The position numbers were made by a program, and so were the translations under genes. The notes under the pieces are model-generated. The model was not told the DNA's origin. It did not search any database and worked only from the letters and a program-made list of their open reading frames with translations. From assembly GCF_030848395.1 (NCBI RefSeq), contig NZ_JAVDBT010000002.1, positions 1 to 64,000 of the forward strand: a stretch of DNA of 64,000 nucleotides, given 5' to 3'. This stretch comes from Pseudogemmobacter lacusdianii (GTDB lineage Bacteria; Pseudomonadota; Alphaproteobacteria; Rhodobacterales; Rhodobacteraceae). This document shows, piece after piece, positions 1 to 64,000 of the stretch (position 1 is the first letter of the stretch; each line of letters begins with the position of its first letter).

Positions 1-41
1 CCGTCGTCGCCCTCGCCGCAACCGTCATCTTCTGGCTATGA
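1..41 (+). CDS. C-terminal tail of an upstream gene (partial)
   Basis: The first bases read in one frame as VVALAATVIFWL followed by TGA at 39-41. Twelve hydrophobic residues before a stop look like the end of a C-terminal membrane segment of a protein whose body lies outside the window. The family cannot be determined from so little. The alternative is that this short open stretch is chance. Confidence 0.4.
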   Translation, partial: VVALAATVIFWL

Positions 42-636
42 CACAAGAACGAGTCCTGACCCTAGGGTCCGGCAAGGACATATTCAGGGGCGAAATAAAC
101 TCACCAAAAGTCCTTAAGCCGAGCTTACGAGAAGAGCATAAACCGTCTCAAAGAAGCACAGTCATATAGCGAAAAACTGAGCGACCCCACCGCCCCTTAT
201 TATCGTATTAGGAAAACAGATGCGAGCATTATTTAGCGAACCACAACAAGGCAACACCACCGGCGCAATTCAAATTATTAATCTGCGGCATAACATTTAT
301 CGGCTTGACAATATTGGCTTGCGCGAAGTCTGGCCCGTTTGGAGCCACGCCAATGCGTCAAATGTAATGCCTCTCGCTGGCCAGCGACCGTAGGCAGATC
401 CGACGGCAACACTCGACGCACCGGCCACCAGCGCACCCCCACAAAGGGCACAATCTCCCCATGCCCAAAGCCCTGCCGCAGCCGCCTTAGCATTGCCATT
501 CTTGCCCGGCTTATCCCCTTTTTTCGGTCAAATTTTCGCCTTCTTCCTCCGGCTATCTCGATCAAACAACCCCGATGGTTGTGCTCATCATGCCGTTTCG
601 CGCTGTGAGCATCCCGAGCTGGAAAGATCTAGACGA
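42..636. other. 595-base intergenic region, no gene recognised
   Basis: This stretch has lower GC content and more stops than its surroundings. Two short opposing ORFs in 278-608 have no recognisable protein character and are treated as chance. A TTGACA hexamer at 305-310 has no convincing -10 partner. It probably holds the promoter and leader of the signalling operon that starts at 637, but I cannot point to a definite site. Confidence 0.5.
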
Positions 637-1566
637 ATGCGTATTCTGGCCGTCGATGATGACGCTGTATTCCTGATGCTGCTTCAGCATGTGCTTGGAT
701 CATTGGGCTACCGCGAACTGGTCTGCGTCAACTCGGGTGCCGAGGCGCTGGCCTTGCTGCGCGAGCCCGATCACGGTTTCGACTGCGTTCTTCTCGACAT
801 CGAAATGCCGGTTATGAACGGGATCGAATTGTGCCGGCGCATCCGCAACATGCCCGCCCATAAAGATCTGCCGATCGTGATGATCACGGCCATGACCTCG
901 ATCGACTATGTCGAGCCGGCCTTCCGCGCCGGGGCGAATGATTATGTGCATAAACCCATCAACCAGTTGGAGATGAACACCCGACTGGGCATGGTGAGCG
1001 TGCTGGTCGAAGAGCGTCTCCGCCGTCTCTTGCTGGAGACCCGGCTTTCTACAGATTTCGGCCTACCAACGCTGAACGTGCGCTTTGAGGATCCGATCAG
1101 CCTGACCGAAGCAGGTTCGGTGGTCGACTGGCTGGCTTTGGAGAATTACGCCCTGACCTTGGGGCGGCTGCGGCTTTCCGGCCATGATGTCATCGCCTTC
1201 CGGGTCACCAATGCTTTGGCGATCTTTGGGGCGACTGATAGCATCGGCTATATCGACACGATGGCCAATGTCGCCTCGGTGCTGGACAATGCGCTGCGCA
1301 GCGGCAATCACTTGATCGCCTTCGCGGGTGAGGGCGATTTCGTGGCGATGATCGATCATGCCGCTGGCCTTGATCCTGAAATGCTGCAAGATACGATTGA
1401 ACTTGCAATGGATCGGTACAAACAAGTGCATTCTGGTCTTGGCATTCCTCTGCCCCAGATCACCGTTGGGCGCCCCACACGTGCGGGGCTCTTCAACCGC
1501 ACCTCGGTCAGCCGCCTGTTCCACGATGCGCGTCAGAATGCGCGGGACAAGGTTACAATCAAATAA
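637..1566 (+). CDS. Response regulator: receiver plus degenerate GGDEF-like output domain
   Basis: A 309-residue cytoplasmic protein. Residues 1-125 are a complete receiver: acidic D7-D9, phospho-acceptor D54 in 'LLDIEMP', T84 and K106 in 'HKP'. Residues about 165-309 look like a GGDEF fold, but where the catalytic GGDEF should be there is GEGDF (231-235), so cyclase activity is unlikely. The ORF is open from 493, but the start was put at ATG 637 because the receiver begins there with MRILAVDD, exactly as in the paralogue at 5913-6887. It is followed directly by an Hpt gene and a histidine kinase, so a phosphorelay role is inferred. The output may act by protein contact or nucleotide binding. 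The receiver assignment is firm; the GGDEF-like reading rests on pattern recognition only. Confidence 0.85.
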   Translation: MRILAVDDDAVFLMLLQHVLGSLGYRELVCVNSGAEALALLREPDHGFDCVLLDIEMPVMNGIELCRRIRNMPAHKDLPIVMITAMTSIDYVEPAFRAGANDYVHKPINQLEMNTRLGMVSVLVEERLRRLLLETRLSTDFGLPTLNVRFEDPISLTEAGSVVDWLALENYALTLGRLRLSGHDVIAFRVTNALAIFGATDSIGYIDTMANVASVLDNALRSGNHLIAFAGEGDFVAMIDHAAGLDPEMLQDTIELAMDRYKQVHSGLGIPLPQITVGRPTRAGLFNRTSVSRLFHDARQNARDKVTIK

Positions 1567-1578
1567 TTGAGTGGTCCC

Positions 1579-1941
1579 ATGCTGCTTCTTGGCCCCCAAT
1601 ACGGCGTCTCGCAAACGCAATCGGATCCGCTGGCCCCCATTCGGCGGCGCTTTTTGACCACGGTTGATCAGCATTGCCAGGATGTCGCACAACTCATCCA
1701 AGACACCGCCGAACCGGCACTGAGCCGCGACGCATGGAATGACATTGGCCTCATCGCACACCGCGTTGCGGGCGTCGCTGCCACATTAGGCTTTGAAGAC
1801 CTCGGCCGCATCGCCGCCGAGCTTGACCAGAAGATCGGAACTGCCATGAAGGCAGAAAGGGTTGATTTGGCCGGATTAAGCGGCACAGTCGCCTTGTTTC
1901 AATCTCAGTTGCTCAAGGCGCAAGCCAAAACGGCAGACTGA
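1579..1941 (+). CDS. Free-standing Hpt phosphotransfer protein
   Basis: A small, mostly helical protein of 120 residues from ATG 1579 (124 from a TTG at 1567 that directly follows the stop of the previous gene). The Hpt signature is 'IAHRVAGVAATLG' with the candidate phosphorylated histidine at residue 61 from ATG 1579, followed by the usual helix 'LGRIAAELDQK'. Hpt proteins shuttle phosphate between receiver domains. The two kinases in this island carry no Hpt domain of their own, so this is the natural bridge between a receiver and the final response regulator. It is probably co-transcribed with the genes at 637 and 2019. The start codon is uncertain. Confidence 0.8.
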   Translation: MLLLGPQYGVSQTQSDPLAPIRRRFLTTVDQHCQDVAQLIQDTAEPALSRDAWNDIGLIAHRVAGVAATLGFEDLGRIAAELDQKIGTAMKAERVDLAGLSGTVALFQSQLLKAQAKTAD

Positions 1942-2018
1942 AGTCTTACGACAGGTCTAAACATTATGAAGACAGGCTCCGCGTCGGCCATCGCCCGACC
2001 TTTCTATAAGGGTGGGTC

Positions 2019-4184
2019 ATGCTGAACTGTTTCGAGATGTCACCCATCGACGGCTTGGCCGGGGTCACGCTGTTCTTCTGGTTGGGCATCGCCTTTCTGC
2101 TTTACTGGACGGCTAAGAGCTACTTCTTTGGCCGGACCTACTTTCTGATCTCGCTTCTGGCGATGCTCTATTGGCTGATCGCCGTCCTGATGGAGCTGAG
2201 CGCGTCTGAGCTTGAGTGCAAAGTCTTCTGGGCGAAATTCGCTTGGCCCGCGATTGTGCTTTTGCCAACGGCTTGGGCTTATTTTCTGGCCGATTATGCC
2301 CGCGGCACCACCACCACTGGCAAAAAGCTTCGGCTTGTGCCGCTGATCGGCGGGCCACTTCTGGCCGCAATCATGGTCTCCACCAATGATTTGCACCAGC
2401 TGTTCTATGCGCCGGGCACCGGGCTTTTCGTGACCGACGGCCGATTGATGGCCAATTTCGAACATGGGCCGCTGTTCTATCTTGTCTCGGCAATGATCTA
2501 TATCTCATTGGTGACGGCCATCGGCGTCACCGTGCGCGGTATTTTGCTGTCCTCCCCGCAACACCGCACCTTCTTCTTTGGCCTGCTCCTGGTCACCTTG
2601 GTGCCTGGCTTTGCCAATCTGCTGTACATCTTCTTTGGCATGACGTTGCAGGGCTTTGACCCAACGCCCTTCGCCTTCTCGGCCACTTTGATCATCCTTT
2701 CCCTGATGATCTTGCAAAACCGGCTCTTGGATGTGACGGCGATTGCGAAGGATTTGCTGTTCTACAACAGTGCCGATCCGGTGGTGGTGCTGGACCTTTA
2801 CGGCAAGCAAGTTGCTTGGAACCCGGCAGCCCGCGCCCTCTTCCTTGGCCGCGATCACGCCAAGGACACCCACGAGCTGCAAGATTACGTCACCGATGTC
2901 GTCGCCACCGGCGGTCGGCCGGAAACGCACACTCTGGCCATCGGCAACCGCTTCTACGACCCAGACCTGCTTGTGCTGAAACAGCCCTTTGGCACCGAGC
3001 GCCCCGAGATTGGCTGGCTGGTACGGCTACAAGATTCGACCGAGCGGCGCTTTCTCTCTGCCGCCCTGCAAACCGAGCGCGACTTTCTAGCACTGCTGAT
3101 GGAGACCAGCCTTTCGGGCATCATCGCCTTGGACATGCGCGGTATCATCATGTTCATGAACTCGGAAGCTGGGCGTATCTTGGGCATCGAGGGGCTACTG
3201 CTGCGCGAAGTGACTTTGGGCGATCCCGCTTGGGAGTTCCAAACCCCCGAAGGCGCGCCCGCAGCAGGGCTTGGCCATGCATTCGCGCGGCTCCTGGTGG
3301 ACCAAAAGCCGATCCGAAACCGCCGACTTTCGCTGTTGCGGCGCGGCGATGGCGAGCGGCGGATGATCTCGGTCAACGCCAACCTTTTGAATACGCCCGG
3401 CTCAGATGAGCGGGTGGTGATCTCGCTTGCCGATGTGACAGAGCAGCACCAGAACGAGCTGCGTCTGCATGCTCTGGTCGCGAAATCGGAATCGGAAAGC
3501 AAAAGTAAGACCCAGTTCATCGCCAATATGAGCCATGAGATCCGCACCCCCTTGAACGGGGTGCTGGGCATGGCCGAGGTCTTGGACCGGCTGGTCCATG
3601 ATGCCGAGCAAAAGAAGATGCTCTCGACGATTCGGCACTCGGGCGAGCTTTTGCTGAGCATTCTCAACGACGTGCTCGACATGTCCAAAATCGAAGCTGG
3701 CAAGCTTGAGCTGGAAGCAACCCTCTTCCGGCCCAGCCAAATTGCGGCACGGGTGCAAGAGCTTTACAGCGTATCGGCAGAAGAAAAGGGACTGGAGCTG
3801 GAAATCCTCACCAGCGGACGGCCCGACAATGCGCGCGTGGGTGACCCCCACCGCCTGATGCAGATCCTGCAGAACCTCATCAGCAACGCGATCAAATTCA
3901 CCGCCGAAGGTGAGATCTCGGTGATCTTCTCCTGCCCGCCCGGCAAGCCCTTGGTGATTGAAGTGCGCGACACCGGCATTGGCATGACCGAAGAGCAGCT
4001 TGGCCGGATTTTCAACGCCTTTGAGCAGGCCGACGGTTCGGTGACGCGCCGCTTTGGCGGCACCGGTCTGGGCATGTCGATCGTTGCCAAACTGGTCTCG
4101 ATCATGAATGGCCGGATCGAGGTGGAGAGTGAGCCGGATGTTGGCACCGCCATTCGCATTCACTTGCCGCTAGAAGAGGCCTAA
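2019..4184 (+). CDS. Membrane histidine kinase (7TM-type sensor, PAS, HisKA, HATPase)
   Basis: 721 residues. The first roughly 240 residues contain seven or more hydrophobic segments, matching the HisKA_7TM type of N-terminal sensor. One or two PAS-like regions follow (about 245-480), including 'NSADPVVVLDLYGKQVAWN' and a second 'LLMETSLSGIIALD' unit. The phosphorylated histidine is H506 in 'SHEIRTPLNG'. The ATPase domain has the N box 'NLISNAIKF' (N623), G1 'DTGIGM' (D651), an F box and a G2 'GGTGLGMS'. There is no fused receiver or Hpt, so it must signal through separate proteins, probably the adjacent ones. Its kinase core closely resembles that of the kinase at 6993-10271, which suggests duplication. 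A purine-rich AAGGGTGGG before ATG 2019 supports the start. Confidence 0.9.
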   Translation: MLNCFEMSPIDGLAGVTLFFWLGIAFLLYWTAKSYFFGRTYFLISLLAMLYWLIAVLMELSASELECKVFWAKFAWPAIVLLPTAWAYFLADYARGTTTTGKKLRLVPLIGGPLLAAIMVSTNDLHQLFYAPGTGLFVTDGRLMANFEHGPLFYLVSAMIYISLVTAIGVTVRGILLSSPQHRTFFFGLLLVTLVPGFANLLYIFFGMTLQGFDPTPFAFSATLIILSLMILQNRLLDVTAIAKDLLFYNSADPVVVLDLYGKQVAWNPAARALFLGRDHAKDTHELQDYVTDVVATGGRPETHTLAIGNRFYDPDLLVLKQPFGTERPEIGWLVRLQDSTERRFLSAALQTERDFLALLMETSLSGIIALDMRGIIMFMNSEAGRILGIEGLLLREVTLGDPAWEFQTPEGAPAAGLGHAFARLLVDQKPIRNRRLSLLRRGDGERRMISVNANLLNTPGSDERVVISLADVTEQHQNELRLHALVAKSESESKSKTQFIANMSHEIRTPLNGVLGMAEVLDRLVHDAEQKKMLSTIRHSGELLLSILNDVLDMSKIEAGKLELEATLFRPSQIAARVQELYSVSAEEKGLELEILTSGRPDNARVGDPHRLMQILQNLISNAIKFTAEGEISVIFSCPPGKPLVIEVRDTGIGMTEEQLGRIFNAFEQADGSVTRRFGGTGLGMSIVAKLVSIMNGRIEVESEPDVGTAIRIHLPLEEA

Positions 4185-4203
4185 ACTCTTCATGCTCCAA
4201 ATT

Positions 4204-4238
4204 AAAAAGCCGGTCGCTGATGAAGCGGCCGGCTTTTT
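4204..4238. terminator. Bidirectional rho-independent terminator
   Basis: A 15-bp stem with one G-T wobble (AAAAAGCCGGTCGCT pairing with AGCGGCCGGCTTTTT) and a five-base loop, flanked by A and T runs on both sides. It lies between the convergent kinase gene ending at 4184 and the receiver gene ending at 4267, so it can serve both. Confidence 0.9.
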
Positions 4239-4266
4239 GGGATTAAGCTTGGATTGTTGGCGCAGC

Positions 4267-4710
4267 CTAGCGCCGCCCGGTGAGCCGCAGGATCGAGTTG
4301 ACGAAACTATCGGCCGGAATGGGCTTGGGCAAAAGCAAGTTCGCCAGAGAGGCCGCACGATTGCCCGGAATCTCACCCTGACGATCCACTGCCGCGCTAA
4401 AGAGAATCATCGGTGACCCTGCGTTCAGCGATTGGCTCGCCCGTAAGTGGCGGATCAAGCGGTCGCCATTAATCTCGGGCATATTCAGATCAAAGATAAG
4501 CAAATCAAAGCGTTGCGTTAGCGCCAATTCCAGCGCAGAGCGGCCATTCGTGGCCTCGGTCAGGATGGCGTCACATTCGGCGAGCAAATGGCCAACGATC
4601 GCCCGGTTGATCTCATCATCATCGGCCAAGAGAATGCGCAGCGGTCGGGTCGCTGCGGAGCTGCGCGACGGGGCATCGGCATGCTGCCGTCCTGAAGCAT
4701 TGGTCGTCAT
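4267..4710 (-). CDS. Receiver-only response regulator
   Basis: 147 residues with a disordered, Ser/Ala-rich N-terminus of about 22 residues and then one receiver domain: acidic residues at D30-E33, phospho-acceptor D74 in 'LIFDLNMPEINGD', S105 and K129 in 'LPKP'. No output domain is present. Receiver-only proteins commonly act as intermediates in a phosphorelay or as phosphate sinks. It converges on the 7TM kinase gene across a shared terminator and is separated from the pseudo-kinase/receiver gene upstream by about 100 bases. Which kinase it serves cannot be read from the sequence. Confidence 0.85.
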   Translation of the reverse strand: MTTNASGRQHADAPSRSSAATRPLRILLADDDEINRAIVGHLLAECDAILTEATNGRSALELALTQRFDLLIFDLNMPEINGDRLIRHLRASQSLNAGSPMILFSAAVDRQGEIPGNRAASLANLLLPKPIPADSFVNSILRLTGRR

Positions 4711-4818
4711 TCGGAGCCCTTCTGTATAAGTGCCCGCGCAGAACTGCTGCGAATACTGTTCTTTTAAATGAAAAAGTTAGCCGTTGCTTGGGGCGCAAAA
4801 CGCCTCACAGCCCCCTGC

Positions 4819-5646
4819 TTATAGCACGGACGGTCGGAGCAACGTTAGGATCGCATGCATGAGATCCTTGCGCCGGAACGGCTTGGCCAAATGGGTGTCA
4901 AAACCAGCCACCAGATAATCGGCAACCTGATTAACCAGTGCATTTGCCGTAACGGCAATGGCGGGTGTAACCGCTCTGGATTGCTGCACTTCACCAGCGC
5001 GAATCTCGCGAATCGCGGTCACGCCATCCATCACCGGCATCGAGATATCCAGTAAAAGCAGATCGAAATTTGACTTCTGCCAAGCTTCGAGCGCCTCTTT
5101 GCCGTCATTCACGCTGACCAGCTCAGCCCGCGTGTCAGCCAGCATTTCTTCCAAAACCAAACGATTGGTCGGGCTGTCATCGGCAATCAAGATGCGGGTG
5201 CCCGCCAGGCTTGCCGTCTCTTCTTGCGAGGTCTCTTCCAGCTCAACCTGCATCAGTTCGGCATCCGCGAAGGGGAAGCTGAGCTTGACGGTATTTCCAC
5301 TAAGGCCATTGGATTGACTGAATGTTCCACCAAAACTTTCAATCAGGGACAGGGTTTCGGCATCAACCGATAGGGGCGCGGAACTTGCGGTAATATCGAT
5401 CATCACCGGCTTGCCAACCTTGGCGCTGAACTTCAGTCGCAGCGCACTATCGGCATCCGTGAATGGCGCATCGCCTATGATTTGAACGACGATCTTAGCC
5501 AGCGCATCCGGCTCACCCTCACGACCCTTTTCACACCCCAAGCTGCTAAAGGCTTCAAAGGTTGCGCCGACTGTTTCCGCTTCCGCCCCGAACCGAGATT
5601 CGATTTGGCGAAGGACATCAACCGGCCTGAAGGTGGTGGCGTTCAC
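4819..5646 (-). CDS. Receiver protein with a dead HATPase-like N-terminal domain
   Basis: About 275 residues from a proposed GTG at 5646; the frame is open to 5718, but those codons (TTG start, C/G runs) do not look coding. The N-terminal 125 residues follow the layout of the neighbouring kinases' ATPase domains ('TFRPVDVL', later 'GEPDALAKIVVQII' where the kinases have 'GDPHRL..IL.NLI', then a 'GKP' and a C-terminal beta strand). The N-box asparagine, the DTGIG loop and the glycine-rich G2 box are all lost, and there is no HisKA histidine domain. The C-terminal half is an intact receiver ('LLLDISMP', 'AKPF'). It looks like the tail of a hybrid kinase reduced to a receiver with a possible docking domain. 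No upstream frame encodes the missing part. Confidence 0.75.
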   Translation of the reverse strand: MNATTFRPVDVLRQIESRFGAEAETVGATFEAFSSLGCEKGREGEPDALAKIVVQIIGDAPFTDADSALRLKFSAKVGKPVMIDITASSAPLSVDAETLSLIESFGGTFSQSNGLSGNTVKLSFPFADAELMQVELEETSQEETASLAGTRILIADDSPTNRLVLEEMLADTRAELVSVNDGKEALEAWQKSNFDLLLLDISMPVMDGVTAIREIRAGEVQQSRAVTPAIAVTANALVNQVADYLVAGFDTHLAKPFRRKDLMHAILTLLRPSVL

Positions 5647-5667
5647 GTCTGGTCCATTCCGAAACTT

Positions 5668-5676
5668 CCCCCCCCC
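5668..5676. repeat. Nine-base C tract (G9 on the minus strand)
   Basis: A run of nine C on the plus strand, followed directly by GGGCCCC. It lies about 20 bases upstream of the proposed GTG start of the pseudo-kinase/receiver gene, on its 5' side. Homopolymers of this length are prone to slippage. Here it would change a leader or promoter spacing rather than a clear reading frame. Confidence 0.6.
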
Positions 5677-5912
5677 GGGCCCCTGCAAGTGCCCGGAAGA
5701 AAACCTAATCCTACACAATTAACCCATCACTGGCGCGCGAAATATACCATCTTTAGGCGGTGTGTTCCGCGTCGTGGAAAGGTAGGCTCGCAACAGAGCC
5801 CCCTAAAACACAGATGTAATTTAGCAGTGTTCAGAATGATTAAGCAACCATAAGCTGTATCACAGACGCATAATCTCTATTGAAACGCATCGCTTATTTA
5901 CATGCCCCAGCG

Positions 5913-6887
5913 TCAGGCTGACTTTGCGTTCTCGGGTAAAAGCAAGATTGGGCTGGGCTGCTCAGCTGCGGCGATAGCCGCGCGCAAAACATCAGAATTT
6001 CGCGGACAAGTGAAAAGGGTTTTGCGCATCACCGGGCCCAGAGTGATGGCAGGTGCCGGCAGGTTATCGCGCAGGTAGATTTGGCTATAGGCGCCAAGAC
6101 GCATCTCGATTTGCGTGGTGATCTTAGCCAAATCAGGATCATTCGTGCCGGTGCTGGCAACGGCAAAGACGCCACGTCCAGCATAGCAAATCAAGGCCTC
6201 GGGACGTTTCAAAACCGTTTCCAAGGTCACTCCGACATCATGCAACATGTTCATGAAATCGTAGCGGTTGGCTTTTTCGTAAAATTCCGCTGCGTTATCA
6301 ATCGCCACCGCGAAGACCGAGGTGTTGTAGCTTTCTTTTGTCGTCAGCCGCGAAAGATAATTCTCCATCGCATGAAGCTCGATCAGCCGATCGAGGCCCG
6401 CCACAGGAACCGCCTCATCGAAGGCAAATTCCAACAGTTCCATATCGTCGTCTTCGTCGTCGCTTTCCTCACCGCTGGCCAATTGGTCCAGCAAGGTGTT
6501 GCGCGCCTGTTCGGTGATCAGCCGTTCGATCATCGACATCCGCGCCTTCAATTCCAGCGAATCGAGCGGCTTGGTCAGGTAGTCCGACGCGCCAGCCCCG
6601 AACGCACCATCGATATATTCGCGGTCGGTGAGCGAGGTGACCATCATAATTGGCGTGCGCTTATGACCCGGAACGGCGCGGATCTTTTCGCAAAGCTCAA
6701 CACCGCTCATCCCCGGCATGCGGATGTCCAGCAAGATGCAATCAAAGCTCTTTTTGCCGAACTCCAGCTCGCGGAGCGCTTCCTTCGCCGAATAGATCGG
6801 CGTGACATCATTAAATCCGAGATCCCTGAGAGCGATCTCAAGCACCTCTAGGAACAGGGGCTCATCATCGACGGCTAGGATTCGCAT
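5913..6887 (-). CDS. Response regulator: receiver plus degenerate GGDEF-like domain (paralogue)
   Basis: 324 residues, a paralogue of the protein at 637-1566: both begin MRILAVDD, both have D54 and K106 in the receiver, and both end in the same kind of roughly 150-residue domain. Here the position of the GGDEF loop reads AGRGVF (236-241), again without catalytic residues. A strongly acidic linker 'ESDDEDDDME' (141-150) joins the two halves and is absent from the other copy. It is transcribed in the same direction as the multi-PAS kinase just upstream (gap about 105 bases), so that kinase is its likely partner. The output mechanism is unknown. Confidence is high for the receiver and moderate for the fold of the C-terminal domain. 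Confidence 0.87.
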   Translation of the reverse strand: MRILAVDDEPLFLEVLEIALRDLGFNDVTPIYSAKEALRELEFGKKSFDCILLDIRMPGMSGVELCEKIRAVPGHKRTPIMMVTSLTDREYIDGAFGAGASDYLTKPLDSLELKARMSMIERLITEQARNTLLDQLASGEESDDEDDDMELLEFAFDEAVPVAGLDRLIELHAMENYLSRLTTKESYNTSVFAVAIDNAAEFYEKANRYDFMNMLHDVGVTLETVLKRPEALICYAGRGVFAVASTGTNDPDLAKITTQIEMRLGAYSQIYLRDNLPAPAITLGPVMRKTLFTCPRNSDVLRAAIAAAEQPSPILLLPENAKSA

Positions 6888-6992
6888 TCTGGACCTCTTC
6901 AGCGCGACAGTGCTGGTTTGAAGCGCCTCTCATGCCCCCTAACAGGGCGAGAATTGCTTCAACCTTTAGGAATCTTTGCCAAGCGATCGTGG

Positions 6993-9900
6993 TTAGAATG
7001 AGGCGGAGATGTGGCTCTCCGCAGCAAGGTTGTCTGCGGTGGCGTCGGAGGGTGTCACAACCGGAGAGAGATCTCTGGTTTCAGCATCCGCCATTGGCAA
7101 AGGAAGGGTTACTTCCACCTTCGTACCCACCCCAAACTCGCTTACCAGCGCGATGGTTCCGCCGCTAAGGTTCACCAATTCGCGAACGATCGACAGGCCA
7201 AGCCCCGTGCCGCCATGACGCCGGCTAACAGTTTCGTCCGCTTGTTCGAAGCTACTGAAAACTCTGTCACATTGGTCAGGCGTCATGCCGATACCAGTGT
7301 CGACAATGGTGAAAACCACCGGCTTTCCCGGTCGGCATGAGACATCCAACGACACGCCCCCTTGCGAGGCAAATTTGATCGCATTGCTGAGCAAGTTGCC
7401 CACAATCTGTTGGATCCGGTGCGGATCTCCAATCCGCATCAGCTCAGCCCCGGCCGAGGTGCTGACTTCGAAATCCAGCCCCTTTTCTTCTGCCAGAACC
7501 GAATAAACACCCTCCAACTGATTCAGAATGTCGATCAGCCGCAGGGGCATGTGCTCCAGCTCAACCTTGCCCGCCTCGATCTTGGACATATCAAGGATGG
7601 TGTTCAGCACCGAGAGCAGCGTTTCGCCCGAGCGGCGAATGGTGGCGATCATCCGGCTGTGTTCGGGGTCTTTGATCTGCATGCTCAGCACTTCAGCCAA
7701 GCCCAGCACACCATTCAGCGGCGTGCGAATTTCATGGCTCATATTGGCCAGGAAGATCGACTTCGAGCGGCTCATCGCCTCGGCATGAGTGACGGCCTCT
7801 TGCAGCCTCTCTGTGACGGCGATCTCCTCGGTGCTGTCCCAGAACGAGACGGCCGTGTTCATCTGGCCATCGCCGCCCTTAAAGGGCGTGGCATTGCAGG
7901 TCAGCACTTGGCGGCGGCCGTCATTCCAGCGCACCGTATAGCGGAGATCACGCAGCAAGGTGCCGGCGCGGCGGGCCATGTTGCATGGGCCTTCTTCGGC
8001 GGGCAGCGGCTCACCGTTCATCCGCTCCATATTCCAAAGCTGCCCCTCACTGGGCTTCCCGCAGATGAGCCCCGGCCGCAGATGCAGGATTCGCTCTGCC
8101 TCGGGGTTGCAATAAATCATAACGTCATTGCTGTCGTAGATCGCAACCGCCGCCACATTGCTTTCCAGCGCCGATTTCAGCAAAGCATCGCTTTGCCGCA
8201 CCTCCATCTCCAGCCGCTTTTGTGCACTGACATCAATGTCGACCCCGTCCACGAGAAGCGGGCGCCCGGTCTCATCCCACCGCGTGACGCGTCCGCGCGA
8301 GAGCACCCAGAGCCAATGGCCATCCCTGTGACGGATGCGAAATTCATTCTCAAATCCATCGGGCGACTGAACCGAGACCCGCGGCGCATCTGATTCCAGC
8401 AAAGGCCGATCCTCGGGATGCACCATCGCAAGAAAATCACCATGCGCCATTGTCACCGGGCCTTCATGGCCAATAATCCGCCCCCAGTGCCGCCCGGCCG
8501 TCATCTCGCGCTTGGTCAGATCCAGCGCCCAAGTGCCGACGCGGTTCTCATCCATGATGTTGCTGAGCCGCTGCTCGGCCAGCTCACGCTCTTCCAGCGC
8601 GCGCCACAGCCGCTCATTGGCATTGTCCAGCTCTGCCACATGGCGCTTTTGCGCGGTGATCTCGATCATCGCTGTTAAAAGCCCGCCATCTGCGGTCGGC
8701 TTGTTCACACGACGGAACACCCGGCCGTCGTGCATCCGCAGTTCATCGTTATAGCTCGCTTGCCCATAGGGCTGCATCAGCGTGTTAAGATAGGCTGCGG
8801 CGGTCATGCCCACGGGCGGTGGCTCAAGATAGCCATGCTCCGTCAGGGCGAGCAGTATCTCTTGCAGCTTTACGCCAGCCTGCATCATTGGCGCCAGCCG
8901 AGGAAAGGCGTCGATCTGCGCAGGATTGCACATGACCATACGCCGCTCTGCATCAAACACCATCATCCCATCGGGCACGGCATTGATGGCATTTACCAAA
9001 CGGCTTTGCGCCGAAGCCGTCTGGCGGGCCAACTCCTCCAACTGACGCTTTTGGTTGTGAAGCTCGGTCACCTCGGTTTCGACAGAGACAAAGCCTTGCA
9101 ACCTGCCTTGACCATTGCGCAGCGGAACCACGTTGAAATCCACATGGTAACGGGTGCCGTTGCGATCACAGTTGATCATTATGCCATTATAAGGCCGCTC
9201 TTCGGCCATCGCGCATGCAAGCTCGGCCGCCACCCGCGGATCGCTGTCATCACAGCGCATCACATCGGCAAAGATACGACCGCGGATCTCAGCCAAGGAC
9301 CAGCCGGACCTTTTCTCAAATGCTTGATTGACCCAAGTGATTCTCAGGTCGGTATCGACCATGATCACCAAATTGCTCATCGCACGGGTTACGCTGCTCA
9401 AGCGCAACAGCTCTTCGCGCATCTCCTGCTTGGCCGTCACATCGCGCACCATGAGCAAGACCGATGGTGCCCCGCCCGGGACAACGGGCGCTTTGCGCGC
9501 CGCGCGCAGGGAAAAGTGCCGCATGTCCCCTGGCAAGCCGAGCGCATAATGCGCCTCGGCCACTTCGCCGGTACTCACAACTTGCGTCACCACCCGATGC
9601 GCAATCTGCACCACATCGGGGGGCAAGATCTCTTCCACCGGGCGGGCAACAATCTCATGCGGCGCATGCATCAACAGGTCACGCGGACCTCCGATAAAGC
9701 TGGTGTAGCGCGCCTGCGCATCCACCTCGAACAACAGATCAGGCATCGCATGCAGCAAGGCCGCCATCTGGGCCGAAGCTTCAGCACGCTGCGCGTCTTG
9801 CGCGATCTGATGGCGCTGGTCGAGCAAAAGCGCCGCCAGCTCGTCGATCATCGCCAATGTGTTGCGCGCCTTCTCTCCTTGCGGCGGTGCAGAGTCGGGA

Positions 9901-10271
9901 AGCTCTAGGCAGAGTACCCCAACCAGCTCCGCCCCTTCACGCAGCGGCGTCAGCGCAACCGGCCCAGCGCCGCAGTTGCGTAGGAAGCGGATCAGTTCGG
10001 CAGGGAGATCTGCGGGTTCCGCCGGCGCGACCAACCGCGCCTCGGTTAATATCGCAGCCAATGGCTGAGCGGCGCCAATATGGCACTCTGCGCCTCCCGC
10101 CTCATCCGCGCGCAATAGACCGGACGCATCGGGCAGGAACAGCCAATTGCGCCCCAACCCCAAAACTTCGCTCATCCCGTTCAGCGCCAAGCGCTGACCA
10201 GCGGCAGTATCGCCCGGTGGGCGCGCAATCAGATCACGCACGCCCCGAATAGCGGCGATGTGACGTTCCAT
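6993..10271 (-). CDS. Soluble GAF / multi-PAS sensor histidine kinase
   Basis: 1092 residues with no obvious membrane segment, so probably cytoplasmic. The order is a GAF-like region (about 1-160), then about five PAS-type units starting near 170 ('AMPDLLFEVDAQ'), 290 ('NLVIMVDTDLRITWVN'), 425 ('AVPDGMMVFDAERR'), 570 ('MVHPEDR', PAS_3-like) and 695 ('AVAIYDSNDVMIYCN'), then HisKA with H846 in 'SHEIRTPLNG' and an intact HATPase ('NLLSNAIKF', 'DTGIGM', 'GGTGLGLS'). The last about 30 residues are a non-conserved tail. There is no fused receiver. The kinase core is a close relative of the one at 2019-4184. The ligands of the PAS domains cannot be inferred. Confidence 0.9.
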   Translation of the reverse strand: MERHIAAIRGVRDLIARPPGDTAAGQRLALNGMSEVLGLGRNWLFLPDASGLLRADEAGGAECHIGAAQPLAAILTEARLVAPAEPADLPAELIRFLRNCGAGPVALTPLREGAELVGVLCLELPDSAPPQGEKARNTLAMIDELAALLLDQRHQIAQDAQRAEASAQMAALLHAMPDLLFEVDAQARYTSFIGGPRDLLMHAPHEIVARPVEEILPPDVVQIAHRVVTQVVSTGEVAEAHYALGLPGDMRHFSLRAARKAPVVPGGAPSVLLMVRDVTAKQEMREELLRLSSVTRAMSNLVIMVDTDLRITWVNQAFEKRSGWSLAEIRGRIFADVMRCDDSDPRVAAELACAMAEERPYNGIMINCDRNGTRYHVDFNVVPLRNGQGRLQGFVSVETEVTELHNQKRQLEELARQTASAQSRLVNAINAVPDGMMVFDAERRMVMCNPAQIDAFPRLAPMMQAGVKLQEILLALTEHGYLEPPPVGMTAAAYLNTLMQPYGQASYNDELRMHDGRVFRRVNKPTADGGLLTAMIEITAQKRHVAELDNANERLWRALEERELAEQRLSNIMDENRVGTWALDLTKREMTAGRHWGRIIGHEGPVTMAHGDFLAMVHPEDRPLLESDAPRVSVQSPDGFENEFRIRHRDGHWLWVLSRGRVTRWDETGRPLLVDGVDIDVSAQKRLEMEVRQSDALLKSALESNVAAVAIYDSNDVMIYCNPEAERILHLRPGLICGKPSEGQLWNMERMNGEPLPAEEGPCNMARRAGTLLRDLRYTVRWNDGRRQVLTCNATPFKGGDGQMNTAVSFWDSTEEIAVTERLQEAVTHAEAMSRSKSIFLANMSHEIRTPLNGVLGLAEVLSMQIKDPEHSRMIATIRRSGETLLSVLNTILDMSKIEAGKVELEHMPLRLIDILNQLEGVYSVLAEEKGLDFEVSTSAGAELMRIGDPHRIQQIVGNLLSNAIKFASQGGVSLDVSCRPGKPVVFTIVDTGIGMTPDQCDRVFSSFEQADETVSRRHGGTGLGLSIVRELVNLSGGTIALVSEFGVGTKVEVTLPLPMADAETRDLSPVVTPSDATADNLAAESHISASF

Positions 10272-10693
10272 TCAGACTTCCCCTGCGTAACCGCCCAAGC
10301 CGCGCGCGCCCGGGCTGCTACCCCCTTTGTATTGACTGCCCCCCAAAGGCCCAGAATCGCAACGAAAAACTGAAACAGGCAGGAGCGATCATTGCCGCGA
10401 AGCGGATAACCCCTCTCGTCTGTGGCGTTTTCGCCGCACCCTTCTGCAAGGCATGAGGATCAACCAAAGTTATCTCTAAAATGTAGAATTTATTTAGCAA
10501 TATCTGCAGCATAGCTTTTTGACCCGCCTCGTGATTTTGCGAATCGTGAAACTCTGTGAAGCCCCTGCCTGGCACGGCCCTTCGCGGGTTGGGCCAGTTG
10601 CGCAGAACCGCCCGGTTTTGGCCGGCTTGGTTGACCCAAAGGGGCGCGGCGCGTAATCGGAATGCAATCCCTTCTTTGGCGAAAGCGAGCCCC
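10272..10693. other. 422-base divergent intergenic region
   Basis: It lies between the multi-PAS kinase (minus) and rnd (plus) and must carry promoters for both. An AT-rich patch around 10475-10505 is the most promoter-like part. Open frames crossing this region upstream of rnd do not look like protein. No convincing operator, RNA or terminator was found. Confidence 0.5.
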
Positions 10694-11308
10694 GTGGCCA
10701 TTCATCTTTACCAAAACGATCTGCCCGACGGGCTGGCCCTTGGCCCCATCGTCGCCATCGACACCGAGACGATGGGCCTTGACCCACGCCGCGACCGGCT
10801 TTGCGTGGTGCAGCTCTCGGATGGCGACGGCAATGCGCATCTGGTGCAGATTTCGCGCGGTCAGACCGAGGCGCCCAACCTTGTGCGCCTGCTGACTGAC
10901 CCGGCAACCCTGAAGCTCTTCCACTTCGGGCGTTTCGACATTGCCGCGCTCAAGCGCGCCTTTGGCGTGACCACCGCCCCGGTCTGGTGCACCAAGATCG
11001 CCTCGAAGATGGTGCGCACCTTCACCGATCGGCATGGCCTGAAGTACCTGCTGAATGATCTGGTGGGCGTCGATGTCTCCAAGCAACAGCAAACCAGCGA
11101 TTGGGGCGCGGCGACGCTCACCGAGGCGCAGAAAGAATATGCCGCCTCGGATGTGCTGTACCTGCATGCATTGAAGAAGGCTTTGGAAGAGCGCCTGATC
11201 CGCGAGGACCGCATGGCGCTGGCACAAAAGTGCTTTGACTTCCTGCCCACGCGTGCCGAGATGGACCTGATGGGCTGGGGCGATACCAATGACATCTTCA
11301 CGCACTGA
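10694..11308 (+). CDS. rnd: Ribonuclease D (short form)
   Basis: A 3'-5' exonuclease of the DEDD family that trims tRNA and other RNA 3' ends. 204 residues, the short single-domain form lacking HRDC domains. The DEDD motifs visible are 'AIDTETMGL' (Exo I), 'FHFGRFDIAAL' (Exo II) and 'YAASDVLYL' (Exo III, with the conserved Y and D). The frame is open upstream to 10556, but the family's start (residues 'HLYQNDLPDGL') points to GTG 10694. The 3' end overlaps kdsD by 20 bases, so the two are probably translated together. Confidence 0.92.
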   Translation: MAIHLYQNDLPDGLALGPIVAIDTETMGLDPRRDRLCVVQLSDGDGNAHLVQISRGQTEAPNLVRLLTDPATLKLFHFGRFDIAALKRAFGVTTAPVWCTKIASKMVRTFTDRHGLKYLLNDLVGVDVSKQQQTSDWGAATLTEAQKEYAASDVLYLHALKKALEERLIREDRMALAQKCFDFLPTRAEMDLMGWGDTNDIFTH

Positions 11309-12260
11309 GGTTGGCCCCGGCCATCTGAGCGTCGGCCGCCGTGTCCTGCGGCGCGAGGCCGAGGCTTTGTCGATGCTGGAAGCCGCTCTTGGCGAAAGCT
11401 TCGTGCAGGCGATTGAACTGATCTTGCAAGCCAAGGGCCGGGTTGTCGTCTCGGGCATGGGCAAATCGGGCCATATCGCGCGCAAGATCGTGGCGACCTT
11501 CGCCTCGACCGGAACGCCCGCACAATTCGTCCACCCGGCCGAGGCGAGCCACGGCGATCTGGGCATGGTCACGCCCGCAGACATCCTTTTGGTGCTGTCG
11601 AACTCGGGCGAGACGCCGGAATTGGCCGATATCGTCGCCCATTCGCGCCGCTTCTCGATCCCGCTGATCGGCGTGGCTGGCCGCGAAGGCTCTACCCTTC
11701 TGCGTGAGGCAGATGTGGCGATCCTTCTGCCCGCCGCCCCCGAGGCTTGCGAGCAAGGCATCGTTCCCACCACCAGCACCACAATGACCCTCGCCCTTGG
11801 CGATGCGATGGCGATTGCCCTGATGGAGCATCGCGCCTTCTCGCCCGAGCAGTTCCGCGTGTTCCATCCCGGCGGAAAGCTGGGCGCGCGGCTCTTGCAT
11901 GTGCGCAACCTCATGCATGACGATGCGCCTTTGGTCACGCCCGAGACGCCGATGACCGAGGCTCTTCTTACCATGACCCGCGCGGGCTATGGCATGGTCG
12001 GCGTCACCGATGCTGAGGGGCGCCTACAAGGCGTGATCACCGATGGCGATTTGCGCCGCCATATGGCGCAACTGATGTCGCTGACGGCGGCGGAGGTGAT
12101 GACCCGCAACCCACGCAGCACCTCGGCCAGCGATCTGGCGGTCGAGGCTTTGGCCTTGATGAATGACAAGAAGATCACTTGCCTGATCGTCACGGATGAA
12201 GAGAACCGCCCGATCGGCGTGCTGCACATCCACGACTGCTTGCGCGCCGGGGTGGCGTAA
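11289..12260 (+). CDS. kdsD: D-arabinose-5-phosphate isomerase (KpsF/GutQ family)
   Basis: Converts ribulose-5-phosphate to arabinose-5-phosphate, the first step towards KDO for LPS. 323 residues: an N-terminal SIS sugar-isomerase domain (about 35-190; 'GMGKSGHIARK', 'SNSGETPEL', 'PTTSTTMTLALGDA') and two CBS domains (about 205-320; 'GVITDGDLRRHM'). The overlap with rnd and the tight spacing to lptC (one base between the stop and the lptC GTG) put it at the head of the LPS-export genes. KdsB, which uses its downstream product, is encoded at 22742. The assignment is secure; a role in capsule rather than LPS KDO cannot be excluded. Confidence 0.95.
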   Translation: MTSSRTEVGPGHLSVGRRVLRREAEALSMLEAALGESFVQAIELILQAKGRVVVSGMGKSGHIARKIVATFASTGTPAQFVHPAEASHGDLGMVTPADILLVLSNSGETPELADIVAHSRRFSIPLIGVAGREGSTLLREADVAILLPAAPEACEQGIVPTTSTTMTLALGDAMAIALMEHRAFSPEQFRVFHPGGKLGARLLHVRNLMHDDAPLVTPETPMTEALLTMTRAGYGMVGVTDAEGRLQGVITDGDLRRHMAQLMSLTAAEVMTRNPRSTSASDLAVEALALMNDKKITCLIVTDEENRPIGVLHIHDCLRAGVA

Positions 12261-12261
12261 G

Positions 12262-12882
12262 GTGCCGGCGCGCCCCGATCGCCACAGCCGGATGATCGGC
12301 TGGCTCAAGGTCTTGCTGCCGCTGGCAGCACTGACCCTGCTGGCGACGCTTTTTCTGTTCTCGGACCGGATCGACCCTTCCGACGCCATTCCCTATGCGA
12401 AGGTTGATGTCGAGGATCTGGCCAAGGATCCGCGCATGTCGGCCCCCGATTACGCTGGCACCACCGCTGACGGTGCCGGGATCACGCTCTCGGCGCAAAG
12501 CCTGCGCGATGGCGCGGATGGCGCGGGCACCAGCGCCGAGGCGATCAGCGCTTTGATTGAGACGCCGGATGGCCAGCGCATCGACATCAGCGCCGCTTTG
12601 GCCAATGTCGACCCTTCGGGCAAAGAGCTGCGGTTGGACGGCGGTGTCAGCCTTGCCACCCAAGCCGGCTACCAGCTGCAAACCGAGGCGATCACCGCCG
12701 ATCTAGAGCAAACCAACCTTGCCAGCACCGCGCCGGTTACCGTCACAGCCCCAATGGGCGACATTCGCGCCGACAGCTTCTCGCTCACGCAAGATCCTTT
12801 GAACAAGGGCGCTTATCTTCTGGTTTTCAACGGTGGCGTCCGGCTGCTATATCAACCCGGCGGGCAAAGCCCCTCCCCATAG
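12262..12882 (+). CDS. lptC: LPS export protein LptC
   Basis: Bitopic inner-membrane protein that passes LPS from LptBFG to LptA. 206 residues from GTG 12262, placed just after the kdsD stop; an upstream frame continuation is out of character. A single membrane anchor lies at about 13-33 ('WLKVLLPLAALTLLATLFL'), followed by a periplasmic beta-jellyroll-like region ('DGAGITLSAQSL', 'GDIRADSFSL'). The family is poorly conserved in sequence, and position directly before lptA and lptB is the strongest support. Confidence 0.85.
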   Translation: MPARPDRHSRMIGWLKVLLPLAALTLLATLFLFSDRIDPSDAIPYAKVDVEDLAKDPRMSAPDYAGTTADGAGITLSAQSLRDGADGAGTSAEAISALIETPDGQRIDISAALANVDPSGKELRLDGGVSLATQAGYQLQTEAITADLEQTNLASTAPVTVTAPMGDIRADSFSLTQDPLNKGAYLLVFNGGVRLLYQPGGQSPSP

Positions 12883-12890
12883 GCACATTC

Positions 12891-13385
12891 ATGGCAAGCA
12901 TCCGGTCCTCTTTGGCACTCGCCGCCCTGATCGCAGCCCTCTCGGGCGCGGCTCCCGCTCAAGAGGCGAAGATCGCCTTTGGCGGGCTGGCGCAGGACAC
13001 CTCCCTGCCGGTTGAGGTGCAGGCCGACAGCCTCTCGGTCAACAATGCCGACGGCACCGCAATCTTTGCAGGCAATGTGCTGGTGGGCCAAGGCGAGATG
13101 AAACTCTCCGCCGCCAGCGTCAAAGTGGAATACGCCACCGATGGCAAAGCCATTGCGCGCCTTCATGCCAGCGGCGGTGTCACCATCGCCAATCTCGCCG
13201 ACGCGGCCGAGGCGCAAGAGGCGGTCTATACCATCGACAGCGGCACCATCGTGCTGACCGGCGATGTGCTCTTGACCCAAGGCCCAAGCGCGCTTTCCGG
13301 CCAAAAGCTGACGATCAACCTGAAAGACGGCACCGGGGTGATGGAAGGCCGCGTCTCCACCGTCTTCGTTCCGGGTGGCAATTGA
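12891..13385 (+). CDS. lptA: LPS transport periplasmic protein LptA
   Basis: Bridges the periplasm for LPS on its way to LptD. 164 residues with a Sec signal peptide ending near 'GAAPAQE' (about residue 24) and an OstA-like beta-jellyroll ('VEVQADSLSVNNADGTAIFAG', 'GEMKLSAASVKVEY', 'LSGQKLTINL'). It sits eight bases after lptC and ends two bases before the lptB ATG, so the three genes form one translational unit. Confidence 0.92.
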   Translation: MASIRSSLALAALIAALSGAAPAQEAKIAFGGLAQDTSLPVEVQADSLSVNNADGTAIFAGNVLVGQGEMKLSAASVKVEYATDGKAIARLHASGGVTIANLADAAEAQEAVYTIDSGTIVLTGDVLLTQGPSALSGQKLTINLKDGTGVMEGRVSTVFVPGGN

Positions 13386-13387
13386 GT

Positions 13388-14149
13388 ATGACCGACCGCC
13401 CCGATCTGACCGTCGCCCAAGGCGCGCAGGGCTTGCAGATCCGCAACCTGCGCAAATCCTATAAGAAACGCCCGGTGATCCGCGATGTCAGCATGGAGCT
13501 GCGCCGGGGCGAGGTTGTGGCACTTCTCGGCCCCAATGGCTCGGGCAAGACCACCTGCTTTTACTCCATCGCCGGCCTTGTGACCCCCGAAGGCGGCCAT
13601 GTGCTGATCGATGGCAAGGATGTCACCGCCTTGCCGATGTATCGCCGCGCCCGGTTGGGCATCGGCTATCTGCCGCAAGAGGTGTCGATCTTCCGTGGCC
13701 TCTCGGTCGAGGACAATATCCTTGCCGTGCTTGAGATCACCCAAAGCGACCGCCACAAGCGGCGCGAGCGGCTGGAAGAGCTGTTGTCGGAATTCTCGAT
13801 CACCCATCTGCGGCAGGCCCCTGCCCTTGCCCTTTCAGGTGGTGAGCGGCGCCGGGTCGAGATCGCGCGTTGTCTGGCCGCCGATCCGCGCTATCTGTTG
13901 CTTGATGAGCCCTTCGCCGGGGTCGACCCCATCGCGGTCGGCGAGATTCGCCACCTTGTGCATGATCTGAAGACCCGCGGCATCGGCGTCCTCATCACCG
14001 ATCATAACGTCCGCGAGACGCTGGAAATCGTTGATCGCGCTTATATTCTGCATGATGGCAAGGTTTTGATGAGCGGCACGACCGACGAAGTCGTTCGCGA
14101 CGAAACCGTGCGGCGCGTCTATCTCGGCGAGAACTTCCGTATCATTTGA
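13388..14149 (+). CDS. lptB: LPS export ABC transporter ATP-binding protein LptB
   Basis: Cytoplasmic ATPase that powers LPS extraction with LptF and LptG, which are not in this window. 253 residues from ATG 13388 (an alternative TTG at 13382 overlaps the lptA stop). Walker A 'GPNGSGKTT', Q loop 'YLPQEVSIFRGL', signature 'LSGGERRRVEIAR', Walker B 'YLLLDEPFAGVDP' and switch 'ITDHN' are all intact. The 'GGERRR' signature and the C-terminal 'VRRVYLGENF' are typical of LptB. Confidence 0.96.
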   Translation: MTDRPDLTVAQGAQGLQIRNLRKSYKKRPVIRDVSMELRRGEVVALLGPNGSGKTTCFYSIAGLVTPEGGHVLIDGKDVTALPMYRRARLGIGYLPQEVSIFRGLSVEDNILAVLEITQSDRHKRRERLEELLSEFSITHLRQAPALALSGGERRRVEIARCLAADPRYLLLDEPFAGVDPIAVGEIRHLVHDLKTRGIGVLITDHNVRETLEIVDRAYILHDGKVLMSGTTDEVVRDETVRRVYLGENFRII

Positions 14150-14362
14150 TCCGCCCTATCGATTCTGTTGACTTCGCATCGTCTCCGGTGCCGAATGATG
14201 AAGATGAGCGCGTCCTTTGCCCCCCTTCTGAAGGTTGCCGCGGCTGAAATACCAGCCCCGCCGGGTTGCAGGCATGTTCATCACACCCCACGTCAAATGA
14301 ATGCCCTTGGCTTCTGGCCAGGCCTCGGCGCCTGCCAGCCTGTTGTTCGTAAAGGAGACGTC

Positions 14363-14938
14363 ATGCGCTATCAGATCAGTGGCAAGCAGATCGACATCGG
14401 AGAAGCTCTGCAAACGCATGTGAAAGCCGAAATCGGTGAGGTGATTGAGAAATACGCCCAGCGTCCTACGGAATGTCTGGTGGTGTTCTCAAAGGTCGCC
14501 CATGAATTCGTCTGCGAAACCACGATCCATTTGTCCACCGGCTTGACCGTTCAAGCCAAAGGACATGCGCCTGAAATCTATCCGGCATTCGAATCCTGCC
14601 GTGAAAAATTGGACAAACAGCTGCGCCGCTACAAGCGCCGCATTCGCAACCATAATGCCGATCGCAAGGCCCCTGTTGAATTCGGTGGTGGCTCCCAGTA
14701 TATCCTCGCCGCAATAGAAGAGACCGACGACGCTGAGCCTGATAGCTTGACGCCCGTGGTCATCGCCGAGATGGAGACGAAGATTCCTTCGATCACCGTG
14801 GGCGAGGCCGTGATGCAGATGGAACTGGCAGGCCAGAAAATGTTGGTTTTCAGGAACGAAGGTCATGGGGGCGTCAACGTGGTGTATCGTCGGGAAGACG
14901 GTAACATCGGGTGGATCGACCCTCGCAACACAAGATAA
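14363..14938 (+). CDS. hpf: Ribosome hibernation promoting factor, long form
   Basis: Binds 30S subunits and promotes 100S dimers in stationary phase. 191 residues: an N-terminal HPF/RaiA domain (about 1-100, 'MRYQISGKQIDIGEAL', 'RRYKRRIRNH') and a C-terminal dimerisation domain (about 130-190, 'MQMELAGQKMLVFRNE', 'GNIGWIDPR'), hence the long form. The frame is open from 14168, but a strong AAAGGAG at 14351-14357 places the start at ATG 14363. In many proteobacteria rpoN lies between lptB and this gene; here it is absent. Confidence 0.93.
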   Translation: MRYQISGKQIDIGEALQTHVKAEIGEVIEKYAQRPTECLVVFSKVAHEFVCETTIHLSTGLTVQAKGHAPEIYPAFESCREKLDKQLRRYKRRIRNHNADRKAPVEFGGGSQYILAAIEETDDAEPDSLTPVVIAEMETKIPSITVGEAVMQMELAGQKMLVFRNEGHGGVNVVYRREDGNIGWIDPRNTR

Positions 14939-14974
14939 GCGGCCATTCCGGCCCGCAGGATCATCACCCGGCCC

Positions 14975-15439
14975 ATGGAACTTTCTAAAATTCTAGTCCC
15001 TGCCGCTGTGCGCGTGGTGGGGCAATTCACCTCAAAGAAACGCCTGTTCCAAGAACTGGCTGAGATCACCGCGCAGGTGCACGGGATCCAATCAGCCTTG
15101 GTGCTGGATGGTTTGCAAGAGCGTGAGACGCTTGGGCCGACCGGCGTGGGGCATGGCATCGCTTTGCCCCATGCCAGATTGGAAGACCTCGATCAGATCG
15201 TTGGTCTCTTCATACGTCTGGAAAAGCCACTGGATTATGACAGTGTTGACCGTCAGCCGGTGGATCTGGTCTTTGGGCTGCTGGCGCCCAAAGATTCCGG
15301 GGTGGATCACCTTAAGGCCTTGGCTTTGGTCAGCCGCACCATGCGCGACCCGGCCGTGGTCACCAAGCTGCGGGCCAATACCGATCCCGACAAGCTGCAT
15401 GCCATCCTGACCGAGACCCGCACCACCGCGATGGCCTAA
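14975..15439 (+). CDS. ptsN: PTS IIA-like nitrogen regulatory protein PtsN
   Basis: EIIA-Ntr, the terminal phospho-acceptor of the regulatory PTS. 154 residues. The phosphorylated histidine is in 'GIALPHARLEDL', the hallmark of the EIIA fructose/Ntr family, with the typical 'GLLAPKDSGVDHLKALALVSR' region afterwards. It lies 36 bases after hpf in the conserved hpf-ptsN arrangement. It converges on the beta-lactamase gene with only three bases between the two stops and no visible terminator. Confidence 0.95.
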   Translation: MELSKILVPAAVRVVGQFTSKKRLFQELAEITAQVHGIQSALVLDGLQERETLGPTGVGHGIALPHARLEDLDQIVGLFIRLEKPLDYDSVDRQPVDLVFGLLAPKDSGVDHLKALALVSRTMRDPAVVTKLRANTDPDKLHAILTETRTTAMA

Positions 15440-15442
15440 GCC

Positions 15443-16339
15443 TTAGTGACCTTGGATCAGGGCCATAACGGCGGCCCCGATCTCTACGACTGCGGCATTG
15501 CGACGGCTCCAATTCGCCGGCGTGTCCGAAACAAAGATCGCCACAAAAATCGGCGCACGCTCGGGCGGTGTCAGCATCGCCACGATATTGCGCGTATGCG
15601 TCCGCCCACCGCCCGAGCGATCCGCGACCTGCCAGCCTGAGGGCACCGAAGGCCGCAGCAACTTTCCCGTCACCCCGCCGGTTGAAAGCCAGTCGCGCAG
15701 CTGCGCCTTGCCGATTTCGCTCAAGGCGTCGCCCAAAAGCATCGCCTGCCACGATCCGACCACCGCCGCCGGGCTGGTGGTGTCGCGCGGATCGCCGGGG
15801 ACAAACTGATTAAGCTCAGGCTCTTTGCGGTCGAGCCGCGTCACCTCATCGCCGATGCTGCGCAGAAACTGCGTCACCGCCTGCGGGCCGCCCAGCCGAT
15901 CAATCAGCAGATTGGCGGCGGTATTGTCGCTTTGGTCCAAAGTGGCATGGCAAAGCTGCGCGATGCTGAGCTGCCCACCGATATAACGCTCGGTCACCGG
16001 GGCATGGCTGGCGATATCCTCGGCCCCTATCGGCAGTTTTTCGTTCAGCGAGACCTTGTCGCGATCCACCGCTTGCAGCACCGCGCCACAGAGAAGCGCC
16101 TTGAAGGTGCTGGCCATCAAAAAGCGCTCATCCTGCCGATGCCCCCAGCGCCAGCCCGAACCTGTGTCAAGGATCTGCACGCCGATCCGCGCGTCCAGCT
16201 CGGCCTCTAAGCGCAAAAGCCGCGCGTCCAGCTGTTCCCGCGCGCCCTGCGCTTGCGCGCGTTCACCGTCAGAGAGAACAAGCCCCATCGCCACCAGTAA
16301 AATCGCAAGCCTGAACCAACGGCGCGCGATTTGCCGCAT
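15443..16339 (-). CDS. bla: Class A beta-lactamase, carbenicillinase-like (RSG motif)
   Basis: Periplasmic serine beta-lactamase of 298 residues with an N-terminal signal peptide ending near 'RAQAQ'. All class A elements are visible: S77-T-F-K80, S137-D-N139, omega-loop E173-P-E-L-N177, and R241-S-G243 in place of the usual KTG. An arginine at that position, in 'ADRSGGG', together with 'TRLDRKEPELN' and 'DTTSPAA', is what is seen in the PSE/CARB carbenicillinases. The Cys84/Cys130 pair is at the positions of the class A disulfide. The stop of the sulfotransferase gene overlaps the ATG (TGATG), so this is the last gene of the glycan operon. No LysR or AmpR-type regulator is adjacent. The spectrum cannot be read from sequence alone. 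Confidence 0.92.
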   Translation of the reverse strand: MRQIARRWFRLAILLVAMGLVLSDGERAQAQGAREQLDARLLRLEAELDARIGVQILDTGSGWRWGHRQDERFLMASTFKALLCGAVLQAVDRDKVSLNEKLPIGAEDIASHAPVTERYIGGQLSIAQLCHATLDQSDNTAANLLIDRLGGPQAVTQFLRSIGDEVTRLDRKEPELNQFVPGDPRDTTSPAAVVGSWQAMLLGDALSEIGKAQLRDWLSTGGVTGKLLRPSVPSGWQVADRSGGGRTHTRNIVAMLTPPERAPIFVAIFVSDTPANWSRRNAAVVEIGAAVMALIQGH

Positions 16340-17739
16340 CACCGCGCATCCCGCCAGGGGCCAAAGCCAAAGCCCATGTAATCACGCGGATAGGCCTCGC
16401 GGGCCGCCTCTTCCAAATCGGGCAGCCAGATCGCCGCCAGCGCATCATGGGCTGCCCGATCCGCAGCGGGTGGGGCAAGAGCCGTCAGGCCCGCCTCTGC
16501 GGCGGCAAAGGCCAGCCCCTCGGCCAGTTGATCCTCACGCAGCACCAGATCAGGCGTCTGGAACCCGGCAAAGCCTTGCAGCACCGCCGATTGGCTGGCC
16601 CAATGCGGCGAGACCCTTTGCCCCATCTGTCCCGCGACCGAGAGCTTGGCATAGCGCAAGAAAGCCGCGAAAGCCGCGCGGTGTTGGTCCAGATCGGCAA
16701 AAGGCTTACCGGGCGGCGGAAGATCAGCCCCCTGCCCTCGGATCAGCGCTTGGCGATGCTCAGAGAGTTTACCGCTGACGATCTGGCTCAAGAATGCCTG
16801 ATGCGCCCGCAGCAAAGGATGGCGGATCACGGTGAAGCTGCGATGGCCGGGATGGGCGCGCTTCCATTGCCGCAAGGATTTCTGCACGAAATCGCCCTCA
16901 AGCGGCCCATGCGCCAAAAGCCAAGCCTTCACCTGCGCTTCAGGCCCCGAGCGGATTGGCTGGAACAAGAGCCCCCCCGCCGCCACAAAAGACGGGATCG
17001 CCGGCGGGCGGCGCGGCTCAAAATTCGGCGTCCGGTTCAGGTTGAAGCGGTCAAGCCGCGCCAAAGCCGCCTCCATTTCGGGCAGATTGGTGACCTTCTC
17101 GCCAATCTCCTCGGGGTTTTGCTTCTTCAGCTTGTCGTCCAGCCCCTCAAGCCGCGCCTCCAGCCCCAGCCAAGCGGCCAGACCGTTCAGCACTGCGACA
17201 TCCTGAATGTCGTCGTAATCGATGTAGAAGGCTGTCTGCCCGCGCGTTTGCAGCCCATGCATCAGTTGCAGTTGAAAGCCCTGCAAAGCCTCAAGATGGG
17301 CGCGAAACTCCGCCGCATCGAAATCGGCCTGCGCGGTCTTCAGGTTCTTGGCATTGGTCAGCTTCCACTGCCCCGTGGCCTGCGCGATCTTCCAGCTGAC
17401 ATAGCTGTCGACCGGATTGCGCGTCAGGATGATTTTGGCACAGGCCGGGTCATCCAAAAGCGCCGGCAGCACCCGCGCGTCATGGTCGTGGAAATAACGA
17501 AACCCCGCCATGCCTTCGGTCTTGGCCCGTAAAGCCGCGAGCAGCGCGAAAGGATCCCGCTCCCGCGCTGCCAGATCGACCCCGAACATCTCGGTCTGAT
17601 CTTTTTTGCCGATGAAATGCGGGTTGAACACTTCACCAAGGCAGCTCAGCCCCGGCAAGGCGTTCAGATTGGCCTCAAGAAAATTCGACCCAGTCCGCAT
17701 CTCTGCGAAAAGCACGAAAGAGGTGAACCGCGCCATCAT
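16339..17739 (-). CDS. Sulfotransferase with two sulfotransferase-like domains
   Basis: 466 residues, probably transferring sulfate from PAPS to a glycan. The N-terminal half is NodH-like: a 5'-phosphosulfate loop 'EMRTGSNFLEANL' (13-25) and a 3'-phosphate site 'LTRNPVDSYVSWK' (105-117). The C-terminal half resembles the Sulfotransfer_2 family: a weakened loop 'FQPIRSGPEAQ', then 'FTVIRHPLLRAHQAF', 'FAAFLRY', 'SPHWASQS' and 'DLVLREDQL'. The loop in the second domain lacks the usual lysine, so it may be inactive or bind only acceptor. It overlaps the GT14-like gene upstream by four bases and the beta-lactamase by one. cysQ, which removes PAP, the by-product, lies nearby at 23536. The first domain is convincing; the second is inference. 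Confidence 0.85.
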   Translation of the reverse strand: MMARFTSFVLFAEMRTGSNFLEANLNALPGLSCLGEVFNPHFIGKKDQTEMFGVDLAARERDPFALLAALRAKTEGMAGFRYFHDHDARVLPALLDDPACAKIILTRNPVDSYVSWKIAQATGQWKLTNAKNLKTAQADFDAAEFRAHLEALQGFQLQLMHGLQTRGQTAFYIDYDDIQDVAVLNGLAAWLGLEARLEGLDDKLKKQNPEEIGEKVTNLPEMEAALARLDRFNLNRTPNFEPRRPPAIPSFVAAGGLLFQPIRSGPEAQVKAWLLAHGPLEGDFVQKSLRQWKRAHPGHRSFTVIRHPLLRAHQAFLSQIVSGKLSEHRQALIRGQGADLPPPGKPFADLDQHRAAFAAFLRYAKLSVAGQMGQRVSPHWASQSAVLQGFAGFQTPDLVLREDQLAEGLAFAAAEAGLTALAPPAADRAAHDALAAIWLPDLEEAAREAYPRDYMGFGFGPWRDAR

Positions 17740-19433
17740 TTCACCAGATAGGGGCGCGGGCGGCGGCCAGCGGCATTGGGATAGTCCTGCCCAGCGGGGA
17801 AATCGCCCATCAAGACCGGCTGCATGCCCTGATTGCGCAGGTTTTGCAGGAACTGGCCAAAGCCGGTCAGGTCCACCATTCGAGGCACCTCGGCCAAGCG
17901 GCGCAGGCTGCGCGGGCTGATCTCATCGACGATCGACTGTAATGGCTCCATCGGGGATTCGATGAACTCGGCCAGCGTCCAGATCCGCACCTTGGCCTTC
18001 ACATGGGGGCCGCGCAGCTCGGCCAAAAGGTCCGATTCAATGCGCTGCAACCGCGCCGCCTCGGCCCTGATCTCACTGAAATTGCGATTGGATTGGAACA
18101 AGGGCACCGCAAAAGCGCCCGAGATCACCGAGATCTGCGCATTGGGATCTGCGGCGATGAACCCCGCAATCTTCTGATTGTCGCTGGGCCCGAATTGGAA
18201 GCACTGCCGCTCACCGCGCGTGTTCCAGATCAGGTTCGTAAGGAAACTGCGCGGGTTATAATCGCGCAAAGCCGCGCTGTCGGACATAGCGCCATTATAG
18301 ACCGAGACGCCCCCCGCAAACTCCACCCGCTCGGGCGAGAAAAGATGGCCGTGCACCCGGCTGCCCGAGACCTTCGAGAGCCAAGTCTCGAAATTCTCAA
18401 AGACATCTGCAAAGCCTTCGAAAACCGAATAGGGCGCGGCCGTGCGGCCTTGCGCCCATTCGCCATTGGGAAAGCGCGACTGCATGTAAAGCCCCGCGCG
18501 CCCCGTGGTGCGCCGCTCCACCGCTTTGGCGAAAAGCCGGTCGATCTTACCGGGATTGGGCTCGGCCCGCGGCTCATCCCCGGCGGTGGGCGACAGGAAG
18601 CTGGCGTAAAGCTTCTCGGCCCGCGGCCAGATCTTGCGCGCCACGAAGCAGTCAGACCGCTTCAAAAGCTGCAGATGATCATCGTAGAAAATATGCGGTT
18701 TGCCTTGGAAATCGAATTTCGACAGCGTCAGCGAACGGCTTTCCACATTGGTCGAGACCTGCCGGACCAAGGTCTGAAAATAGCTTTCATCCGGGATCCA
18801 AACCTTGCGGAAATAACGGTCGTGATCCGCGCGATCCGGCCCCTCAAGGATCGCCGAGAGTGTCTGGCGCGTCAGACACCACCATTGGCTGCCCAGATGC
18901 GGCACGATCCCCGCCGGGATGGCGCGACGGATACGAAACTTGCGCTGCAACTCAACGTAGTTGTCGAAAAGCCAGCGGTGTTTGCGCCATGAGAAGGGGA
19001 AGCGCAAAGTGAACCGCTCATAGTCCAGCCCGCCCATGGTCCAGCCGACATCGGCCGTGGTGACGCTTTCGATGAAATCGGTGCGCGGGCGGTCGTCGAG
19101 ATAGGCGCGCATTTCCTCAACCGGGCGTAGAGGCAGGCACGAACCCGAGGCGAGATAGACATGCCGAACCTGCGGAAACTCGCGCAGCATCAGGCTTGCC
19201 GCCGCTTGCGTCGCCGCCACAATCCCCCAAGTGCCCCATTCGCAGGCGTGCCGAGTGGAAAATCGCACATTGTCCAGATCGGCCAGATCGCTCTGCATCT
19301 GCGCCACTTGACTGCCAGAGGTGCGCTTGTCGACATGGACCACCACCGGGCAATCCCGGCTGGCCCAATAGCGCGCCACCTCAGCCGCGCGGTCCAGCGC
19401 GGTGTGGCACAACATGACAAAACCCAGCGTCAT
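17736..19433 (-). CDS. GT14-like beta-1,6-N-acetylglucosaminyltransferase family protein
   Basis: 565 residues. The N-terminal roughly 280 residues follow the core-2/I-branching enzyme (GT14) pattern: 'GFVMLCHTALDRAAEVARY', 'VVVHVDKRT', 'WGTWGIVAATQAA', 'HVYLASGSCLPLRP', 'LGSQWWCLTRQTL' and 'WIPDESYFQTLV'. A C-terminal region of about 285 residues is unlike the eukaryotic enzymes and matches a rhodobacterial extension of unknown role that I recall as DUF5928. No signal peptide or membrane segment is seen, so it should act in the cytoplasm. It overlaps both neighbours by four bases, giving tight translational coupling to the glycosyltransferase before it and the sulfotransferase after it. Confidence 0.85.
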   Translation of the reverse strand: MTLGFVMLCHTALDRAAEVARYWASRDCPVVVHVDKRTSGSQVAQMQSDLADLDNVRFSTRHACEWGTWGIVAATQAAASLMLREFPQVRHVYLASGSCLPLRPVEEMRAYLDDRPRTDFIESVTTADVGWTMGGLDYERFTLRFPFSWRKHRWLFDNYVELQRKFRIRRAIPAGIVPHLGSQWWCLTRQTLSAILEGPDRADHDRYFRKVWIPDESYFQTLVRQVSTNVESRSLTLSKFDFQGKPHIFYDDHLQLLKRSDCFVARKIWPRAEKLYASFLSPTAGDEPRAEPNPGKIDRLFAKAVERRTTGRAGLYMQSRFPNGEWAQGRTAAPYSVFEGFADVFENFETWLSKVSGSRVHGHLFSPERVEFAGGVSVYNGAMSDSAALRDYNPRSFLTNLIWNTRGERQCFQFGPSDNQKIAGFIAADPNAQISVISGAFAVPLFQSNRNFSEIRAEAARLQRIESDLLAELRGPHVKAKVRIWTLAEFIESPMEPLQSIVDEISPRSLRRLAEVPRMVDLTGFGQFLQNLRNQGMQPVLMGDFPAGQDYPNAAGRRPRPYLVK

Positions 19434-20440
19434 GCCCAGTTCCCCTTGGACATCAGCCCCAAAATCTCAAGCTGGCGCCAGTTGATATATTTCTCGGACC
19501 ATTTGCACCATAAATCGGGCTGATCCTTCAACGCCTGTTGATAGGCGCGATACTCACGGCTGTTGGCATAATGCTCGCCCCGCGCCATCTCTTCCTCGGC
19601 CTTCAATGCGAAAGTATCAAGGAATTTGGCGTGCAGAAGACAGCCCGAGGCTTTCTCGCCCCCCCAAGCATCAAAGGCCAAGTTCAGCCCACGCGGCAAA
19701 AGCATATGGGTTGAGCTGACATAGGTGTAGCTGCGATGCCACTTCACCAAGGGGATTTTGTTCAACGCGGGCGCACGTTTCGGCGCATCTCTGAAAAAAG
19801 CGCGCATGCGCGGCCCGCCTTGGATCCAGAGATTGCCATAGGTCCAATTGCGCGAGATCGCGTAATTGCCACTGTCGAACCACTGCGCAATCTCGAAAGG
19901 GTCTTGCCCCTCGCGATAGGGTTGCTCGTTCAGCGCGCCCTTGGGATACATGTCCAACAGCATCGCCGAGAACGTGCGGATCTGGCTGGCATCTAACCAA
20001 TCGGTCAGTGCGCGCAGCGGCCGGGTTTCGCAAAAAGGATAGATCAGAAACTCGTCAACATCGACGGTCAGACACCAGCGACCGTGGCCGTAGTTGCGCA
20101 GCAGATGCGTTATCCAATCCATGCCGAAGCGGGACTTTTTATAGCTGGCATGCGCCGACCACAGCGAGACATCGGGCTGATCGGCCAAATATTCGCGGCT
20201 GCCATCGTCACTGTCATTGTCGACGATCAGAAAGTGATCAACGCCCAAGTCTCGGTAATATTTCAAGAAATAAGGCAGCCGCACCTTTTCATTACGCAGG
20301 CAACAGAACAGCAAGATCGGATCGCCCTGCAAGGCGCCGATGCGTTTGACCACGGGCTTCAGCTCACGTCGGTGCAGCAAGGATCGCACCAACAGCCGCT
20401 GCCGCTTGGCCCGCAATTGATATGAGGTGAGCCAGCTCAA
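19430..20440 (-). CDS. Glycosyltransferase (Glyco_tranf_2_4 type), copy 1
   Basis: About 336 residues from a TTG at 20440 with a GGGA seven bases upstream; a longer frame starting with TTG at 20497 has no ribosome site. Typical features are 'CCLRNEKVRLPYFLKYYRDLG', 'FLIVDNDSDDGS', 'WCLTVDVDEFLIYP' (DxD metal site) and 'PLVKWHRSYTYVSSTH'. The neighbouring protein at 20586-21671 is a clear paralogue through the whole length, both ending in 'WRQLEALGL'-like tails. The sugar substrate is not evident. The 3' end overlaps the GT14-like gene by four bases. Predicted cytoplasmic. Confidence 0.85.
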   Translation of the reverse strand: MSWLTSYQLRAKRQRLLVRSLLHRRELKPVVKRIGALQGDPILLFCCLRNEKVRLPYFLKYYRDLGVDHFLIVDNDSDDGSREYLADQPDVSLWSAHASYKKSRFGMDWITHLLRNYGHGRWCLTVDVDEFLIYPFCETRPLRALTDWLDASQIRTFSAMLLDMYPKGALNEQPYREGQDPFEIAQWFDSGNYAISRNWTYGNLWIQGGPRMRAFFRDAPKRAPALNKIPLVKWHRSYTYVSSTHMLLPRGLNLAFDAWGGEKASGCLLHAKFLDTFALKAEEEMARGEHYANSREYRAYQQALKDQPDLWCKWSEKYINWRQLEILGLMSKGNWA

Positions 20441-20585
20441 ACGCGCATTCCCGCAGCAGTGAACGGCGCGACCAAGCTGGCAGCGCCCGTCAGACAAGCC
20501 TGCTGCATTGGCGCCGCCTTAGCGTGCCGATCTGACTTTGCCCTATCGGCCGCCTGTCGCTTCACCGCCTGCCCCATCGCCCAGA

Positions 20586-21671
20586 TCACAGCCATCCCCC
20601 GCGCGAGAGCAGGCCCAGCGCCTCAAGTTGTCGCCAGCCAGTATAGCGCGTTGAGCGCTCGCAAAAAAGCACCGGCGCTTCGATCAAGCCATCGTAATAG
20701 CTGCCAAAGCGTCGCGGATCGGCAAAATGCTCACGCCGCTCTTTTTCTTCAGCGGATTTCTCTAAAATTTGCGGCAGAAACTTCGTGTGCAAGAGCACGC
20801 CCGAGGTCGTCGCGCCGCCCGCTGTGGCATAAACATGGTTCAACGTGGCCGGCAGCGCAGTATGGGTCGAGTTCAAATAGGCATAGCGCCAATGCCATTT
20901 GACCAAGGGCAGCTTGTTCAGCGTCGGCGCGCGGCGCGGGTCATTGGCAAAGAAGACCCGTGCGCGTGGCCCACCTTGGATCCAAAGGTTGTCCAGCTTG
21001 GGCTGGCGGATCACGCTGTAATTGCCCGCATCGAACCACGGCAGCACGGTCAAAGGATCCTCGCCCGCGCGGTAATCTTCCGCCCCCAATGGCCCCTCGG
21101 GGTAAAGCTCCAGCATCATCGCCGGCATCGCCACTTGGCCGGTGCTCTCCAGCCACTTGGTCAGCGCAGGCAAAGGGCGCGTTTCACAGTTCGGATAGAC
21201 CAGCAACTCATCGGCATCGACCGTCAGACACCAATGGCCATGGCCGTAACGCAGCAAAAGCCAGTTGGTCCAATCAAGGCCAAAGCGCGCCGAGCGGTAA
21301 CTGGCTTCGGTCCGCCAGACCGAGACATCCGGCTCCGCCGCCAAAAGCGCAGCACTGCCATCCGTGCTGGCATTGTCGATGACCAGAAAATGCCCCACCC
21401 CCAGCTTGCGGTAATGGCTTAGGAAATGCGGCAAGCGCACAGCCTCATTGCGCAGGCAGATGACGGCGAGACTGTCGGTTTTCCGGATCGAAGCCCTGCG
21501 ATCGCTGATAAGCCGCAGCTCGCGCCGCTTACGGATCGCCCGGGCCAGCAGCATCTGCCGCTGCAAGCGCAGCCGCAGCTTCCACCGCAGCCGCTGCCAG
21601 AGCGCCACCGCCCCCCTCTTCAGGGGCGGCAGCTCTGTTTTACGATGGTCTTGGGGCGGGCTTGCCCCCAT
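20586..21671 (-). CDS. Glycosyltransferase (Glyco_tranf_2_4 type), copy 2
   Basis: 361 residues, a paralogue of the previous protein. It has an Arg/Leu-rich N-terminal stretch (about 20-55), then 'VICLRNEAVRLPHFLSHYRKLG', 'FLVIDNASTDGS', 'WCLTVDADELLVYP' with the DxD motif, and 'LPLVKWHWRYAYLNSTH'. It begins four bases after the galU stop, so galU and this gene are probably transcribed together. UDP-glucose made by GalU may feed this or a neighbouring enzyme, but that is inference. Confidence 0.87.
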   Translation of the reverse strand: MGASPPQDHRKTELPPLKRGAVALWQRLRWKLRLRLQRQMLLARAIRKRRELRLISDRRASIRKTDSLAVICLRNEAVRLPHFLSHYRKLGVGHFLVIDNASTDGSAALLAAEPDVSVWRTEASYRSARFGLDWTNWLLLRYGHGHWCLTVDADELLVYPNCETRPLPALTKWLESTGQVAMPAMMLELYPEGPLGAEDYRAGEDPLTVLPWFDAGNYSVIRQPKLDNLWIQGGPRARVFFANDPRRAPTLNKLPLVKWHWRYAYLNSTHTALPATLNHVYATAGGATTSGVLLHTKFLPQILEKSAEEKERREHFADPRRFGSYYDGLIEAPVLFCERSTRYTGWRQLEALGLLSRGGWL

Positions 21672-21675
21672 GCGC

Positions 21676-22572
21676 TTATTGCGCCGCCTGGCGCTGAACC
21701 ATCATATCGTTCAGATATTCGCCAAATTCATCGCGCAGATCGGGGCGCGACAGACCAAAGGCCACGGTGGCTTGCAAGAAGCCAGCTTTTGAGCCGCAAT
21801 CGTAGCGCTGGCCGCGGAAGCGGTAGCCGTAAACCCCCTGCGTGCCGCCCACCTCTTCGGCAATGGCATCGGTCAGCTGGATCTCACCACCCGCCCCCTG
21901 CTTGATCCGGTTGAGGTTGTTCAAAACCTCTGGCGTCAGGATATAGCGTCCGATCACCGCAAGGTTCGAGGGCGCATCCTCGGCCTTCGGCTTCTCCACC
22001 ATGCCCTTCACCCGCACGATCGAGCCATTGTCGGTGCCAATGTCCAACACACCGTAGCTGCTGGCTTTTTCTTGCGGCACTTCCATCGCAGCGACCATGC
22101 AGCCACCGGTCTCGGCATAGGCCTCGACCATCTGTTGCAGGCAGGGCTTTTCCGCCGCGATCACATCATCGGGCAAAAGCACGGCAAAAGGCTCATCGCC
22201 GATCAGACGACGGGCGCACCAGACCGCATGACCCAGACCCATCGGACGGTTTTGCCGAACATAAGCAATGGCGCCGCTGTCCATATTGGTCTCTTTCAGC
22301 GCCTCAAGCAGCTCGGTCTTGCCCTTTTTACGCAGCTCGGACTCCAGCTCGGGCGCGTGGTCGAAGTAATCTTCCAACGCCGATTTGCCGCGGCTGGTGA
22401 CAAAGATGAACTCCTTAATGCCCGCCGCGCGCGCCTCATCGATCGCGTATTGGATCAAGGGGCGATCGACCAGCGTCATGATCTCTTTCGGGATCGACTT
22501 GGTGGCTGGCAGGAATCGGGTGCCCATACCGGCGACCGGGAATACCGCCTTGGAGACCTTCTTGGCTTTCAT
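21676..22572 (-). CDS. galU: UTP-glucose-1-phosphate uridylyltransferase GalU
   Basis: Makes UDP-glucose for surface polysaccharides. 298 residues: 'KAVFPVAGMGTRFLPATKSIPKEI' nucleotide-binding start, 'GLGHAVWCAR', 'VLLPDDVI', 'MVEKPKAEDAPSNLAVIGRYIL' and 'YDCGSKAGFLQA', all standard for bacterial GalU. It heads the minus-strand run of glycan genes. A short hairpin (CCACAG/CTGTGG, 22593-22611) lies in its 5' leader. The location suggests that UDP-sugar supply is co-regulated with the transferases downstream. Confidence 0.96.
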   Translation of the reverse strand: MKAKKVSKAVFPVAGMGTRFLPATKSIPKEIMTLVDRPLIQYAIDEARAAGIKEFIFVTSRGKSALEDYFDHAPELESELRKKGKTELLEALKETNMDSGAIAYVRQNRPMGLGHAVWCARRLIGDEPFAVLLPDDVIAAEKPCLQQMVEAYAETGGCMVAAMEVPQEKASSYGVLDIGTDNGSIVRVKGMVEKPKAEDAPSNLAVIGRYILTPEVLNNLNRIKQGAGGEIQLTDAIAEEVGGTQGVYGYRFRGQRYDCGSKAGFLQATVAFGLSRPDLRDEFGEYLNDMMVQRQAAQ

Positions 22573-22741
22573 CGTCTATATGTCCCATTATGCCACAGAG
22601 CTTTGCTGTGGTGTTCACTTGTTTACGCAGGCCAATGCCGATGTTGCAGTTTTTATAAGCCAACGGCAGGTGCCGCAGCCATATCACCATTACAATTGTC
22701 GCGGCAGGGGAATGTTTATTTCAACTTGTCACGATTGAGTT

Positions 22742-23539
22742 TTACAACTGCGCTGGCAAAGCGCGCAACATCTCTTCAATCACGGCAACATCCGACGGAT
22801 TGTTAAGCTCCCAGAATTGCCTGCCTTTTGCTTCAACCTCAACGCAAAGCACCGGGCGGCCATTTTCCAAGAACCGCAACTGTTCTAACCCTTCAAGGGT
22901 TTCCAGCGGGCCAATCGGCCAAGACGGATATTGGACCAGCGCCGCAGGACGGTAAGCATAAACCCCGACATGGTGGAAAATCGGCGTCGGCTCATCATCG
23001 GCGTATTCCCGCCCGGTATAGGGGATGACCTCTTTCGAGAAATACAGGCCGCGCCGGTTCTGGTCGAAAATCGCTGTGGTGCCGCCCACCCGGCCTGCCC
23101 GCCGATCGGCCAAAAAGCCCGAGACCGCGCGGCCATCGCAACGCAGAACCGGCGTGGCGATCTCGGCACCGGGATCGGCGGCAAGACCGCGCAAAAGATC
23201 GGCGATGAACCAGGCCGGGGTCAAAGGCGCATCGCCTTGCAGGTTCACAATCACATCATAGCCGGGCAGCTGCGCCGCCACTTCGGCGCAGCGCTCGGTG
23301 CCATTGCGCGCCTCCGAGGAGGTCATCACCACCTCGGCACCAAAACCCGCCGCATGATCCGCGATGCGCGCGTCATCCGTGGCCACGACAACCCGGTCGA
23401 TGCCCTGCACCGCCATTGCCGCCTCCCAGCTGCGCTGGATCAGCGTTTTGGCACCATCGGGCCCCACCAAAGAAACCAAGGGCTTACCGGGGTAGCGGGT
23501 GCTCGCATAGCGGGCCGGAATGGCGATCAGCGTCTTCAT
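22742..23539 (-). CDS. kdsB: 3-deoxy-manno-octulosonate cytidylyltransferase KdsB
   Basis: Activates KDO to CMP-KDO for LPS or capsule. 265 residues with the family's start 'IAIPARYASTRYPGKPL', 'VVVATDDARI', 'SEARNGTERCAEV', 'VNLQGDAPL', 'HHVGVYAYRPAAL' and 'LETLEGLEQLRFLENG'. The 5' end overlaps the cysQ stop by four bases, indicating coupled translation. It is separated from galU by about 170 bases that probably hold the galU promoter. Confidence 0.96.
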   Translation of the reverse strand: MKTLIAIPARYASTRYPGKPLVSLVGPDGAKTLIQRSWEAAMAVQGIDRVVVATDDARIADHAAGFGAEVVMTSSEARNGTERCAEVAAQLPGYDVIVNLQGDAPLTPAWFIADLLRGLAADPGAEIATPVLRCDGRAVSGFLADRRAGRVGGTTAIFDQNRRGLYFSKEVIPYTGREYADDEPTPIFHHVGVYAYRPAALVQYPSWPIGPLETLEGLEQLRFLENGRPVLCVEVEAKGRQFWELNNPSDVAVIEEMLRALPAQL

Positions 23540-24312
23540 TTCAGCACCACCCCCGGAGCCAGCGCGATGAAGAAAGGATTGTCCCAGCCGGGCTTGCCAT
23601 AGGCCAAGGGGGAATGGTCATCCATCCGCACCACCTGCCCACCGGCCCCGCGCAAGACTGCATCACCGGCCGCGGTGTCCCATTCCATCGTACGCCCCAG
23701 ACGCGGGTAAAGATCCGCCTCACCGGTCGCCACCAAGCAGAACTTCAGGCTCGACCCGGCGGAGCGGGAATCTTTCACCTGATATTTCTCGATGTAATCA
23801 TTGGTCGCCTGATCGCGGTGCGACTTAGACGCCACCACCATCAGCGCCGCATTGTCCGGCGTTGCCACACGGATCGGACGGACACTGCCATCGACCAAGC
23901 TTTCCTCAACCGCAGTGCCATCGGGCAATGTGTAGAAAAGCCGCTCTTTCGCCGGGGCATAGACCACGCCGCGCAAGGGCACGCCCTTCTCGACATAAGC
24001 GATGTTCACGGTGAAATCACCGCGACGCTGCACGAATTCCTTGGTGCCGTCCAAAGGGTCAACGATCAGGAAGGTCTCGGCCGTCAAAGCATGGCTGGCC
24101 GCTTGCTCTTCGGTGATCAGCACCACCTCTGGGAACGCCGCCCGCAACCCTGCCGAGATGATCGCATCCGCCGCCTCATCGGCTTCGGTCACCGGGCTCG
24201 CATCGCCCTTGGTTTTGACCTCGAAATCCGGGTCGGCATAGACCTCCATGATCTTAGCCCCCGCCTCAAGGGCCAATTGGCGGATAACGGGGACGAGATG
24301 GTTGAAGTCCAT
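23536..24312 (-). CDS. cysQ: 3'(2'),5'-bisphosphate nucleotidase CysQ
   Basis: Hydrolyses PAP, the product of PAPS-dependent sulfation, to AMP. 258 residues of the inositol-monophosphatase fold: metal residues in 'ITEEQ' and 'DPLDGTKEF', and 'WDTAAGDAVLRGAGG' near the C-terminus. The coupling to kdsB and the location close to a sulfotransferase gene make a role in recycling PAP from glycan sulfation possible, although cysQ is also general sulfur metabolism. Divergent from the ABC-2 permease gene across about 175 bases. Confidence 0.93.
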   Translation of the reverse strand: MDFNHLVPVIRQLALEAGAKIMEVYADPDFEVKTKGDASPVTEADEAADAIISAGLRAAFPEVVLITEEQAASHALTAETFLIVDPLDGTKEFVQRRGDFTVNIAYVEKGVPLRGVVYAPAKERLFYTLPDGTAVEESLVDGSVRPIRVATPDNAALMVVASKSHRDQATNDYIEKYQVKDSRSAGSSLKFCLVATGEADLYPRLGRTMEWDTAAGDAVLRGAGGQVVRMDDHSPLAYGKPGWDNPFFIALAPGVVLK

Positions 24313-24487
24313 GACATTCTCCTAGATCGGGCACCGGTATCGAGCCCCAAGATCTGAGCCAGCGCAAGGACAAGCTTCAGGCCTGCCCGAGCAGTTGCTT
24401 TGCCGATCCGCGCCGCTTATCCTGCGCCGTCAAGGGAACCGCAAGATCTCCCGCTCCACAGCGGCAAAGCGGGGCAAGGGAAAGCAT

Positions 24488-25312
24488 ATGTTTCGGGCAG
24501 AAGCGAAACGACCCTCACGCATCCGCAGCGCCTTTGAGCTCTGTGAGCTGATCTACCATGCCACCATCCGCAACTTACGCAAAAGCCACGGCAATGCGGT
24601 GAAGGGGCTGGTGATGAGCGTGGTACAGGCCGCGCTGACCTTGGTCATCTTCATCGTGATTTTCTGGGTGATGGGCCTGCGCCATTCGCCGATCCGCGGT
24701 GATTTCGTGATCTATGTGATGTCGGGCGTCTTCATGTTCCTCACCCATACCAAGGCGCTTGGCGCCGTGGCGGGCGCGGATGGCCCGACCTCGCCGATGA
24801 TGATGCACCGGCCGATGAACCCGGTCATTGCGGTGGTCTCTGCGGCTTTGGCAGCGCTTTACCAACAGGTGCTGGCAATGGCGGTGATCTTGCTGATCTA
24901 CCACACGCTTTGGACACCGATCACCATTTACCAACCCGCCGGGGCGCTCGCGATGCTCTTGCTGTCATGGTTCTCCGGCGCGGCAATCGGGCTGATCTTC
25001 TACGCCGCCAAGCCTTGGCAACCCGATGTGGTCAGCATCCTGTCCACCATCTACCAACGCGCCAATATGATCGCGAGCGGCAAGATGTTCGTGGCCTCGA
25101 TGCTGCCGGCAAGCCGGCGATCACTTTTTGATTGGAACCCGCTCTTTCACACCATCGATCAGGCCCGAGGCTATATGTTCCTCAATTACAACGCCCGCTA
25201 CACCTCGCTTGATTACCCGATCAAGGTGGCGCTGGTTTGTATCCTGATTGGTCTCATGGCCGAGTTCTACACCCGTAAACATGTCTCAGCGAGTTGGCAG
25301 AAACGACAATGA
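24488..25312 (+). CDS. ABC-2 type polysaccharide export permease (KpsM-like)
   Basis: 274 residues from ATG 24488 (the frame is open from 24395, but the earlier codons look like leader). Six hydrophobic segments follow a basic N-terminus, the layout of KpsM/RfbA permeases that export capsule or O-antigen precursors. 'GDFVIYVMSGVFMFLTHTKAL' and 'RGYMFLNYNARYTSLDYP' are typical landmarks. The cognate ATPase is not adjacent and not in the window. The stop overlaps the start of the next gene (ATGA). Confidence 0.85.
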   Translation: MFRAEAKRPSRIRSAFELCELIYHATIRNLRKSHGNAVKGLVMSVVQAALTLVIFIVIFWVMGLRHSPIRGDFVIYVMSGVFMFLTHTKALGAVAGADGPTSPMMMHRPMNPVIAVVSAALAALYQQVLAMAVILLIYHTLWTPITIYQPAGALAMLLLSWFSGAAIGLIFYAAKPWQPDVVSILSTIYQRANMIASGKMFVASMLPASRRSLFDWNPLFHTIDQARGYMFLNYNARYTSLDYPIKVALVCILIGLMAEFYTRKHVSASWQKRQ

Positions 25313-25962
25313 CCCGTGCAATGCTCCCCGCCTTTTACCGCCGCGCCCGCGCCACTTTGGCGGGGCTTCTCCTTTCCAGCCTCGGCTTTGCCGCCGCCGC
25401 ACAAGAATATCCGGCGCTGTTTGATGTCAGCGGCGTTGCGGCGTCGGATGTGCTCAACATCCGGGCCGAACCTTCGGCGCAAGCCACAATCTTGGGCAGC
25501 CTGGCCCCTGATGCCAAAGGCGTGGAGGCAATTGGCCTGTCCGAAGATGGCAAATGGGCCCGCGTTTCGGCTGGTGAGGCCAGCGGCTGGGTCGCCTTGC
25601 GCTTCCTAACCCCCGTGCCCGCCGCCCCGCATGGCTTGCCGCACCCGATCGCCTGTTACGGGACCGAGCCTTTCTGGGCGCTTAAACTTGGCCCGCAAAC
25701 CGCCGAATGGTCCTCGCCCGAGACCCCACCGCAAGCGCTGAGCGTCACGCATCAGGCCGTGGCCCCGCAGGGCTATTTCCTGACCGCCTCGGATGCGGTC
25801 ACCGATGCGACGAAGCAAGCCTATTACCAGATCATGATCACCAAAGAGCACTGCTCTGACGGCATGTCCGACCGCGATTTCGGCTTTGCCACCCGCATCT
25901 TCCACAGCAGCCAAGCAGGCAATGCGGTGCTCCGGGGCTGCTGCACGCTGAACCAGCACTGA
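25309..25962 (+). CDS. Periplasmic SH3-domain protein of unknown function
   Basis: 217 residues from ATG 25309, chosen for the ATGA overlap with the permease stop. A Sec signal peptide ends near 'GFAAAAQE'. A bacterial SH3 domain follows ('[18 protein letters not shown]', '[12 protein letters not shown]'), then a C-terminal domain starting '[15 protein letters not shown]' that matches what I recall as the COG3650 family of uncharacterised membrane or periplasmic proteins. Three cysteines near the end ('EHCSD', 'RGCCTL') may form a disulfide. The SH3 part suggests binding to wall or peptide ligands, but no function is established. Confidence 0.8.
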
Positions 25963-26062
25963 CACGGACGGCCAAGACGGACCAACACGGACCGTCTTGG
26001 CAGGTTTTCGCAACTTCTTCGCACTTCACTGCAAGATTTGCAGGCCAAGCGCCGCGCCAACC

Positions 26063-26094
26063 GTTGCAGGCGCAATTTCCCCTGCCTATATACG
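26063..26094 (+). promoter_or_regulatory. Putative RpoH heat-shock promoter of dnaK
   Basis: GTTG at 26063-26066 and CCTATATACG at 26085-26094 are separated by 18 bases. The second element fits the alphaproteobacterial RpoH -10 pattern CYTATNTNNG at every position; the first is one base off CTTG. The site lies about 110 bases upstream of the dnaK ATG, a plausible distance. Read by eye only. Confidence 0.5.
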
Positions 26095-26201
26095 CCAAGT
26101 CCTGCCAATGGGGTTCGCCCCAAAGGCCTCCATACCCGGCTTGGGTGCCTAAGACTTCGGGGCCCAAACCGGCAGATCGCCTGATAGAAAGGGATATACA
26201 T

Positions 26202-28118
26202 ATGGCCAAAGTCATCGGTATCGACCTCGGCACCACGAACTCCTGCGTCGCCATCATGGACGGCTCGCAGCCCCGCGTGATCGAGAACTCCGAGGGGGCA
26301 CGCACCACGCCCTCGATCGTCGGCTTCACCGAGAATGAGCGTCTGGTCGGTCAGCCCGCCAAGCGCCAAGCTGTCACCAACCCGACGAACACCGTCTTCG
26401 CCGTCAAACGCCTGATTGGCCGCCGCATGGGCAGCCCCGAGGTCGAAAAGGACAAGGGTCTTGTTCCTTACGCGATCGTCGATGGCGGCAATGGCGATGC
26501 ATGGGTGGAAGCCCGTGGCGAGAAATATTCGCCCAGCCAAGTTTCGGCCTTCATCCTGCAAAAGATGAAAGAAACCGCAGAAAGCTACTTGGGTGAATCC
26601 GTCACTCAGGCAGTCATCACGGTTCCGGCCTATTTCAACGACGCTCAGCGCCAAGCCACCAAAGACGCCGGCAAAATCGCTGGCCTCGAAGTGCTGCGCA
26701 TCATCAACGAGCCGACCGCAGCCGCTTTGGCCTACGGTCTGGACAAGAAAGAATCGAAAACCATCGCGGTCTATGACCTTGGCGGCGGTACCTTCGATAT
26801 CACCATCCTTGAGATCGATGACGGTCTGTTCGAAGTGAAATCGACCAACGGGGACACCTTCCTCGGCGGTGAAGACTTCGACATGCGCATCGTTCAATTC
26901 TTGGCCGATGGCTTCAAGAAAGAGCATGGCGTTGACCTGACGCTGGACAAAATGGCTTTGCAGCGCCTGAAAGAAGCCGCTGAGAAAGCCAAGATCGAAC
27001 TCTCGTCCAGCCAACAGACCGAGATCAACCAGCCGTTCATCTCGATGGACAAGAACACCGGGCAGCCGCTGCACTTGGTGACCAAGCTGACCCGCGCCAA
27101 GCTGGAAGGTCTGGTCGAAGACCTGATCAAGCGCTCGATGAAGCCGTGCATGGCTGCGTTGAAAGACGCTGGCGTCTCCAAAGACGAGATCGACGAAGTC
27201 GTTCTGGTCGGCGGTATGACCCGTATGCCGCGCGTCATCGAAGAAGTGACCAAGTTCTTCGGCAAAGAGCCGCATAAGGGTGTGAACCCGGATGAGGTTG
27301 TTGCGATGGGTGCCGCCGTTCAGGCTGGCGTTCTGCAAGGCGACGTGACCGATGTGGTCCTGCTCGACGTGACCCCGCTTTCGCTGGGCATCGAGACCTT
27401 GGGCGGTGTCTTCACCCGCCTGATCGACCGCAACACCACGATCCCGACCAAGAAGAGCCAAGTCTTCTCGACCGCCGAGGACAACCAGAACGCTGTGACG
27501 ATCCGGGTGTTCCAAGGCGAGCGTGAGATGGCCGCCGACAACAAGATGCTGGGCATGTTCAACCTTGAGCAAATCCCGCCGGCGCCGCGCGGTGTGCCTC
27601 AGATCGAGGTGACCTTCGACATCGACGCCAACGGCATCGTCTCGGTCAACGCCAAAGACAAAGGCACCGGCCGCGCCCAGCAGATCACCATCCAAGCTTC
27701 GGGTGGCCTGTCGGACGAGGACATCGAGAAGATGGTCAAGGACGCCGAGGCCAATGCCGACGCCGACAAGGCCCGCCGCGAGCTGGTCGAGACCAAGAAC
27801 CAAGGCGAAAGCCTGCTCGACTCGACCAAGAAGTCCTTGAAAGATCACTCGGACAAGGTGGATCCCTCGACCGTCGAGGCGATCGAATTCGCGATGAGCC
27901 CGCTGGAAGATGCGCTGAAAGGCGAAGACGTCGGCAAGATCAAGGGCGCCATTCAGAACCTGTCCGAAGCCGCCATGCGTCTGGGCGAGGCCATTTATAA
28001 GGCCAGCCAAGCCGAAGCCGACGGCGAAGACAAGGACGATGAGCCCCGCCCGATGGGTGACGACGATGACATCGTCGACGCCGATTTCGAGGATCTTGGC
28101 GGAAACAAGCGGAAGTAA
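26202..28118 (+). CDS. dnaK: Chaperone DnaK (Hsp70)
   Basis: ATP-dependent chaperone, 638 residues. The nucleotide-binding domain shows '[15 protein letters not shown]', '[15 protein letters not shown]' and '[13 protein letters not shown]'; the substrate-binding domain starts after '[16 protein letters not shown]'. The acidic tail '[13 protein letters not shown]' is the usual EEVD-less bacterial end. The frame is open from 26064, but the family's start and GAAAGGG at about 26187 select ATG 26202. Partner dnaJ follows. Confidence 0.98.
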
Positions 28119-28136
28119 TCCGCTTCATCCGGAACA

Positions 28137-28162
28137 GGGGCGGTCCGGCAACGGTCCGCCCC
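28137..28162 (+). other. Intercistronic stem-loop between dnaK and dnaJ
   Basis: GGGGCGG pairs with CCGCCCC, with a T-T mismatch and two more C-G pairs closing a small loop. It is followed by TTCTCTGG, not a strong T run. It probably reduces read-through or stabilises dnaK mRNA, giving less DnaJ than DnaK. Confidence 0.55.
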
Positions 28163-28190
28163 TTCTCTGGTTGCACCGAAGGGTTTTGCT

Positions 28191-29339
28191 GTGGCGAAGC
28201 GCGATTATTACGACATTCTCGGGGCCAAGCGTGGCGCCTCTGCGGATGAGCTGAAGAAAGCTTACCGCCAGAAGGCCAAAGAGCTGCACCCTGACCGGAA
28301 TACAGACAATCCTCAGGCCGAAGCGATGTTCAAAGAGGTGAACGAAGCTTACGACGTCCTGAAGGATGAACAGAAAAAAGCGGCCTATGACCGCTTTGGC
28401 CATGCTGCCTTTGAAAACGGCATGGGCGGCGGCGGCGGCCAACGCGGCGGCTTCCAACAAGGCGATTTCGCCTCGGCTTTCTCGGATGTCTTCGAAGATC
28501 TCTTCGGCGATTTCTCGGGCCGTGGCGGCGGCGGCGGTGGCCGGCAACGGGCGCAGCGCGGCTCAGACCTGCGCTATAATCTCCGCGTCACCTTGGAAGA
28601 GGCGTTCCAAGGCTCGCAAAAGACCATCACCGTGCCCTCCAGCCAGTCCTGTGACACCTGTCGCGGCACCGGCGCCGAAGGCGGGGCAGAGCCCGTCACC
28701 TGCTCGACCTGCTCGGGCATGGGCAAGGTCCGCGCGCAGCAAGGCTTCTTCACGGTCGAACGCACCTGCCCCACCTGTTCGGGCATGGGCCAGACCATCA
28801 AGAACCCCTGCAAGGTCTGCCACGGTGCTGGCCGGGTGGAAAAAGAGCGTCAGCTCTCGGTCAACATCCCTGCAGGCGTGGAAACCGGCACCCGCATCCG
28901 GCTGGCCGGTGAGGGCGAAGCAGGCTTGCGCGGCGGTCCGCAGGGCGACCTCTACATCTTCATCGAGGTCAAAGATCACCCGATCTTCCAACGCGACGGC
29001 GTGCATCTTTACTGCCGCGTGCCGATCTCGATGCCTGCCGCCGCCTTGGGTGGCGAGGTCGAAGTGCCCACGATCGACGGCGGCCGCGCGCGGGTGAAAG
29101 TCCCCGCAGGTGCCCAATCCGGCAAGCAAATGCGCTTGCGCGGCAAGGGCATCCCGGCGCTGCGCGGTGGCGGCATCGGCGATATGGTCATTGAACTGGC
29201 GGTGGAAACCCCGGTCAATCTGACCGCGCGGCAAAAAGAGCTCCTGACCGAGTTCGAAAAGCTGAGCGAAGAGAACAACCCAGAAGGCTCCTCCTTCTTT
29301 GCCAAGGTCAAAGGCTTCTGGGACGGCATGAAGGGCTGA
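28191..29339 (+). CDS. dnaJ: Co-chaperone DnaJ (Hsp40)
   Basis: 382 residues starting at GTG 28191. J domain with 'HPDRN' (residues about 33-37), a Gly-rich linker, four zinc-binding CxxCxGxG repeats ('CDTCRGTG', 'CSTCSGMG', 'CPTCSGMG', 'CKVCHGAG') and the C-terminal substrate domains. It stimulates DnaK ATPase. The spacing to dnaK is 72 bases including the stem-loop. Confidence 0.97.
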
Positions 29340-29341
29340 TT

Positions 29342-29363
29342 GGGCGGGCAGCAATGCCCGTCC
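29342..29363 (+). terminator. Probable terminator after dnaJ
   Basis: A nine-pair stem (GGGCGGGCA with TGCCCGTCC, one G-T wobble) closed by a GCAA tetraloop, starting two bases after the dnaJ stop. The downstream sequence is T/C-rich with a run of five T about ten bases later. Confidence 0.7.
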
Positions 29364-29414
29364 TCCTTCACATTTTTCGGTTTTCTTTAACCGTTTCTTC
29401 ACCAGCTTTGCGCG

Positions 29415-30191
29415 ATGATCCCCCGCATGACCGGGGGATTTTCAGACATCGGCCGCACGCTTTTCAACCTCAACGGGGATCCGGATGAGGCTGCCGCCGA
29501 TCCCATTCCCGGCAAGCTTCCCAGCTATATCGCCGATCACCGCAAGCGCCTGCGCGAACGCTTCAGCACGGGCGGCGCCGCCGCCATGCCGGATTATGAG
29601 CTGTTGGAACTGCTCCTTTTCCGCAGCCTGCCCCGGCAAGACGTAAAGCCCCTCGCCCGGCTCTTGCTGGAAACCTTTGGCGACTTTAACCGCGTGGTGA
29701 CCGCCGCGTCTGCCCGGCTGATGATGGTGAAAGGCGTGGGAGAGGCGACCGCGCAAGATCTTAAAATCCTTGAGGCAGCGGCCCAGCGGATGATGCGCGC
29801 CCGGGTAATCAACCAGCCCGTGCTTTCCAGCTGGGACGCGCTTTTGGACTATTGCCACACCGCCATGGCGCACCGCGAGACCGAACAGTTTCGCGTGCTC
29901 TACCTTGACCGCAAGAACGTGCTGATCGCGGATGAGGAACAGGCCCGCGGCACGGTGGATCATGTGCCGGTCTACCCGCGCGAGGTTGTGAAACGGGCGC
30001 TAGAGCTGAATGCCAGTGCGTTGATTTTGGTACATAATCACCCCTCGGGCGACCCCACCCCTTCGGATGCCGATATCTCGATGACCTGCCAAGTCCAAGA
30101 CGCCGCCACCGCCCTTGGCATCGTGCTGCACGACCATCTGATCATCGGCCAATCCCGCGAGATCAGCTTTAAATCGCAAGGCTATCTTTAA
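29415..30191 (+). CDS. radC: RadC/JAB-MPN family protein
   Basis: 258 residues from ATG 29415 (ATG 29427 is also possible). An N-terminal helix-hairpin-helix region ('VKGVGEATAQDLKIL') and a C-terminal JAB/MPN metalloprotease-like domain with 'LILVHNHPSGDPTPSDAD', the HxH...D zinc motif of RadC (DUF2466) proteins. Despite the name a repair role is not proven. The 3' end overlaps the convergent OmpA-fusion gene by four bases. Confidence 0.92.
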   Translation: MIPRMTGGFSDIGRTLFNLNGDPDEAAADPIPGKLPSYIADHRKRLRERFSTGGAAAMPDYELLELLLFRSLPRQDVKPLARLLLETFGDFNRVVTAASARLMMVKGVGEATAQDLKILEAAAQRMMRARVINQPVLSSWDALLDYCHTAMAHRETEQFRVLYLDRKNVLIADEEQARGTVDHVPVYPREVVKRALELNASALILVHNHPSGDPTPSDADISMTCQVQDAATALGIVLHDHLIIGQSREISFKSQGYL

Positions 30192-31717
30192 AGCGGCTCG
30201 ACCAATGCCGGGTCAGGCTTGCCGAAATCCGGCACCAACCACAGCTCCACCCGGCGGTTCAAATGCCGCCCCGCCGCCGTCTCGTCGCAAGCCATCGGCA
30301 GCGCCTCACCAAAGCCCTCGATACGCGGCAACTGGTCCTCACGCAGATCCGGTGCCGCCGCCCGCAAAGCATCCGCCACCCGCGCCGCCCGTTCCACCGA
30401 CAGCGCCAAATTCGCCGCCGCCGCACCCGATCCGTCCGAGAACCCGGCCAACACCAGCGCCTCACCCGCAAACCCGCCCGAGGCGATCAACTGCGCCAGA
30501 TCGGCGATATTCTCTTGGCTGGACGCCGTCAGCTGGGTCGAGCCATCCTGGAACCGGAAGGTCAGCGACAGCCGATCCGCCCCATCCATCACCCCCACCA
30601 GCCGCTTCAGATCACCAAGGCTCACATCCTCACCCGCGCCTTGGATGGCATTGATCAGCCGCAACCCGTCTTGCGTCATCGGCGCGCGCTCGGTGGCGCG
30701 ATTGACGAACCCGGCCGAGGCCACCACCTCATCCGCCGCAGCACTGGCCAAAAAGTCCAAGAACTCCCGCGCCATAAGCGGCAATCGCCGCTTCGGCGTC
30801 ACGAAGAACAAGGGCAATGCCAGCGGATAATCCTCGGCCTTCACCGCCATGGGACCGGGCAGTAGCGGAAAGCCGCAACTGTCGGTCAACGGCAGCAGCC
30901 GCGCCGGTCCCGCTTCGGCCCGCCCCGTGACCGCCAAGGCCCAAGGGTCTTTCGCCACGGCCGCGGCCAGCGCCGCCATATCGTCGTGCAACACCTGTGC
31001 CGCGATGGGCTGCCCCAGACGCGCCTCCAAAGCGCGGCCAAGGTCACTTTCGGGCTGCAAAGCATGCAGCACCAGCGGCATATCAGGCCCGCCCATCTGC
31101 GCCCAATTGACCGCCTGCCCCGACAAAGCCGCCGCCAGCTCGATGGTCGAGACCTCGGGCGTGGGATTGTCCGGCGCCATCACCGGCACCAATGCGTCCA
31201 AAGCCACAGCACGCGCATTCACCGCGCCTAGCCCCTGCGCCGTCAGCAGCAATTCGGCACTGCCTGCGGCCAAAGCCGCCTCAGCCTCATCCGGCCCCAA
31301 GGGCTGGAAACTGATCTCGGCCAGCAGCTTACCGCTCGCCGCTTCGCTCAACTCAGCGCTATAACCTTCGCCCTCGACCACCGTGTAGCGCAGGCCCCGG
31401 CTTGCCGCGAAGGCCTGAACCAGCCCCGGCATCAACCGCGCGCCCGCATCCGGGGCGCCGACCATGCGGATCACCGCCTTGGGCGCGGTCAGCTCTGGGC
31501 AAGCTGGCCCCTCGCAGATCACCCCTTGGGCATCAACGGTCAAAGCGCCATAGGCTGAATCGATGCGGTAAAACTCGCCATCAAAGGCCAAAAGCGTGCC
31601 GGTGATGACGATCTGTCCCTCACGCGCGACAAGCGCTACATCCTGCGCCGCGGCAGGCTGGGACGCCGCAATGAGCAGCGCAGCGACAGCCGCCACGCCT
31701 CCAGACCTCAACCGCAT
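30188..31717 (-). CDS. Periplasmic binding-protein-like / OmpA-domain fusion
   Basis: 509 residues from ATG 31717; the frame is open further to 31807 but the signal peptide ('GGVAAVAALLIAASQPAAAQ') begins here. The middle (about 85-340) resembles PstS-type solute-binding proteins ('IRMVGAPDAGARLMPGLVQAF', 'YPLALPLFFVT', 'REFLDFLASAAADEVVASAGF'). The C-terminus is an OmpA peptidoglycan-binding domain ('TFRFQDGSTQLTASSQENI', 'GFSDGSG', 'NRRVELWL'). Together they suggest a periplasmic, wall-anchored ligand sensor or scavenger. Next to it is a membrane-anchored protein that may be its partner. Function otherwise unknown. Confidence 0.83.
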   Translation of the reverse strand: MRLRSGGVAAVAALLIAASQPAAAQDVALVAREGQIVITGTLLAFDGEFYRIDSAYGALTVDAQGVICEGPACPELTAPKAVIRMVGAPDAGARLMPGLVQAFAASRGLRYTVVEGEGYSAELSEAASGKLLAEISFQPLGPDEAEAALAAGSAELLLTAQGLGAVNARAVALDALVPVMAPDNPTPEVSTIELAAALSGQAVNWAQMGGPDMPLVLHALQPESDLGRALEARLGQPIAAQVLHDDMAALAAAVAKDPWALAVTGRAEAGPARLLPLTDSCGFPLLPGPMAVKAEDYPLALPLFFVTPKRRLPLMAREFLDFLASAAADEVVASAGFVNRATERAPMTQDGLRLINAIQGAGEDVSLGDLKRLVGVMDGADRLSLTFRFQDGSTQLTASSQENIADLAQLIASGGFAGEALVLAGFSDGSGAAAANLALSVERAARVADALRAAAPDLREDQLPRIEGFGEALPMACDETAAGRHLNRRVELWLVPDFGKPDPALVEPL

Positions 31718-31734
31718 ATGCCCCCGCCCGACCT

Positions 31735-32802
31735 TTACTCGACCGAAGCGAGTGTCATGTCCTGGCCCGGATTTTTCAACACCAGAATGTCGCCAATCGC
31801 ATCGCAATCTGGCATCGCAAGGGTCAGCTCGTTGATGCTGAGTTGACCATCTTTCAGCTCCAACACCTCGCCCAAAAGCTCACGACCACAGCTCACCTCG
31901 GTCACATTGGCCTCGATGCTCAGATCGATCTTGCCCATCGAGGGCGCCGTATAGATTTCGGCGCGCATCGGCAGATCGAGGGTCGGATCCCCCAAAGCAA
32001 CCAAGTAGCCGCCGTTGGCGGATGCGGGCGCGCCGCTCCAAACAGCCCCCGGCTCGCCATAATCGGCGCCGTTTTCAAGGGCATAGATCTGGAAGGCATC
32101 ATCGGCGATCCATTGCACAGCAGTGCGATGCAGCATGGCAGCCGAGGGCACTTCGATGCTGGCATGCAGGGTTTCGGCATCGGCGAAAAGGATCGAGACT
32201 TGGGCGTCAGCCTGCAAAGCTGGCAAGTCCAAGATCAAATCGCCCTCAGCTGACAAGGCCTCGGCCACGGCCAAGCCCGCATGGCGCAGCACAACCCGCT
32301 CCCCTTGGCGGCAAGGTGCAGAAAGCGCCACCGCGATCATCGCTTGCGGCGCCGCACTCAGCGTCAGCGACGGCGTGCAGTCCTGCGGTCCGACGTCTGC
32401 AATCTCTGCAGCTGCAGGCGGCGCCTCTGGCGTCACAGCAGGCTCAGTCGCCCGAGCATCGGCAGGCAAGGGCCCCACCGCCACAGCTTCCGCAGGCTGA
32501 GGCAAAGCGGCCAAGATCGGCGCAGCGGCGGCTTCGGCCTCGGCCAGAGCAGGCGTCACAGGGATCGGCAGATCAGCGCCGGTCTCAGAGGCCTCCATTG
32601 CCACCTCAAGCGGCACCTCCAACACCGGTTGTGCCGCATCAACGGCTTCCGGACCGGCCGAGACACGCACAATCTCGGTGGGCTTGGCCGGGGCTACAGC
32701 GGCAAGCTTCTTGTCGTCTAGGCTTTGCACGAAATGCCCCGCCGAGACCGCGACCAAAAGCACAGCCCCGGCCCGCAGGATGGATTTCTGACGCTTTTTC
32801 AC
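31735..32802 (-). CDS. Membrane-anchored Ala/Pro-rich protein of unknown function
   Basis: 355 residues with an N-terminal membrane anchor or uncleaved signal ('AGAVLLVAVSAGHFV'), a long low-complexity Ala/Pro/Glu linker (about 35-140) and a folded C-terminal region (about 140-355) with four cysteines. It is not recognised as an established family, although proteins of this shape next to secA in rhodobacteria are sometimes labelled 'translocase' by neighbourhood only. It is 17 bases upstream of the binding-protein/OmpA gene in the same direction, so the two probably work together at the envelope. Confidence 0.72.
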   Translation of the reverse strand: MKKRQKSILRAGAVLLVAVSAGHFVQSLDDKKLAAVAPAKPTEIVRVSAGPEAVDAAQPVLEVPLEVAMEASETGADLPIPVTPALAEAEAAAAPILAALPQPAEAVAVGPLPADARATEPAVTPEAPPAAAEIADVGPQDCTPSLTLSAAPQAMIAVALSAPCRQGERVVLRHAGLAVAEALSAEGDLILDLPALQADAQVSILFADAETLHASIEVPSAAMLHRTAVQWIADDAFQIYALENGADYGEPGAVWSGAPASANGGYLVALGDPTLDLPMRAEIYTAPSMGKIDLSIEANVTEVSCGRELLGEVLELKDGQLSINELTLAMPDCDAIGDILVLKNPGQDMTLASVE

Positions 32803-32976
32803 CTTTGCCCCCTAATTGAGCAAGTTTCCGCCCCAAGCCTTGCGCGCAATCGGGGCATTCCCGTGTCCAGTTTGCGGAATGATTCCCGCCAAAACGCCGC
32901 GCAAATGGCCCTCAAATGCCAAAAGACGCCAGAATATGGCGCCAAATCGGCAAAGTTTTAGGATTTGCGAAGGATG

Positions 32977-33008
32977 CGCAGCCCAGAGACGAATCGCTCT
33001 GGGCTGCG
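32977..33008 (-). terminator. Strong stem-loop downstream of secA
   Basis: A perfect 12-bp stem (CGCAGCCCAGAG with CTCTGGGCTGCG) and an eight-base loop, 12 bases past the secA stop on the minus strand. There is no clear T run after it, so it may act by stabilising the 3' end or with Rho. Confidence 0.65.
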
Positions 33009-33020
33009 GAAAGTCGGCCC

Positions 33021-35747
33021 TTAGGCCAAACGACCGTGGCAGTGTTTGAACTTCTCGCCCGAACCGCAGGGGCAAAGATCGTTGCGTGCCGGCGCGCCCC
33101 AAGTCGAGGGATCTGCCTCATCGAAGCCGGCCAAAGCCGCGCCTTCGGCGGCGACAACCGGAGCCGCAGCTGCAGCCTCGGCCGGAGCTTGGGCCGGAAG
33201 ATCGCCGGCCTCGATCTGACCTTGCGCGATCATCTGCGCCATCATCTGCTCTTGCTCTTCGCGGGTCAGCGGGCGGATCTTGCCCAGCTGCTCGGTCACC
33301 TGCACACGCAGCGACTCAAGCAAGGTCTCAAAAAGCTGGAAGGCTTCGGTCTTATACTCGTTCAGCGGGTCGCGCTGCGCGTAAGAGCGGAACCCGATCA
33401 CCGAGCGCAGATGCTCAAGCCGCAGCAAGTGGTCACGCCATTTGCCATCGATCGACTGCAGCAAGACTTGCTTTTCGATGTTCTCCATCGTCGCCTGACC
33501 AAAGGCGGCGGTCTTCTCAACCATCGCCTTGTCCGAGGCTTCGATGATCCGTTCGGACATCGCCGCTTGGTCGACACCCTCTTCCGCGGCCCAGTCCTGC
33601 ACCGGCAGGTCAAGGTTCAGCCGCTCGCGCGCGGTCTCACGCAGACCTTCAAGGTTCCACGCATCCGGATAGCTCTTCGGCGGCATGAATTCGTCAACCA
33701 GATCGTCGATAACTTGATGACGCATGTCATCGGCGATCTCGGTGACATTCTCGGCCTGCATGATCTCAAGCCGCTGGCTGAAGATCGCCTTACGCTGGTC
33801 GTTCATCACATCGTCAAACTTCAACAGCTGCTTGCGGATGTCGAAGTTGCGGCCTTCCACTTTGGCTTGGGCCTTCTCAAGCGATTTGTTCACCCAAGGA
33901 TGGATGATTGCTTCGCCCTCTTTCATCCCCAGCGACGACAAGACCTTGTCCAACCGCTCAGAGCCAAAGATGCGCATCAGGTCATCTTCCAAGCTCAGGA
34001 AGAAGGCCGAGCGGCCGGGGTCGCCCTGACGGCCCGAACGGCCGCGCAGCTGGTTGTCGATGCGGCGGCTTTCGTGCCGCTCGGTGCCCAGAACAAACAG
34101 ACCACCGGCCTGTTTGACCGCCTCTTCTTCATCCTTATGCGCCGCCTCAATCTGGGCGCGGATCTCGTCGGGGTTGGCCTCCGGGTTGGCGGCAATGGCC
34201 TCCATCACTTTAAACTCGACGTTGCCGCCCAGCTTAATATCGGTGCCGCGACCGGCCATATTGGTGGCGATCGTCACCGCGCCCAGCTTACCCGCATCGG
34301 CAACGATCTGCGCCTCTTGCTCATGCTGGCGTGCGTTCAAGACGTTATGCGCGATGCCAGCTTCGGTCAGGAAGGCCGAGAGCATTTCCGATTTCTCGAT
34401 CGAGGTGGTGCCGACCAAGATCGGCTGGTGGCGCTCATGCGCCTCTTTGATCGACTTCAGGATGCCGTCGAACTTTTCTTTGGTGTTGCGATAGACCTTA
34501 TCATGCTCGTCTTTGCGCTGCACGGTGCGGTTGGTCGGCACTTCGACCACGCCCAGACCATAGATCTGCATGAACTCTTCGGCCTCGGTGGCCGCGGTCC
34601 CGGTCATCCCGCCCAGCTTTTCATAAAGCCGGAAGTAGTTTTGGAAGGTCACGCTTGCCAAGGTCACGTTCTCGGCTTGGATCTTAACGCCTTCTTTGGC
34701 CTCGATCGCCTGATGCAGCCCGTCCGAGAGACGGCGCCCCTTCATCATCCGGCCGGTGAATTCGTCGATCAACACCACTTCGCCGTCGCGCACGATGTAG
34801 TGCTGGTCGGCGGCGTAAAGCTTATGCGCGCGCAAAGCCTGATTGATGTGATGCACAATCGTGGTCGATTCCGGCGCGAACAGGTTCTGCCCCTCGGGCA
34901 GCACACCGGCTTCAAGCAAAAGCTTCTCGATCGAGTCGTTGCCCTCGTCGGTGAAAGTCACCTGACGCTGCTTCTCGTCCAGCTTGTAATCGCTGTCCGA
35001 CAGACTTGGGATCAGCCGATCCACCGCGGTATAAAGCTCGCTGCGGTCCTGCGCCGGGCCCGAGATGATCAGCGGTGTCCGCGCCTCATCGACCAAGATC
35101 GAGTCGACCTCGTCCACGATGGCAAAGTGATGCCCGCGCTGCGCCATCTCATCGATAGAGGCTTTCATATTGTCGCGCAGATAGTCGAAGCCCAACTCGT
35201 TGTTGGTGGCATAGGTGATGTCGCAGCGATAAGCCGCGCGCTTCTCCGCCTCGCCTTGGAAGGGCACCACAACGCCGGTGGTCAGACCAAGCTGGCCGTA
35301 AACCTTGCTCATCCATTCTGCGTCACGGCGGGCCAGATAGTCGTTCACCGTGACGACATGCACGCCCTTGCCGGTCAGCGCATTCAGATAGGCCGGGAAG
35401 GTGGCCACAAGGGTCTTGCCCTCACCCGTGCGCATCTCGGCGATATTGCCCTGATGCAAGAAGATCCCGCCCATCAGCTGCACATCAAAGGCGCGCAGAC
35501 CCAAAGCCCGACGTGCGGCTTCACGGCAATTTGCGAATGCTTCGGGCAAAATCGCGTCAAGCGACTCGCCCTGCTCTTGCACGCGTTTTTGGAATTCGCG
35601 GGTCTTTTCGATCAGACCCTCATCCGAGAGCGCTTGAAACTGGGTCTCAAGTGCGTTGATCTTCGCCACGAGCGGTCGGACCGACTTGACCTTGCGGTCA
35701 TTCTGCGATCCGAAAACCTTGCGTGCAAGCGTTGCAAGTCCCAGCAT
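33021..35747 (-). CDS. secA: Preprotein translocase ATPase SecA
   Basis: Motor of the Sec pathway, 908 residues. Walker A '[11 protein letters not shown]', DEAD-like '[20 protein letters not shown]', the TnNEaGYL-region equivalent '[15 protein letters not shown]', and the C-terminal zinc/SecB site '[14 protein letters not shown]'. The frame is open to 35768 but GGAGAG six bases before ATG 35747 selects that start. Divergent from the parvulin gene across 199 bases. Confidence 0.97.
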
Positions 35748-35946
35748 AATCTCTCCGATTGCGGCCAATTCTCGTCATCACGAGGACTTGGTCTTGCCCG
35801 GCCTTTGAGCCTTCCCTAGAAGGACCAAGAGGCACGGACCGGCCAAGCCTACTCGCGACCGTTCTCCGCGACTGAAGCGATCTAAGGGGCTGGTTTGGGA
35901 TAGTCAACGCCGCGAGAACGCGCGGCAGCATCAGGAGTAGGTGAAG

Positions 35947-36789
35947 ATGGCGAAAATGACAGGTTTCTACGCCGCTGCGGCGATGATGGTCGCGCTTTCC
36001 GGCCCGGTTTTCGCTGAAGGCGAAACTGCGGCTACGGTGATCGCCACGGTGAATGGCACCGAAATCACCCTTGGTCAGATGATCGCCCTGCGCGAGAACC
36101 TGCCGCCGCAATATCTCGATCTGCCCGATGACGTGCTCTACAACGGCCTTCTCGAGCAGCTCGTGCAGCAAGAAGTTCTGGCCCAAGCCCATACCGAACT
36201 TTCGGCCCGCGACACCGCCAATGTCGACAACTCGCGCCGCGCCTATCTTTCCGGTGTTGTGATCGAAGATGTCGTCACCTCCTCGGTCACGGATGAGGCG
36301 TTGCAAGCCGCCTATGACGCGCGCTTCAAAGATGCCGCCCCGCAGCAAGAATATAACGCCGCGCATATTCTGGTGGACGATGAAGAAAAGGCCAAAGAGC
36401 TGAAATCGCAAATCGAAGGCGGTGCCGATTTCGCGGAACTGGCCAAAGCCAATTCCACCGACACCGGCTCGGGCGCGCAAGGCGGGGATCTGGGTTGGTT
36501 CGGCCTTGGCATGATGGTCAAGCCCTTCGAGGATGCCGTCGTTGCCGCCACCCCGGGTAAGGTGACCGATCCGGTGAAATCCGATTTCGGCTGGCACATC
36601 GTCTTGGTGAAAGAGACCCGCACCGCCGCTCAGCCCACGCTCGACGAGATGCGCGAAGAGCTGGCGGTCGAGATCGAGAACAAAGCCGTCGAAGCCAAAA
36701 TCACCGCTCTGACCGATGCCGCCAAGATCGAGCGTCCCGGTGCAGCCTTTGATCCGGCCGTGGCGAAGAAAACCGAGCTGATCGACTGA
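35947..36789 (+). CDS. Periplasmic peptidyl-prolyl isomerase (parvulin/PpiC type)
   Basis: 280 residues, a secreted foldase. Signal peptide to about residue 24 ('MVALSGPVFAEG'), an N-terminal chaperone-like helical part ('NGTEITLGQMIALRENLPPQY') and a central rotamase domain (about 135-230; 'YNAAHILVDDEEKAKEL', 'GAQGGDLGWFGLGMMVKPFEDA', 'FGWHIVLV'). ATG 35947 is nine bases from AGGAG; GTG 35941 is too close. It is likely co-transcribed with argJ. The closest named families are PrsA/PpiD-like. Confidence 0.9.
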   Translation: MAKMTGFYAAAAMMVALSGPVFAEGETAATVIATVNGTEITLGQMIALRENLPPQYLDLPDDVLYNGLLEQLVQQEVLAQAHTELSARDTANVDNSRRAYLSGVVIEDVVTSSVTDEALQAAYDARFKDAAPQQEYNAAHILVDDEEKAKELKSQIEGGADFAELAKANSTDTGSGAQGGDLGWFGLGMMVKPFEDAVVAATPGKVTDPVKSDFGWHIVLVKETRTAAQPTLDEMREELAVEIENKAVEAKITALTDAAKIERPGAAFDPAVAKKTELID

Positions 36790-36819
36790 TCGGCAACCAA
36801 AACAGCGGAGGGCGGCGAG

Positions 36820-38211
36820 ATGAGCAAGACCAAGTGGAAGGCGGAAGCCAAAGCCTTGAAGCGGAAAGTGCGTAAATTGCGTGAAAATATCAGCGCAGCC
36901 GCAGGCCCCGTGGCCGAAGCGGTGTCCGATGCCGTCACCGGCGCGGTGACCGATGTGGTCAAAGCGGCGAAAAAGGCCGTCAAGCCCGTCTCGCCACTCG
37001 CCCCCGCCGCCTTCCCGGCCCTGCCGTTGATCGCCGGGGCCGAGTTTGCCGCCATCGGCGCAGGCGTCAAATATCTCGACCGCAAGGACGTGATGTTGGT
37101 GCGCCTTGCCCCCGGCACCGTGATGGCTGGCGCCTTCACCAAATCCACCACCCGCTCGGGCTGCGTGCGCGACTGCCAAACCAAGCTTGCGACCAAGGTC
37201 CCCGCCGGGGCCGGCGCCGCCATCGTGGTGAACTCGGGCAATTCCAACGCCTTCACCGGCAAAGTCGGCGATGAGGCCGTGGCCGCCGTCACTGGCGCCG
37301 TGGCCGAAGCGCTCGCCCTGCCCGCCTCGCGCGTCTTCTCCTCCTCGACCGGCGTGATCGGTGAGCCTTTGCAGCATGGCAAGATCACCGCCGTCGTGCC
37401 CGCTTTGGCCGCCGATCTCACCGAGACCGGCATCCAGATGGCCGCCGAGGCGATCATGACCACCGACACTTTCCCCAAAGGCGCCGCCGCCACGATCGAG
37501 GGCGAAGGGGGCAAGATCCACATCTCCGGCATCGCCAAAGGCTCGGGCATGATCGCGCCCGATATGGCAACGATGCTGGTCTATATCTTCACCGATGCAA
37601 AAATCTCGGCCAGCAATCTGCAAAAGATGGTCGACCGCAACCTGAACGGCAGTTTCAACTCGATCACCGTCGACAGCGACACCTCGACCTCCGACACGCT
37701 TTTGATCGCCGCCACCGGCCAAAGCCCGGCGGCAGAGTTGAAAGGCCCCAGCCTCAAAGCCTTTGAGACCGCGCTTGCGGGCGTGATGCGCGACCTTGCC
37801 TTGCAAGTGGTGCGCGACGGCGAAGGTGCGACCAAACTCGTGGAGGTGAAGGTCACCGGCGCTGCCTCGGATGAGGACGCCGCCAAAGTCGCCTTCGCCA
37901 TCGCCAATTCGCCCTTGGTCAAAACTGCCGTCGCGGGCGAAGACCCGAACTGGGGCCGCATCGTCATGGCCGTCGGCAAATCCGGCGCCAATGCCGAGCG
38001 CGACCGCCTCACCATCCGCTTTGGCGATATCATCGTGGCCAAAAACGGCTGGCGCGCGCCCTCTTACTCCGAAGAGGCCGGGGCGACTTACATGAAGCAA
38101 GCCGAGCTCACCATCGGCGTCGATCTCGGCCTTGGCCGCGCCAAGCGCTCGGTCTGGACCTGCGATCTCACCAATCGCTACATCGAGATCAACGCCGACT
38201 ACCGCTCGTAA
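36820..38211 (+). CDS. argJ: Bifunctional ornithine acetyltransferase / NAGS ArgJ with basic N-terminal extension
   Basis: Transfers acetyl from N-acetylornithine to glutamate in the cyclic arginine pathway. 463 residues, longer than the usual roughly 400. The family's core starts at 'VSPLAPAAFPALP' (about residue 57); before it is a Lys/Ala-rich helical extension of about 55 residues. The precursor is self-cleaved before the threonine in 'GSGMIAPDMATML', T251. 'SGNSNAFTGKVG' is another landmark. A good GGAGGG precedes ATG 36820, so the extension is probably real. Its role is not known. mutT follows. Confidence 0.93.
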   Translation: MSKTKWKAEAKALKRKVRKLRENISAAAGPVAEAVSDAVTGAVTDVVKAAKKAVKPVSPLAPAAFPALPLIAGAEFAAIGAGVKYLDRKDVMLVRLAPGTVMAGAFTKSTTRSGCVRDCQTKLATKVPAGAGAAIVVNSGNSNAFTGKVGDEAVAAVTGAVAEALALPASRVFSSSTGVIGEPLQHGKITAVVPALAADLTETGIQMAAEAIMTTDTFPKGAAATIEGEGGKIHISGIAKGSGMIAPDMATMLVYIFTDAKISASNLQKMVDRNLNGSFNSITVDSDTSTSDTLLIAATGQSPAAELKGPSLKAFETALAGVMRDLALQVVRDGEGATKLVEVKVTGAASDEDAAKVAFAIANSPLVKTAVAGEDPNWGRIVMAVGKSGANAERDRLTIRFGDIIVAKNGWRAPSYSEEAGATYMKQAELTIGVDLGLGRAKRSVWTCDLTNRYIEINADYRS

Positions 38212-38260
38212 CAGACACTCCCAACCCGTTCATTTTCTGTCTGATAAATATCCCGGGGGT

Positions 38261-38279
38261 CCGGGGGCAGCGCCCCCGG
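38261..38279. other. GC-rich hairpin between argJ and mutT
   Basis: CCGGGGGC and GCCCCCGG form a perfect eight-base stem with an AGC loop, in a longer G-rich block from about 38250. There is no T run. GC-rich intergenic hairpins of this kind recur in rhodobacterial genomes in my recollection. It may be a terminator or mRNA-stability element. Confidence 0.5.
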
Positions 38280-38304
38280 CCTCCCCATATCTAAAGGCGC
38301 CACA

Positions 38305-38703
38305 ATGAAGATCCTCCTCGTCTCCGCCGTGGCGCTGATCGATGCCGATGGCCGCGTGCTTCTTGCGCAACGCCCCGAAGGCAAATCCCTCGCCGGACTT
38401 TGGGAATTTCCCGGCGGCAAGGTCGATCCCGGCGAGACGCCAGAAGCCGCGCTGATCCGCGAGCTGCAAGAAGAGCTTGGCATCGACACTTGGAAAAGCT
38501 GCCTCGCGCCGCTCACCTTCGCCAGCCACAGCTACGAGGATTTCCACCTTCTGATGCCGCTCTTCGCCTGCCGCCGCTGGGAGGGGATCCCGCAGCCGCG
38601 CGAGGGCCAGAAACTCGCTTGGGTCGCGCCCGATAAGCTCCGCGATTACCCCATGCCACCTGCGGATCTGCCGCTGATCCCAATCTTGCGCGATTGGCTC
38701 TAG
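38305..38703 (+). CDS. mutT: Nudix hydrolase MutT (8-oxo-dGTP diphosphatase)
   Basis: Cleans oxidised dGTP from the nucleotide pool. 132 residues with an intact Nudix box from 'GGKVDPGETPEAAL' to 'RELQEELGI' (REx2E-E pattern) and the MutT start 'VSAVALIDADGRVLLAQRPEGKSLAGLWEFPGG'-type region. It is 93 bases after argJ, separated by the GC hairpin, and is followed by a clear terminator. Confidence 0.93.
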   Translation: MKILLVSAVALIDADGRVLLAQRPEGKSLAGLWEFPGGKVDPGETPEAALIRELQEELGIDTWKSCLAPLTFASHSYEDFHLLMPLFACRRWEGIPQPREGQKLAWVAPDKLRDYPMPPADLPLIPILRDWL

Positions 38704-38742
38704 CGCATTGTCAGCCCGGCCTCACAGATGCATCGAATAAAG

Positions 38743-38770
38743 AAGGGCCGCCCTCAGCTGCGGCCCTTTT
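38743..38770. terminator. Bidirectional rho-independent terminator
   Basis: AAGGGCCGC pairs with GCGGCCCTT around an eight-base loop, followed by TT. It separates the convergent mutT (plus) and uroporphyrinogen-decarboxylase-family gene (minus). Confidence 0.85.
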
Positions 38771-38834
38771 GCTTATCTGAACATCCGCCGCGCCGCGGAT
38801 CACGCCGCGCGGCAATAGCCCTTAGCCGCTCACC

Positions 38835-39845
38835 TTAGCCAAGCCCGCGGATCTTCTCGGCCAAACGCGCCAGAACCGGCGCTTCCACATCGGCCGGCAC
38901 CGCGCAGGTCGGCCCCAAGACCAGACGGCGCCCGCCCGTGGCTTGCCACGCCGCCTCGGCCTCGCGCGCAAGCTCAGCCTCATCGCGGGCAGCAAAGGCC
39001 GAGACACTCAGCCCCGACCACAGCACCTTATCGGTCAGTTGCGCCGCCTCTCCCAACGCCGGATTGCGGCCCGAGGTGCTGTCGTAGCTGATGATCTGCA
39101 CCGGCTGCTCGGCAGCAATCTGCAGATGCGTATGCGCGCGGCAAGCGTGGATGATGTTGAGCCAAGCCCCCTCCGCGATTGCGGCCTCGAACACCCGGCG
39201 CTCATAGGGCGCGGCCCAGTCGCGGTATTGATCCGGCGTGAGCTGATCGGCATCCCAAGCCGTGGTCGTGATGAAGACACCATCGCCGCCCGCCCGCACC
39301 AAAGCCCGAGCATAGGCCTCAAGGCTGCGGGTGACGACCTCAAGCCCGTGGCGCACCGCCTCGGGCATCTCTTGCATATCCGCCTTCAGCCGATCGGTCT
39401 CGCCCGCGGTCTTGCGCTGCGCGCCGCGCAGGCGGGTCAGCACGGTCAGAGGGGAAAAGATCGTATGGACGCAAGGCGTATCCGCTCCCACTTCGGCCTT
39501 CAGCAATCTTGCCGCGGCGACATGATCCCCCAAAGGCCCGGTGGCAGGGTCGAGCTCGGCCAGTCGCAGATAATCCTCGCGCGATTTGACCACATGGTCA
39601 GTCATCACCGGGCCTTGCACATCGTCATAGACATGCGCGCAGCCCCAAGCCTCGCCGTAATAGGTGGCGCGGGACTGCACTTTGATAAAGTCCCAATTCC
39701 CGGCGCGGTTAAATTCCACCAGCCGGGCGGCCAGTGAAACCGGGTCTTGCTCGGCCGCATGCTTGTGCTGAAAGAAGCTGGCGACGGGGGCGGTGACGCG
39801 CTCTCCGGCCAAAAGGGCCTGAATGCGCTCTTTCTTCAGTGACAT
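38835..39845 (-). CDS. Uroporphyrinogen-decarboxylase-family protein (not HemE)
   Basis: 336 residues of the URO-D fold ('SLKKERIQALLAGERV', 'FIKVQSRATYYGEAWG', 'GGDGVFITTTAWDAD', 'IIHACRAHTHLQI', 'VLGPTCAVPADV'). HemE motifs are not seen; the family also contains cobamide-dependent methyltransferases, and the His/Cys pair near 'HACRAH' could be a metal site. It is the last gene of an operon with a polyamine-type ABC transporter, 18 bases after its ATPase, so it probably handles the imported compound. No corrinoid protein gene is in the window, and the substrate is unknown. Confidence 0.8.
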   Translation of the reverse strand: MSLKKERIQALLAGERVTAPVASFFQHKHAAEQDPVSLAARLVEFNRAGNWDFIKVQSRATYYGEAWGCAHVYDDVQGPVMTDHVVKSREDYLRLAELDPATGPLGDHVAAARLLKAEVGADTPCVHTIFSPLTVLTRLRGAQRKTAGETDRLKADMQEMPEAVRHGLEVVTRSLEAYARALVRAGGDGVFITTTAWDADQLTPDQYRDWAAPYERRVFEAAIAEGAWLNIIHACRAHTHLQIAAEQPVQIISYDSTSGRNPALGEAAQLTDKVLWSGLSVSAFAARDEAELAREAEAAWQATGGRRLVLGPTCAVPADVEAPVLARLAEKIRGLG

Positions 39846-39863
39846 AAGGGGGGTGGTCCTTTC

Positions 39864-40934
39864 TTAAGCTGCAAGCACGATGCCGTCAGCATCCTGCCAG
39901 CCCAGCCAAACCGAACTGTCGCCAGCTTCGATGCGGCGCTCTTCGGGGTTAAAATCCATCTCGATCCGCCGGCCAAATGCATCGGCGAAAAGCGCCGTCG
40001 ATTTGGCGCCCTTGTACGACAGCGACTGCAGCCGCGCCTCGATCGCATTGCCCTGAGGCCGCTCGGTCGCCAGCGCAACTTTTTCGGGACGCACGGCGAC
40101 AACCACCGCGTCCCCGGCCTTCAGCGGGGCAGAGCCCAGCCGTGCGCTCAGCGTGCCGCCCGCCACCTCGACCCGCCCAATGCCCGCCGAGGCCTCTTGC
40201 AACCGCCCTTCAAAGAAGTTGCTCTTGCCAATGAACGAGGCGACGAAGCGGCTTTGGGGATCGCGATAAAGTTCAACCGGCGCGCCTTGTTGCTCGATCC
40301 GGCCTTTGTTCATCACCACCACCACATCCGACATGGTCAGCGCCTCTTCTTGGTCATGGGTGACGAAGACAAAGGCCTTTCCGGTCGCGCGCTGCAGGGA
40401 TTTCAGCTCATGCTGCATCTCTTCGCGCAGCTTGGCATCCAGCGCGCCCAAGGGTTCATCCAGCAACAAAAGCGCCGGGTCGCGCGCCAAGGCCCGCGCC
40501 AAAGCCACCCGCTGACGCTGACCTCCCGAAAGCATCGCCGGCAACCGCTGCGCCATATCGGGAAGGCGCACAAGCTGCATCAACTCATCCACGCGCTGGC
40601 GAATAACATCGCGCGGCGCGCCTTTGCGCTTCAGCCCAAAGGCAATGTTCTCAGCCACCGTCATATGCGGGAACAGCGCATAATCTTGGAACACCAGATT
40701 GGTATCGCGGTGGTTCGGCGCAACATGGGTCACGTCTTTGCCCGCCAAAAGCACCTGCCCTGCGGCTGGGGTCTCAAACCCGCCGATCATCCGCAGCGTC
40801 GTGGATTTGCCGCAACCCGAGGGCCCCAAAAGCGTGACGAACGCCCCCTCAGGGATCGCCAAATTCAAACGGTCAATCACCGTCACATCGCCATATCGGG
40901 CGGTGATGTCGCGCAAAACGCAGATATCGGTCAT
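39864..40934 (-). CDS. ABC transporter ATP-binding protein, polyamine (PotA) type
   Basis: 356 residues: ABC ATPase with 'GPSGCGKSTTLRMIGG', 'LVFQDYALFPHMT', signature 'LSGGQRQRVALARAL', 'LLLDEPLGALDAKLR' and 'VTHDQEEAL', then a C-terminal TOBE-like domain ('AVRPEKVALA'). The start overlaps the inner-membrane permease gene upstream by four bases. The class imports spermidine, putrescine, iron or opine-like substrates; which one here is not determined. Confidence 0.9.
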   Translation of the reverse strand: MTDICVLRDITARYGDVTVIDRLNLAIPEGAFVTLLGPSGCGKSTTLRMIGGFETPAAGQVLLAGKDVTHVAPNHRDTNLVFQDYALFPHMTVAENIAFGLKRKGAPRDVIRQRVDELMQLVRLPDMAQRLPAMLSGGQRQRVALARALARDPALLLLDEPLGALDAKLREEMQHELKSLQRATGKAFVFVTHDQEEALTMSDVVVVMNKGRIEQQGAPVELYRDPQSRFVASFIGKSNFFEGRLQEASAGIGRVEVAGGTLSARLGSAPLKAGDAVVVAVRPEKVALATERPQGNAIEARLQSLSYKGAKSTALFADAFGRRIEMDFNPEERRIEAGDSSVWLGWQDADGIVLAA

Positions 40935-41728
40935 TTGCGGGCTCCAATCCGGCGCAGCGTGCGTTCACCGACAAAGCCCATCGAAAGCGTGACGAGCAGC
41001 ACAATGCTGGCGATCGCGTTGATCTGAGGAGAGATTCCGGTCGACATACGCTCGAAGACCAGAATGGGCAGGGTCGGCTCGAACCCACCAAGGAAGAAGG
41101 ATCGGTTGAAGTCATCCATGCTCAGCAAAAGCCCAAAAAGGCTGGCGCCGATCAGCGAGGGCTTCAAGAACGGCAGCGTGATCAGGCAAAAAGCGGTGAT
41201 CGGGCTGGCACCAAGATCTTTCGCGGCCTCGGTCTGCGATTTTGGCAGATGGGACAGACGTGCCAGCACCATAAGCGAGACAAAAGGCACCGCATGGACC
41301 GTATGGGCCATGATGATCGCCGGCACGCCTAGCTCTAGTCCGATGTCGAAGGCGAAAATCCGCAGCGAAATCGCCGAGATGATGCCCGGCGCCGCCAGCG
41401 GAATGCACAAGATGACAAAGGCCACAGCCTTGGCCAGCCCTTGCAACCGCTCAAGCGCGACAGCGGCCCAAGTGCCCACGACCAAAGCGATCAGCGTCGA
41501 GACGGCCGCGACGAAAGCGGTGGTCGCCACCGCCCCCAAAATCGCCGGATCGGCCAGTGCCGCCCCATACCAATCCAGAGTCAAACCTTTGATCGGAAAG
41601 CCTAAAAACTCAGAATTCTTGAAGCTCATCAAGATCATCACGAAGATCGGGAGCACCAAGAAGGCTACGAAAAGCATGTAATAGGCCTGCAGCAGCCAGC
41701 TGCCGACCCATGCAAAACTGCGGGTCAT
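40931..41728 (-). CDS. ABC transporter permease, PotC type
   Basis: 265 residues from ATG 41728 (ATGA overlap with the upstream permease stop; the frame is open to 41830 but those codons duplicate the end of that gene). Six membrane segments and the EAA loop 'SQTEAAKDLGASPITAFCLITLP'. It pairs with the PotB-like permease. Confidence 0.9.
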   Translation of the reverse strand: MTRSFAWVGSWLLQAYYMLFVAFLVLPIFVMILMSFKNSEFLGFPIKGLTLDWYGAALADPAILGAVATTAFVAAVSTLIALVVGTWAAVALERLQGLAKAVAFVILCIPLAAPGIISAISLRIFAFDIGLELGVPAIIMAHTVHAVPFVSLMVLARLSHLPKSQTEAAKDLGASPITAFCLITLPFLKPSLIGASLFGLLLSMDDFNRSFFLGGFEPTLPILVFERMSTGISPQINAIASIVLLVTLSMGFVGERTLRRIGARK

Positions 41729-42585
41729 CTTGCCCTTCCTTTGCGCCGCTGGATCACCAGCATCATCAGCGCCGCGATCGTCAAAGAGGCCGTCAGCAGC
41801 AAGACCGAAAACGCAGATCCGACGGGCCATTGTGACCCAGCGGTGTGAAAGAAGGTGCCGATGGTCTCCGAGAACATGCTCGTCCCCGGTCCTCCCAAGA
41901 GCGCGGGCACCGAATAGGTGCCGACATTGGCCAAAAACACCAACGCGCAGCCCGTTGCCACCCCCTCGCGCGAGAGCGGCAGAATGATGTCAAAGAACCG
42001 GCTCACCGGACCCGCGCCAAGGTCGCGCCCCGCCTCTAGAAGATTATCAGGGATCTTCTCGATCGCGGCATAGATCGGCATCAGCATGTAAAGCGCGGAC
42101 AGATGGATGATCCCGGTCGACAGCGAGAAATAGCCGTAAAGCATCCGCAACGGCCGTTCTAGAATGCCCAAGTTCAGCAAAACCCAGTTGACGGCACCGC
42201 GGTTGCCAAAGGTTACGGTGATCGAGAAAATCCGAATGATCTCACCCACCCAGAACGGGGCAAATAGGATCATCAGATAGGTCAGCTTGCGCTCAGCCCG
42301 CACGCCCTTGGCCAGAAAGAACGCCAGCGGATAGGTCAGCACCAACAGCAAAAGCGTGGCGCTGAACGAAAAGACCAAAGTGCGCAACATCGGCACGATG
42401 TAGACATCATTGGCAAAGAAGGCCGTGTAATTGGCCAGTGTTGCCACCTCGGCACTGCCGGGCAAAGGCGGAAAACTCTCTAGAAAACTGATGCGCAGCA
42501 TCGCCAGCATCGGGCCAAGATGCAAAAGCAGGATCCAAAATGCCGGAAACGCAAGCAATGCGATCCTGGCCGGCTGGGTGTTCAT
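41725..42585 (-). CDS. ABC transporter permease, PotB type
   Basis: 286 residues from ATG 42585, preferred over 42648 because the first membrane segment follows it closely ('RIALLAFPAFWILLLHLGPML'). Six membrane segments and the EAA loop 'LLEAGRDLGAGPVSRFFDIILPL'. It overlaps its partner permease by four bases and lies about 60 bases after the binding-protein gene. Confidence 0.9.
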   Translation of the reverse strand: MNTQPARIALLAFPAFWILLLHLGPMLAMLRISFLESFPPLPGSAEVATLANYTAFFANDVYIVPMLRTLVFSFSATLLLLVLTYPLAFFLAKGVRAERKLTYLMILFAPFWVGEIIRIFSITVTFGNRGAVNWVLLNLGILERPLRMLYGYFSLSTGIIHLSALYMLMPIYAAIEKIPDNLLEAGRDLGAGPVSRFFDIILPLSREGVATGCALVFLANVGTYSVPALLGGPGTSMFSETIGTFFHTAGSQWPVGSAFSVLLLTASLTIAALMMLVIQRRKGRAR

Positions 42586-42644
42586 AAGCGTCTTCCGCAA
42601 AAAGAAAGCCCGCCCGGCCCTATGCAGGCCGGACGGGATTGGGA

Positions 42645-43733
42645 TCAAGAGGCTTTGATCTCGGCCACAGCCACGTCGATCAGCTCGTATTTCAGGCCCG
42701 AGGCCGTGGGGCTTTCGAAATGGATGCGCTTCAGGTCTTCGTCTGAGAAGGCAAAGATGGCCTTCTCGGCCTCGGTCATCGGATCGGCAAAGCCGCTGAA
42801 GGTCGGCAAAGAGCCGCTCGAACGGGCGATCTGGGTGCCGATCTCGGGCTCCGAAAGGAAGGCGTCCAAGAAGGTATAGGCGGCTTCGGCATTCGGGGCA
42901 TGCCGGGCGATGCCAAGGCTGCGCACAAAGCCAAAAGTGCCTTCTTTCGGGATGCGGAAGCGGAACGGCATCTCGCCGTTCAAAAGCCGCGCGGCCTCGC
43001 CAAAGCTGATCTGGCCGACATCAATCTCGTCATTGATGAAAAGCTGCTGCTGCTCGGTCGAGCTTTCGGTGTATTTCAGCAAGATGCCCTTATTTGCGAT
43101 CACGAAGTCGCGGGCTTGGTTCACCACGTCCTGCGCCTTGGCGCGGTCGTCGATGTAGGAGTTAAAGGTGATGTCATTGCCCTGATAGGCAATCGCCAGA
43201 CTGATCGCATCCAGCACCACATAGCTCACGCGGCCCGCAAAGGCCTCGTTGAACAGGCTGCCCCAGCTGCTGCCGTCTTCTTCGCTGACAAGATCAGGAT
43301 TGCTGCCCAGACCGGTCGCGCCAAGGGCAACCGGAACGCTCCAAACATCGCCATCCGCTTTCAGCCAATCGGCCTCGCTGTAGATCGGGTTCAATGCCGA
43401 CCAACCGGGCAGACGGCTCACATCAACCGGAGCCAGCAAATCGCTGCCGCGGAATTGCGGGATGCGGTGCGCCGCAACCGTGCAGATATCCGTCACCGGG
43501 CTGGAGGTCTCGGTGACCATCGTGTTGAACTGCTTGCCTTGGTCGGCGACGATACGGATGTTCAGGGTGATCCCCGTCTCCGCCTCGAACTTGGCCTTGA
43601 AGGCATCGGGCACATGGCCAGCATAGGTCATGATATTGACCTCTTGGCTCTTGGCGCGCGCGATCGCCGGGGCGAACAGTGACAGCGATGCTGCGGCACC
43701 TGCAGTGCGCAGGATGCTCCGTCTTGAAATCAT
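42645..43733 (-). CDS. Periplasmic substrate-binding protein, PotD/F type
   Basis: 362 residues with a twin-arginine signal ('SRRSILRTAGAAASLSLFAPAIARAK') and a spermidine/putrescine-type binding fold ('VNIMTYAGHVPDAFKAKFEAETG', 'VPVALGATGLGSN', 'AEAAYTFLDAFLSEPEIG'). It is the first gene of the transporter operon, 17 bases after the GntR regulator in the same direction. The ligand cannot be deduced. Confidence 0.9.
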   Translation of the reverse strand: MISRRSILRTAGAAASLSLFAPAIARAKSQEVNIMTYAGHVPDAFKAKFEAETGITLNIRIVADQGKQFNTMVTETSSPVTDICTVAAHRIPQFRGSDLLAPVDVSRLPGWSALNPIYSEADWLKADGDVWSVPVALGATGLGSNPDLVSEEDGSSWGSLFNEAFAGRVSYVVLDAISLAIAYQGNDITFNSYIDDRAKAQDVVNQARDFVIANKGILLKYTESSTEQQQLFINDEIDVGQISFGEAARLLNGEMPFRFRIPKEGTFGFVRSLGIARHAPNAEAAYTFLDAFLSEPEIGTQIARSSGSLPTFSGFADPMTEAEKAIFAFSDEDLKRIHFESPTASGLKYELIDVAVAEIKAS

Positions 43734-43750
43734 TTTCTTCTCCAGTTGGT

Positions 43751-44479
43751 TTAACCTGCGACCAGCTCCGCACCGCGAAGGGATCGACTTTCCAGCGCAG
43801 CCTTGCGCACCTGCTCGTAGCTATGGTCGAGCAGGTCCGTGGCGATCTTTTCCGCTTTTTCAGGATCAGGCGCGGTCAGCGCCTCCAGCAGGGCCTCATG
43901 CCCATGCGACCATTCTTCCGAGCGGCTTTTCAGGCGGAAGCCCAGATACAGGATCCGCGCCGCCTCATCATGCAGCTGCTCAACCATCCGGCCCAAGCGC
44001 GGCAGCCCTGCCGCATAGCCCAGCGCCACATGGAATTGACGGTTGGCCTCAAGAAAGGCCAGCTCCCCCTCGATATCACCCGCCGTGTACGAAGCCCGGC
44101 ACAGTTGATCCAAAGCGCGCAACCTTGGCTCATCGATCCGGCCCGCCGCCAGACGAACGGAATAGGGCTCAAGCCGCCGGCGCAGCATGAAAACCTCATC
44201 AATATCGGCAAGCGTCAGCGGCGCGACCTGATGGCCCGAGCGTGCGCGCGGGACAATCAGCCCGTCCTGCGCCAACCGCGTCAGCGCCTTGCGGATCGAG
44301 GCGCGACCAAAGCTGTAACGCTTTTCAAGCATAGCCTCAGACACCGCAGCACCGGGCGCAATCCGCGACAGAACGATATCGCTCTTGATCGAACGATAGG
44401 CGTCTTCACCGGCCGGGAGGGTTTCAGCACTAGGGGGTTCAACATTCATATCTGCATCTTCATGACTGGCATCTGACAT
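43751..44479 (-). CDS. GntR-family transcriptional regulator, FCD (FadR-like) type
   Basis: 242 residues: winged-helix DNA-binding domain (about 25-90, 'YRSIKSDIVLSRIAPGAAVSEAMLEKRY', 'GRASIRKALTRLAQDGLIV') and a C-terminal FCD ligand domain (about 100-225) with the metal-type 'DEVFMLRRRLEPYSVRLAA', 'NRQFHVALGYAAG' and a late His. It probably controls the downstream transporter operon and the divergent PLP-enzyme gene. ATG 44449 is a possible later start, which would free the palindrome at 44474-44483 from the coding region. Confidence 0.9.
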   Translation of the reverse strand: MSDASHEDADMNVEPPSAETLPAGEDAYRSIKSDIVLSRIAPGAAVSEAMLEKRYSFGRASIRKALTRLAQDGLIVPRARSGHQVAPLTLADIDEVFMLRRRLEPYSVRLAAGRIDEPRLRALDQLCRASYTAGDIEGELAFLEANRQFHVALGYAAGLPRLGRMVEQLHDEAARILYLGFRLKSRSEEWSHGHEALLEALTAPDPEKAEKIATDLLDHSYEQVRKAALESRSLRGAELVAG

Positions 44480-44483
44480 GTCA
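44474..44483. promoter_or_regulatory. Palindrome, possible regulator site
   Basis: TGACATGTCA is a perfect ten-base palindrome at the start of the regulator gene, facing the divergent PLP-enzyme gene. FadR-type regulators bind short palindromes. It overlaps the first possible start codon of the regulator, which weakens the idea unless the start is at 44449. Confidence 0.35.
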
Positions 44484-44584
44484 AATGTAAAAATTTAACC
44501 TATCAGATTGGGGTTGATTGGAATATCAGTCTCTCTGCGCCCCACACCTTAGGAAGCGCATTCTCTCTAACTACGGAACGTCAG

Positions 44585-45571
44585 ATGATACCGAATCGCC
44601 CCCGCGTGCGCCTTACAAATGGTCCAACCCCGCTGGAACATCTGCCAAGGCTTTCGGCGCATCTTGGCGGGCCCCGGATCTTGATGAAACGCGATGATTC
44701 TCAATCACTTGGTCTTGGCGGAAACAAGATCCGCAAGCTTGAGTTTCATCTTGGGGCGGCGCTTGCAGCCGGCGCGACCGAGGTCATCACCACCGGAGCG
44801 CTGCAATCAAACCACGCAAGGCTCACCGCCGCTGCCTGCGCCAAACTGGGGCTGAACTGCCATTTGATTCTGAAGCCCGCCGTGCCGCGCGACAATGTTG
44901 CCTATACGGCAAACGGCAACCTCGTGCTCAATGCTTTGGCTGGTGCGCAGGTGACTTGGGTTGAGGCAAAAGCCGACAGCTTGGCCGAGATGCATGCGCT
45001 TTCCACCCGCCTCGAGGCCCAAGGCCGCAAGGTCTGGATCGTGCCAATGGGCGGCAGCGACGCGCTTGGCAGCCTTGGCTATGTGGTCGCAGCGGATGAA
45101 ATTTTGGACCAAACCGCCTCCGAGGGCAGCCCTTCGGCCGTGGTGGTGGCCAGCGGCTCTGGCGGCACCCATGCTGGGCTTTTGGCCGGCCTGACCCAGC
45201 GCGGCTTTGCCGGGAGCCTTGAGGGCGCTTGCGTCTATGAGACGGCGCAAGGCCAGCTTGGCAAGGTGCAGCGCCTTACGGCCGAGACCTTGGCCCTGCT
45301 CGACCCGGACACCCCCCTGCCCGCAGGCGCGGTGCGCTGCTGTGACAGTCAACTTGGCCCGGCCTATGGCATCCCAACCCAAGCCATGCACGAGGCGCTC
45401 AGTCTGGTCGCCCGGCTTGAAGGGATCTACCTTGATCCGGTTTATTCAGGCAAAGCAATGGCTTGGCTAATCGCCAATATCGCGAAATGGTCACGCGATG
45501 AAACGGTGGTCTTTGTCCACACCGGCGGCAGCCCGGCGCTCTTCGCCTATCCCGAGATCTTCCTCGGCTGA
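44585..45571 (+). CDS. PLP-dependent D-cysteine desulfhydrase / ACC-deaminase family enzyme
   Basis: 328 residues, fold-type II PLP enzyme. The PLP lysine is expected at K48 in 'LGLGGNKIRKLEF'; 'TTGALQSNHARLTAAACA', 'VASGSGGTHAGLLAG' and 'VFVHTGGSPALFAY' are further family motifs. Relatives are D-cysteine desulfhydrase, ACC deaminase and L-cysteate sulfo-lyase (CuyA), the last well known in marine rhodobacteria; these cannot be separated by eye. Divergent from the GntR regulator and ABC operon, so it probably degrades the imported amine or sulfonate-like compound. Confidence 0.87.
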   Translation: MIPNRPRVRLTNGPTPLEHLPRLSAHLGGPRILMKRDDSQSLGLGGNKIRKLEFHLGAALAAGATEVITTGALQSNHARLTAAACAKLGLNCHLILKPAVPRDNVAYTANGNLVLNALAGAQVTWVEAKADSLAEMHALSTRLEAQGRKVWIVPMGGSDALGSLGYVVAADEILDQTASEGSPSAVVVASGSGGTHAGLLAGLTQRGFAGSLEGACVYETAQGQLGKVQRLTAETLALLDPDTPLPAGAVRCCDSQLGPAYGIPTQAMHEALSLVARLEGIYLDPVYSGKAMAWLIANIAKWSRDETVVFVHTGGSPALFAYPEIFLG

Positions 45572-45680
45572 CGCCTCGCCGCGTCGCCTCCACGCAAGGC
45601 TCAGCCCAGCATCGACCAGCGTGTCTTTCCGGCACGCTGGCCTCCCCCTCTGGCAGCCCCCCGCCGCTTTCGATGCACCC

Positions 45681-47501
45681 TCAGAAGCGGTAATTCACCA
45701 TCAGATCCAGCCCCAGCGCCCCCTTCTCGCTTGCGCCAATCCCATCATAGCTGGTGTTCAGCATGACAGTCGCGCCATTGCCAAAATCCCGCGAGATGCC
45801 AAGGTCGAGCCGACCGCGCAGGCTGCTTTCCGACAGCCCGCCCGCCTTCTCCTTGGCATGGATCGCCGAAACACCACCCGAGATCCAGCCCATCCCCCGG
45901 CGAACCGTAAGCGGCGCTTCAAAGTCGATCCCGGCACTGGCCTCGGTCAGGCTCATCCCCCCGGCCGCAATCGTGTTACCCAGACTGTCCACATAGGACG
46001 GCCGGTCCTCGGCCACCCGCGCCAGATCCAACCTTGGCCGCAGCTTCAGCCGCTCCCGGCTGATCTCGCCCACCAATGATACGGTCAGGAGGTCGCGGTC
46101 ACTCGTCACGCTGTCGATATAGGTGCCAAGCGGGCTGATCTCGAGATCCACCTGCCCTGCCAGATATGAGGCCGACATCATAAGCCCGCTCTCACCAAGC
46201 CGCGCGACCACATAGGGGCCGGCCAGCCAGCCGTTGCCTTCAAGACTGCCGATGCCATCCTTCATCAGCCCCTGATCCATCTGCACCATCGCACCAAGGA
46301 TCAATCCGTCAAAGCGCAGCACATGCGCCCCCATCGCGCCATGCAGATAATGATCCAGCGCCGCGTCGCCATTGCCCCAGCGCCCACTCAGGATCATCCA
46401 GACCGATTTGTCGGGATCGGTGGCAATGTCAAAACTCAGCGCCGTGCCCTTGGTAGACACCGACAGCGCGCCGCCCTGCCCTGACAAGAACAGCGTCAAA
46501 TCGGGTTGCGAGGCCAAAAGCGCTTGGTTCCGCGCCAAGGCCTCATCCTGCAAAAGCTCCTCGGTCTCTTCCGTCGCGGCCAAAGGCACCACGACAGAAC
46601 TGGCCCCGAGGCTCTGGTTCCCGGCATTGTCCTGCGCCGCGCCCGCAGCCACGCTGATCTCAACGCTGCCCGTACCGGCAGCCTCGACGGTCACGCTATA
46701 AAGCGCATCCGCCCCGGAAAAGCCGGTGATCTCCCCATGTCTCACCACAATATCACTGGCGGTAAAGCCGGTGACCGGCTCGCTAAAGGTCAGATCCAGC
46801 GTGAAAGACCCACCCGCAGTGATCTCGGCCGGCATACCGGTCATGGTCAGGCTTGGCGCGTTCAGATCCGCGACGGTGATCGTCACCGTATCACTATGCT
46901 CCCCACCAGCCCCGTCCGAAACGGTCAGCGTAAAGACCAAACTCTCAGAGGCAACACCCATAGCCAGCGTCGGCGCTGTAAAGCTCGGGCTGCTGCTATC
47001 CGCCCCGGTCAACACCACCGCGGGCCCAGACTCTTGCACCCAAGAATAGCTCAGAACCTGCCACAGATCCGGATCGGTGGAGCCTGAACCATCCAAACTT
47101 ACCGCCGCACCCGAAGCGACGCCTGTCTGGTCCGGCCCAGCATCGGCGGTGGGCGCAGTATTAACCGCCACGGTAAAGCTTTGCTGCACCCGCTCTGCAT
47201 CGGCATAGACAGTATTGTCGCCCAGCTGATCGGCATTGATCACGCAGGTCCCGGCAGAGGTGAATGAGATATCCTCGCCAACAATCGCGCAAACCGCCGC
47301 CGCGCTGGCATCGATCGACAGTTGCACCGGATTTGCCGAACCGCCCCCGGTGGCTGCAACCCGATAGGGCAAGTCGCCCACCAAAGCAGGGTTTGGCGCC
47401 ACCGAGGTAAATTCAATCACCTGCGGCTGCTTGATGACTTGTATGGTCGGGGACAGCTTGCTTGAAGTATAGTAGTTCGCATTGTCGAACATCATAGCCA
47501 C
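45681..47501 (-). CDS. Surface protein, 3' part: Ig-like/PKD domains and autotransporter-like barrel
   Basis: 606 residues from the first ATG, but this is almost certainly not a separate gene: its frame is coding upstream from about 47577 and continues repeat 5 of the gene ending at 47543. In order: the end of repeat 5, one full Ig-like repeat ('VCAIVGEDISFTSAGTCVINAD'), a PKD-like domain ('APTADAGPDQTGVASGAAVSLDGSGSTDP'-type), an Ig-like unit ('LTFSEPVTGFTASDIVV') and about 250 residues of predicted beta strands ending in 'DLMVNYRF', typical of an outer-membrane barrel. With the 5' part it would be a secreted surface protein. No signal peptide of its own. Confidence 0.8.
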   Translation of the reverse strand: MAMMFDNANYYTSSKLSPTIQVIKQPQVIEFTSVAPNPALVGDLPYRVAATGGGSANPVQLSIDASAAAVCAIVGEDISFTSAGTCVINADQLGDNTVYADAERVQQSFTVAVNTAPTADAGPDQTGVASGAAVSLDGSGSTDPDLWQVLSYSWVQESGPAVVLTGADSSSPSFTAPTLAMGVASESLVFTLTVSDGAGGEHSDTVTITVADLNAPSLTMTGMPAEITAGGSFTLDLTFSEPVTGFTASDIVVRHGEITGFSGADALYSVTVEAAGTGSVEISVAAGAAQDNAGNQSLGASSVVVPLAATEETEELLQDEALARNQALLASQPDLTLFLSGQGGALSVSTKGTALSFDIATDPDKSVWMILSGRWGNGDAALDHYLHGAMGAHVLRFDGLILGAMVQMDQGLMKDGIGSLEGNGWLAGPYVVARLGESGLMMSASYLAGQVDLEISPLGTYIDSVTSDRDLLTVSLVGEISRERLKLRPRLDLARVAEDRPSYVDSLGNTIAAGGMSLTEASAGIDFEAPLTVRRGMGWISGGVSAIHAKEKAGGLSESSLRGRLDLGISRDFGNGATVMLNTSYDGIGASEKGALGLDLMVNYRF

Positions 47502-48700
47502 GAGATAGCAATCGCCCTCGGCTATAAATTTGATCTCATTGCCTAAGGCTGTGCAAACTTCAGTCGTGACGCTATCGAAAAAAAAACCGGCCTCATAGAG
47601 TGCGCACCGGTCATGCCCGGCGTAAATGGCTCACTATTCACAAAGACCTGTTTGGGCCAATTGCCGGGAAAGACAATCTCCTCTCCTCCCTTGCCAATGC
47701 TAAAGGTCTGAACGACCGGCTCGGCGGGAAGGTAATTCACACCGCCGGGCTGGTTTGCGTTCACCTCACAGGTGCCCGCCGCCAAGACCGTCGCCTGGCT
47801 CCCCAAGACCGAACATACCGCAGGCGAGGCTGAGGTGAATGTAACGCCTAGGCCAGAGGTCACGGTCGCGTTCAAGGGAACCACTTGGTTGGGCACAAAG
47901 CCAATAATGTCGGCTGGATCGCTGAAGACAATGGACTGCGCGGCCCGAGCGATCGTGAAACTTCGGGTCACGGGCTGGGCATCATTGTAGGCTTGATTGC
48001 CCGGCGCATCTGCAGTCACGCTACAGGTGCCGGCCGACACGATCAGCACAGCCTCCCCTAAAACGTTGCAAACCTCAGGCGTGGTCGAGACAAGTGCAAC
48101 CGGCAGACCTGAGCTTGAAGTCGCGATCAAACCAACCTCAAGGCCTACCGCATAGACGGTGTCCGTCGGCGCATTGAAGGTGATCTCTTGATCGGCCAGA
48201 CCAATCCCAAAGCTCTGGCTGGCCTCAGCCGCCGCATCATAATTCGTATCGCCCGCTTGGTTTGCCGTAACCGTGCAGGTGCCGCCCTGCAAAACCGTTG
48301 CCGTATCCCCGTCGACCGAACACACCGTTGGCGTGGTCGAGCTAAAGCTGACCCCCAGCCCCGAGGTTGCGGTTGCGTTTAGGGTCACCCTTTGGTTTGG
48401 CGTAAAGGCCGCGATATCTGCAGGATCGGTAAAGCTGATGCTTTGGCTGGCCTTTGCAATGTCAAAGCTTTGGCTGGTGGGCGTGGCAGCAGAGTATGAC
48501 CCATCGCCCTCCTGCTCTGCAGCAATCACACATTGGCCCGCCGCCAGTACAGTGGCCGTCGATCCGGTAACGCTACAGACAAGCGGCGTCTCAGAGCGAA
48601 ACCTGACCAGCAAGCCAGAGCTTGCCGTGGCCTCAAGCAGCACTTGCTGGTTCGGCACGAAAGCAGCGATATCACTGGGATCGGTGAAACTGATCTCCTG
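47160..48700 (-). repeat. Six tandem Ig-like protein repeats, about 85 residues each
   Basis: Repeat starts (minus strand) are 48700, 48445, 48190, 47938, 47683 and 47423. The spacings are 255, 255, 252, 255 and 260 bases. Each unit reads roughly 'QSISFTDPADIAAF..NQ.V.L.ATATSGLGV.F.S.TP.VCSV.G..ATVL.AGTC.V.A.Q.G...Y.AA....QSF.I', with two conserved cysteines (VCSV and GTC). Only the 260-base spacing is not a multiple of three, and it contains the T9 tract. Confidence 0.85.
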
Positions 48701-49687
48701 CGTGCCCTGATAGCTGAACGTCATGCCCGTCTGACTTGTGCCCTTCGGCGTTGTGACCAAAACGTCCACATGGGCTGGACTTCCGTCCAAGCGCGCCGGG
48801 GCCTGCGCCACGATCTCGGTGTCTGAGACCTGCCTAAAGCTGCCAGCATCCAGCGCCCCAAAGGTGACGCTTGATGCGCCTGTAAGCCTTCGTCCGGTGA
48901 TCGTCACCTCAGTCCCGCCTAGGACGCTGCCAGCGTTGGGCGATAAACTCTCAATGGCGGGCCCAGCGTTATAATGCGCGATGACCCAGCTTGAACTCTC
49001 GTTCATATCTCCCCCGGGGCCAAACACAGCCCCCTTAGGAAGACCGATCACGATCATCCCGCTTTCGGTCATGCCGGTCAGTGTAAGCACATATGAACTG
49101 CCTGAACCGCTCAAATGTCGGGTCAACGCGTCGACATCATGGATGTTCGAAATGTCGAAAGCCTCACCGTCCAACCCGCCGACATCTTCACTGAAGGTAA
49201 CATCGAAGATCAAACTCTCGCCAACTTGCGGCCGTGGCACGACCGTCACCGTCAGCTTTTTCTTGACGATATGGGCTGAGCCTGTGGCCATCTGCACCAT
49301 ACAATCGCCCTTCGCATTATAGTCGGCACTCGGCATATGCGTGCCTTCCGACAGGTCACTGATCTTAAAGCTCGCTCTTCCTGTTGCGCTGCCCTCCGCG
49401 TCGGGAACCAACTCCACCTCCTCGAAATGGGTCCCTAATCTCAGCAAAACGGTGCCGCGCGGCATCAAGCCAAAGTTGCATCCAAGCGAGGTACTTACGG
49501 CCAGAACCGTCACCTCCTGCCCTGGCGTCGAGGGGTTGGGATAGGTGGTTACTGTGAGGGAGTTATTGACCTCGACCTGCGCATAAACAATGCGCGGAAC
49601 CAAGGCTAATGCAATGAAAATGCTAAATGAAATAAATATCAGAGCATAAGATATGTCGCGAAATGCCGAAAGAAATCCATGACGCAT
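47543..49687 (-). CDS. Surface protein, 5' part: signal peptide, TIG domain and Ig-like repeats (frame ends early)
   Basis: 714 residues from ATG 49687 (signal peptide 'ALIFISFSIFIALALVPRIVYAQ', cleavage after about residue 37); an upstream TTG/ATG at 49750 would put extra residues before the signal. Then beta-rich regions, an Ig-like unit ('LIFDVTFSEDVGGLDG'), an IPT/TIG domain ('PAIESLSPNAGSVLGGTEVTITG') and four and a half repeats. The last residues after 'MRPVFF' (SIASRLKFAQP) are out of frame with the repeat pattern. If the frame were restored, the gene 45681-49687 would encode about 1335 residues: a repeat-containing autotransporter-like adhesin. It may be phase-variable, decayed or mis-sequenced. 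Confidence 0.85.
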   Translation of the reverse strand: MRHGFLSAFRDISYALIFISFSIFIALALVPRIVYAQVEVNNSLTVTTYPNPSTPGQEVTVLAVSTSLGCNFGLMPRGTVLLRLGTHFEEVELVPDAEGSATGRASFKISDLSEGTHMPSADYNAKGDCMVQMATGSAHIVKKKLTVTVVPRPQVGESLIFDVTFSEDVGGLDGEAFDISNIHDVDALTRHLSGSGSSYVLTLTGMTESGMIVIGLPKGAVFGPGGDMNESSSWVIAHYNAGPAIESLSPNAGSVLGGTEVTITGRRLTGASSVTFGALDAGSFRQVSDTEIVAQAPARLDGSPAHVDVLVTTPKGTSQTGMTFSYQGTQEISFTDPSDIAAFVPNQQVLLEATASSGLLVRFRSETPLVCSVTGSTATVLAAGQCVIAAEQEGDGSYSAATPTSQSFDIAKASQSISFTDPADIAAFTPNQRVTLNATATSGLGVSFSSTTPTVCSVDGDTATVLQGGTCTVTANQAGDTNYDAAAEASQSFGIGLADQEITFNAPTDTVYAVGLEVGLIATSSSGLPVALVSTTPEVCNVLGEAVLIVSAGTCSVTADAPGNQAYNDAQPVTRSFTIARAAQSIVFSDPADIIGFVPNQVVPLNATVTSGLGVTFTSASPAVCSVLGSQATVLAAGTCEVNANQPGGVNYLPAEPVVQTFSIGKGGEEIVFPGNWPKQVFVNSEPFTPGMTGAHSMRPVFFSIASRLKFAQP
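47578..47586. repeat. A9 tract (T9 in the coding strand) at the frame break
   Basis: Nine T in the coding strand within repeat 5. In the present frame the protein runs into a stop 15 codons later. Ten or seven T would join it to the downstream frame and give a 255-like spacing (261 or 258 bases). Confidence 0.85.
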
Positions 49688-49899
49688 AACCCAACGCCCC
49701 CACCTAAATTTCGACACAATTAAGGTGGCCAGCGCCAAATCTGTCAACACGCTAATAAATTACGTTGCAAAATGCGCCAATGGGCCGACTCATGATTAAA
49801 CGCGCATGAGCCTAAAATTTTATGTTCTGTCGCCACTCTCGGCTTTAAAGCACAAGGCGAAGTGCCCCGCCGCACAACAATCTGCGCAGGCTTAGGCCC

Positions 49900-52173
49900 T
49901 CACGCCAGAACGGCGCAACCCAATTTCTGCGTCAGATAGCGCAAAATGCGCCGGATCACCCAAGGGTTGCTTTTGAAACTAGCATGATCGTCATTGGGCG
50001 TCAGCAAAAGATCGAAATTCTTGCCCGCAAGCTCCAGTGCTTTCGCCAATTGCAAAGTGGTGGATGGCAAAACATTTTCATCCATATCGCCATGCCCCAG
50101 CAGCAAATGCCCCTGCAAGCGATCCGCCAATAACGCATTGGCCACACTATCGTAATTAGAGCTGCCATCCGCATAGCGGATCAATTCGCCCTGCCATTTC
50201 TCGGGCCAGCAGCGGTTATAGCTGCGCAATTCATGGCTTCCGGCGGTGGAAACCGCGACCTTATAAACCTCGGGCCAAGCGAGAATCCCGCGCGCGGCGG
50301 CGTGGCCCCCGGCGGAATGGCCCATGATCGCGATCCGCGTCAGATCCAGCCAAGGGCGCCCGGCCCCCAGCTGCGGGAAGGCCGCCACATGGTCGCTTAA
50401 GAACCCCGGATCGGCCAGATTGCCATGGCAGAGCTCATGAAAAGCGCGCGAGCGATAGGGCGTGCCGCGCCCGTCCATCATCAAAACCGCCATCCCCGCC
50501 GCCGAGGCCGCTTGCGCCCAAGCGATCTTCGTCAGCTCATCATGCGGCAAGGCGGCGCGCGGCGCTTGAATGCATTGCGGGCCGGGATAGACCAGATCGA
50601 GCAGCGGATATTGCCGCGCCGGATCAAAGTCGCGCGGCCGCCAAAGCATACCGAAAAGCCGCGTCAACCCATCCGCCGCCAGAAGTTCAACCCGCTCAGG
50701 CAAGACCAAGGGCAGATCGCAACCACCCTGCTCCAACTCCGCCACCCGCGCGCCATCCGCTACCCGGCAAAGCCAGCTTTGCCCGAGCCGCGCCGCATCC
50801 GCCGTGGTCACCACGATATACCCACCATCCGGCGACAGGCCCGAGGCCAAGGGCCCATTGGCGCCATTGGCCTCAAGGATCTCGGCCCAACCGAGATCGC
50901 GCAAGACGGGCGCATGATCCCCCGGTTCTGGCGTCAGCACCCGCATGGCACCGCCATCCAAACCCGCCACACAGACCCGGCGCTGATAGGGGTCCGCCGC
51001 GCCCTCGCCTGCGCCTGCAAGGAAGATCACCTGCCGCTGCGCCGTATCGACGCCCAGCAGCTCAACCACCGGCCAATCACCTTTGGTGATCTGTGCCTTC
51101 ACCGCACCTGTCGCCAGATCGCAGAGATAAAGATGCGCAAAACCATCGCGTTGCGAGAACCACACCAACTCCCCCGAACCATCCAGCACCCGGATATTCG
51201 GCATCGCCCCATAGGCCAGATTGACCTCGACAAAGGTCTCGGCCCGCTCGGAAATCACCCGCCGCGCCGCACCCGTGGCGCTATCCGTCTCAACCAAAGT
51301 GATCTCGCGCTCATAGCGGTCATGCTCAAGCCAAAAGACCCGGCCACTGTCGCCGCTCCACCACGCCTCGCGCTTTTCCAGCCCCGAGGTCTCGGTCACA
51401 TCGGCAGGCCCGCAAGGGATGATCCGCCCGGTCTCAATCTCAATCACCGCCTGATGTGCAATCGGCAGCTCGGTATCCCCCGCAAAAGCGTTGCGCATCT
51501 CGTAAAGCTTCGGCGCGAAACTGCCATCTTCCGGCACGTTTTGCACAATCGGCACCCGGCGCACGGCGCGTTCATCCAGCTGATAGGTAAAGATTTTCCG
51601 CGAATCCGGCGACCACAGCGCAATCGGCGGCAGCCGCAAGCCGCGCCGCGCGATCAAGATCGTCTCAAGACTTTGATCGGGCGATTTCGCCCATTCGAAA
51701 TGCGGCGCGCCCGTATCGGTCAAGCGCCGCTCCGCCCCGCCCAAGGCTGGCCGCAACCAAAGATCACCCTCCCTGCGGCTTAGAACCCATTTCCCATCCG
51801 GCGACAGGCTCTCATCATCGGCATGCGGGCGCGCAGGTAGGCTCTCCAACTGCCCCACATCCCCCCGCCAAAGCCAGCGCCTGCGCCCCTGCGCCAAGCC
51901 AATGGTCTCACCCTCAACCGAAGTGATCTCCAAAGCCGCAAAAGCCGCCTCATCTTGCAAGGCCGCAGCCACCGCCGCGCCGTCAAACGCCGCCCGCTTC
52001 TCACCCGTGGCCGCCTCGACCAACAGATATTCAACGCCCGTCGCCCCCTCACGGCGATACCAAAACCGCCCCGCGTCCAGCCAATGCGGCGCGACGCTCA
52101 GGTTATGGCAAGCAGCAGGAAACACGGTCGGCAGGCGCGCTTCGACCGCAGGGGACAGCAGCAGATCAGTCAT
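49900..52173 (-). CDS. S9-family serine peptidase (DPP IV-like)
   Basis: 757 residues from ATG 52173, two bases after the upstream stop (the frame is open to 52275). An N-terminal beta-propeller (about 20-500) and a C-terminal alpha/beta-hydrolase domain with the nucleophile S620 in 'GHSAGGHAA', Asp in 'HGDMDENVLP' and His in 'PNDDHASF'. No signal peptide, so probably cytoplasmic; it would cleave short peptides delivered by the ABC transporter upstream in the same operon. Confidence 0.9.
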   Translation of the reverse strand: MTDLLLSPAVEARLPTVFPAACHNLSVAPHWLDAGRFWYRREGATGVEYLLVEAATGEKRAAFDGAAVAAALQDEAAFAALEITSVEGETIGLAQGRRRWLWRGDVGQLESLPARPHADDESLSPDGKWVLSRREGDLWLRPALGGAERRLTDTGAPHFEWAKSPDQSLETILIARRGLRLPPIALWSPDSRKIFTYQLDERAVRRVPIVQNVPEDGSFAPKLYEMRNAFAGDTELPIAHQAVIEIETGRIIPCGPADVTETSGLEKREAWWSGDSGRVFWLEHDRYEREITLVETDSATGAARRVISERAETFVEVNLAYGAMPNIRVLDGSGELVWFSQRDGFAHLYLCDLATGAVKAQITKGDWPVVELLGVDTAQRQVIFLAGAGEGAADPYQRRVCVAGLDGGAMRVLTPEPGDHAPVLRDLGWAEILEANGANGPLASGLSPDGGYIVVTTADAARLGQSWLCRVADGARVAELEQGGCDLPLVLPERVELLAADGLTRLFGMLWRPRDFDPARQYPLLDLVYPGPQCIQAPRAALPHDELTKIAWAQAASAAGMAVLMMDGRGTPYRSRAFHELCHGNLADPGFLSDHVAAFPQLGAGRPWLDLTRIAIMGHSAGGHAAARGILAWPEVYKVAVSTAGSHELRSYNRCWPEKWQGELIRYADGSSNYDSVANALLADRLQGHLLLGHGDMDENVLPSTTLQLAKALELAGKNFDLLLTPNDDHASFKSNPWVIRRILRYLTQKLGCAVLA

Positions 52174-52175
52174 CG

Positions 52176-53132
52176 TCAAAGGCCTTGCAGCGGATGGTGG
52201 CAGGTGAAACGGCGGCCCGGCTCCGTCACGGGCAGCGGGGCGCGCAACCGGCAATCGGTCTGCACGAAGGGGCATCGCCCGTGGAACTCGCAGCCCTTGG
52301 GGCGGTTCACCAGACTGGGCACCTCGCCCTCAAGATCGATGCGTTTGTGCCGCGCGGCGGGGTCGATGATCGGATTGGCCGAGAGAAGCGCCGCCGTGTA
52401 AGGGTGCCGCGGCTCAGCATAAATCGGCGCGGTCTCGCCGATTTCAACGAAACGCCCCAGATACATGATCGCCATCCGATCCGCGACATGGCGCACCACG
52501 TTAAGGTTATGGGTGATGATCAGCAGCGACAGGCCCAGCTCCTCGCGCAGCCCGTTCAAAAGGTTCAGCACCTCGCTTTGCACCGAGACATCCAGCCCCG
52601 CCGTGGGCTCATCCGCGATCACCAGACGCGGCTTCAGCGTCAGCGCCCGCGCCACGCCCACGCGCCGCGCCTGCCCGCCCGAAAGCTGGTGCGGATGCCG
52701 ATCCGCAATCTCGGGCGCAAGACCCACCAGCTTCAGCAGCCGCTCCACCTCGCCCTCGGGGCAAGGCAGGCCGTGGATGCGGAACGGCTCACGGATCAGG
52801 CTGCGCACGGTGAAACGCGGGCTAAGCGAGCTGACCGCATCTTGGAAGATGAAGGCAATCTCGCGGCGCAATTTGCGGTGATCGCGCCGCAAATCCATCA
52901 CCTCACCATCAAAGCGGATATCGCCGCTGACCTCACCGCCCAATCCGGCAATCGCGCGCGCCAAAGTGGTCTTGCCCGAGCCGCTTTCGCCGACCAAGGC
53001 CATCGTCTCACCCGCCGCCAGATCGAAGTCGACCCCGGCCACCACATCCAACCGCCCCTTGCCGCGCAGCCGCGACAAAAGCCCACCGCTGCGAAAGCCA
53101 ACCGTCAGATCGCGCACCTGCAACAGCGTCAT
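52176..53132 (-). CDS. Peptide ABC transporter ATP-binding protein (DppF/OppF type)
   Basis: 318 residues: 'VGESGSGKTTLARAIAGL', 'IFQDAVSSLSPRFTV', 'LSGGQARRVGVARAL', 'IADEPTAGLDVSVQ' and the C-terminal oligopeptide-transporter region with cysteine cluster 'GCEFHGRCPF'. Overlaps the partner ATPase gene by four bases. Confidence 0.93.
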   Translation of the reverse strand: MTLLQVRDLTVGFRSGGLLSRLRGKGRLDVVAGVDFDLAAGETMALVGESGSGKTTLARAIAGLGGEVSGDIRFDGEVMDLRRDHRKLRREIAFIFQDAVSSLSPRFTVRSLIREPFRIHGLPCPEGEVERLLKLVGLAPEIADRHPHQLSGGQARRVGVARALTLKPRLVIADEPTAGLDVSVQSEVLNLLNGLREELGLSLLIITHNLNVVRHVADRMAIMYLGRFVEIGETAPIYAEPRHPYTAALLSANPIIDPAARHKRIDLEGEVPSLVNRPKGCEFHGRCPFVQTDCRLRAPLPVTEPGRRFTCHHPLQGL

Positions 53133-54127
53133 GGCAAGATCTCCAGTCGCGGCGCCTGCGGGTAATGGCAGCGCACCAGATCCGAGCTGGCAGCGCTATG
53201 GTCAGCGGGTCTTTGCATGCGACAAACATCATCCGCACGCGGGCAGCGCGGGGCAAAGACGCAGCCCTCCGGCAGGTCGATCAGATCGGGCAATCCGCCG
53301 CCAATCGCGGGCAAATGCCGCGTTGTTTCAACGATCTGCGCTGGATCGCAGGCGAAAAGGAGCTGCGTGTAAGGATGCCGCGGATCGGCAAAGACCGGCC
53401 CCACCGGCCCGCTTTCCACAAGCTCCCCGGCATACATAATGTCGATGCGGTCACAAAGCTCCGCCACCACGCCCAGATGATGGGTGATGAACAGGATCGC
53501 GCAGCCGATCTCTTGCTGCAATTCGCGCAAGAGGTTGATCGTGGCAATCTCCAGCGTCGCATCCAGCGCCGTGGTCGGCTCATCCGCCACCAACAACGCC
53601 GGCTCCGCCATCAAAGCCATCGCAATCGCAATCCGCTGCCGCATCCCGCCCGAGAATTCATGCGGATAGCGGTCGATCTTGCTTTCCACATCCGGGATCC
53701 GCACCCGCCGCAGCATTTCAATCGCGCGCTGCCGCTTTGCCGCCCGGCTTTCCTTGCGGCGATGCTGGATGTCGATCATCTGCCGCGCGATGGTCAGCAC
53801 CGGGTTCAGCGCCGTCATCGGATCTTGAAACACCACCGAGATGCGGTCGCCCAACAGCTCCGCCATGCCATCGGGACCAAGCGCCACGAGATCCTGCCCC
53901 TCAAACAAGATCCGCCCCGAGGTGACCCGCGCCGCCCCCGGCATCAGCTGCAAAATCGCCTGCATCAGGCTCGATTTGCCCGAGCCACTCTCGCCGACCA
54001 GCCCGACAATCTCGCCCCGTCCAATGGTCAGGCTCACATCGCGCAGCGCCAATAACTCACCATGCGGTGTGTCATAAGACAGGCTCAACCCCTCGACGCT
54101 CAGCACAGGTTCCGCAGATTTCATCAT
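53129..54127 (-). CDS. Peptide ABC transporter ATP-binding protein (DppD/OppD type)
   Basis: 332 residues: 'LVGESGSGKSSLMQAILQLMPG', 'VVFQDPMTALNPVLTI', 'FSGGMRQRIAIAMALM', 'LVADEPTTALDATLE' and the C-terminal 'GCVFAPRCPRADDVC' cysteine motif that often holds an iron-sulfur cluster. Overlaps both neighbours by four bases. Confidence 0.93.
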   Translation of the reverse strand: MMKSAEPVLSVEGLSLSYDTPHGELLALRDVSLTIGRGEIVGLVGESGSGKSSLMQAILQLMPGAARVTSGRILFEGQDLVALGPDGMAELLGDRISVVFQDPMTALNPVLTIARQMIDIQHRRKESRAAKRQRAIEMLRRVRIPDVESKIDRYPHEFSGGMRQRIAIAMALMAEPALLVADEPTTALDATLEIATINLLRELQQEIGCAILFITHHLGVVAELCDRIDIMYAGELVESGPVGPVFADPRHPYTQLLFACDPAQIVETTRHLPAIGGGLPDLIDLPEGCVFAPRCPRADDVCRMQRPADHSAASSDLVRCHYPQAPRLEILP

Positions 54128-54999
54128 CGTTTCGCCAGCTTCGGATCAAAGGTGTCGCGCAAAGCCTCGCCCAGAAAGGTGAAGCCAAGGGCTGTGACAA
54201 CGATGGGCAGCCCGCCCGCCACCACCATCCAGACGCTGTCGCGGATGTAGGAAAAGCCATCAAAGAGGATGGTGCCCCATGAGGGCGTCGGCGGCCGCAC
54301 CCCCATGCCCAGAAAGCTCAAGCCCGCCTCGATCCCGATCACAATCGGAATATCCATCGCCGCCAGAATGAGCAGCGGCCCAAGGATATTCGGCAGCACA
54401 TGGAAGAACACGATGCGCGGGAACCGCGCGCCAATCGCCCGCTCGGCCTCGATAAAATCGGCGCTGCGCAGGGCCAGAACATGGGTCCGGGTGATCCGCG
54501 CATAGCCCGGCCCATTGACCAGCACCACCACCAGCACCACCGCCCAAAGGCTCGGCCCGGTATAGGTGATGAGCAGCAGCGCCAGCATCACGGTGGGGAT
54601 ACTGTTCATCGCATCCATCACCAGCAAAAGCACGGAATCCAGCCAGCGCGGCCCAAACCCCGCCAAAATCCCCAGCACCAGCCCCACGATCAGCGACAAA
54701 GCCGTCGCCCCGATCGAGATCGCCAGCGCGATCCTTGCCCCATGCACAACCCGGCTGAACAAATCGCGGCCAAGGTTATCGGTGCCCAGCCAATGCAGGC
54801 CCGTCGGCGCCATAAACCGATTGACGGGGTTCAGCTTTGCCGGATCCCACAATGCGAAATCCGCCAGCAGCGCCGCACTTACCGTCAGAACGATCAGCAC
54901 CAGCCCCGCCAGCCCCAAAGGGTCCGAGACCAACCGCGCCAGCGCGCTTTTCGGCGCTTTGCGCCGCGTCTTTGCCAAGGGTTCAGCGGGTGATGACAT
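54124..54999 (-). CDS. Peptide ABC transporter permease (DppC type)
   Basis: 291 residues, six membrane segments, with the DppC N-terminal cytoplasmic stretch and the EAA-like 'FIEAERAIGARFPRIVFFHVLPNI'. 'GTDNLGRDLFSRVVHGARIAL' is a typical family landmark. Overlaps the DppB-type gene by 17 bases. Confidence 0.92.
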   Translation of the reverse strand: MSSPAEPLAKTRRKAPKSALARLVSDPLGLAGLVLIVLTVSAALLADFALWDPAKLNPVNRFMAPTGLHWLGTDNLGRDLFSRVVHGARIALAISIGATALSLIVGLVLGILAGFGPRWLDSVLLLVMDAMNSIPTVMLALLLITYTGPSLWAVVLVVVLVNGPGYARITRTHVLALRSADFIEAERAIGARFPRIVFFHVLPNILGPLLILAAMDIPIVIGIEAGLSFLGMGVRPPTPSWGTILFDGFSYIRDSVWMVVAGGLPIVVTALGFTFLGEALRDTFDPKLAKR

Positions 55000-55927
55000 T
55001 GCGAACCCTCGGATCCAAAAAGGCGATCAACAGATCGGCAATCAACCCGATCAGCACGAAAAATGTCGTGGTCACCAGCACGGTGCCGGTCACAATCGGA
55101 TAGTTTCGGTTGGCAATCGCATCATAGACCAGCTTGCCCACGCCGGGCCGCCCAAAGACAATCTCGGCAAAAACCGCGCCCGAGATCATCTGGCCAATCC
55201 CCATGCCCAGCACGGTGATCGTCGGCAGGATCGCAATCCGCAGCACATAATCATGCATGATCTTGCGCCGCGAAATGCCAAAGGCCCGCGCCGTGCGCAC
55301 ATGGTTCTCGGCCATCACCTCCAGCATCGAGGCGCGCAGGATCCGCGACAGATAGCCAATCCACGCCAGCCCCAGCGCGATCGAAGGCAGCACCAAACGC
55401 TGCAACTTGCCCGCAACGCCCTCGCCCGCGCCAATGGCCGGAAACCAGCCAAGGCTGATCGAGAAGATCAGCAGCAAATAAATCGCGATCACGAAAGACG
55501 GCACCGCCATGACCGAGACCGCCAAGACCGAGGACACCCGGTCAAAGGCCCCGCCGCGACGGCTCGCCGCCACCACGCCCAAGTAAATGCCGGGGATCAC
55601 CGCCACCGACATCGCCCCCGCAATCAGCATCAGCGTGTCAGGCAGCTGCGACAGGATCACCCGCAGCACCGGCGTGCCCGAGATCACATCCTGCCCCAAA
55701 TCCCCGCGCAAAATCGCGCCGTAATAGCGCAGAAGTTGCTCCCAGATCGGCAGATCAAAGCCCAGCTTGATGCGGTAAGCCTCGATCATCGCCTCGCTGG
55801 CCCGAGGGCCCAAAGCGCTGCGCACCGGATCGCCCGGCACGGCATGCATCATCACAAACATCGCCGCGATCACCGTGAAAATCACGATGATCGCAAGCGT
55901 TACGCGCTTCGCAACATAGGCCAGCAT
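54983..55927 (-). CDS. Peptide ABC transporter permease (DppB type)
   Basis: 314 residues with six membrane segments. 'MHAVPGDPVRSAL', 'YIGRI'-type 'SRILRASMLEVMAENHVRTARAFG' and 'GAVFAEIVFGRPGVGKLVYDAI' are family marks. It follows the binding-protein gene by nine bases. Confidence 0.92.
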   Translation of the reverse strand: MLAYVAKRVTLAIIVIFTVIAAMFVMMHAVPGDPVRSALGPRASEAMIEAYRIKLGFDLPIWEQLLRYYGAILRGDLGQDVISGTPVLRVILSQLPDTLMLIAGAMSVAVIPGIYLGVVAASRRGGAFDRVSSVLAVSVMAVPSFVIAIYLLLIFSISLGWFPAIGAGEGVAGKLQRLVLPSIALGLAWIGYLSRILRASMLEVMAENHVRTARAFGISRRKIMHDYVLRIAILPTITVLGMGIGQMISGAVFAEIVFGRPGVGKLVYDAIANRNYPIVTGTVLVTTTFFVLIGLIADLLIAFLDPRVRNVITR

Positions 55928-55936
55928 GGCGAAGGA

Positions 55937-57517
55937 TCAGGCGCGACCGTAACGCGCAAGGATCGGCCAGCCATCCGGGCGCATCGCCGAGACGATACCC
56001 GCAGCGGTCAGCACGCCCACCGGCTCATAGGTGAGGTAGACCACATCGCCCGATTCCTCGAGCAGCGCCTGCATCTGCACATACATCTCATGGCGTTTGG
56101 CTTGGTCCATCTCGACCACAGCGGCCGCGTTCAAAGCATCGAACTCGGCATTGCTGAAACGCTGCCAGTTCCACACGCCCACCTGATCGGAGGTGAACCA
56201 CATCGTCGCCCAGCTTGGGTCGGGCTGCATGGTGAAGCTGAAGAGAAACATTTGCAGCTCTTTCCAGCTGTCGCCATCGGCCTCGACGCCAAGGCTCCAG
56301 AAGCTGCCGCTTTCATGCTGATCGATCCGCACGGTCACGCCGATATCGGCCAGCATCGCTTGGATGACCTGCGCCGCCGCCAAATCCTCGGCGGTCTGTT
56401 GGATCGCCAGCGAGATTTCCAAGCTTGATACGCCAGCTTCGGCCAAAAGCGCGCGGGCGGTGTCGGGATCGTAGTTATAGGTGTTCTCGGTGCGGTTGCC
56501 GACCAGACCCGGCGCGATGATCCCCGCCGCAGGCTGCGCTGCACCGAGATAAGCCGCCTCAACCACCGCCTCGCGCGAGATGCCATGCTGGATCGCGCGG
56601 CGCACGCGGATATCGGTCAGCCCCACGTTGGCCTCGTTCATCCCCAGCCAATAATAGCTCAGCGCGGTGTAATCTTGGAACGAGCCGCCGCCCGGCACAG
56701 CACCCTGATAGCGCGGGATCGACGAGATCGAGGTTTGGGCATGGTCCAGATCGCCCGCCTCAAAGCCCAGCTCTGCGGTCTTCGGGTCTTCGATCGGCAG
56801 GAATTCGATCGTGTCAAAGGCCACATCGAAGAGCGTGAAGTCCGGATTGCGCTCCAGCACCAAACGGGTGCGCGGCTGCCATTCGCGGATCCGATACGGC
56901 CCCGAGGTCACCGGCGGCTCGGTGGTGAACTGGCCACCCGCCGCTTCAATCGCAGCGCGCGGCAGGATGATCCCGCTGGTCGCCGGCAAGGTCGAGGTGA
57001 AGAGCGGCGCGAAGGGCTCTTTCAGCACGATGGTGCCGGTATGGGTGCCGGTCACTTCGACATGGTCAAGCTGCGCCCAATCGGCGGCATAGGGCGATTC
57101 ATTCGCCGGATCGGCAATCCGCTCCCAAGAGAATTTCGCATCCTCGGCGGTCATCTCACCGTAATCGCCCGAATATTTGATCCCGGCATGCAGCTCAAAA
57201 TCGATATGTTTGTCGTCCCGCACGGTCACGCTTTTCAGCGCCAAGGGCTTGGCGTTAAAGGCTCCGCTATTGGCCTCAAACTCCATCGAGAAGGCAAAGA
57301 TCGCCTCCATGACCAGCGCATCCGACCCCGAGGTCCAATAGGCCGGATCCAGCCCCGCGATATCGGCGTAAAGCCGGGCGCGCAGATTGCCGCCGGTCGC
57401 GGTCACCTCGGCCAGCACCGGCAAGCCGCCAAGGGCCAAGCCCGCCGCCCCGGCAGAAATCCCGGTGCGCAGGAAGTTGCGGCGCGAAAGGCCGAAGGTC
57501 GTGGTGGTAATGGTCAT
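55937..57517 (-). CDS. Peptide-type ABC transporter substrate-binding protein (SBP_bac_5)
   Basis: 526 residues with a twin-arginine-type signal ('LSRRNFLRTGISAGAAGLALGG') and the SBP_bac_5 fold ('GLDPAYWTSGSDALVMEAIF', 'TVRDDKHIDFELHAGIKYSGDYGEMTAED', 'IRVRRAIQHGISREAVVE'). It starts the operon SBP-permeases-ATPases-peptidase. Substrates of this family include peptides, opines and nickel complexes; peptides are favoured by the peptidase at the end. Confidence 0.92.
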   Translation of the reverse strand: MTITTTTFGLSRRNFLRTGISAGAAGLALGGLPVLAEVTATGGNLRARLYADIAGLDPAYWTSGSDALVMEAIFAFSMEFEANSGAFNAKPLALKSVTVRDDKHIDFELHAGIKYSGDYGEMTAEDAKFSWERIADPANESPYAADWAQLDHVEVTGTHTGTIVLKEPFAPLFTSTLPATSGIILPRAAIEAAGGQFTTEPPVTSGPYRIREWQPRTRLVLERNPDFTLFDVAFDTIEFLPIEDPKTAELGFEAGDLDHAQTSISSIPRYQGAVPGGGSFQDYTALSYYWLGMNEANVGLTDIRVRRAIQHGISREAVVEAAYLGAAQPAAGIIAPGLVGNRTENTYNYDPDTARALLAEAGVSSLEISLAIQQTAEDLAAAQVIQAMLADIGVTVRIDQHESGSFWSLGVEADGDSWKELQMFLFSFTMQPDPSWATMWFTSDQVGVWNWQRFSNAEFDALNAAAVVEMDQAKRHEMYVQMQALLEESGDVVYLTYEPVGVLTAAGIVSAMRPDGWPILARYGRA

Positions 57518-57742
57518 GTCAAATCCCGTCCTGTTGGCTGTGCGATCTGGCGCATCTTTTGGTCTGAATTGTCCCGCCTTCCCCAGAAGTCCGGGCGACG
57601 GCGCTTGCTTTTACATCAGCGCGGCATTCGCCTTAGACCGCACTCCCACCTTGGGTGATGCGGCCGCAAGGAGCGCTTGGCAATTTCGCGGCTTTCTGCG
57701 AATTTGCGCTTTATTAAGTCTACACGCATAAAAGAGCGCAAA

Positions 57743-58552
57743 TTGTCCCGCAAAGCCGCTAGCAATAACGATTATTTCTCAACCAACCTGCGCCAACTCT
57801 GCGCCACCAAACCCTCTGTCTCGGCTGTTTGCCGCGATGTCGGCCTGAACCGCCAGCAGTTTGAGCGTTATTTGACCGGCGCGGCGATGCCGTCGGCGCA
57901 TAACCTACGCCGGCTTTGCGCCTATTTCGCGGTCGAAGAATCCCAGCTTCTTGCCCCGCCTTCCACCACCCCCAGCCCCGCGCGTCCGCCCGAGACAGCC
58001 GGCGACCCCTCGGCCTTCGCCCAAGCGTTGCGCATGCAACCCGATGAGCTGCCGCAGTTGCGGCACTATTGCGGCAGCTACCAATACCACTTCCTCAGCC
58101 CCACTTGGCCCGGCAAAATCCAAACCAGCGTGCTGCAGATCTATGAGAGTGAGCGTCGCATCCTCAGCCGCTACCTTGGCCGGGTGCGCGACCCCAAGTT
58201 CGGCACCGTCATGCGCTCACGCTTCAATGGACAGCTGGTGTTGCGCAGCGGGCGGATCTTCGTGATGGAATGCTCGCGCGATGTGGTTGATAGCTTTGCC
58301 CAAACCATCCTTTTCCCCGCGCATCGTCATTCGGCCAATTACCTTACCGGCATGGCCTTTGGCATCGGCTGGCTGCCGCATCGCGGCCCCTTCGCCTCGC
58401 ATGTGATCCTGCGCCGCCTGCGCCCGACCCAATCCATGCGTGAGGCGGTGGCGCATTGCGGGCTCTACGCGCCCGACAGCCGCGCCCTTGACCCAATCGT
58501 ACGCAAGTTCTTCGGCGAGGATGCTTTGCCCTATGTCTCAGAGCATCTCTAA
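57743..58552 (+). CDS. HTH (XRE-like) transcriptional regulator
   Basis: About 269 residues from TTG 57743, preceded by AAGAG; a longer version from TTG 57677 has AAGGAG only three bases away, so the start is open. An N-terminal Xre-type HTH ('SVSAVCRDVGLNRQQFERYLTG', 'PSAHNLRRLCAYFAVEESQLL') and a C-terminal domain of about 180 residues ('YYGSY'-like 'HYCGSYQYHFLSPTW', 'GMAFGIGWLPHRGPFASHVILRR') that I do not recognise. Divergent from the peptide transporter operon across about 225 bases and probably its regulator. Confidence 0.75.
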   Translation: MSRKAASNNDYFSTNLRQLCATKPSVSAVCRDVGLNRQQFERYLTGAAMPSAHNLRRLCAYFAVEESQLLAPPSTTPSPARPPETAGDPSAFAQALRMQPDELPQLRHYCGSYQYHFLSPTWPGKIQTSVLQIYESERRILSRYLGRVRDPKFGTVMRSRFNGQLVLRSGRIFVMECSRDVVDSFAQTILFPAHRHSANYLTGMAFGIGWLPHRGPFASHVILRRLRPTQSMREAVAHCGLYAPDSRALDPIVRKFFGEDALPYVSEHL

Positions 58553-58689
58553 GAAGCCGCCACCCAACCGCGGCCTAAAAGTCACGCTGTCCTCGCGTCG
58601 TGACATTATCGCCTGTCGTACAATTATTCGTCTTTGAATATCGCGACTTGCCGCTAATCTACCCTTGGGTTGAATAACGGGGGGCAGAG

Positions 58690-58830
58690 ATGCTGAGGAC
58701 GATCTTAATTGGCAGCTGTGTATCGGTGCAGGGGCTCGTGGTGGGCGAGACCGACGATGGCAAGCTGATGGTGCAAGTGGATGCCAAGACTTTTATCGGC
58801 ACCCCAATCACCTCGCGGCGCAGCAGCTAA
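58690..58830 (+). CDS. Small ORF, 46 residues, unknown
   Basis: ATG 58690 follows a GGGGCAGAG ribosome-like site and ends at TAA 58830. The peptide starts MLRTILIGSCVSVQGLVVG and ends with charged residues; it is compact and beta-like, reminiscent of small rhodobacterial proteins of unknown role. It precedes the terminator at 58860 at a natural distance. Evidence is codon use, ribosome site and terminator only. Confidence 0.55.
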   Translation: MLRTILIGSCVSVQGLVVGETDDGKLMVQVDAKTFIGTPITSRRSS

Positions 58831-58859
58831 GCCACCAAACGAGGCGCGACACGACAGAA

Positions 58860-58886
58860 AAAGGCCGGGCAATGTGCCCGGCCTTT
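58860..58886. terminator. Bidirectional rho-independent terminator
   Basis: AAAGGCCGGGCA pairs perfectly with TGCCCGGCCTTT around a three-base loop, with A and T runs at the ends. It ends the infB operon (minus) and the small ORF (plus). Confidence 0.9.
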
Positions 58887-58920
58887 GGTTTTAGGCGATG
58901 TGGGGGGAGGCCCCCCACGA

Positions 58921-61521
58921 TCAATCCAGCGTCCGTTCGACTTCTTCACGCTCGAAGATCTCGATCACGTCGCCCGGACGGATATCTTCGTAACGCTCAA
59001 AGGCCATACCGCATTCGGTGCCGGACTGGACTTCTTTGACCTCGTCCTTGTGGCGCTTCAGCGTCTTCAGCGTGCCCTCGTGGATCACCACGTTGTCACG
59101 CAGCAAGCGAACCCCAGCCGAGCGACGCGCCACACCTTCGGTGACGATACAGCCGGCGACGTTGCCCACACCGGTGATGCGGAAGACCTCTTTGATCTGC
59201 GCATAGCCGATGAAATGCTCGCGCACTTCGTTCTTCAGCAGGCCCGAGGCGGCTTTCTTGATGTCATCCAACAGGTCGTAGATGATCGAGTAGTACCGCA
59301 GTTCCACGCCTTTTTGCGCGGCCGAGCTGCGTGCGGTCGCATTGGCCCGCACGTTGAAGCCCAGGATCGGCGCTTTGCTGGCTTCGGCCAGGCCCACGTC
59401 GCTGTCGGTGATCGCGCCAACGCCCGAATGCAGCACGCGCACGCGCACCTCTTCGTTGCCCACCTTTTCCAAGGCTTGCACGATGGCTTCGGTCGAACCC
59501 TGCACGTCGGCCTTCACGATGACCGGCAGCTCCGAGACGCTCTTATCGGCTTTGGCTTTCGCCATCAGCTGTTCCAGAGTGGTCGCAGCACCAGCGGCGG
59601 CACGTTTGTCCTTGGTCGCTTTCTCGCGGTATTCCGCGATCTCGCGGGCTTGGGCTTCGGTTTCCACCACGTCCAGCACGTCGCCAGCCGAAGGGGTGCC
59701 GTTCAGGCCCAAGACCTCAACCGGGACCGAGGGTCCGGCTTCGGCAATGGTGACGCCCTTGTCGTTGACCAAGGCACGCACGCGGCCCCACTTTTCGCCA
59801 ACCACGAAGATGTCGCCCTTCTTGAGCGTGCCGTTCTGCACCAGAACCGTGGCCACAGGGCCGCGGCCAACGTCCAGCTTGGCTTCGATCACCGCACCCG
59901 AGGCTGCCCGGTTCGGGTTGGCCTTCAGATCCAGCATCTCGGCTTGCAGCGTGATGGCTTCCAGCAGCTCGGGCAGACCCTTGCCGGTTTTGGCCGAGAC
60001 TTCCACGTCCTGCACGTCACCCGACATCGCTTCCACGATGACTTCGTGCTGCAAGAGGTCGGTCCGCACTTTTTGCGGATCAGCGGTGTGCTTGTCGATC
60101 TTGTTGATCGCCACGATCATCGGCACTTTTGCCGCTTTCGCATGGCTGATCGCCTCAATCGTTTGCGGCATCACGGCGTCGTCGGCCGCAACCACCAGCA
60201 CCACGATATCCGTCACATGCGCGCCACGGGCCCGCATCGAGGTAAAGGCCGCGTGGCCAGGCGTGTCGAGGAAGCTGATCACAGCGCCATTCGCGGCTTT
60301 CACCTGATAGGCACCGATATGCTGCGTGATGCCACCGGCTTCGCCCGTGACCACGTTTGCATTGCGGATCGCGTCCAGAAGGCTCGTCTTACCATGGTCA
60401 ACGTGGCCCATGATGGTGACGATCGGCGGACGGGTCTGCAGATCCTCGGGCTTGTCGGCGACGGAAACGATGGCCTGTTCCACGTCAGCATCGGTGACGC
60501 GGACGGCGCGGTGGCCGAATTCCTCGATGATCAGCTCGGCCGTATCGGCGTCGATGGTCTGGTTCATCGTGGTCATCATGCCCATTTTCATCAGGGCCTT
60601 GACCACATCGGCGGCACGTTCTGCCATCCGGTTGGCCAGTTCACTGACAACAATGGTTTCCGGCAGCTGCACATCGCGCACCTGCTTTTCGGCCTTTTGG
60701 CCCAGACCCAGCGCCTTGGCGCGGGCTTTTTCTTGTTTGCGCTTCATCGCAGCCAAGCTGCGGGTGCGGCCACCTTCCCCCGCCAAAGCGGCGGTGAGGG
60801 TCAGCTTGCCCGTGCGGCGCGCGTCATCGGATTTGCCCTTGCCGCGATCGGTGTCGCGGTTCTCGCGCTCACGATCGGTTTTGCGCGGCGCAAGGCCGGG
60901 CTTGGCATCGGGGCCCGTGGTGCCGGGCTTCGGACGGGCTTGACCGGTCGAGCGATCGGTCGGCGTGGCAACAGCCGGAGCCGGACCATCGGCTTCCGCC
61001 GGTTTGGCAGGCTGACGGCGCTGGGTGCCCAGCACATCGGCTTTACGCGCTTGCGCACGGGCAGCGGCTTCCGCCTCGGCCTCACGCTTGGCGCGCTCTT
61101 CCTCTTCAGCACGGGCACGCAGCGCGGCTTCGCGCTGACGGTCCTCACGCTCTTTGGCTTCAATCTCTTCGCGGCGACGCTGACGTTCTTCCTCGCGCTC
61201 ACGCTCTTCGGCGGCGCGCTTGGCGGCATCTTCCTGCTCGCGGGCCTTGGCCTGACGCAAAGCGTCAAGGCGACGCTGCATCTCGGCTTCAGAAATGCCT
61301 GCAGGGCGCCGGGACGGATCGCCCAACGCCGAAGAGCCACCGCCCGTCGAGGAGGACCCACCGGGGCCACCAGCGGGCTTAGCAGCGGGAACGACCACGC
61401 GCTTGCGCTTTGTCTCCACCACCACCGAATGGCTCCGGCCATGCGAGAAGCTTTGCTTCACCGAGCCGGAACGGGGGGCGCCACCCAAGCCGAGGGGTTT
61501 CTTGCCGTCAGTATCGCTCAT
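58921..61521 (-). CDS. infB: Translation initiation factor IF-2
   Basis: 866 residues. A long charged N-terminal region (about 80-190) rich in Glu/Arg/Lys coiled-coil, then the IF2-N helix domain, G domain ('[13 protein letters not shown]', 'DTPGHAAF', 'NKIDK') and the C-terminal domains. GTPase that delivers fMet-tRNA. Five bases after the YlxR-like gene. Confidence 0.97.
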
Positions 61522-61526
61522 GCGTC

Positions 61527-62162
61527 CTACATATCCTTTTCGGCGGTCCCGCCGCCGTCCTGCTCACTGGTTTCCATACGAAGCCCAGCAAGCCTTGCCG
61601 CTTCCTCTACAACACGGGTCGTGAGTCCACCAGCGCCAAGCGCGGCGTGTATCGCACGTTCGCGCCCGAAAGCCAAACCGATTTCCCCAGCCGTCAGCCA
61701 AGTGATCGAAGTGTTCTCGCCTTCCGGTGCCCGCAGCTTGGTTTTGCCGCGTTCAGACCCGTCACTGGCTTGGATCAACACCTTGGCGGTGCCTTTCGTC
61801 AGCCAGTCCTTCACCTTCTCATATCCCATCACCGCCCGGCTCGACTTGCGGGTCAGCGACAAGAGTTCAATCACCCGCCGCGTCAAAAGCTGCTCGACCA
61901 GATCGGCAAGCCCTTCCGGCACTTTCACAGGCTGGCGCGCGGCTCGGGCAAAAAGCCCCTTGCCGCCCGCCTTTTCCAGCGCCGCGCGGGTCGAGGAGAC
62001 ATAGATCCCCCGCCCCGGCAGCTTGGCCGCCACATCGGGCACCACCATATCATCGGGCCCGACCACGAAACGGATCAGCCCCGCTTTGGGGCTGACCTCG
62101 CCGGTCACAATGCATTTGCGCTCCGGCTCGTCCCGTGTCTTTTCGCGTCCACCGCGTGTCAT
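61527..62162 (-). CDS. YlxR (DUF448) / L7Ae-like RNA-binding protein
   Basis: 211 residues: N-terminal YlxR domain ('[19 protein letters not shown]', '[17 protein letters not shown]') and a C-terminal L7Ae-like part ('[25 protein letters not shown]'). A conserved gene between nusA and infB; the YlxR family binds RNA and has been linked to RNase P, but this fusion is less well studied. 23 bases from nusA. Confidence 0.92.
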
Positions 62163-62185
62163 ACGCGTCTCCCCAAGGCCTGAGA

Positions 62186-63805
62186 TCAGGCCTCGGCTTC
62201 CTCGTCTTCGCCTTCAGCCTCATCGGCGTCAGACTCAGCTGCGGCTTCGGTCGGGTCCACCCAGCCCAGCATGACCCGAGCGGTCATCACCAAGGTTTGG
62301 GCTTCTTCAAGGCTCACATCGAACTTCTCAAGGATGCCGTCATCCTTCTTGCGCTGGCCGCCTTCGCTGGTCCAACCGCCTGCCAGCTCCCAGTCGGCGC
62401 AGGTGGCGAAATCTTCCAGCGTCTTGATGCCGTCTTTGCCAAGCGCTTCCAACATTTGGGGCGTCAGGCCTTCGAATTCAATGAGGCTGTCCTCAACACC
62501 CATGGCGCGGGCGGCTTCCATTGCCTTGCGGGCTTGCTCTTCCAAGAACTCACGCGCGCGGGTTTGCAGCTCAGCCGCGGTGCCTTCATCGAAGCCATCG
62601 ATCGAGAGAAGCTCGTCCACTTCGACGTAAGCCACTTCTTCGAGGTTGGTGAAGCCTTCCGAAACCAGAAGCTGCGCCATCATCTCATCGATATCCAGCG
62701 TATCCATGAAGAGCTTGGTGCGCTCGGCAAACTCGGCCTGACGGCGGCTCGATTCTTCCGATTCCGTCAGGATATCGATGTCCAGAGCCGTGAGCTGGCT
62801 TGCCAGACGGACGTTCTGACCACGGCGACCGATGGCCAGCGACAGCTGCTCATCCGGCACCACAACTTCGATCTTGCCGGCATCCTCGTCGACCACAACC
62901 TTCGCCACCTGAGCCGGCTGCAAAGCGTTCACAAGGAAAGTCGCTTGGTCTTGGTTCCACGGAATGATGTCGATCTTCTCGCCCTGCAGCTCGTTCACCA
63001 CGGCTTGCACGCGCGAACCCCGCATACCGACGCAAGCGCCGACCGGGTCGATCGAGTTGTCATAAGAGATCACAGCGATCTTCGCGCGCGAGCCCGGATC
63101 GCGGGCCACGGCTTTGATCTCGATGATGCCATCATAGATCTCCGGCACTTCCATCTTGAAGAGCTCGGCCATGAATTGCGGGTCGGTGCGGCTCAGGAAG
63201 ACCTGCGGACCACGCGCTTCGCGGCGCACATCCTTGATGTAGCAACGGATACGGTCGCCGATGCGGTAAGCTTCGCGGCCGATCTTTTCGTTGCGGCGCA
63301 GGATGCCTTCGCCACGGCCCACGTCGACGATGACGTTGCCATATTCTTCGCGCTTCACCACACCGTTGATGATGCTGCCCTTGCGATCCTTGAACTCGTC
63401 ATATTGACGATCGCGCTCGGCCTCACGGACCTTTTGCAAGATCACCTGCTTGGCCGATTGCGCCGCGATACGGCCCAGATCCACCGGCGGAACCTCGTCC
63501 ACGATCTCATCACCGACCTGCGGGTTGGCCAGATAGCTCTTGGCCTGCTTCACGGTCATCTGAGCGTGATGGTTCTCGATCAGCTCATCTTCCACCACGG
63601 TGCGGATGCGCGCAAAGCTGGCGCGGCCGGTCTTACGGTCGATCTTGACGCGGATGTCCATCTCGGCGCCGTAACGCGACTTGGCGGCACGGGCGAGGCT
63701 GTCCTCCATCGCCTGGATCACCAGATCCGGGTCGATCATTTTCTCGCGCGCAACGGCTTCTGCCGTTTGGAGAAGCTCAAGCTGGTTGGCCGAAGTAATC
63801 GCCAT
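62186..63805 (-). CDS. nusA: Transcription termination/antitermination protein NusA
   Basis: 539 residues: N-terminal RNA-polymerase-binding domain, S1 ('GSIINGVVKREEYGNVIVDVG'), KH domains ('VGACVGMRGSRVQAVVNELQGEKIDII', 'AIGRRGQNVRLASQL') and C-terminal repeats ('LIEFEGLTPQMLEALGKDGIKTLEDF'), then an acidic tail of about 20 residues. In the operon rimP-nusA-YlxR-infB. Confidence 0.97.
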   Translation of the reverse strand: MAITSANQLELLQTAEAVAREKMIDPDLVIQAMEDSLARAAKSRYGAEMDIRVKIDRKTGRASFARIRTVVEDELIENHHAQMTVKQAKSYLANPQVGDEIVDEVPPVDLGRIAAQSAKQVILQKVREAERDRQYDEFKDRKGSIINGVVKREEYGNVIVDVGRGEGILRRNEKIGREAYRIGDRIRCYIKDVRREARGPQVFLSRTDPQFMAELFKMEVPEIYDGIIEIKAVARDPGSRAKIAVISYDNSIDPVGACVGMRGSRVQAVVNELQGEKIDIIPWNQDQATFLVNALQPAQVAKVVVDEDAGKIEVVVPDEQLSLAIGRRGQNVRLASQLTALDIDILTESEESSRRQAEFAERTKLFMDTLDIDEMMAQLLVSEGFTNLEEVAYVEVDELLSIDGFDEGTAAELQTRAREFLEEQARKAMEAARAMGVEDSLIEFEGLTPQMLEALGKDGIKTLEDFATCADWELAGGWTSEGGQRKKDDGILEKFDVSLEEAQTLVMTARVMLGWVDPTEAAAESDADEAEGEDEEAEA

Positions 63806-63821
63806 GGGTCTCTCTCCCGCT

Positions 63822-64000
63822 CTCAGTGTTTGGTTTCAGGGGTGTCATCGGCCTCGTCAGCCTCATCCCCATCAAGTTCTTCGATCTCGTCGAAACCACC
63901 ATCTTCCGGCAGCGCGACTTTCTTCTGCTTCAACATCTCGGCGATCAGCTCATCCGTCAGGATCAGCTTGGCATCCGACAACCAGTCAAATTGCAGCCCG
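63822..64000 (-). CDS. rimP: Ribosome maturation factor RimP, C-terminal part (truncated by window edge)
   Basis: The last 58 codons and a stop at 63822-63824 are in the window. '[26 protein letters not shown]' type sequence is the C-terminal SH3-like part of RimP, followed by a Glu/Asp-rich tail. Family and position before nusA agree. The rest lies beyond 64000. Confidence 0.88.

Follow-up and report, generated by a model that had tools for sequence, protein, structure and literature searches.

A predicted autotransporter gene of Pseudogemmobacter lacusdianii is divided between two reading frames at a T9 tract, a candidate site of phase switching

In a stretch of 64,000 nucleotides of the Pseudogemmobacter lacusdianii genome (assembly GCF_030848395.1, contig NZ_JAVDBT010000002.1, positions 1 to 64,000; hereafter, the window), the minus strand from 49687 to 45681 carries a single gene that, judging by structural models, has the build of a classical (type Va) autotransporter. 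The gene is 4007 bases, or about 1330 codons, long, and it is cut between two reading frames at a tract of nine T located at 47578-47586, inside the fifth of six repeats. As sequenced, it is unable to make its anchor through ordinary translation. Our tentative first choice among the explanations, held with somewhat less than even confidence, is a phase switch by slipped-strand mispairing at T9, with the sequenced form being OFF; a fresh pseudogene is close to it in odds. The first-pass annotation of this region had listed phase variation, transcriptional slippage, a pseudogene and a base-calling error as possible causes of the break. The list was right, but the evidence presented here makes no decisive choice from it.

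All features described below are on the minus strand. The upstream reading frame (47543..49687) begins with an ATG at 49687 and ends with a stop at 47545-47543, 33 bases past the tract. It encodes a likely signal peptide, an N-terminal region that weakly matches Big_3_5, a TIG domain, the first four repeats, and the front part of repeat 5. The downstream frame (45681..47630) is free of stops until its end at 45681, and encodes the back of repeat 5, repeat 6, a PKD-like domain, a Big_12 domain, and the translocator. The downstream frame is last interrupted ahead of the tract by a stop starting at 47633, and the upstream frame meets its first stop at 47545, so the frame change is confined to 85 bases (47630-47546), T9 included. 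Passing from the first frame to the second takes a one-base shift in the -1 sense, in agreement with the earlier arithmetic, in which one added T made the gene length a multiple of three. The G+C content of the three codon positions fits the upstream frame as far as the tract (0.56/0.51/0.65) and, beyond it, the downstream frame (0.62/0.50/0.71). A profile HMM built on repeats 1-4 matched the downstream frame from base 47579 at profile positions 34-80 (i-E 3.9e-5) and scored repeat 6 at 2e-12; no segment of the third frame scored better than E 1 against the same profile. This profile does not score the front of repeat 5, which has diverged too far and was placed by position and by eye. Together, the frames and the profile match in repeat 5 show a single coding sequence cut within a repeat, at its only long homopolymer. 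T9 is the sole run longer than 6 in the gene, the next longest being 6. A search of the about 1330 codons found no further stop or frame change, and the ~630 downstream codons are stop-free.

Two overlapping separate genes were considered and ruled out, as repeat 5 is common to both frames. We also put aside the idea that the downstream half is expressed on its own, as no signal peptide is seen at the start of the downstream frame. A promoter scan of the region found none, which carries little weight, since 1.7 were expected by chance.

The translated upstream frame starts with a likely Sec signal peptide of 36 residues (49580..49687), judged by eye to end between VYA and QVE. It is followed by an IPT/TIG domain (PF01833, 48710..48961, E 8e-12) and by six Ig-like repeats of ~85 residues with a conserved cysteine pair. 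The repeat profile identified repeats 1 (48446..48700), 2 (48191..48445), 3 (47939..48190), 4 (47684..47938), and 6 (47166..47423), while repeat 5 (47424..47683) begins in the upstream frame and is completed in the downstream one. The first-pass annotation had read the repeats from the letters directly, and we recovered its repeat starts on the minus strand (48700, 48445, 48190, 47938, 47683, and 47423, spaced by 255, 255, 252, 255, and 260 bases), as well as its nine T; the profile match in the downstream frame bears out its observation that both frames continue the repeat pattern. Downstream of the repeats are a K319L-like PKD domain (PF22352, 46872..47141, E 6.9e-16) and a Big_12 bacterial Ig-like domain (PF19078, 46596..46868, E 2.5e-12). 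Repeat 2, modelled alone, forms an Ig-like beta sandwich (pLDDT 93.3). Its matches in the PDB are weak: the best one (E 3.5e-3) is a mycobacteriophage capsid protein, and others include Big_2, intimin, and cadherin domains.

The C-terminal part of the gene (45684..46571) encodes an autotransporter-type translocator, that is, an N-terminal helix and a 12-strand barrel with a terminal Phe. In the AlphaFold2 model of the last 296 residues, built from 29 sequences, the helix and the barrel are both seen (pLDDT 91.6, pTM 0.86), and we counted 12 long strands. The barrel's top 18 matches in the PDB are autotransporter translocators (EspP, BrkA, Hbp, EstA, AaaA, NalP, AIDA-I), with TM-scores of only about 0.4-0.6 and with some of the structures residing within BAM complexes; porins and receptors begin in the ranking after these 18. 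The terminal aromatic residue of an autotransporter barrel is important, and here it (F296) is invariant in all 29 sequences. The Pfam Autotransporter domain PF03797, which is a detection model and does not strictly define classical autotransporters, did not match the window barrel at E<=1, while the barrel of a paralogue in the same genome, 36% identical to the one in the window, was above the cut-off at 44.5 bits. The products of relatives in annotated plasmids include "autotransporter domain-containing" and "Ig-like domain-containing" proteins. Thus, the domain matches, the barrel model, and the PDB matches support the early description of the product as a large repeat/autotransporter surface protein. 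Still, ordinary translation of the sequenced gene does not place the signal peptide, the passenger, and the barrel in one polypeptide. With a signal-peptide-like start in the upstream frame and the barrel in the downstream frame, this is an autotransporter-type gene and not an intact member of the class.

If the tract is a switch, the ON form would encode a protein whose signal peptide leads the Ig-like, adhesin-type stalk into the periplasm, and whose C-terminal 12-strand barrel inserts into the outer membrane, so that the stalk is displayed on the cell surface. In the OFF form, represented by the sequenced genome, the frame would be off by one base at T9 and translation would end before the barrel; the anchor would not be made, and the stalk, if exported at all, would stay unanchored. 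Such a frame change would most likely arise during replication, by slipped-strand mispairing at the tract. As the same slippage can reverse the change, a population would be expected to contain both ON and OFF cells, a form of bet-hedging of surface display. Some in-frame mRNA would also be expected in OFF cells through RNA polymerase slipping on T9. Two observations on the gene itself argue for a switch: both coding frames meet at the tract, which is the only run longer than 6, and the ~630 downstream codons are stop-free, which suits a break that is recent or intermittent.

By composition, T9 is unremarkable. Dinucleotide shuffling of the window produced a T9 in 34 of 100 trials, and codon randomisation of the protein gave an A/T run of at least nine in 6.1% of 5000 copies. 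What stands out is its position at the frame change. The genome, a draft of 49 contigs and 3.78 Mb, contains nine distinct A/T runs of at least nine (12 overlapping matches). According to ORF maps, which we read ourselves without gene calls, eight of these are noncoding, and T9 is the only coding one. Distinct G runs of at least nine number 16, and four reach at least ten. One of these four, a G10, precedes the ATG start codon of the paralogous autotransporter by 60-69 bases. The ends of the contig carrying this paralogue overlap by 63 bases, indicating a circle of 6326 bases, and the contig also has relaxase-like and replication-like ORFs, named by eye. The third autotransporter (contig C16) is a single frame of 1642 codons with no run of at least seven. 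Hence two of the three autotransporters found in the genome carry one of its longest runs, a link that was noticed post hoc and has no p-value attached. The position of T9 as the only coding A/T run of at least nine and that of G10 ahead of the paralogue both fit switching by slippage. A broader reading would make homopolymers the contingency switches of autotransporters in this organism, as in mucosal pathogens, with T9, inside a chromosomal gene, switching translation of the anchor and the plasmid-borne G10 switching transcription of the paralogue; we consider this unlikely.

Precedents from other bacteria lend the switch support by analogy. The closest is bapC of Bordetella pertussis, whose tract is described as being out of frame in the reference genome and as varying within cultures (PMC1891110). 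Like the gene in the window, bapC is an autotransporter gene with an out-of-frame homopolymer inside the coding sequence of the reference genome; unlike it, the bapC tract is a poly-G near the 5' end, and it was shown to vary in length within cultures (PMC1891110); the tract here is a T9 in the middle of the passenger, known from one genome. In Neisseria meningitidis, the autotransporters NalP and MspA are likewise set ON or OFF by homopolymers in the coding sequence (PMC3723659). Those tracts are poly-C of 6-15 bases in nalP and 6-14 in mspA, reported from 641 isolates of a human commensal and pathogen (PMC3723659), as opposed to one genome of an environmental Rhodobacteraceae. In Campylobacter, the capC tract is upstream of the gene and the capD tract is in the coding sequence, which resembles the two genes described here, and decay is also common in that case (PMC7168839). 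The comparison is one of tract placement and not of homology; moreover, both Campylobacter tracts are poly-G, and the inactivation of capC is ascribed to decay rather than to the tract (PMC7168839). Outside of autotransporters, the split pilin genes of Bifidobacterium breve are similar in that a surface-protein gene is split at a homopolymer, with the secretion signal and the anchor motif in two ORFs, but they have a G tract, encode sortase-anchored proteins of a Gram-positive bacterium, and had their tract lengths determined by deep sequencing (PMC9187656). In the accounts of phase-variable autotransporters given by the cited papers, the tracts consist of G or C and not of T, which speaks against the switch.

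The main rival is that a homopolymer indel has recently inactivated a dispensable accessory gene that is now drifting, the tract being merely prone to indels; we regard such a plain pseudogene as a serious competitor, somewhat less probable than the switch. Some of the evidence for it comes from barrel ORFs of relatives. Our survey covered 47 loci, including the paralogue and excluding the gene in the window; one locus (L226) gave no barrel hit and was excluded, and the genomes with domain-only matches (G106, G153, G318, and G416) were left out. Among the resulting 46 barrel ORFs, 13 run into the end of a contig or locus and were scanned as far as the sequence goes, and 33 have 5' context. None of the 46 has an A/T run of at least eight, and two have a G/C run of at least eight, both being in-frame runs of nine in the same genome (G120). 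Upstream runs were examined for ORFs with a signal peptide by the scripted rule, and among these, only our own paralogue had one. Therefore, the tract is not a family trait, and homopolymer enrichment as such a trait of autotransporter genes was looked for and not found in the 46 ORFs. A homologue of the same architecture in G120 was rejected as a one-frame control, since its signal peptide is in another frame and hence it is also broken.

In the same survey, 27 of the 33 ORFs with 5' context are in a single frame with a signal-peptide-like start (24 by the scripted rule and three, L082, L040, and L231, by eye). The remaining six do not fit this pattern: L230 and L212 carry frameshifts that, by eye, are not near long runs, and L228, L229, L038, and L219 are truncated or doubtful, being cut or lacking a recognisable start. 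This means that decay is common and does not need a tract. It counts against the switch, as do the absence of A/T runs of at least eight from the other 46 barrel ORFs, the lack of a run of at least seven in the third autotransporter, and the fact that T9 can arise by chance. The run survey of the whole genome adds support to a slippage-prone site, and the survey of relatives to plain decay. Parallel decay is described for Campylobacter autotransporters (PMC7168839). In addition, repeat 5 is the lowest-scoring repeat and is located in a local dip of G+C content.

The distribution of the gene also suits a dispensable function. Looking for the gene in close relatives, as the first-pass annotation proposed, we found no orthologue in 12 congeners. 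Only one of these genomes (G006) matches either half, and it does so at the domain level: the upstream half at E 3.1e-5 with 31% identity, and the PKD region of the downstream half at E 1.5e-15 with 49%. The neighbouring peptidase is present in five of the 12 congeners, and the autotransporter is absent from ~10 kb downstream of the peptidase in these five. The identities of this peptidase to its counterparts in Rhodobacter sp. SGA-6-6 (81%) and Xinfangfangia pollutisoli (70%) place the window in a Rhodobacteraceae, which we infer to be an environmental one. Across 394 family genomes, own included, the downstream half was matched at E 1e-10 in at least 44, some by domain-only matches; as no more than three first-look candidates were scored in the majority of genomes, this number may be an undercount. 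The upstream half was matched at E 1e-8 in two of the 394, again own included. A scan of genome contigs with the downstream half found no relative, and a plasmid collection yielded only homologues below 60% identity and no near DNA match. In these comparisons, the gene is accessory. Three points speak against a plain pseudogene: apart from this one break, the about 1330 codons contain no stop or frame change, both halves keep a coding composition, and the break coincides with the only slippage-prone run that the gene has.

It is improbable, in our judgment, that regular transcriptional slippage or -1 ribosomal frameshifting yields a full-length minority product from the T9 gene, as in "pseudo pseudogenes" or programmed recoding, which would require no change in the DNA. 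Within T9, the slippery heptamer T TTT TTT is in register for a -1 shift out of the upstream frame, and A/T runs of at least nine are nearly absent from the coding sequence of the genome. In a large proportion of bacterial genomes, runs are reported to be avoided in genes from nine A or T onwards, a length that T9 reaches, while some genes use them; genes in which a frameshift lengthens a run from eight to nine should still give intact mRNA (PMC1088944). As in the pseudo pseudogenes described there, the break is at a run of exactly nine A/T, the reading continues in another frame, and homologues have a single frame (PMC1088944), which here applies to the 27 of 33 barrel ORFs; the difference is that pseudo pseudogenes are defined by expected transcriptional slippage, and our gene by its DNA sequence. 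A split tssM gene is reported to be rescued by transcriptional slippage on an A11 run (PMC4256274). On the other hand, the run is not conserved in relatives, and hence there is no sign of selection for recoding. The 98 bases downstream of the tract have no unusual RNA structure (z -0.97). Finally, the sharp threshold of run length is said to be evident only in AT-rich genomes (PMC1088944), and the window has 61% G+C.

Homopolymers are a usual place for indel errors. An assembly or base-calling error, with a true tract of another length and an intact gene, is about as improbable as regular slippage: it is favoured by the draft state of the assembly and by the view that a frameshift found as a singleton is likely to reflect an indel mutation or a sequencing error (PMC3711429), but the genome is scored 99.99% complete, and runs of 6-7 within long reading frames of the window leave those frames uninterrupted.

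Should the tract prove variable within a culture, an environmental alphaproteobacterium would have a tract-based surface switch; in the open-licence literature, going by titles and the starts of abstracts among the matches listed, we found no case of tract-based switching for Rhodobacteraceae, alphaproteobacteria, Roseobacter or Rhodobacterales. Such variation would also suggest that bet-hedging of adhesin display has uses beyond immune escape. If the broader contingency-switch reading is true, the surface would differ between single cells, and one of the switches, being carried by a small plasmid, would be transferable. If the tract is fixed, the gene would be a clean example of a fresh homopolymer break, one that could easily be annotated as two separate genes.

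A paralogue of the split autotransporter gene is found at locus L073, on contig C26 of the same genome. Here the gene is intact (L073 555-2213, minus strand), and a G10 tract (L073 2273-2282) is located 60-69 bases upstream of it. The ends of the contig overlap by 63 bases, which makes it a plasmid that closes into a circle of roughly 6.3 kb; this plasmid also carries an ORF identified by eye as relaxase-like. We know of no other autotransporter encoded on a plasmid as small as ~6.3 kb.

Elsewhere in this genome, a G9 run in the window (5668-5676, minus strand) directly precedes the likely start of a gene whose product we named by eye as a receiver-domain protein (window 4819-5718, minus strand). 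No G/C run seen genome-wide was longer than the 12-base one at L125 2512-2523 (contig C14:4011-4022), about 35 bases past the 3' end of the ORF L125:2559-3236 (minus strand).

In G120, another genome of the family Rhodobacteraceae, L212 1504-5996 encodes a related autotransporter, roughly 1500 codons long, whose main frame differs from that of its signal peptide; the frame break, as judged by eye, is away from any long run. Two more autotransporter ORFs of G120, at L078 and L213, each contain an in-frame coding-sequence run of nine G or C, and these runs are candidates for comparing tract length.
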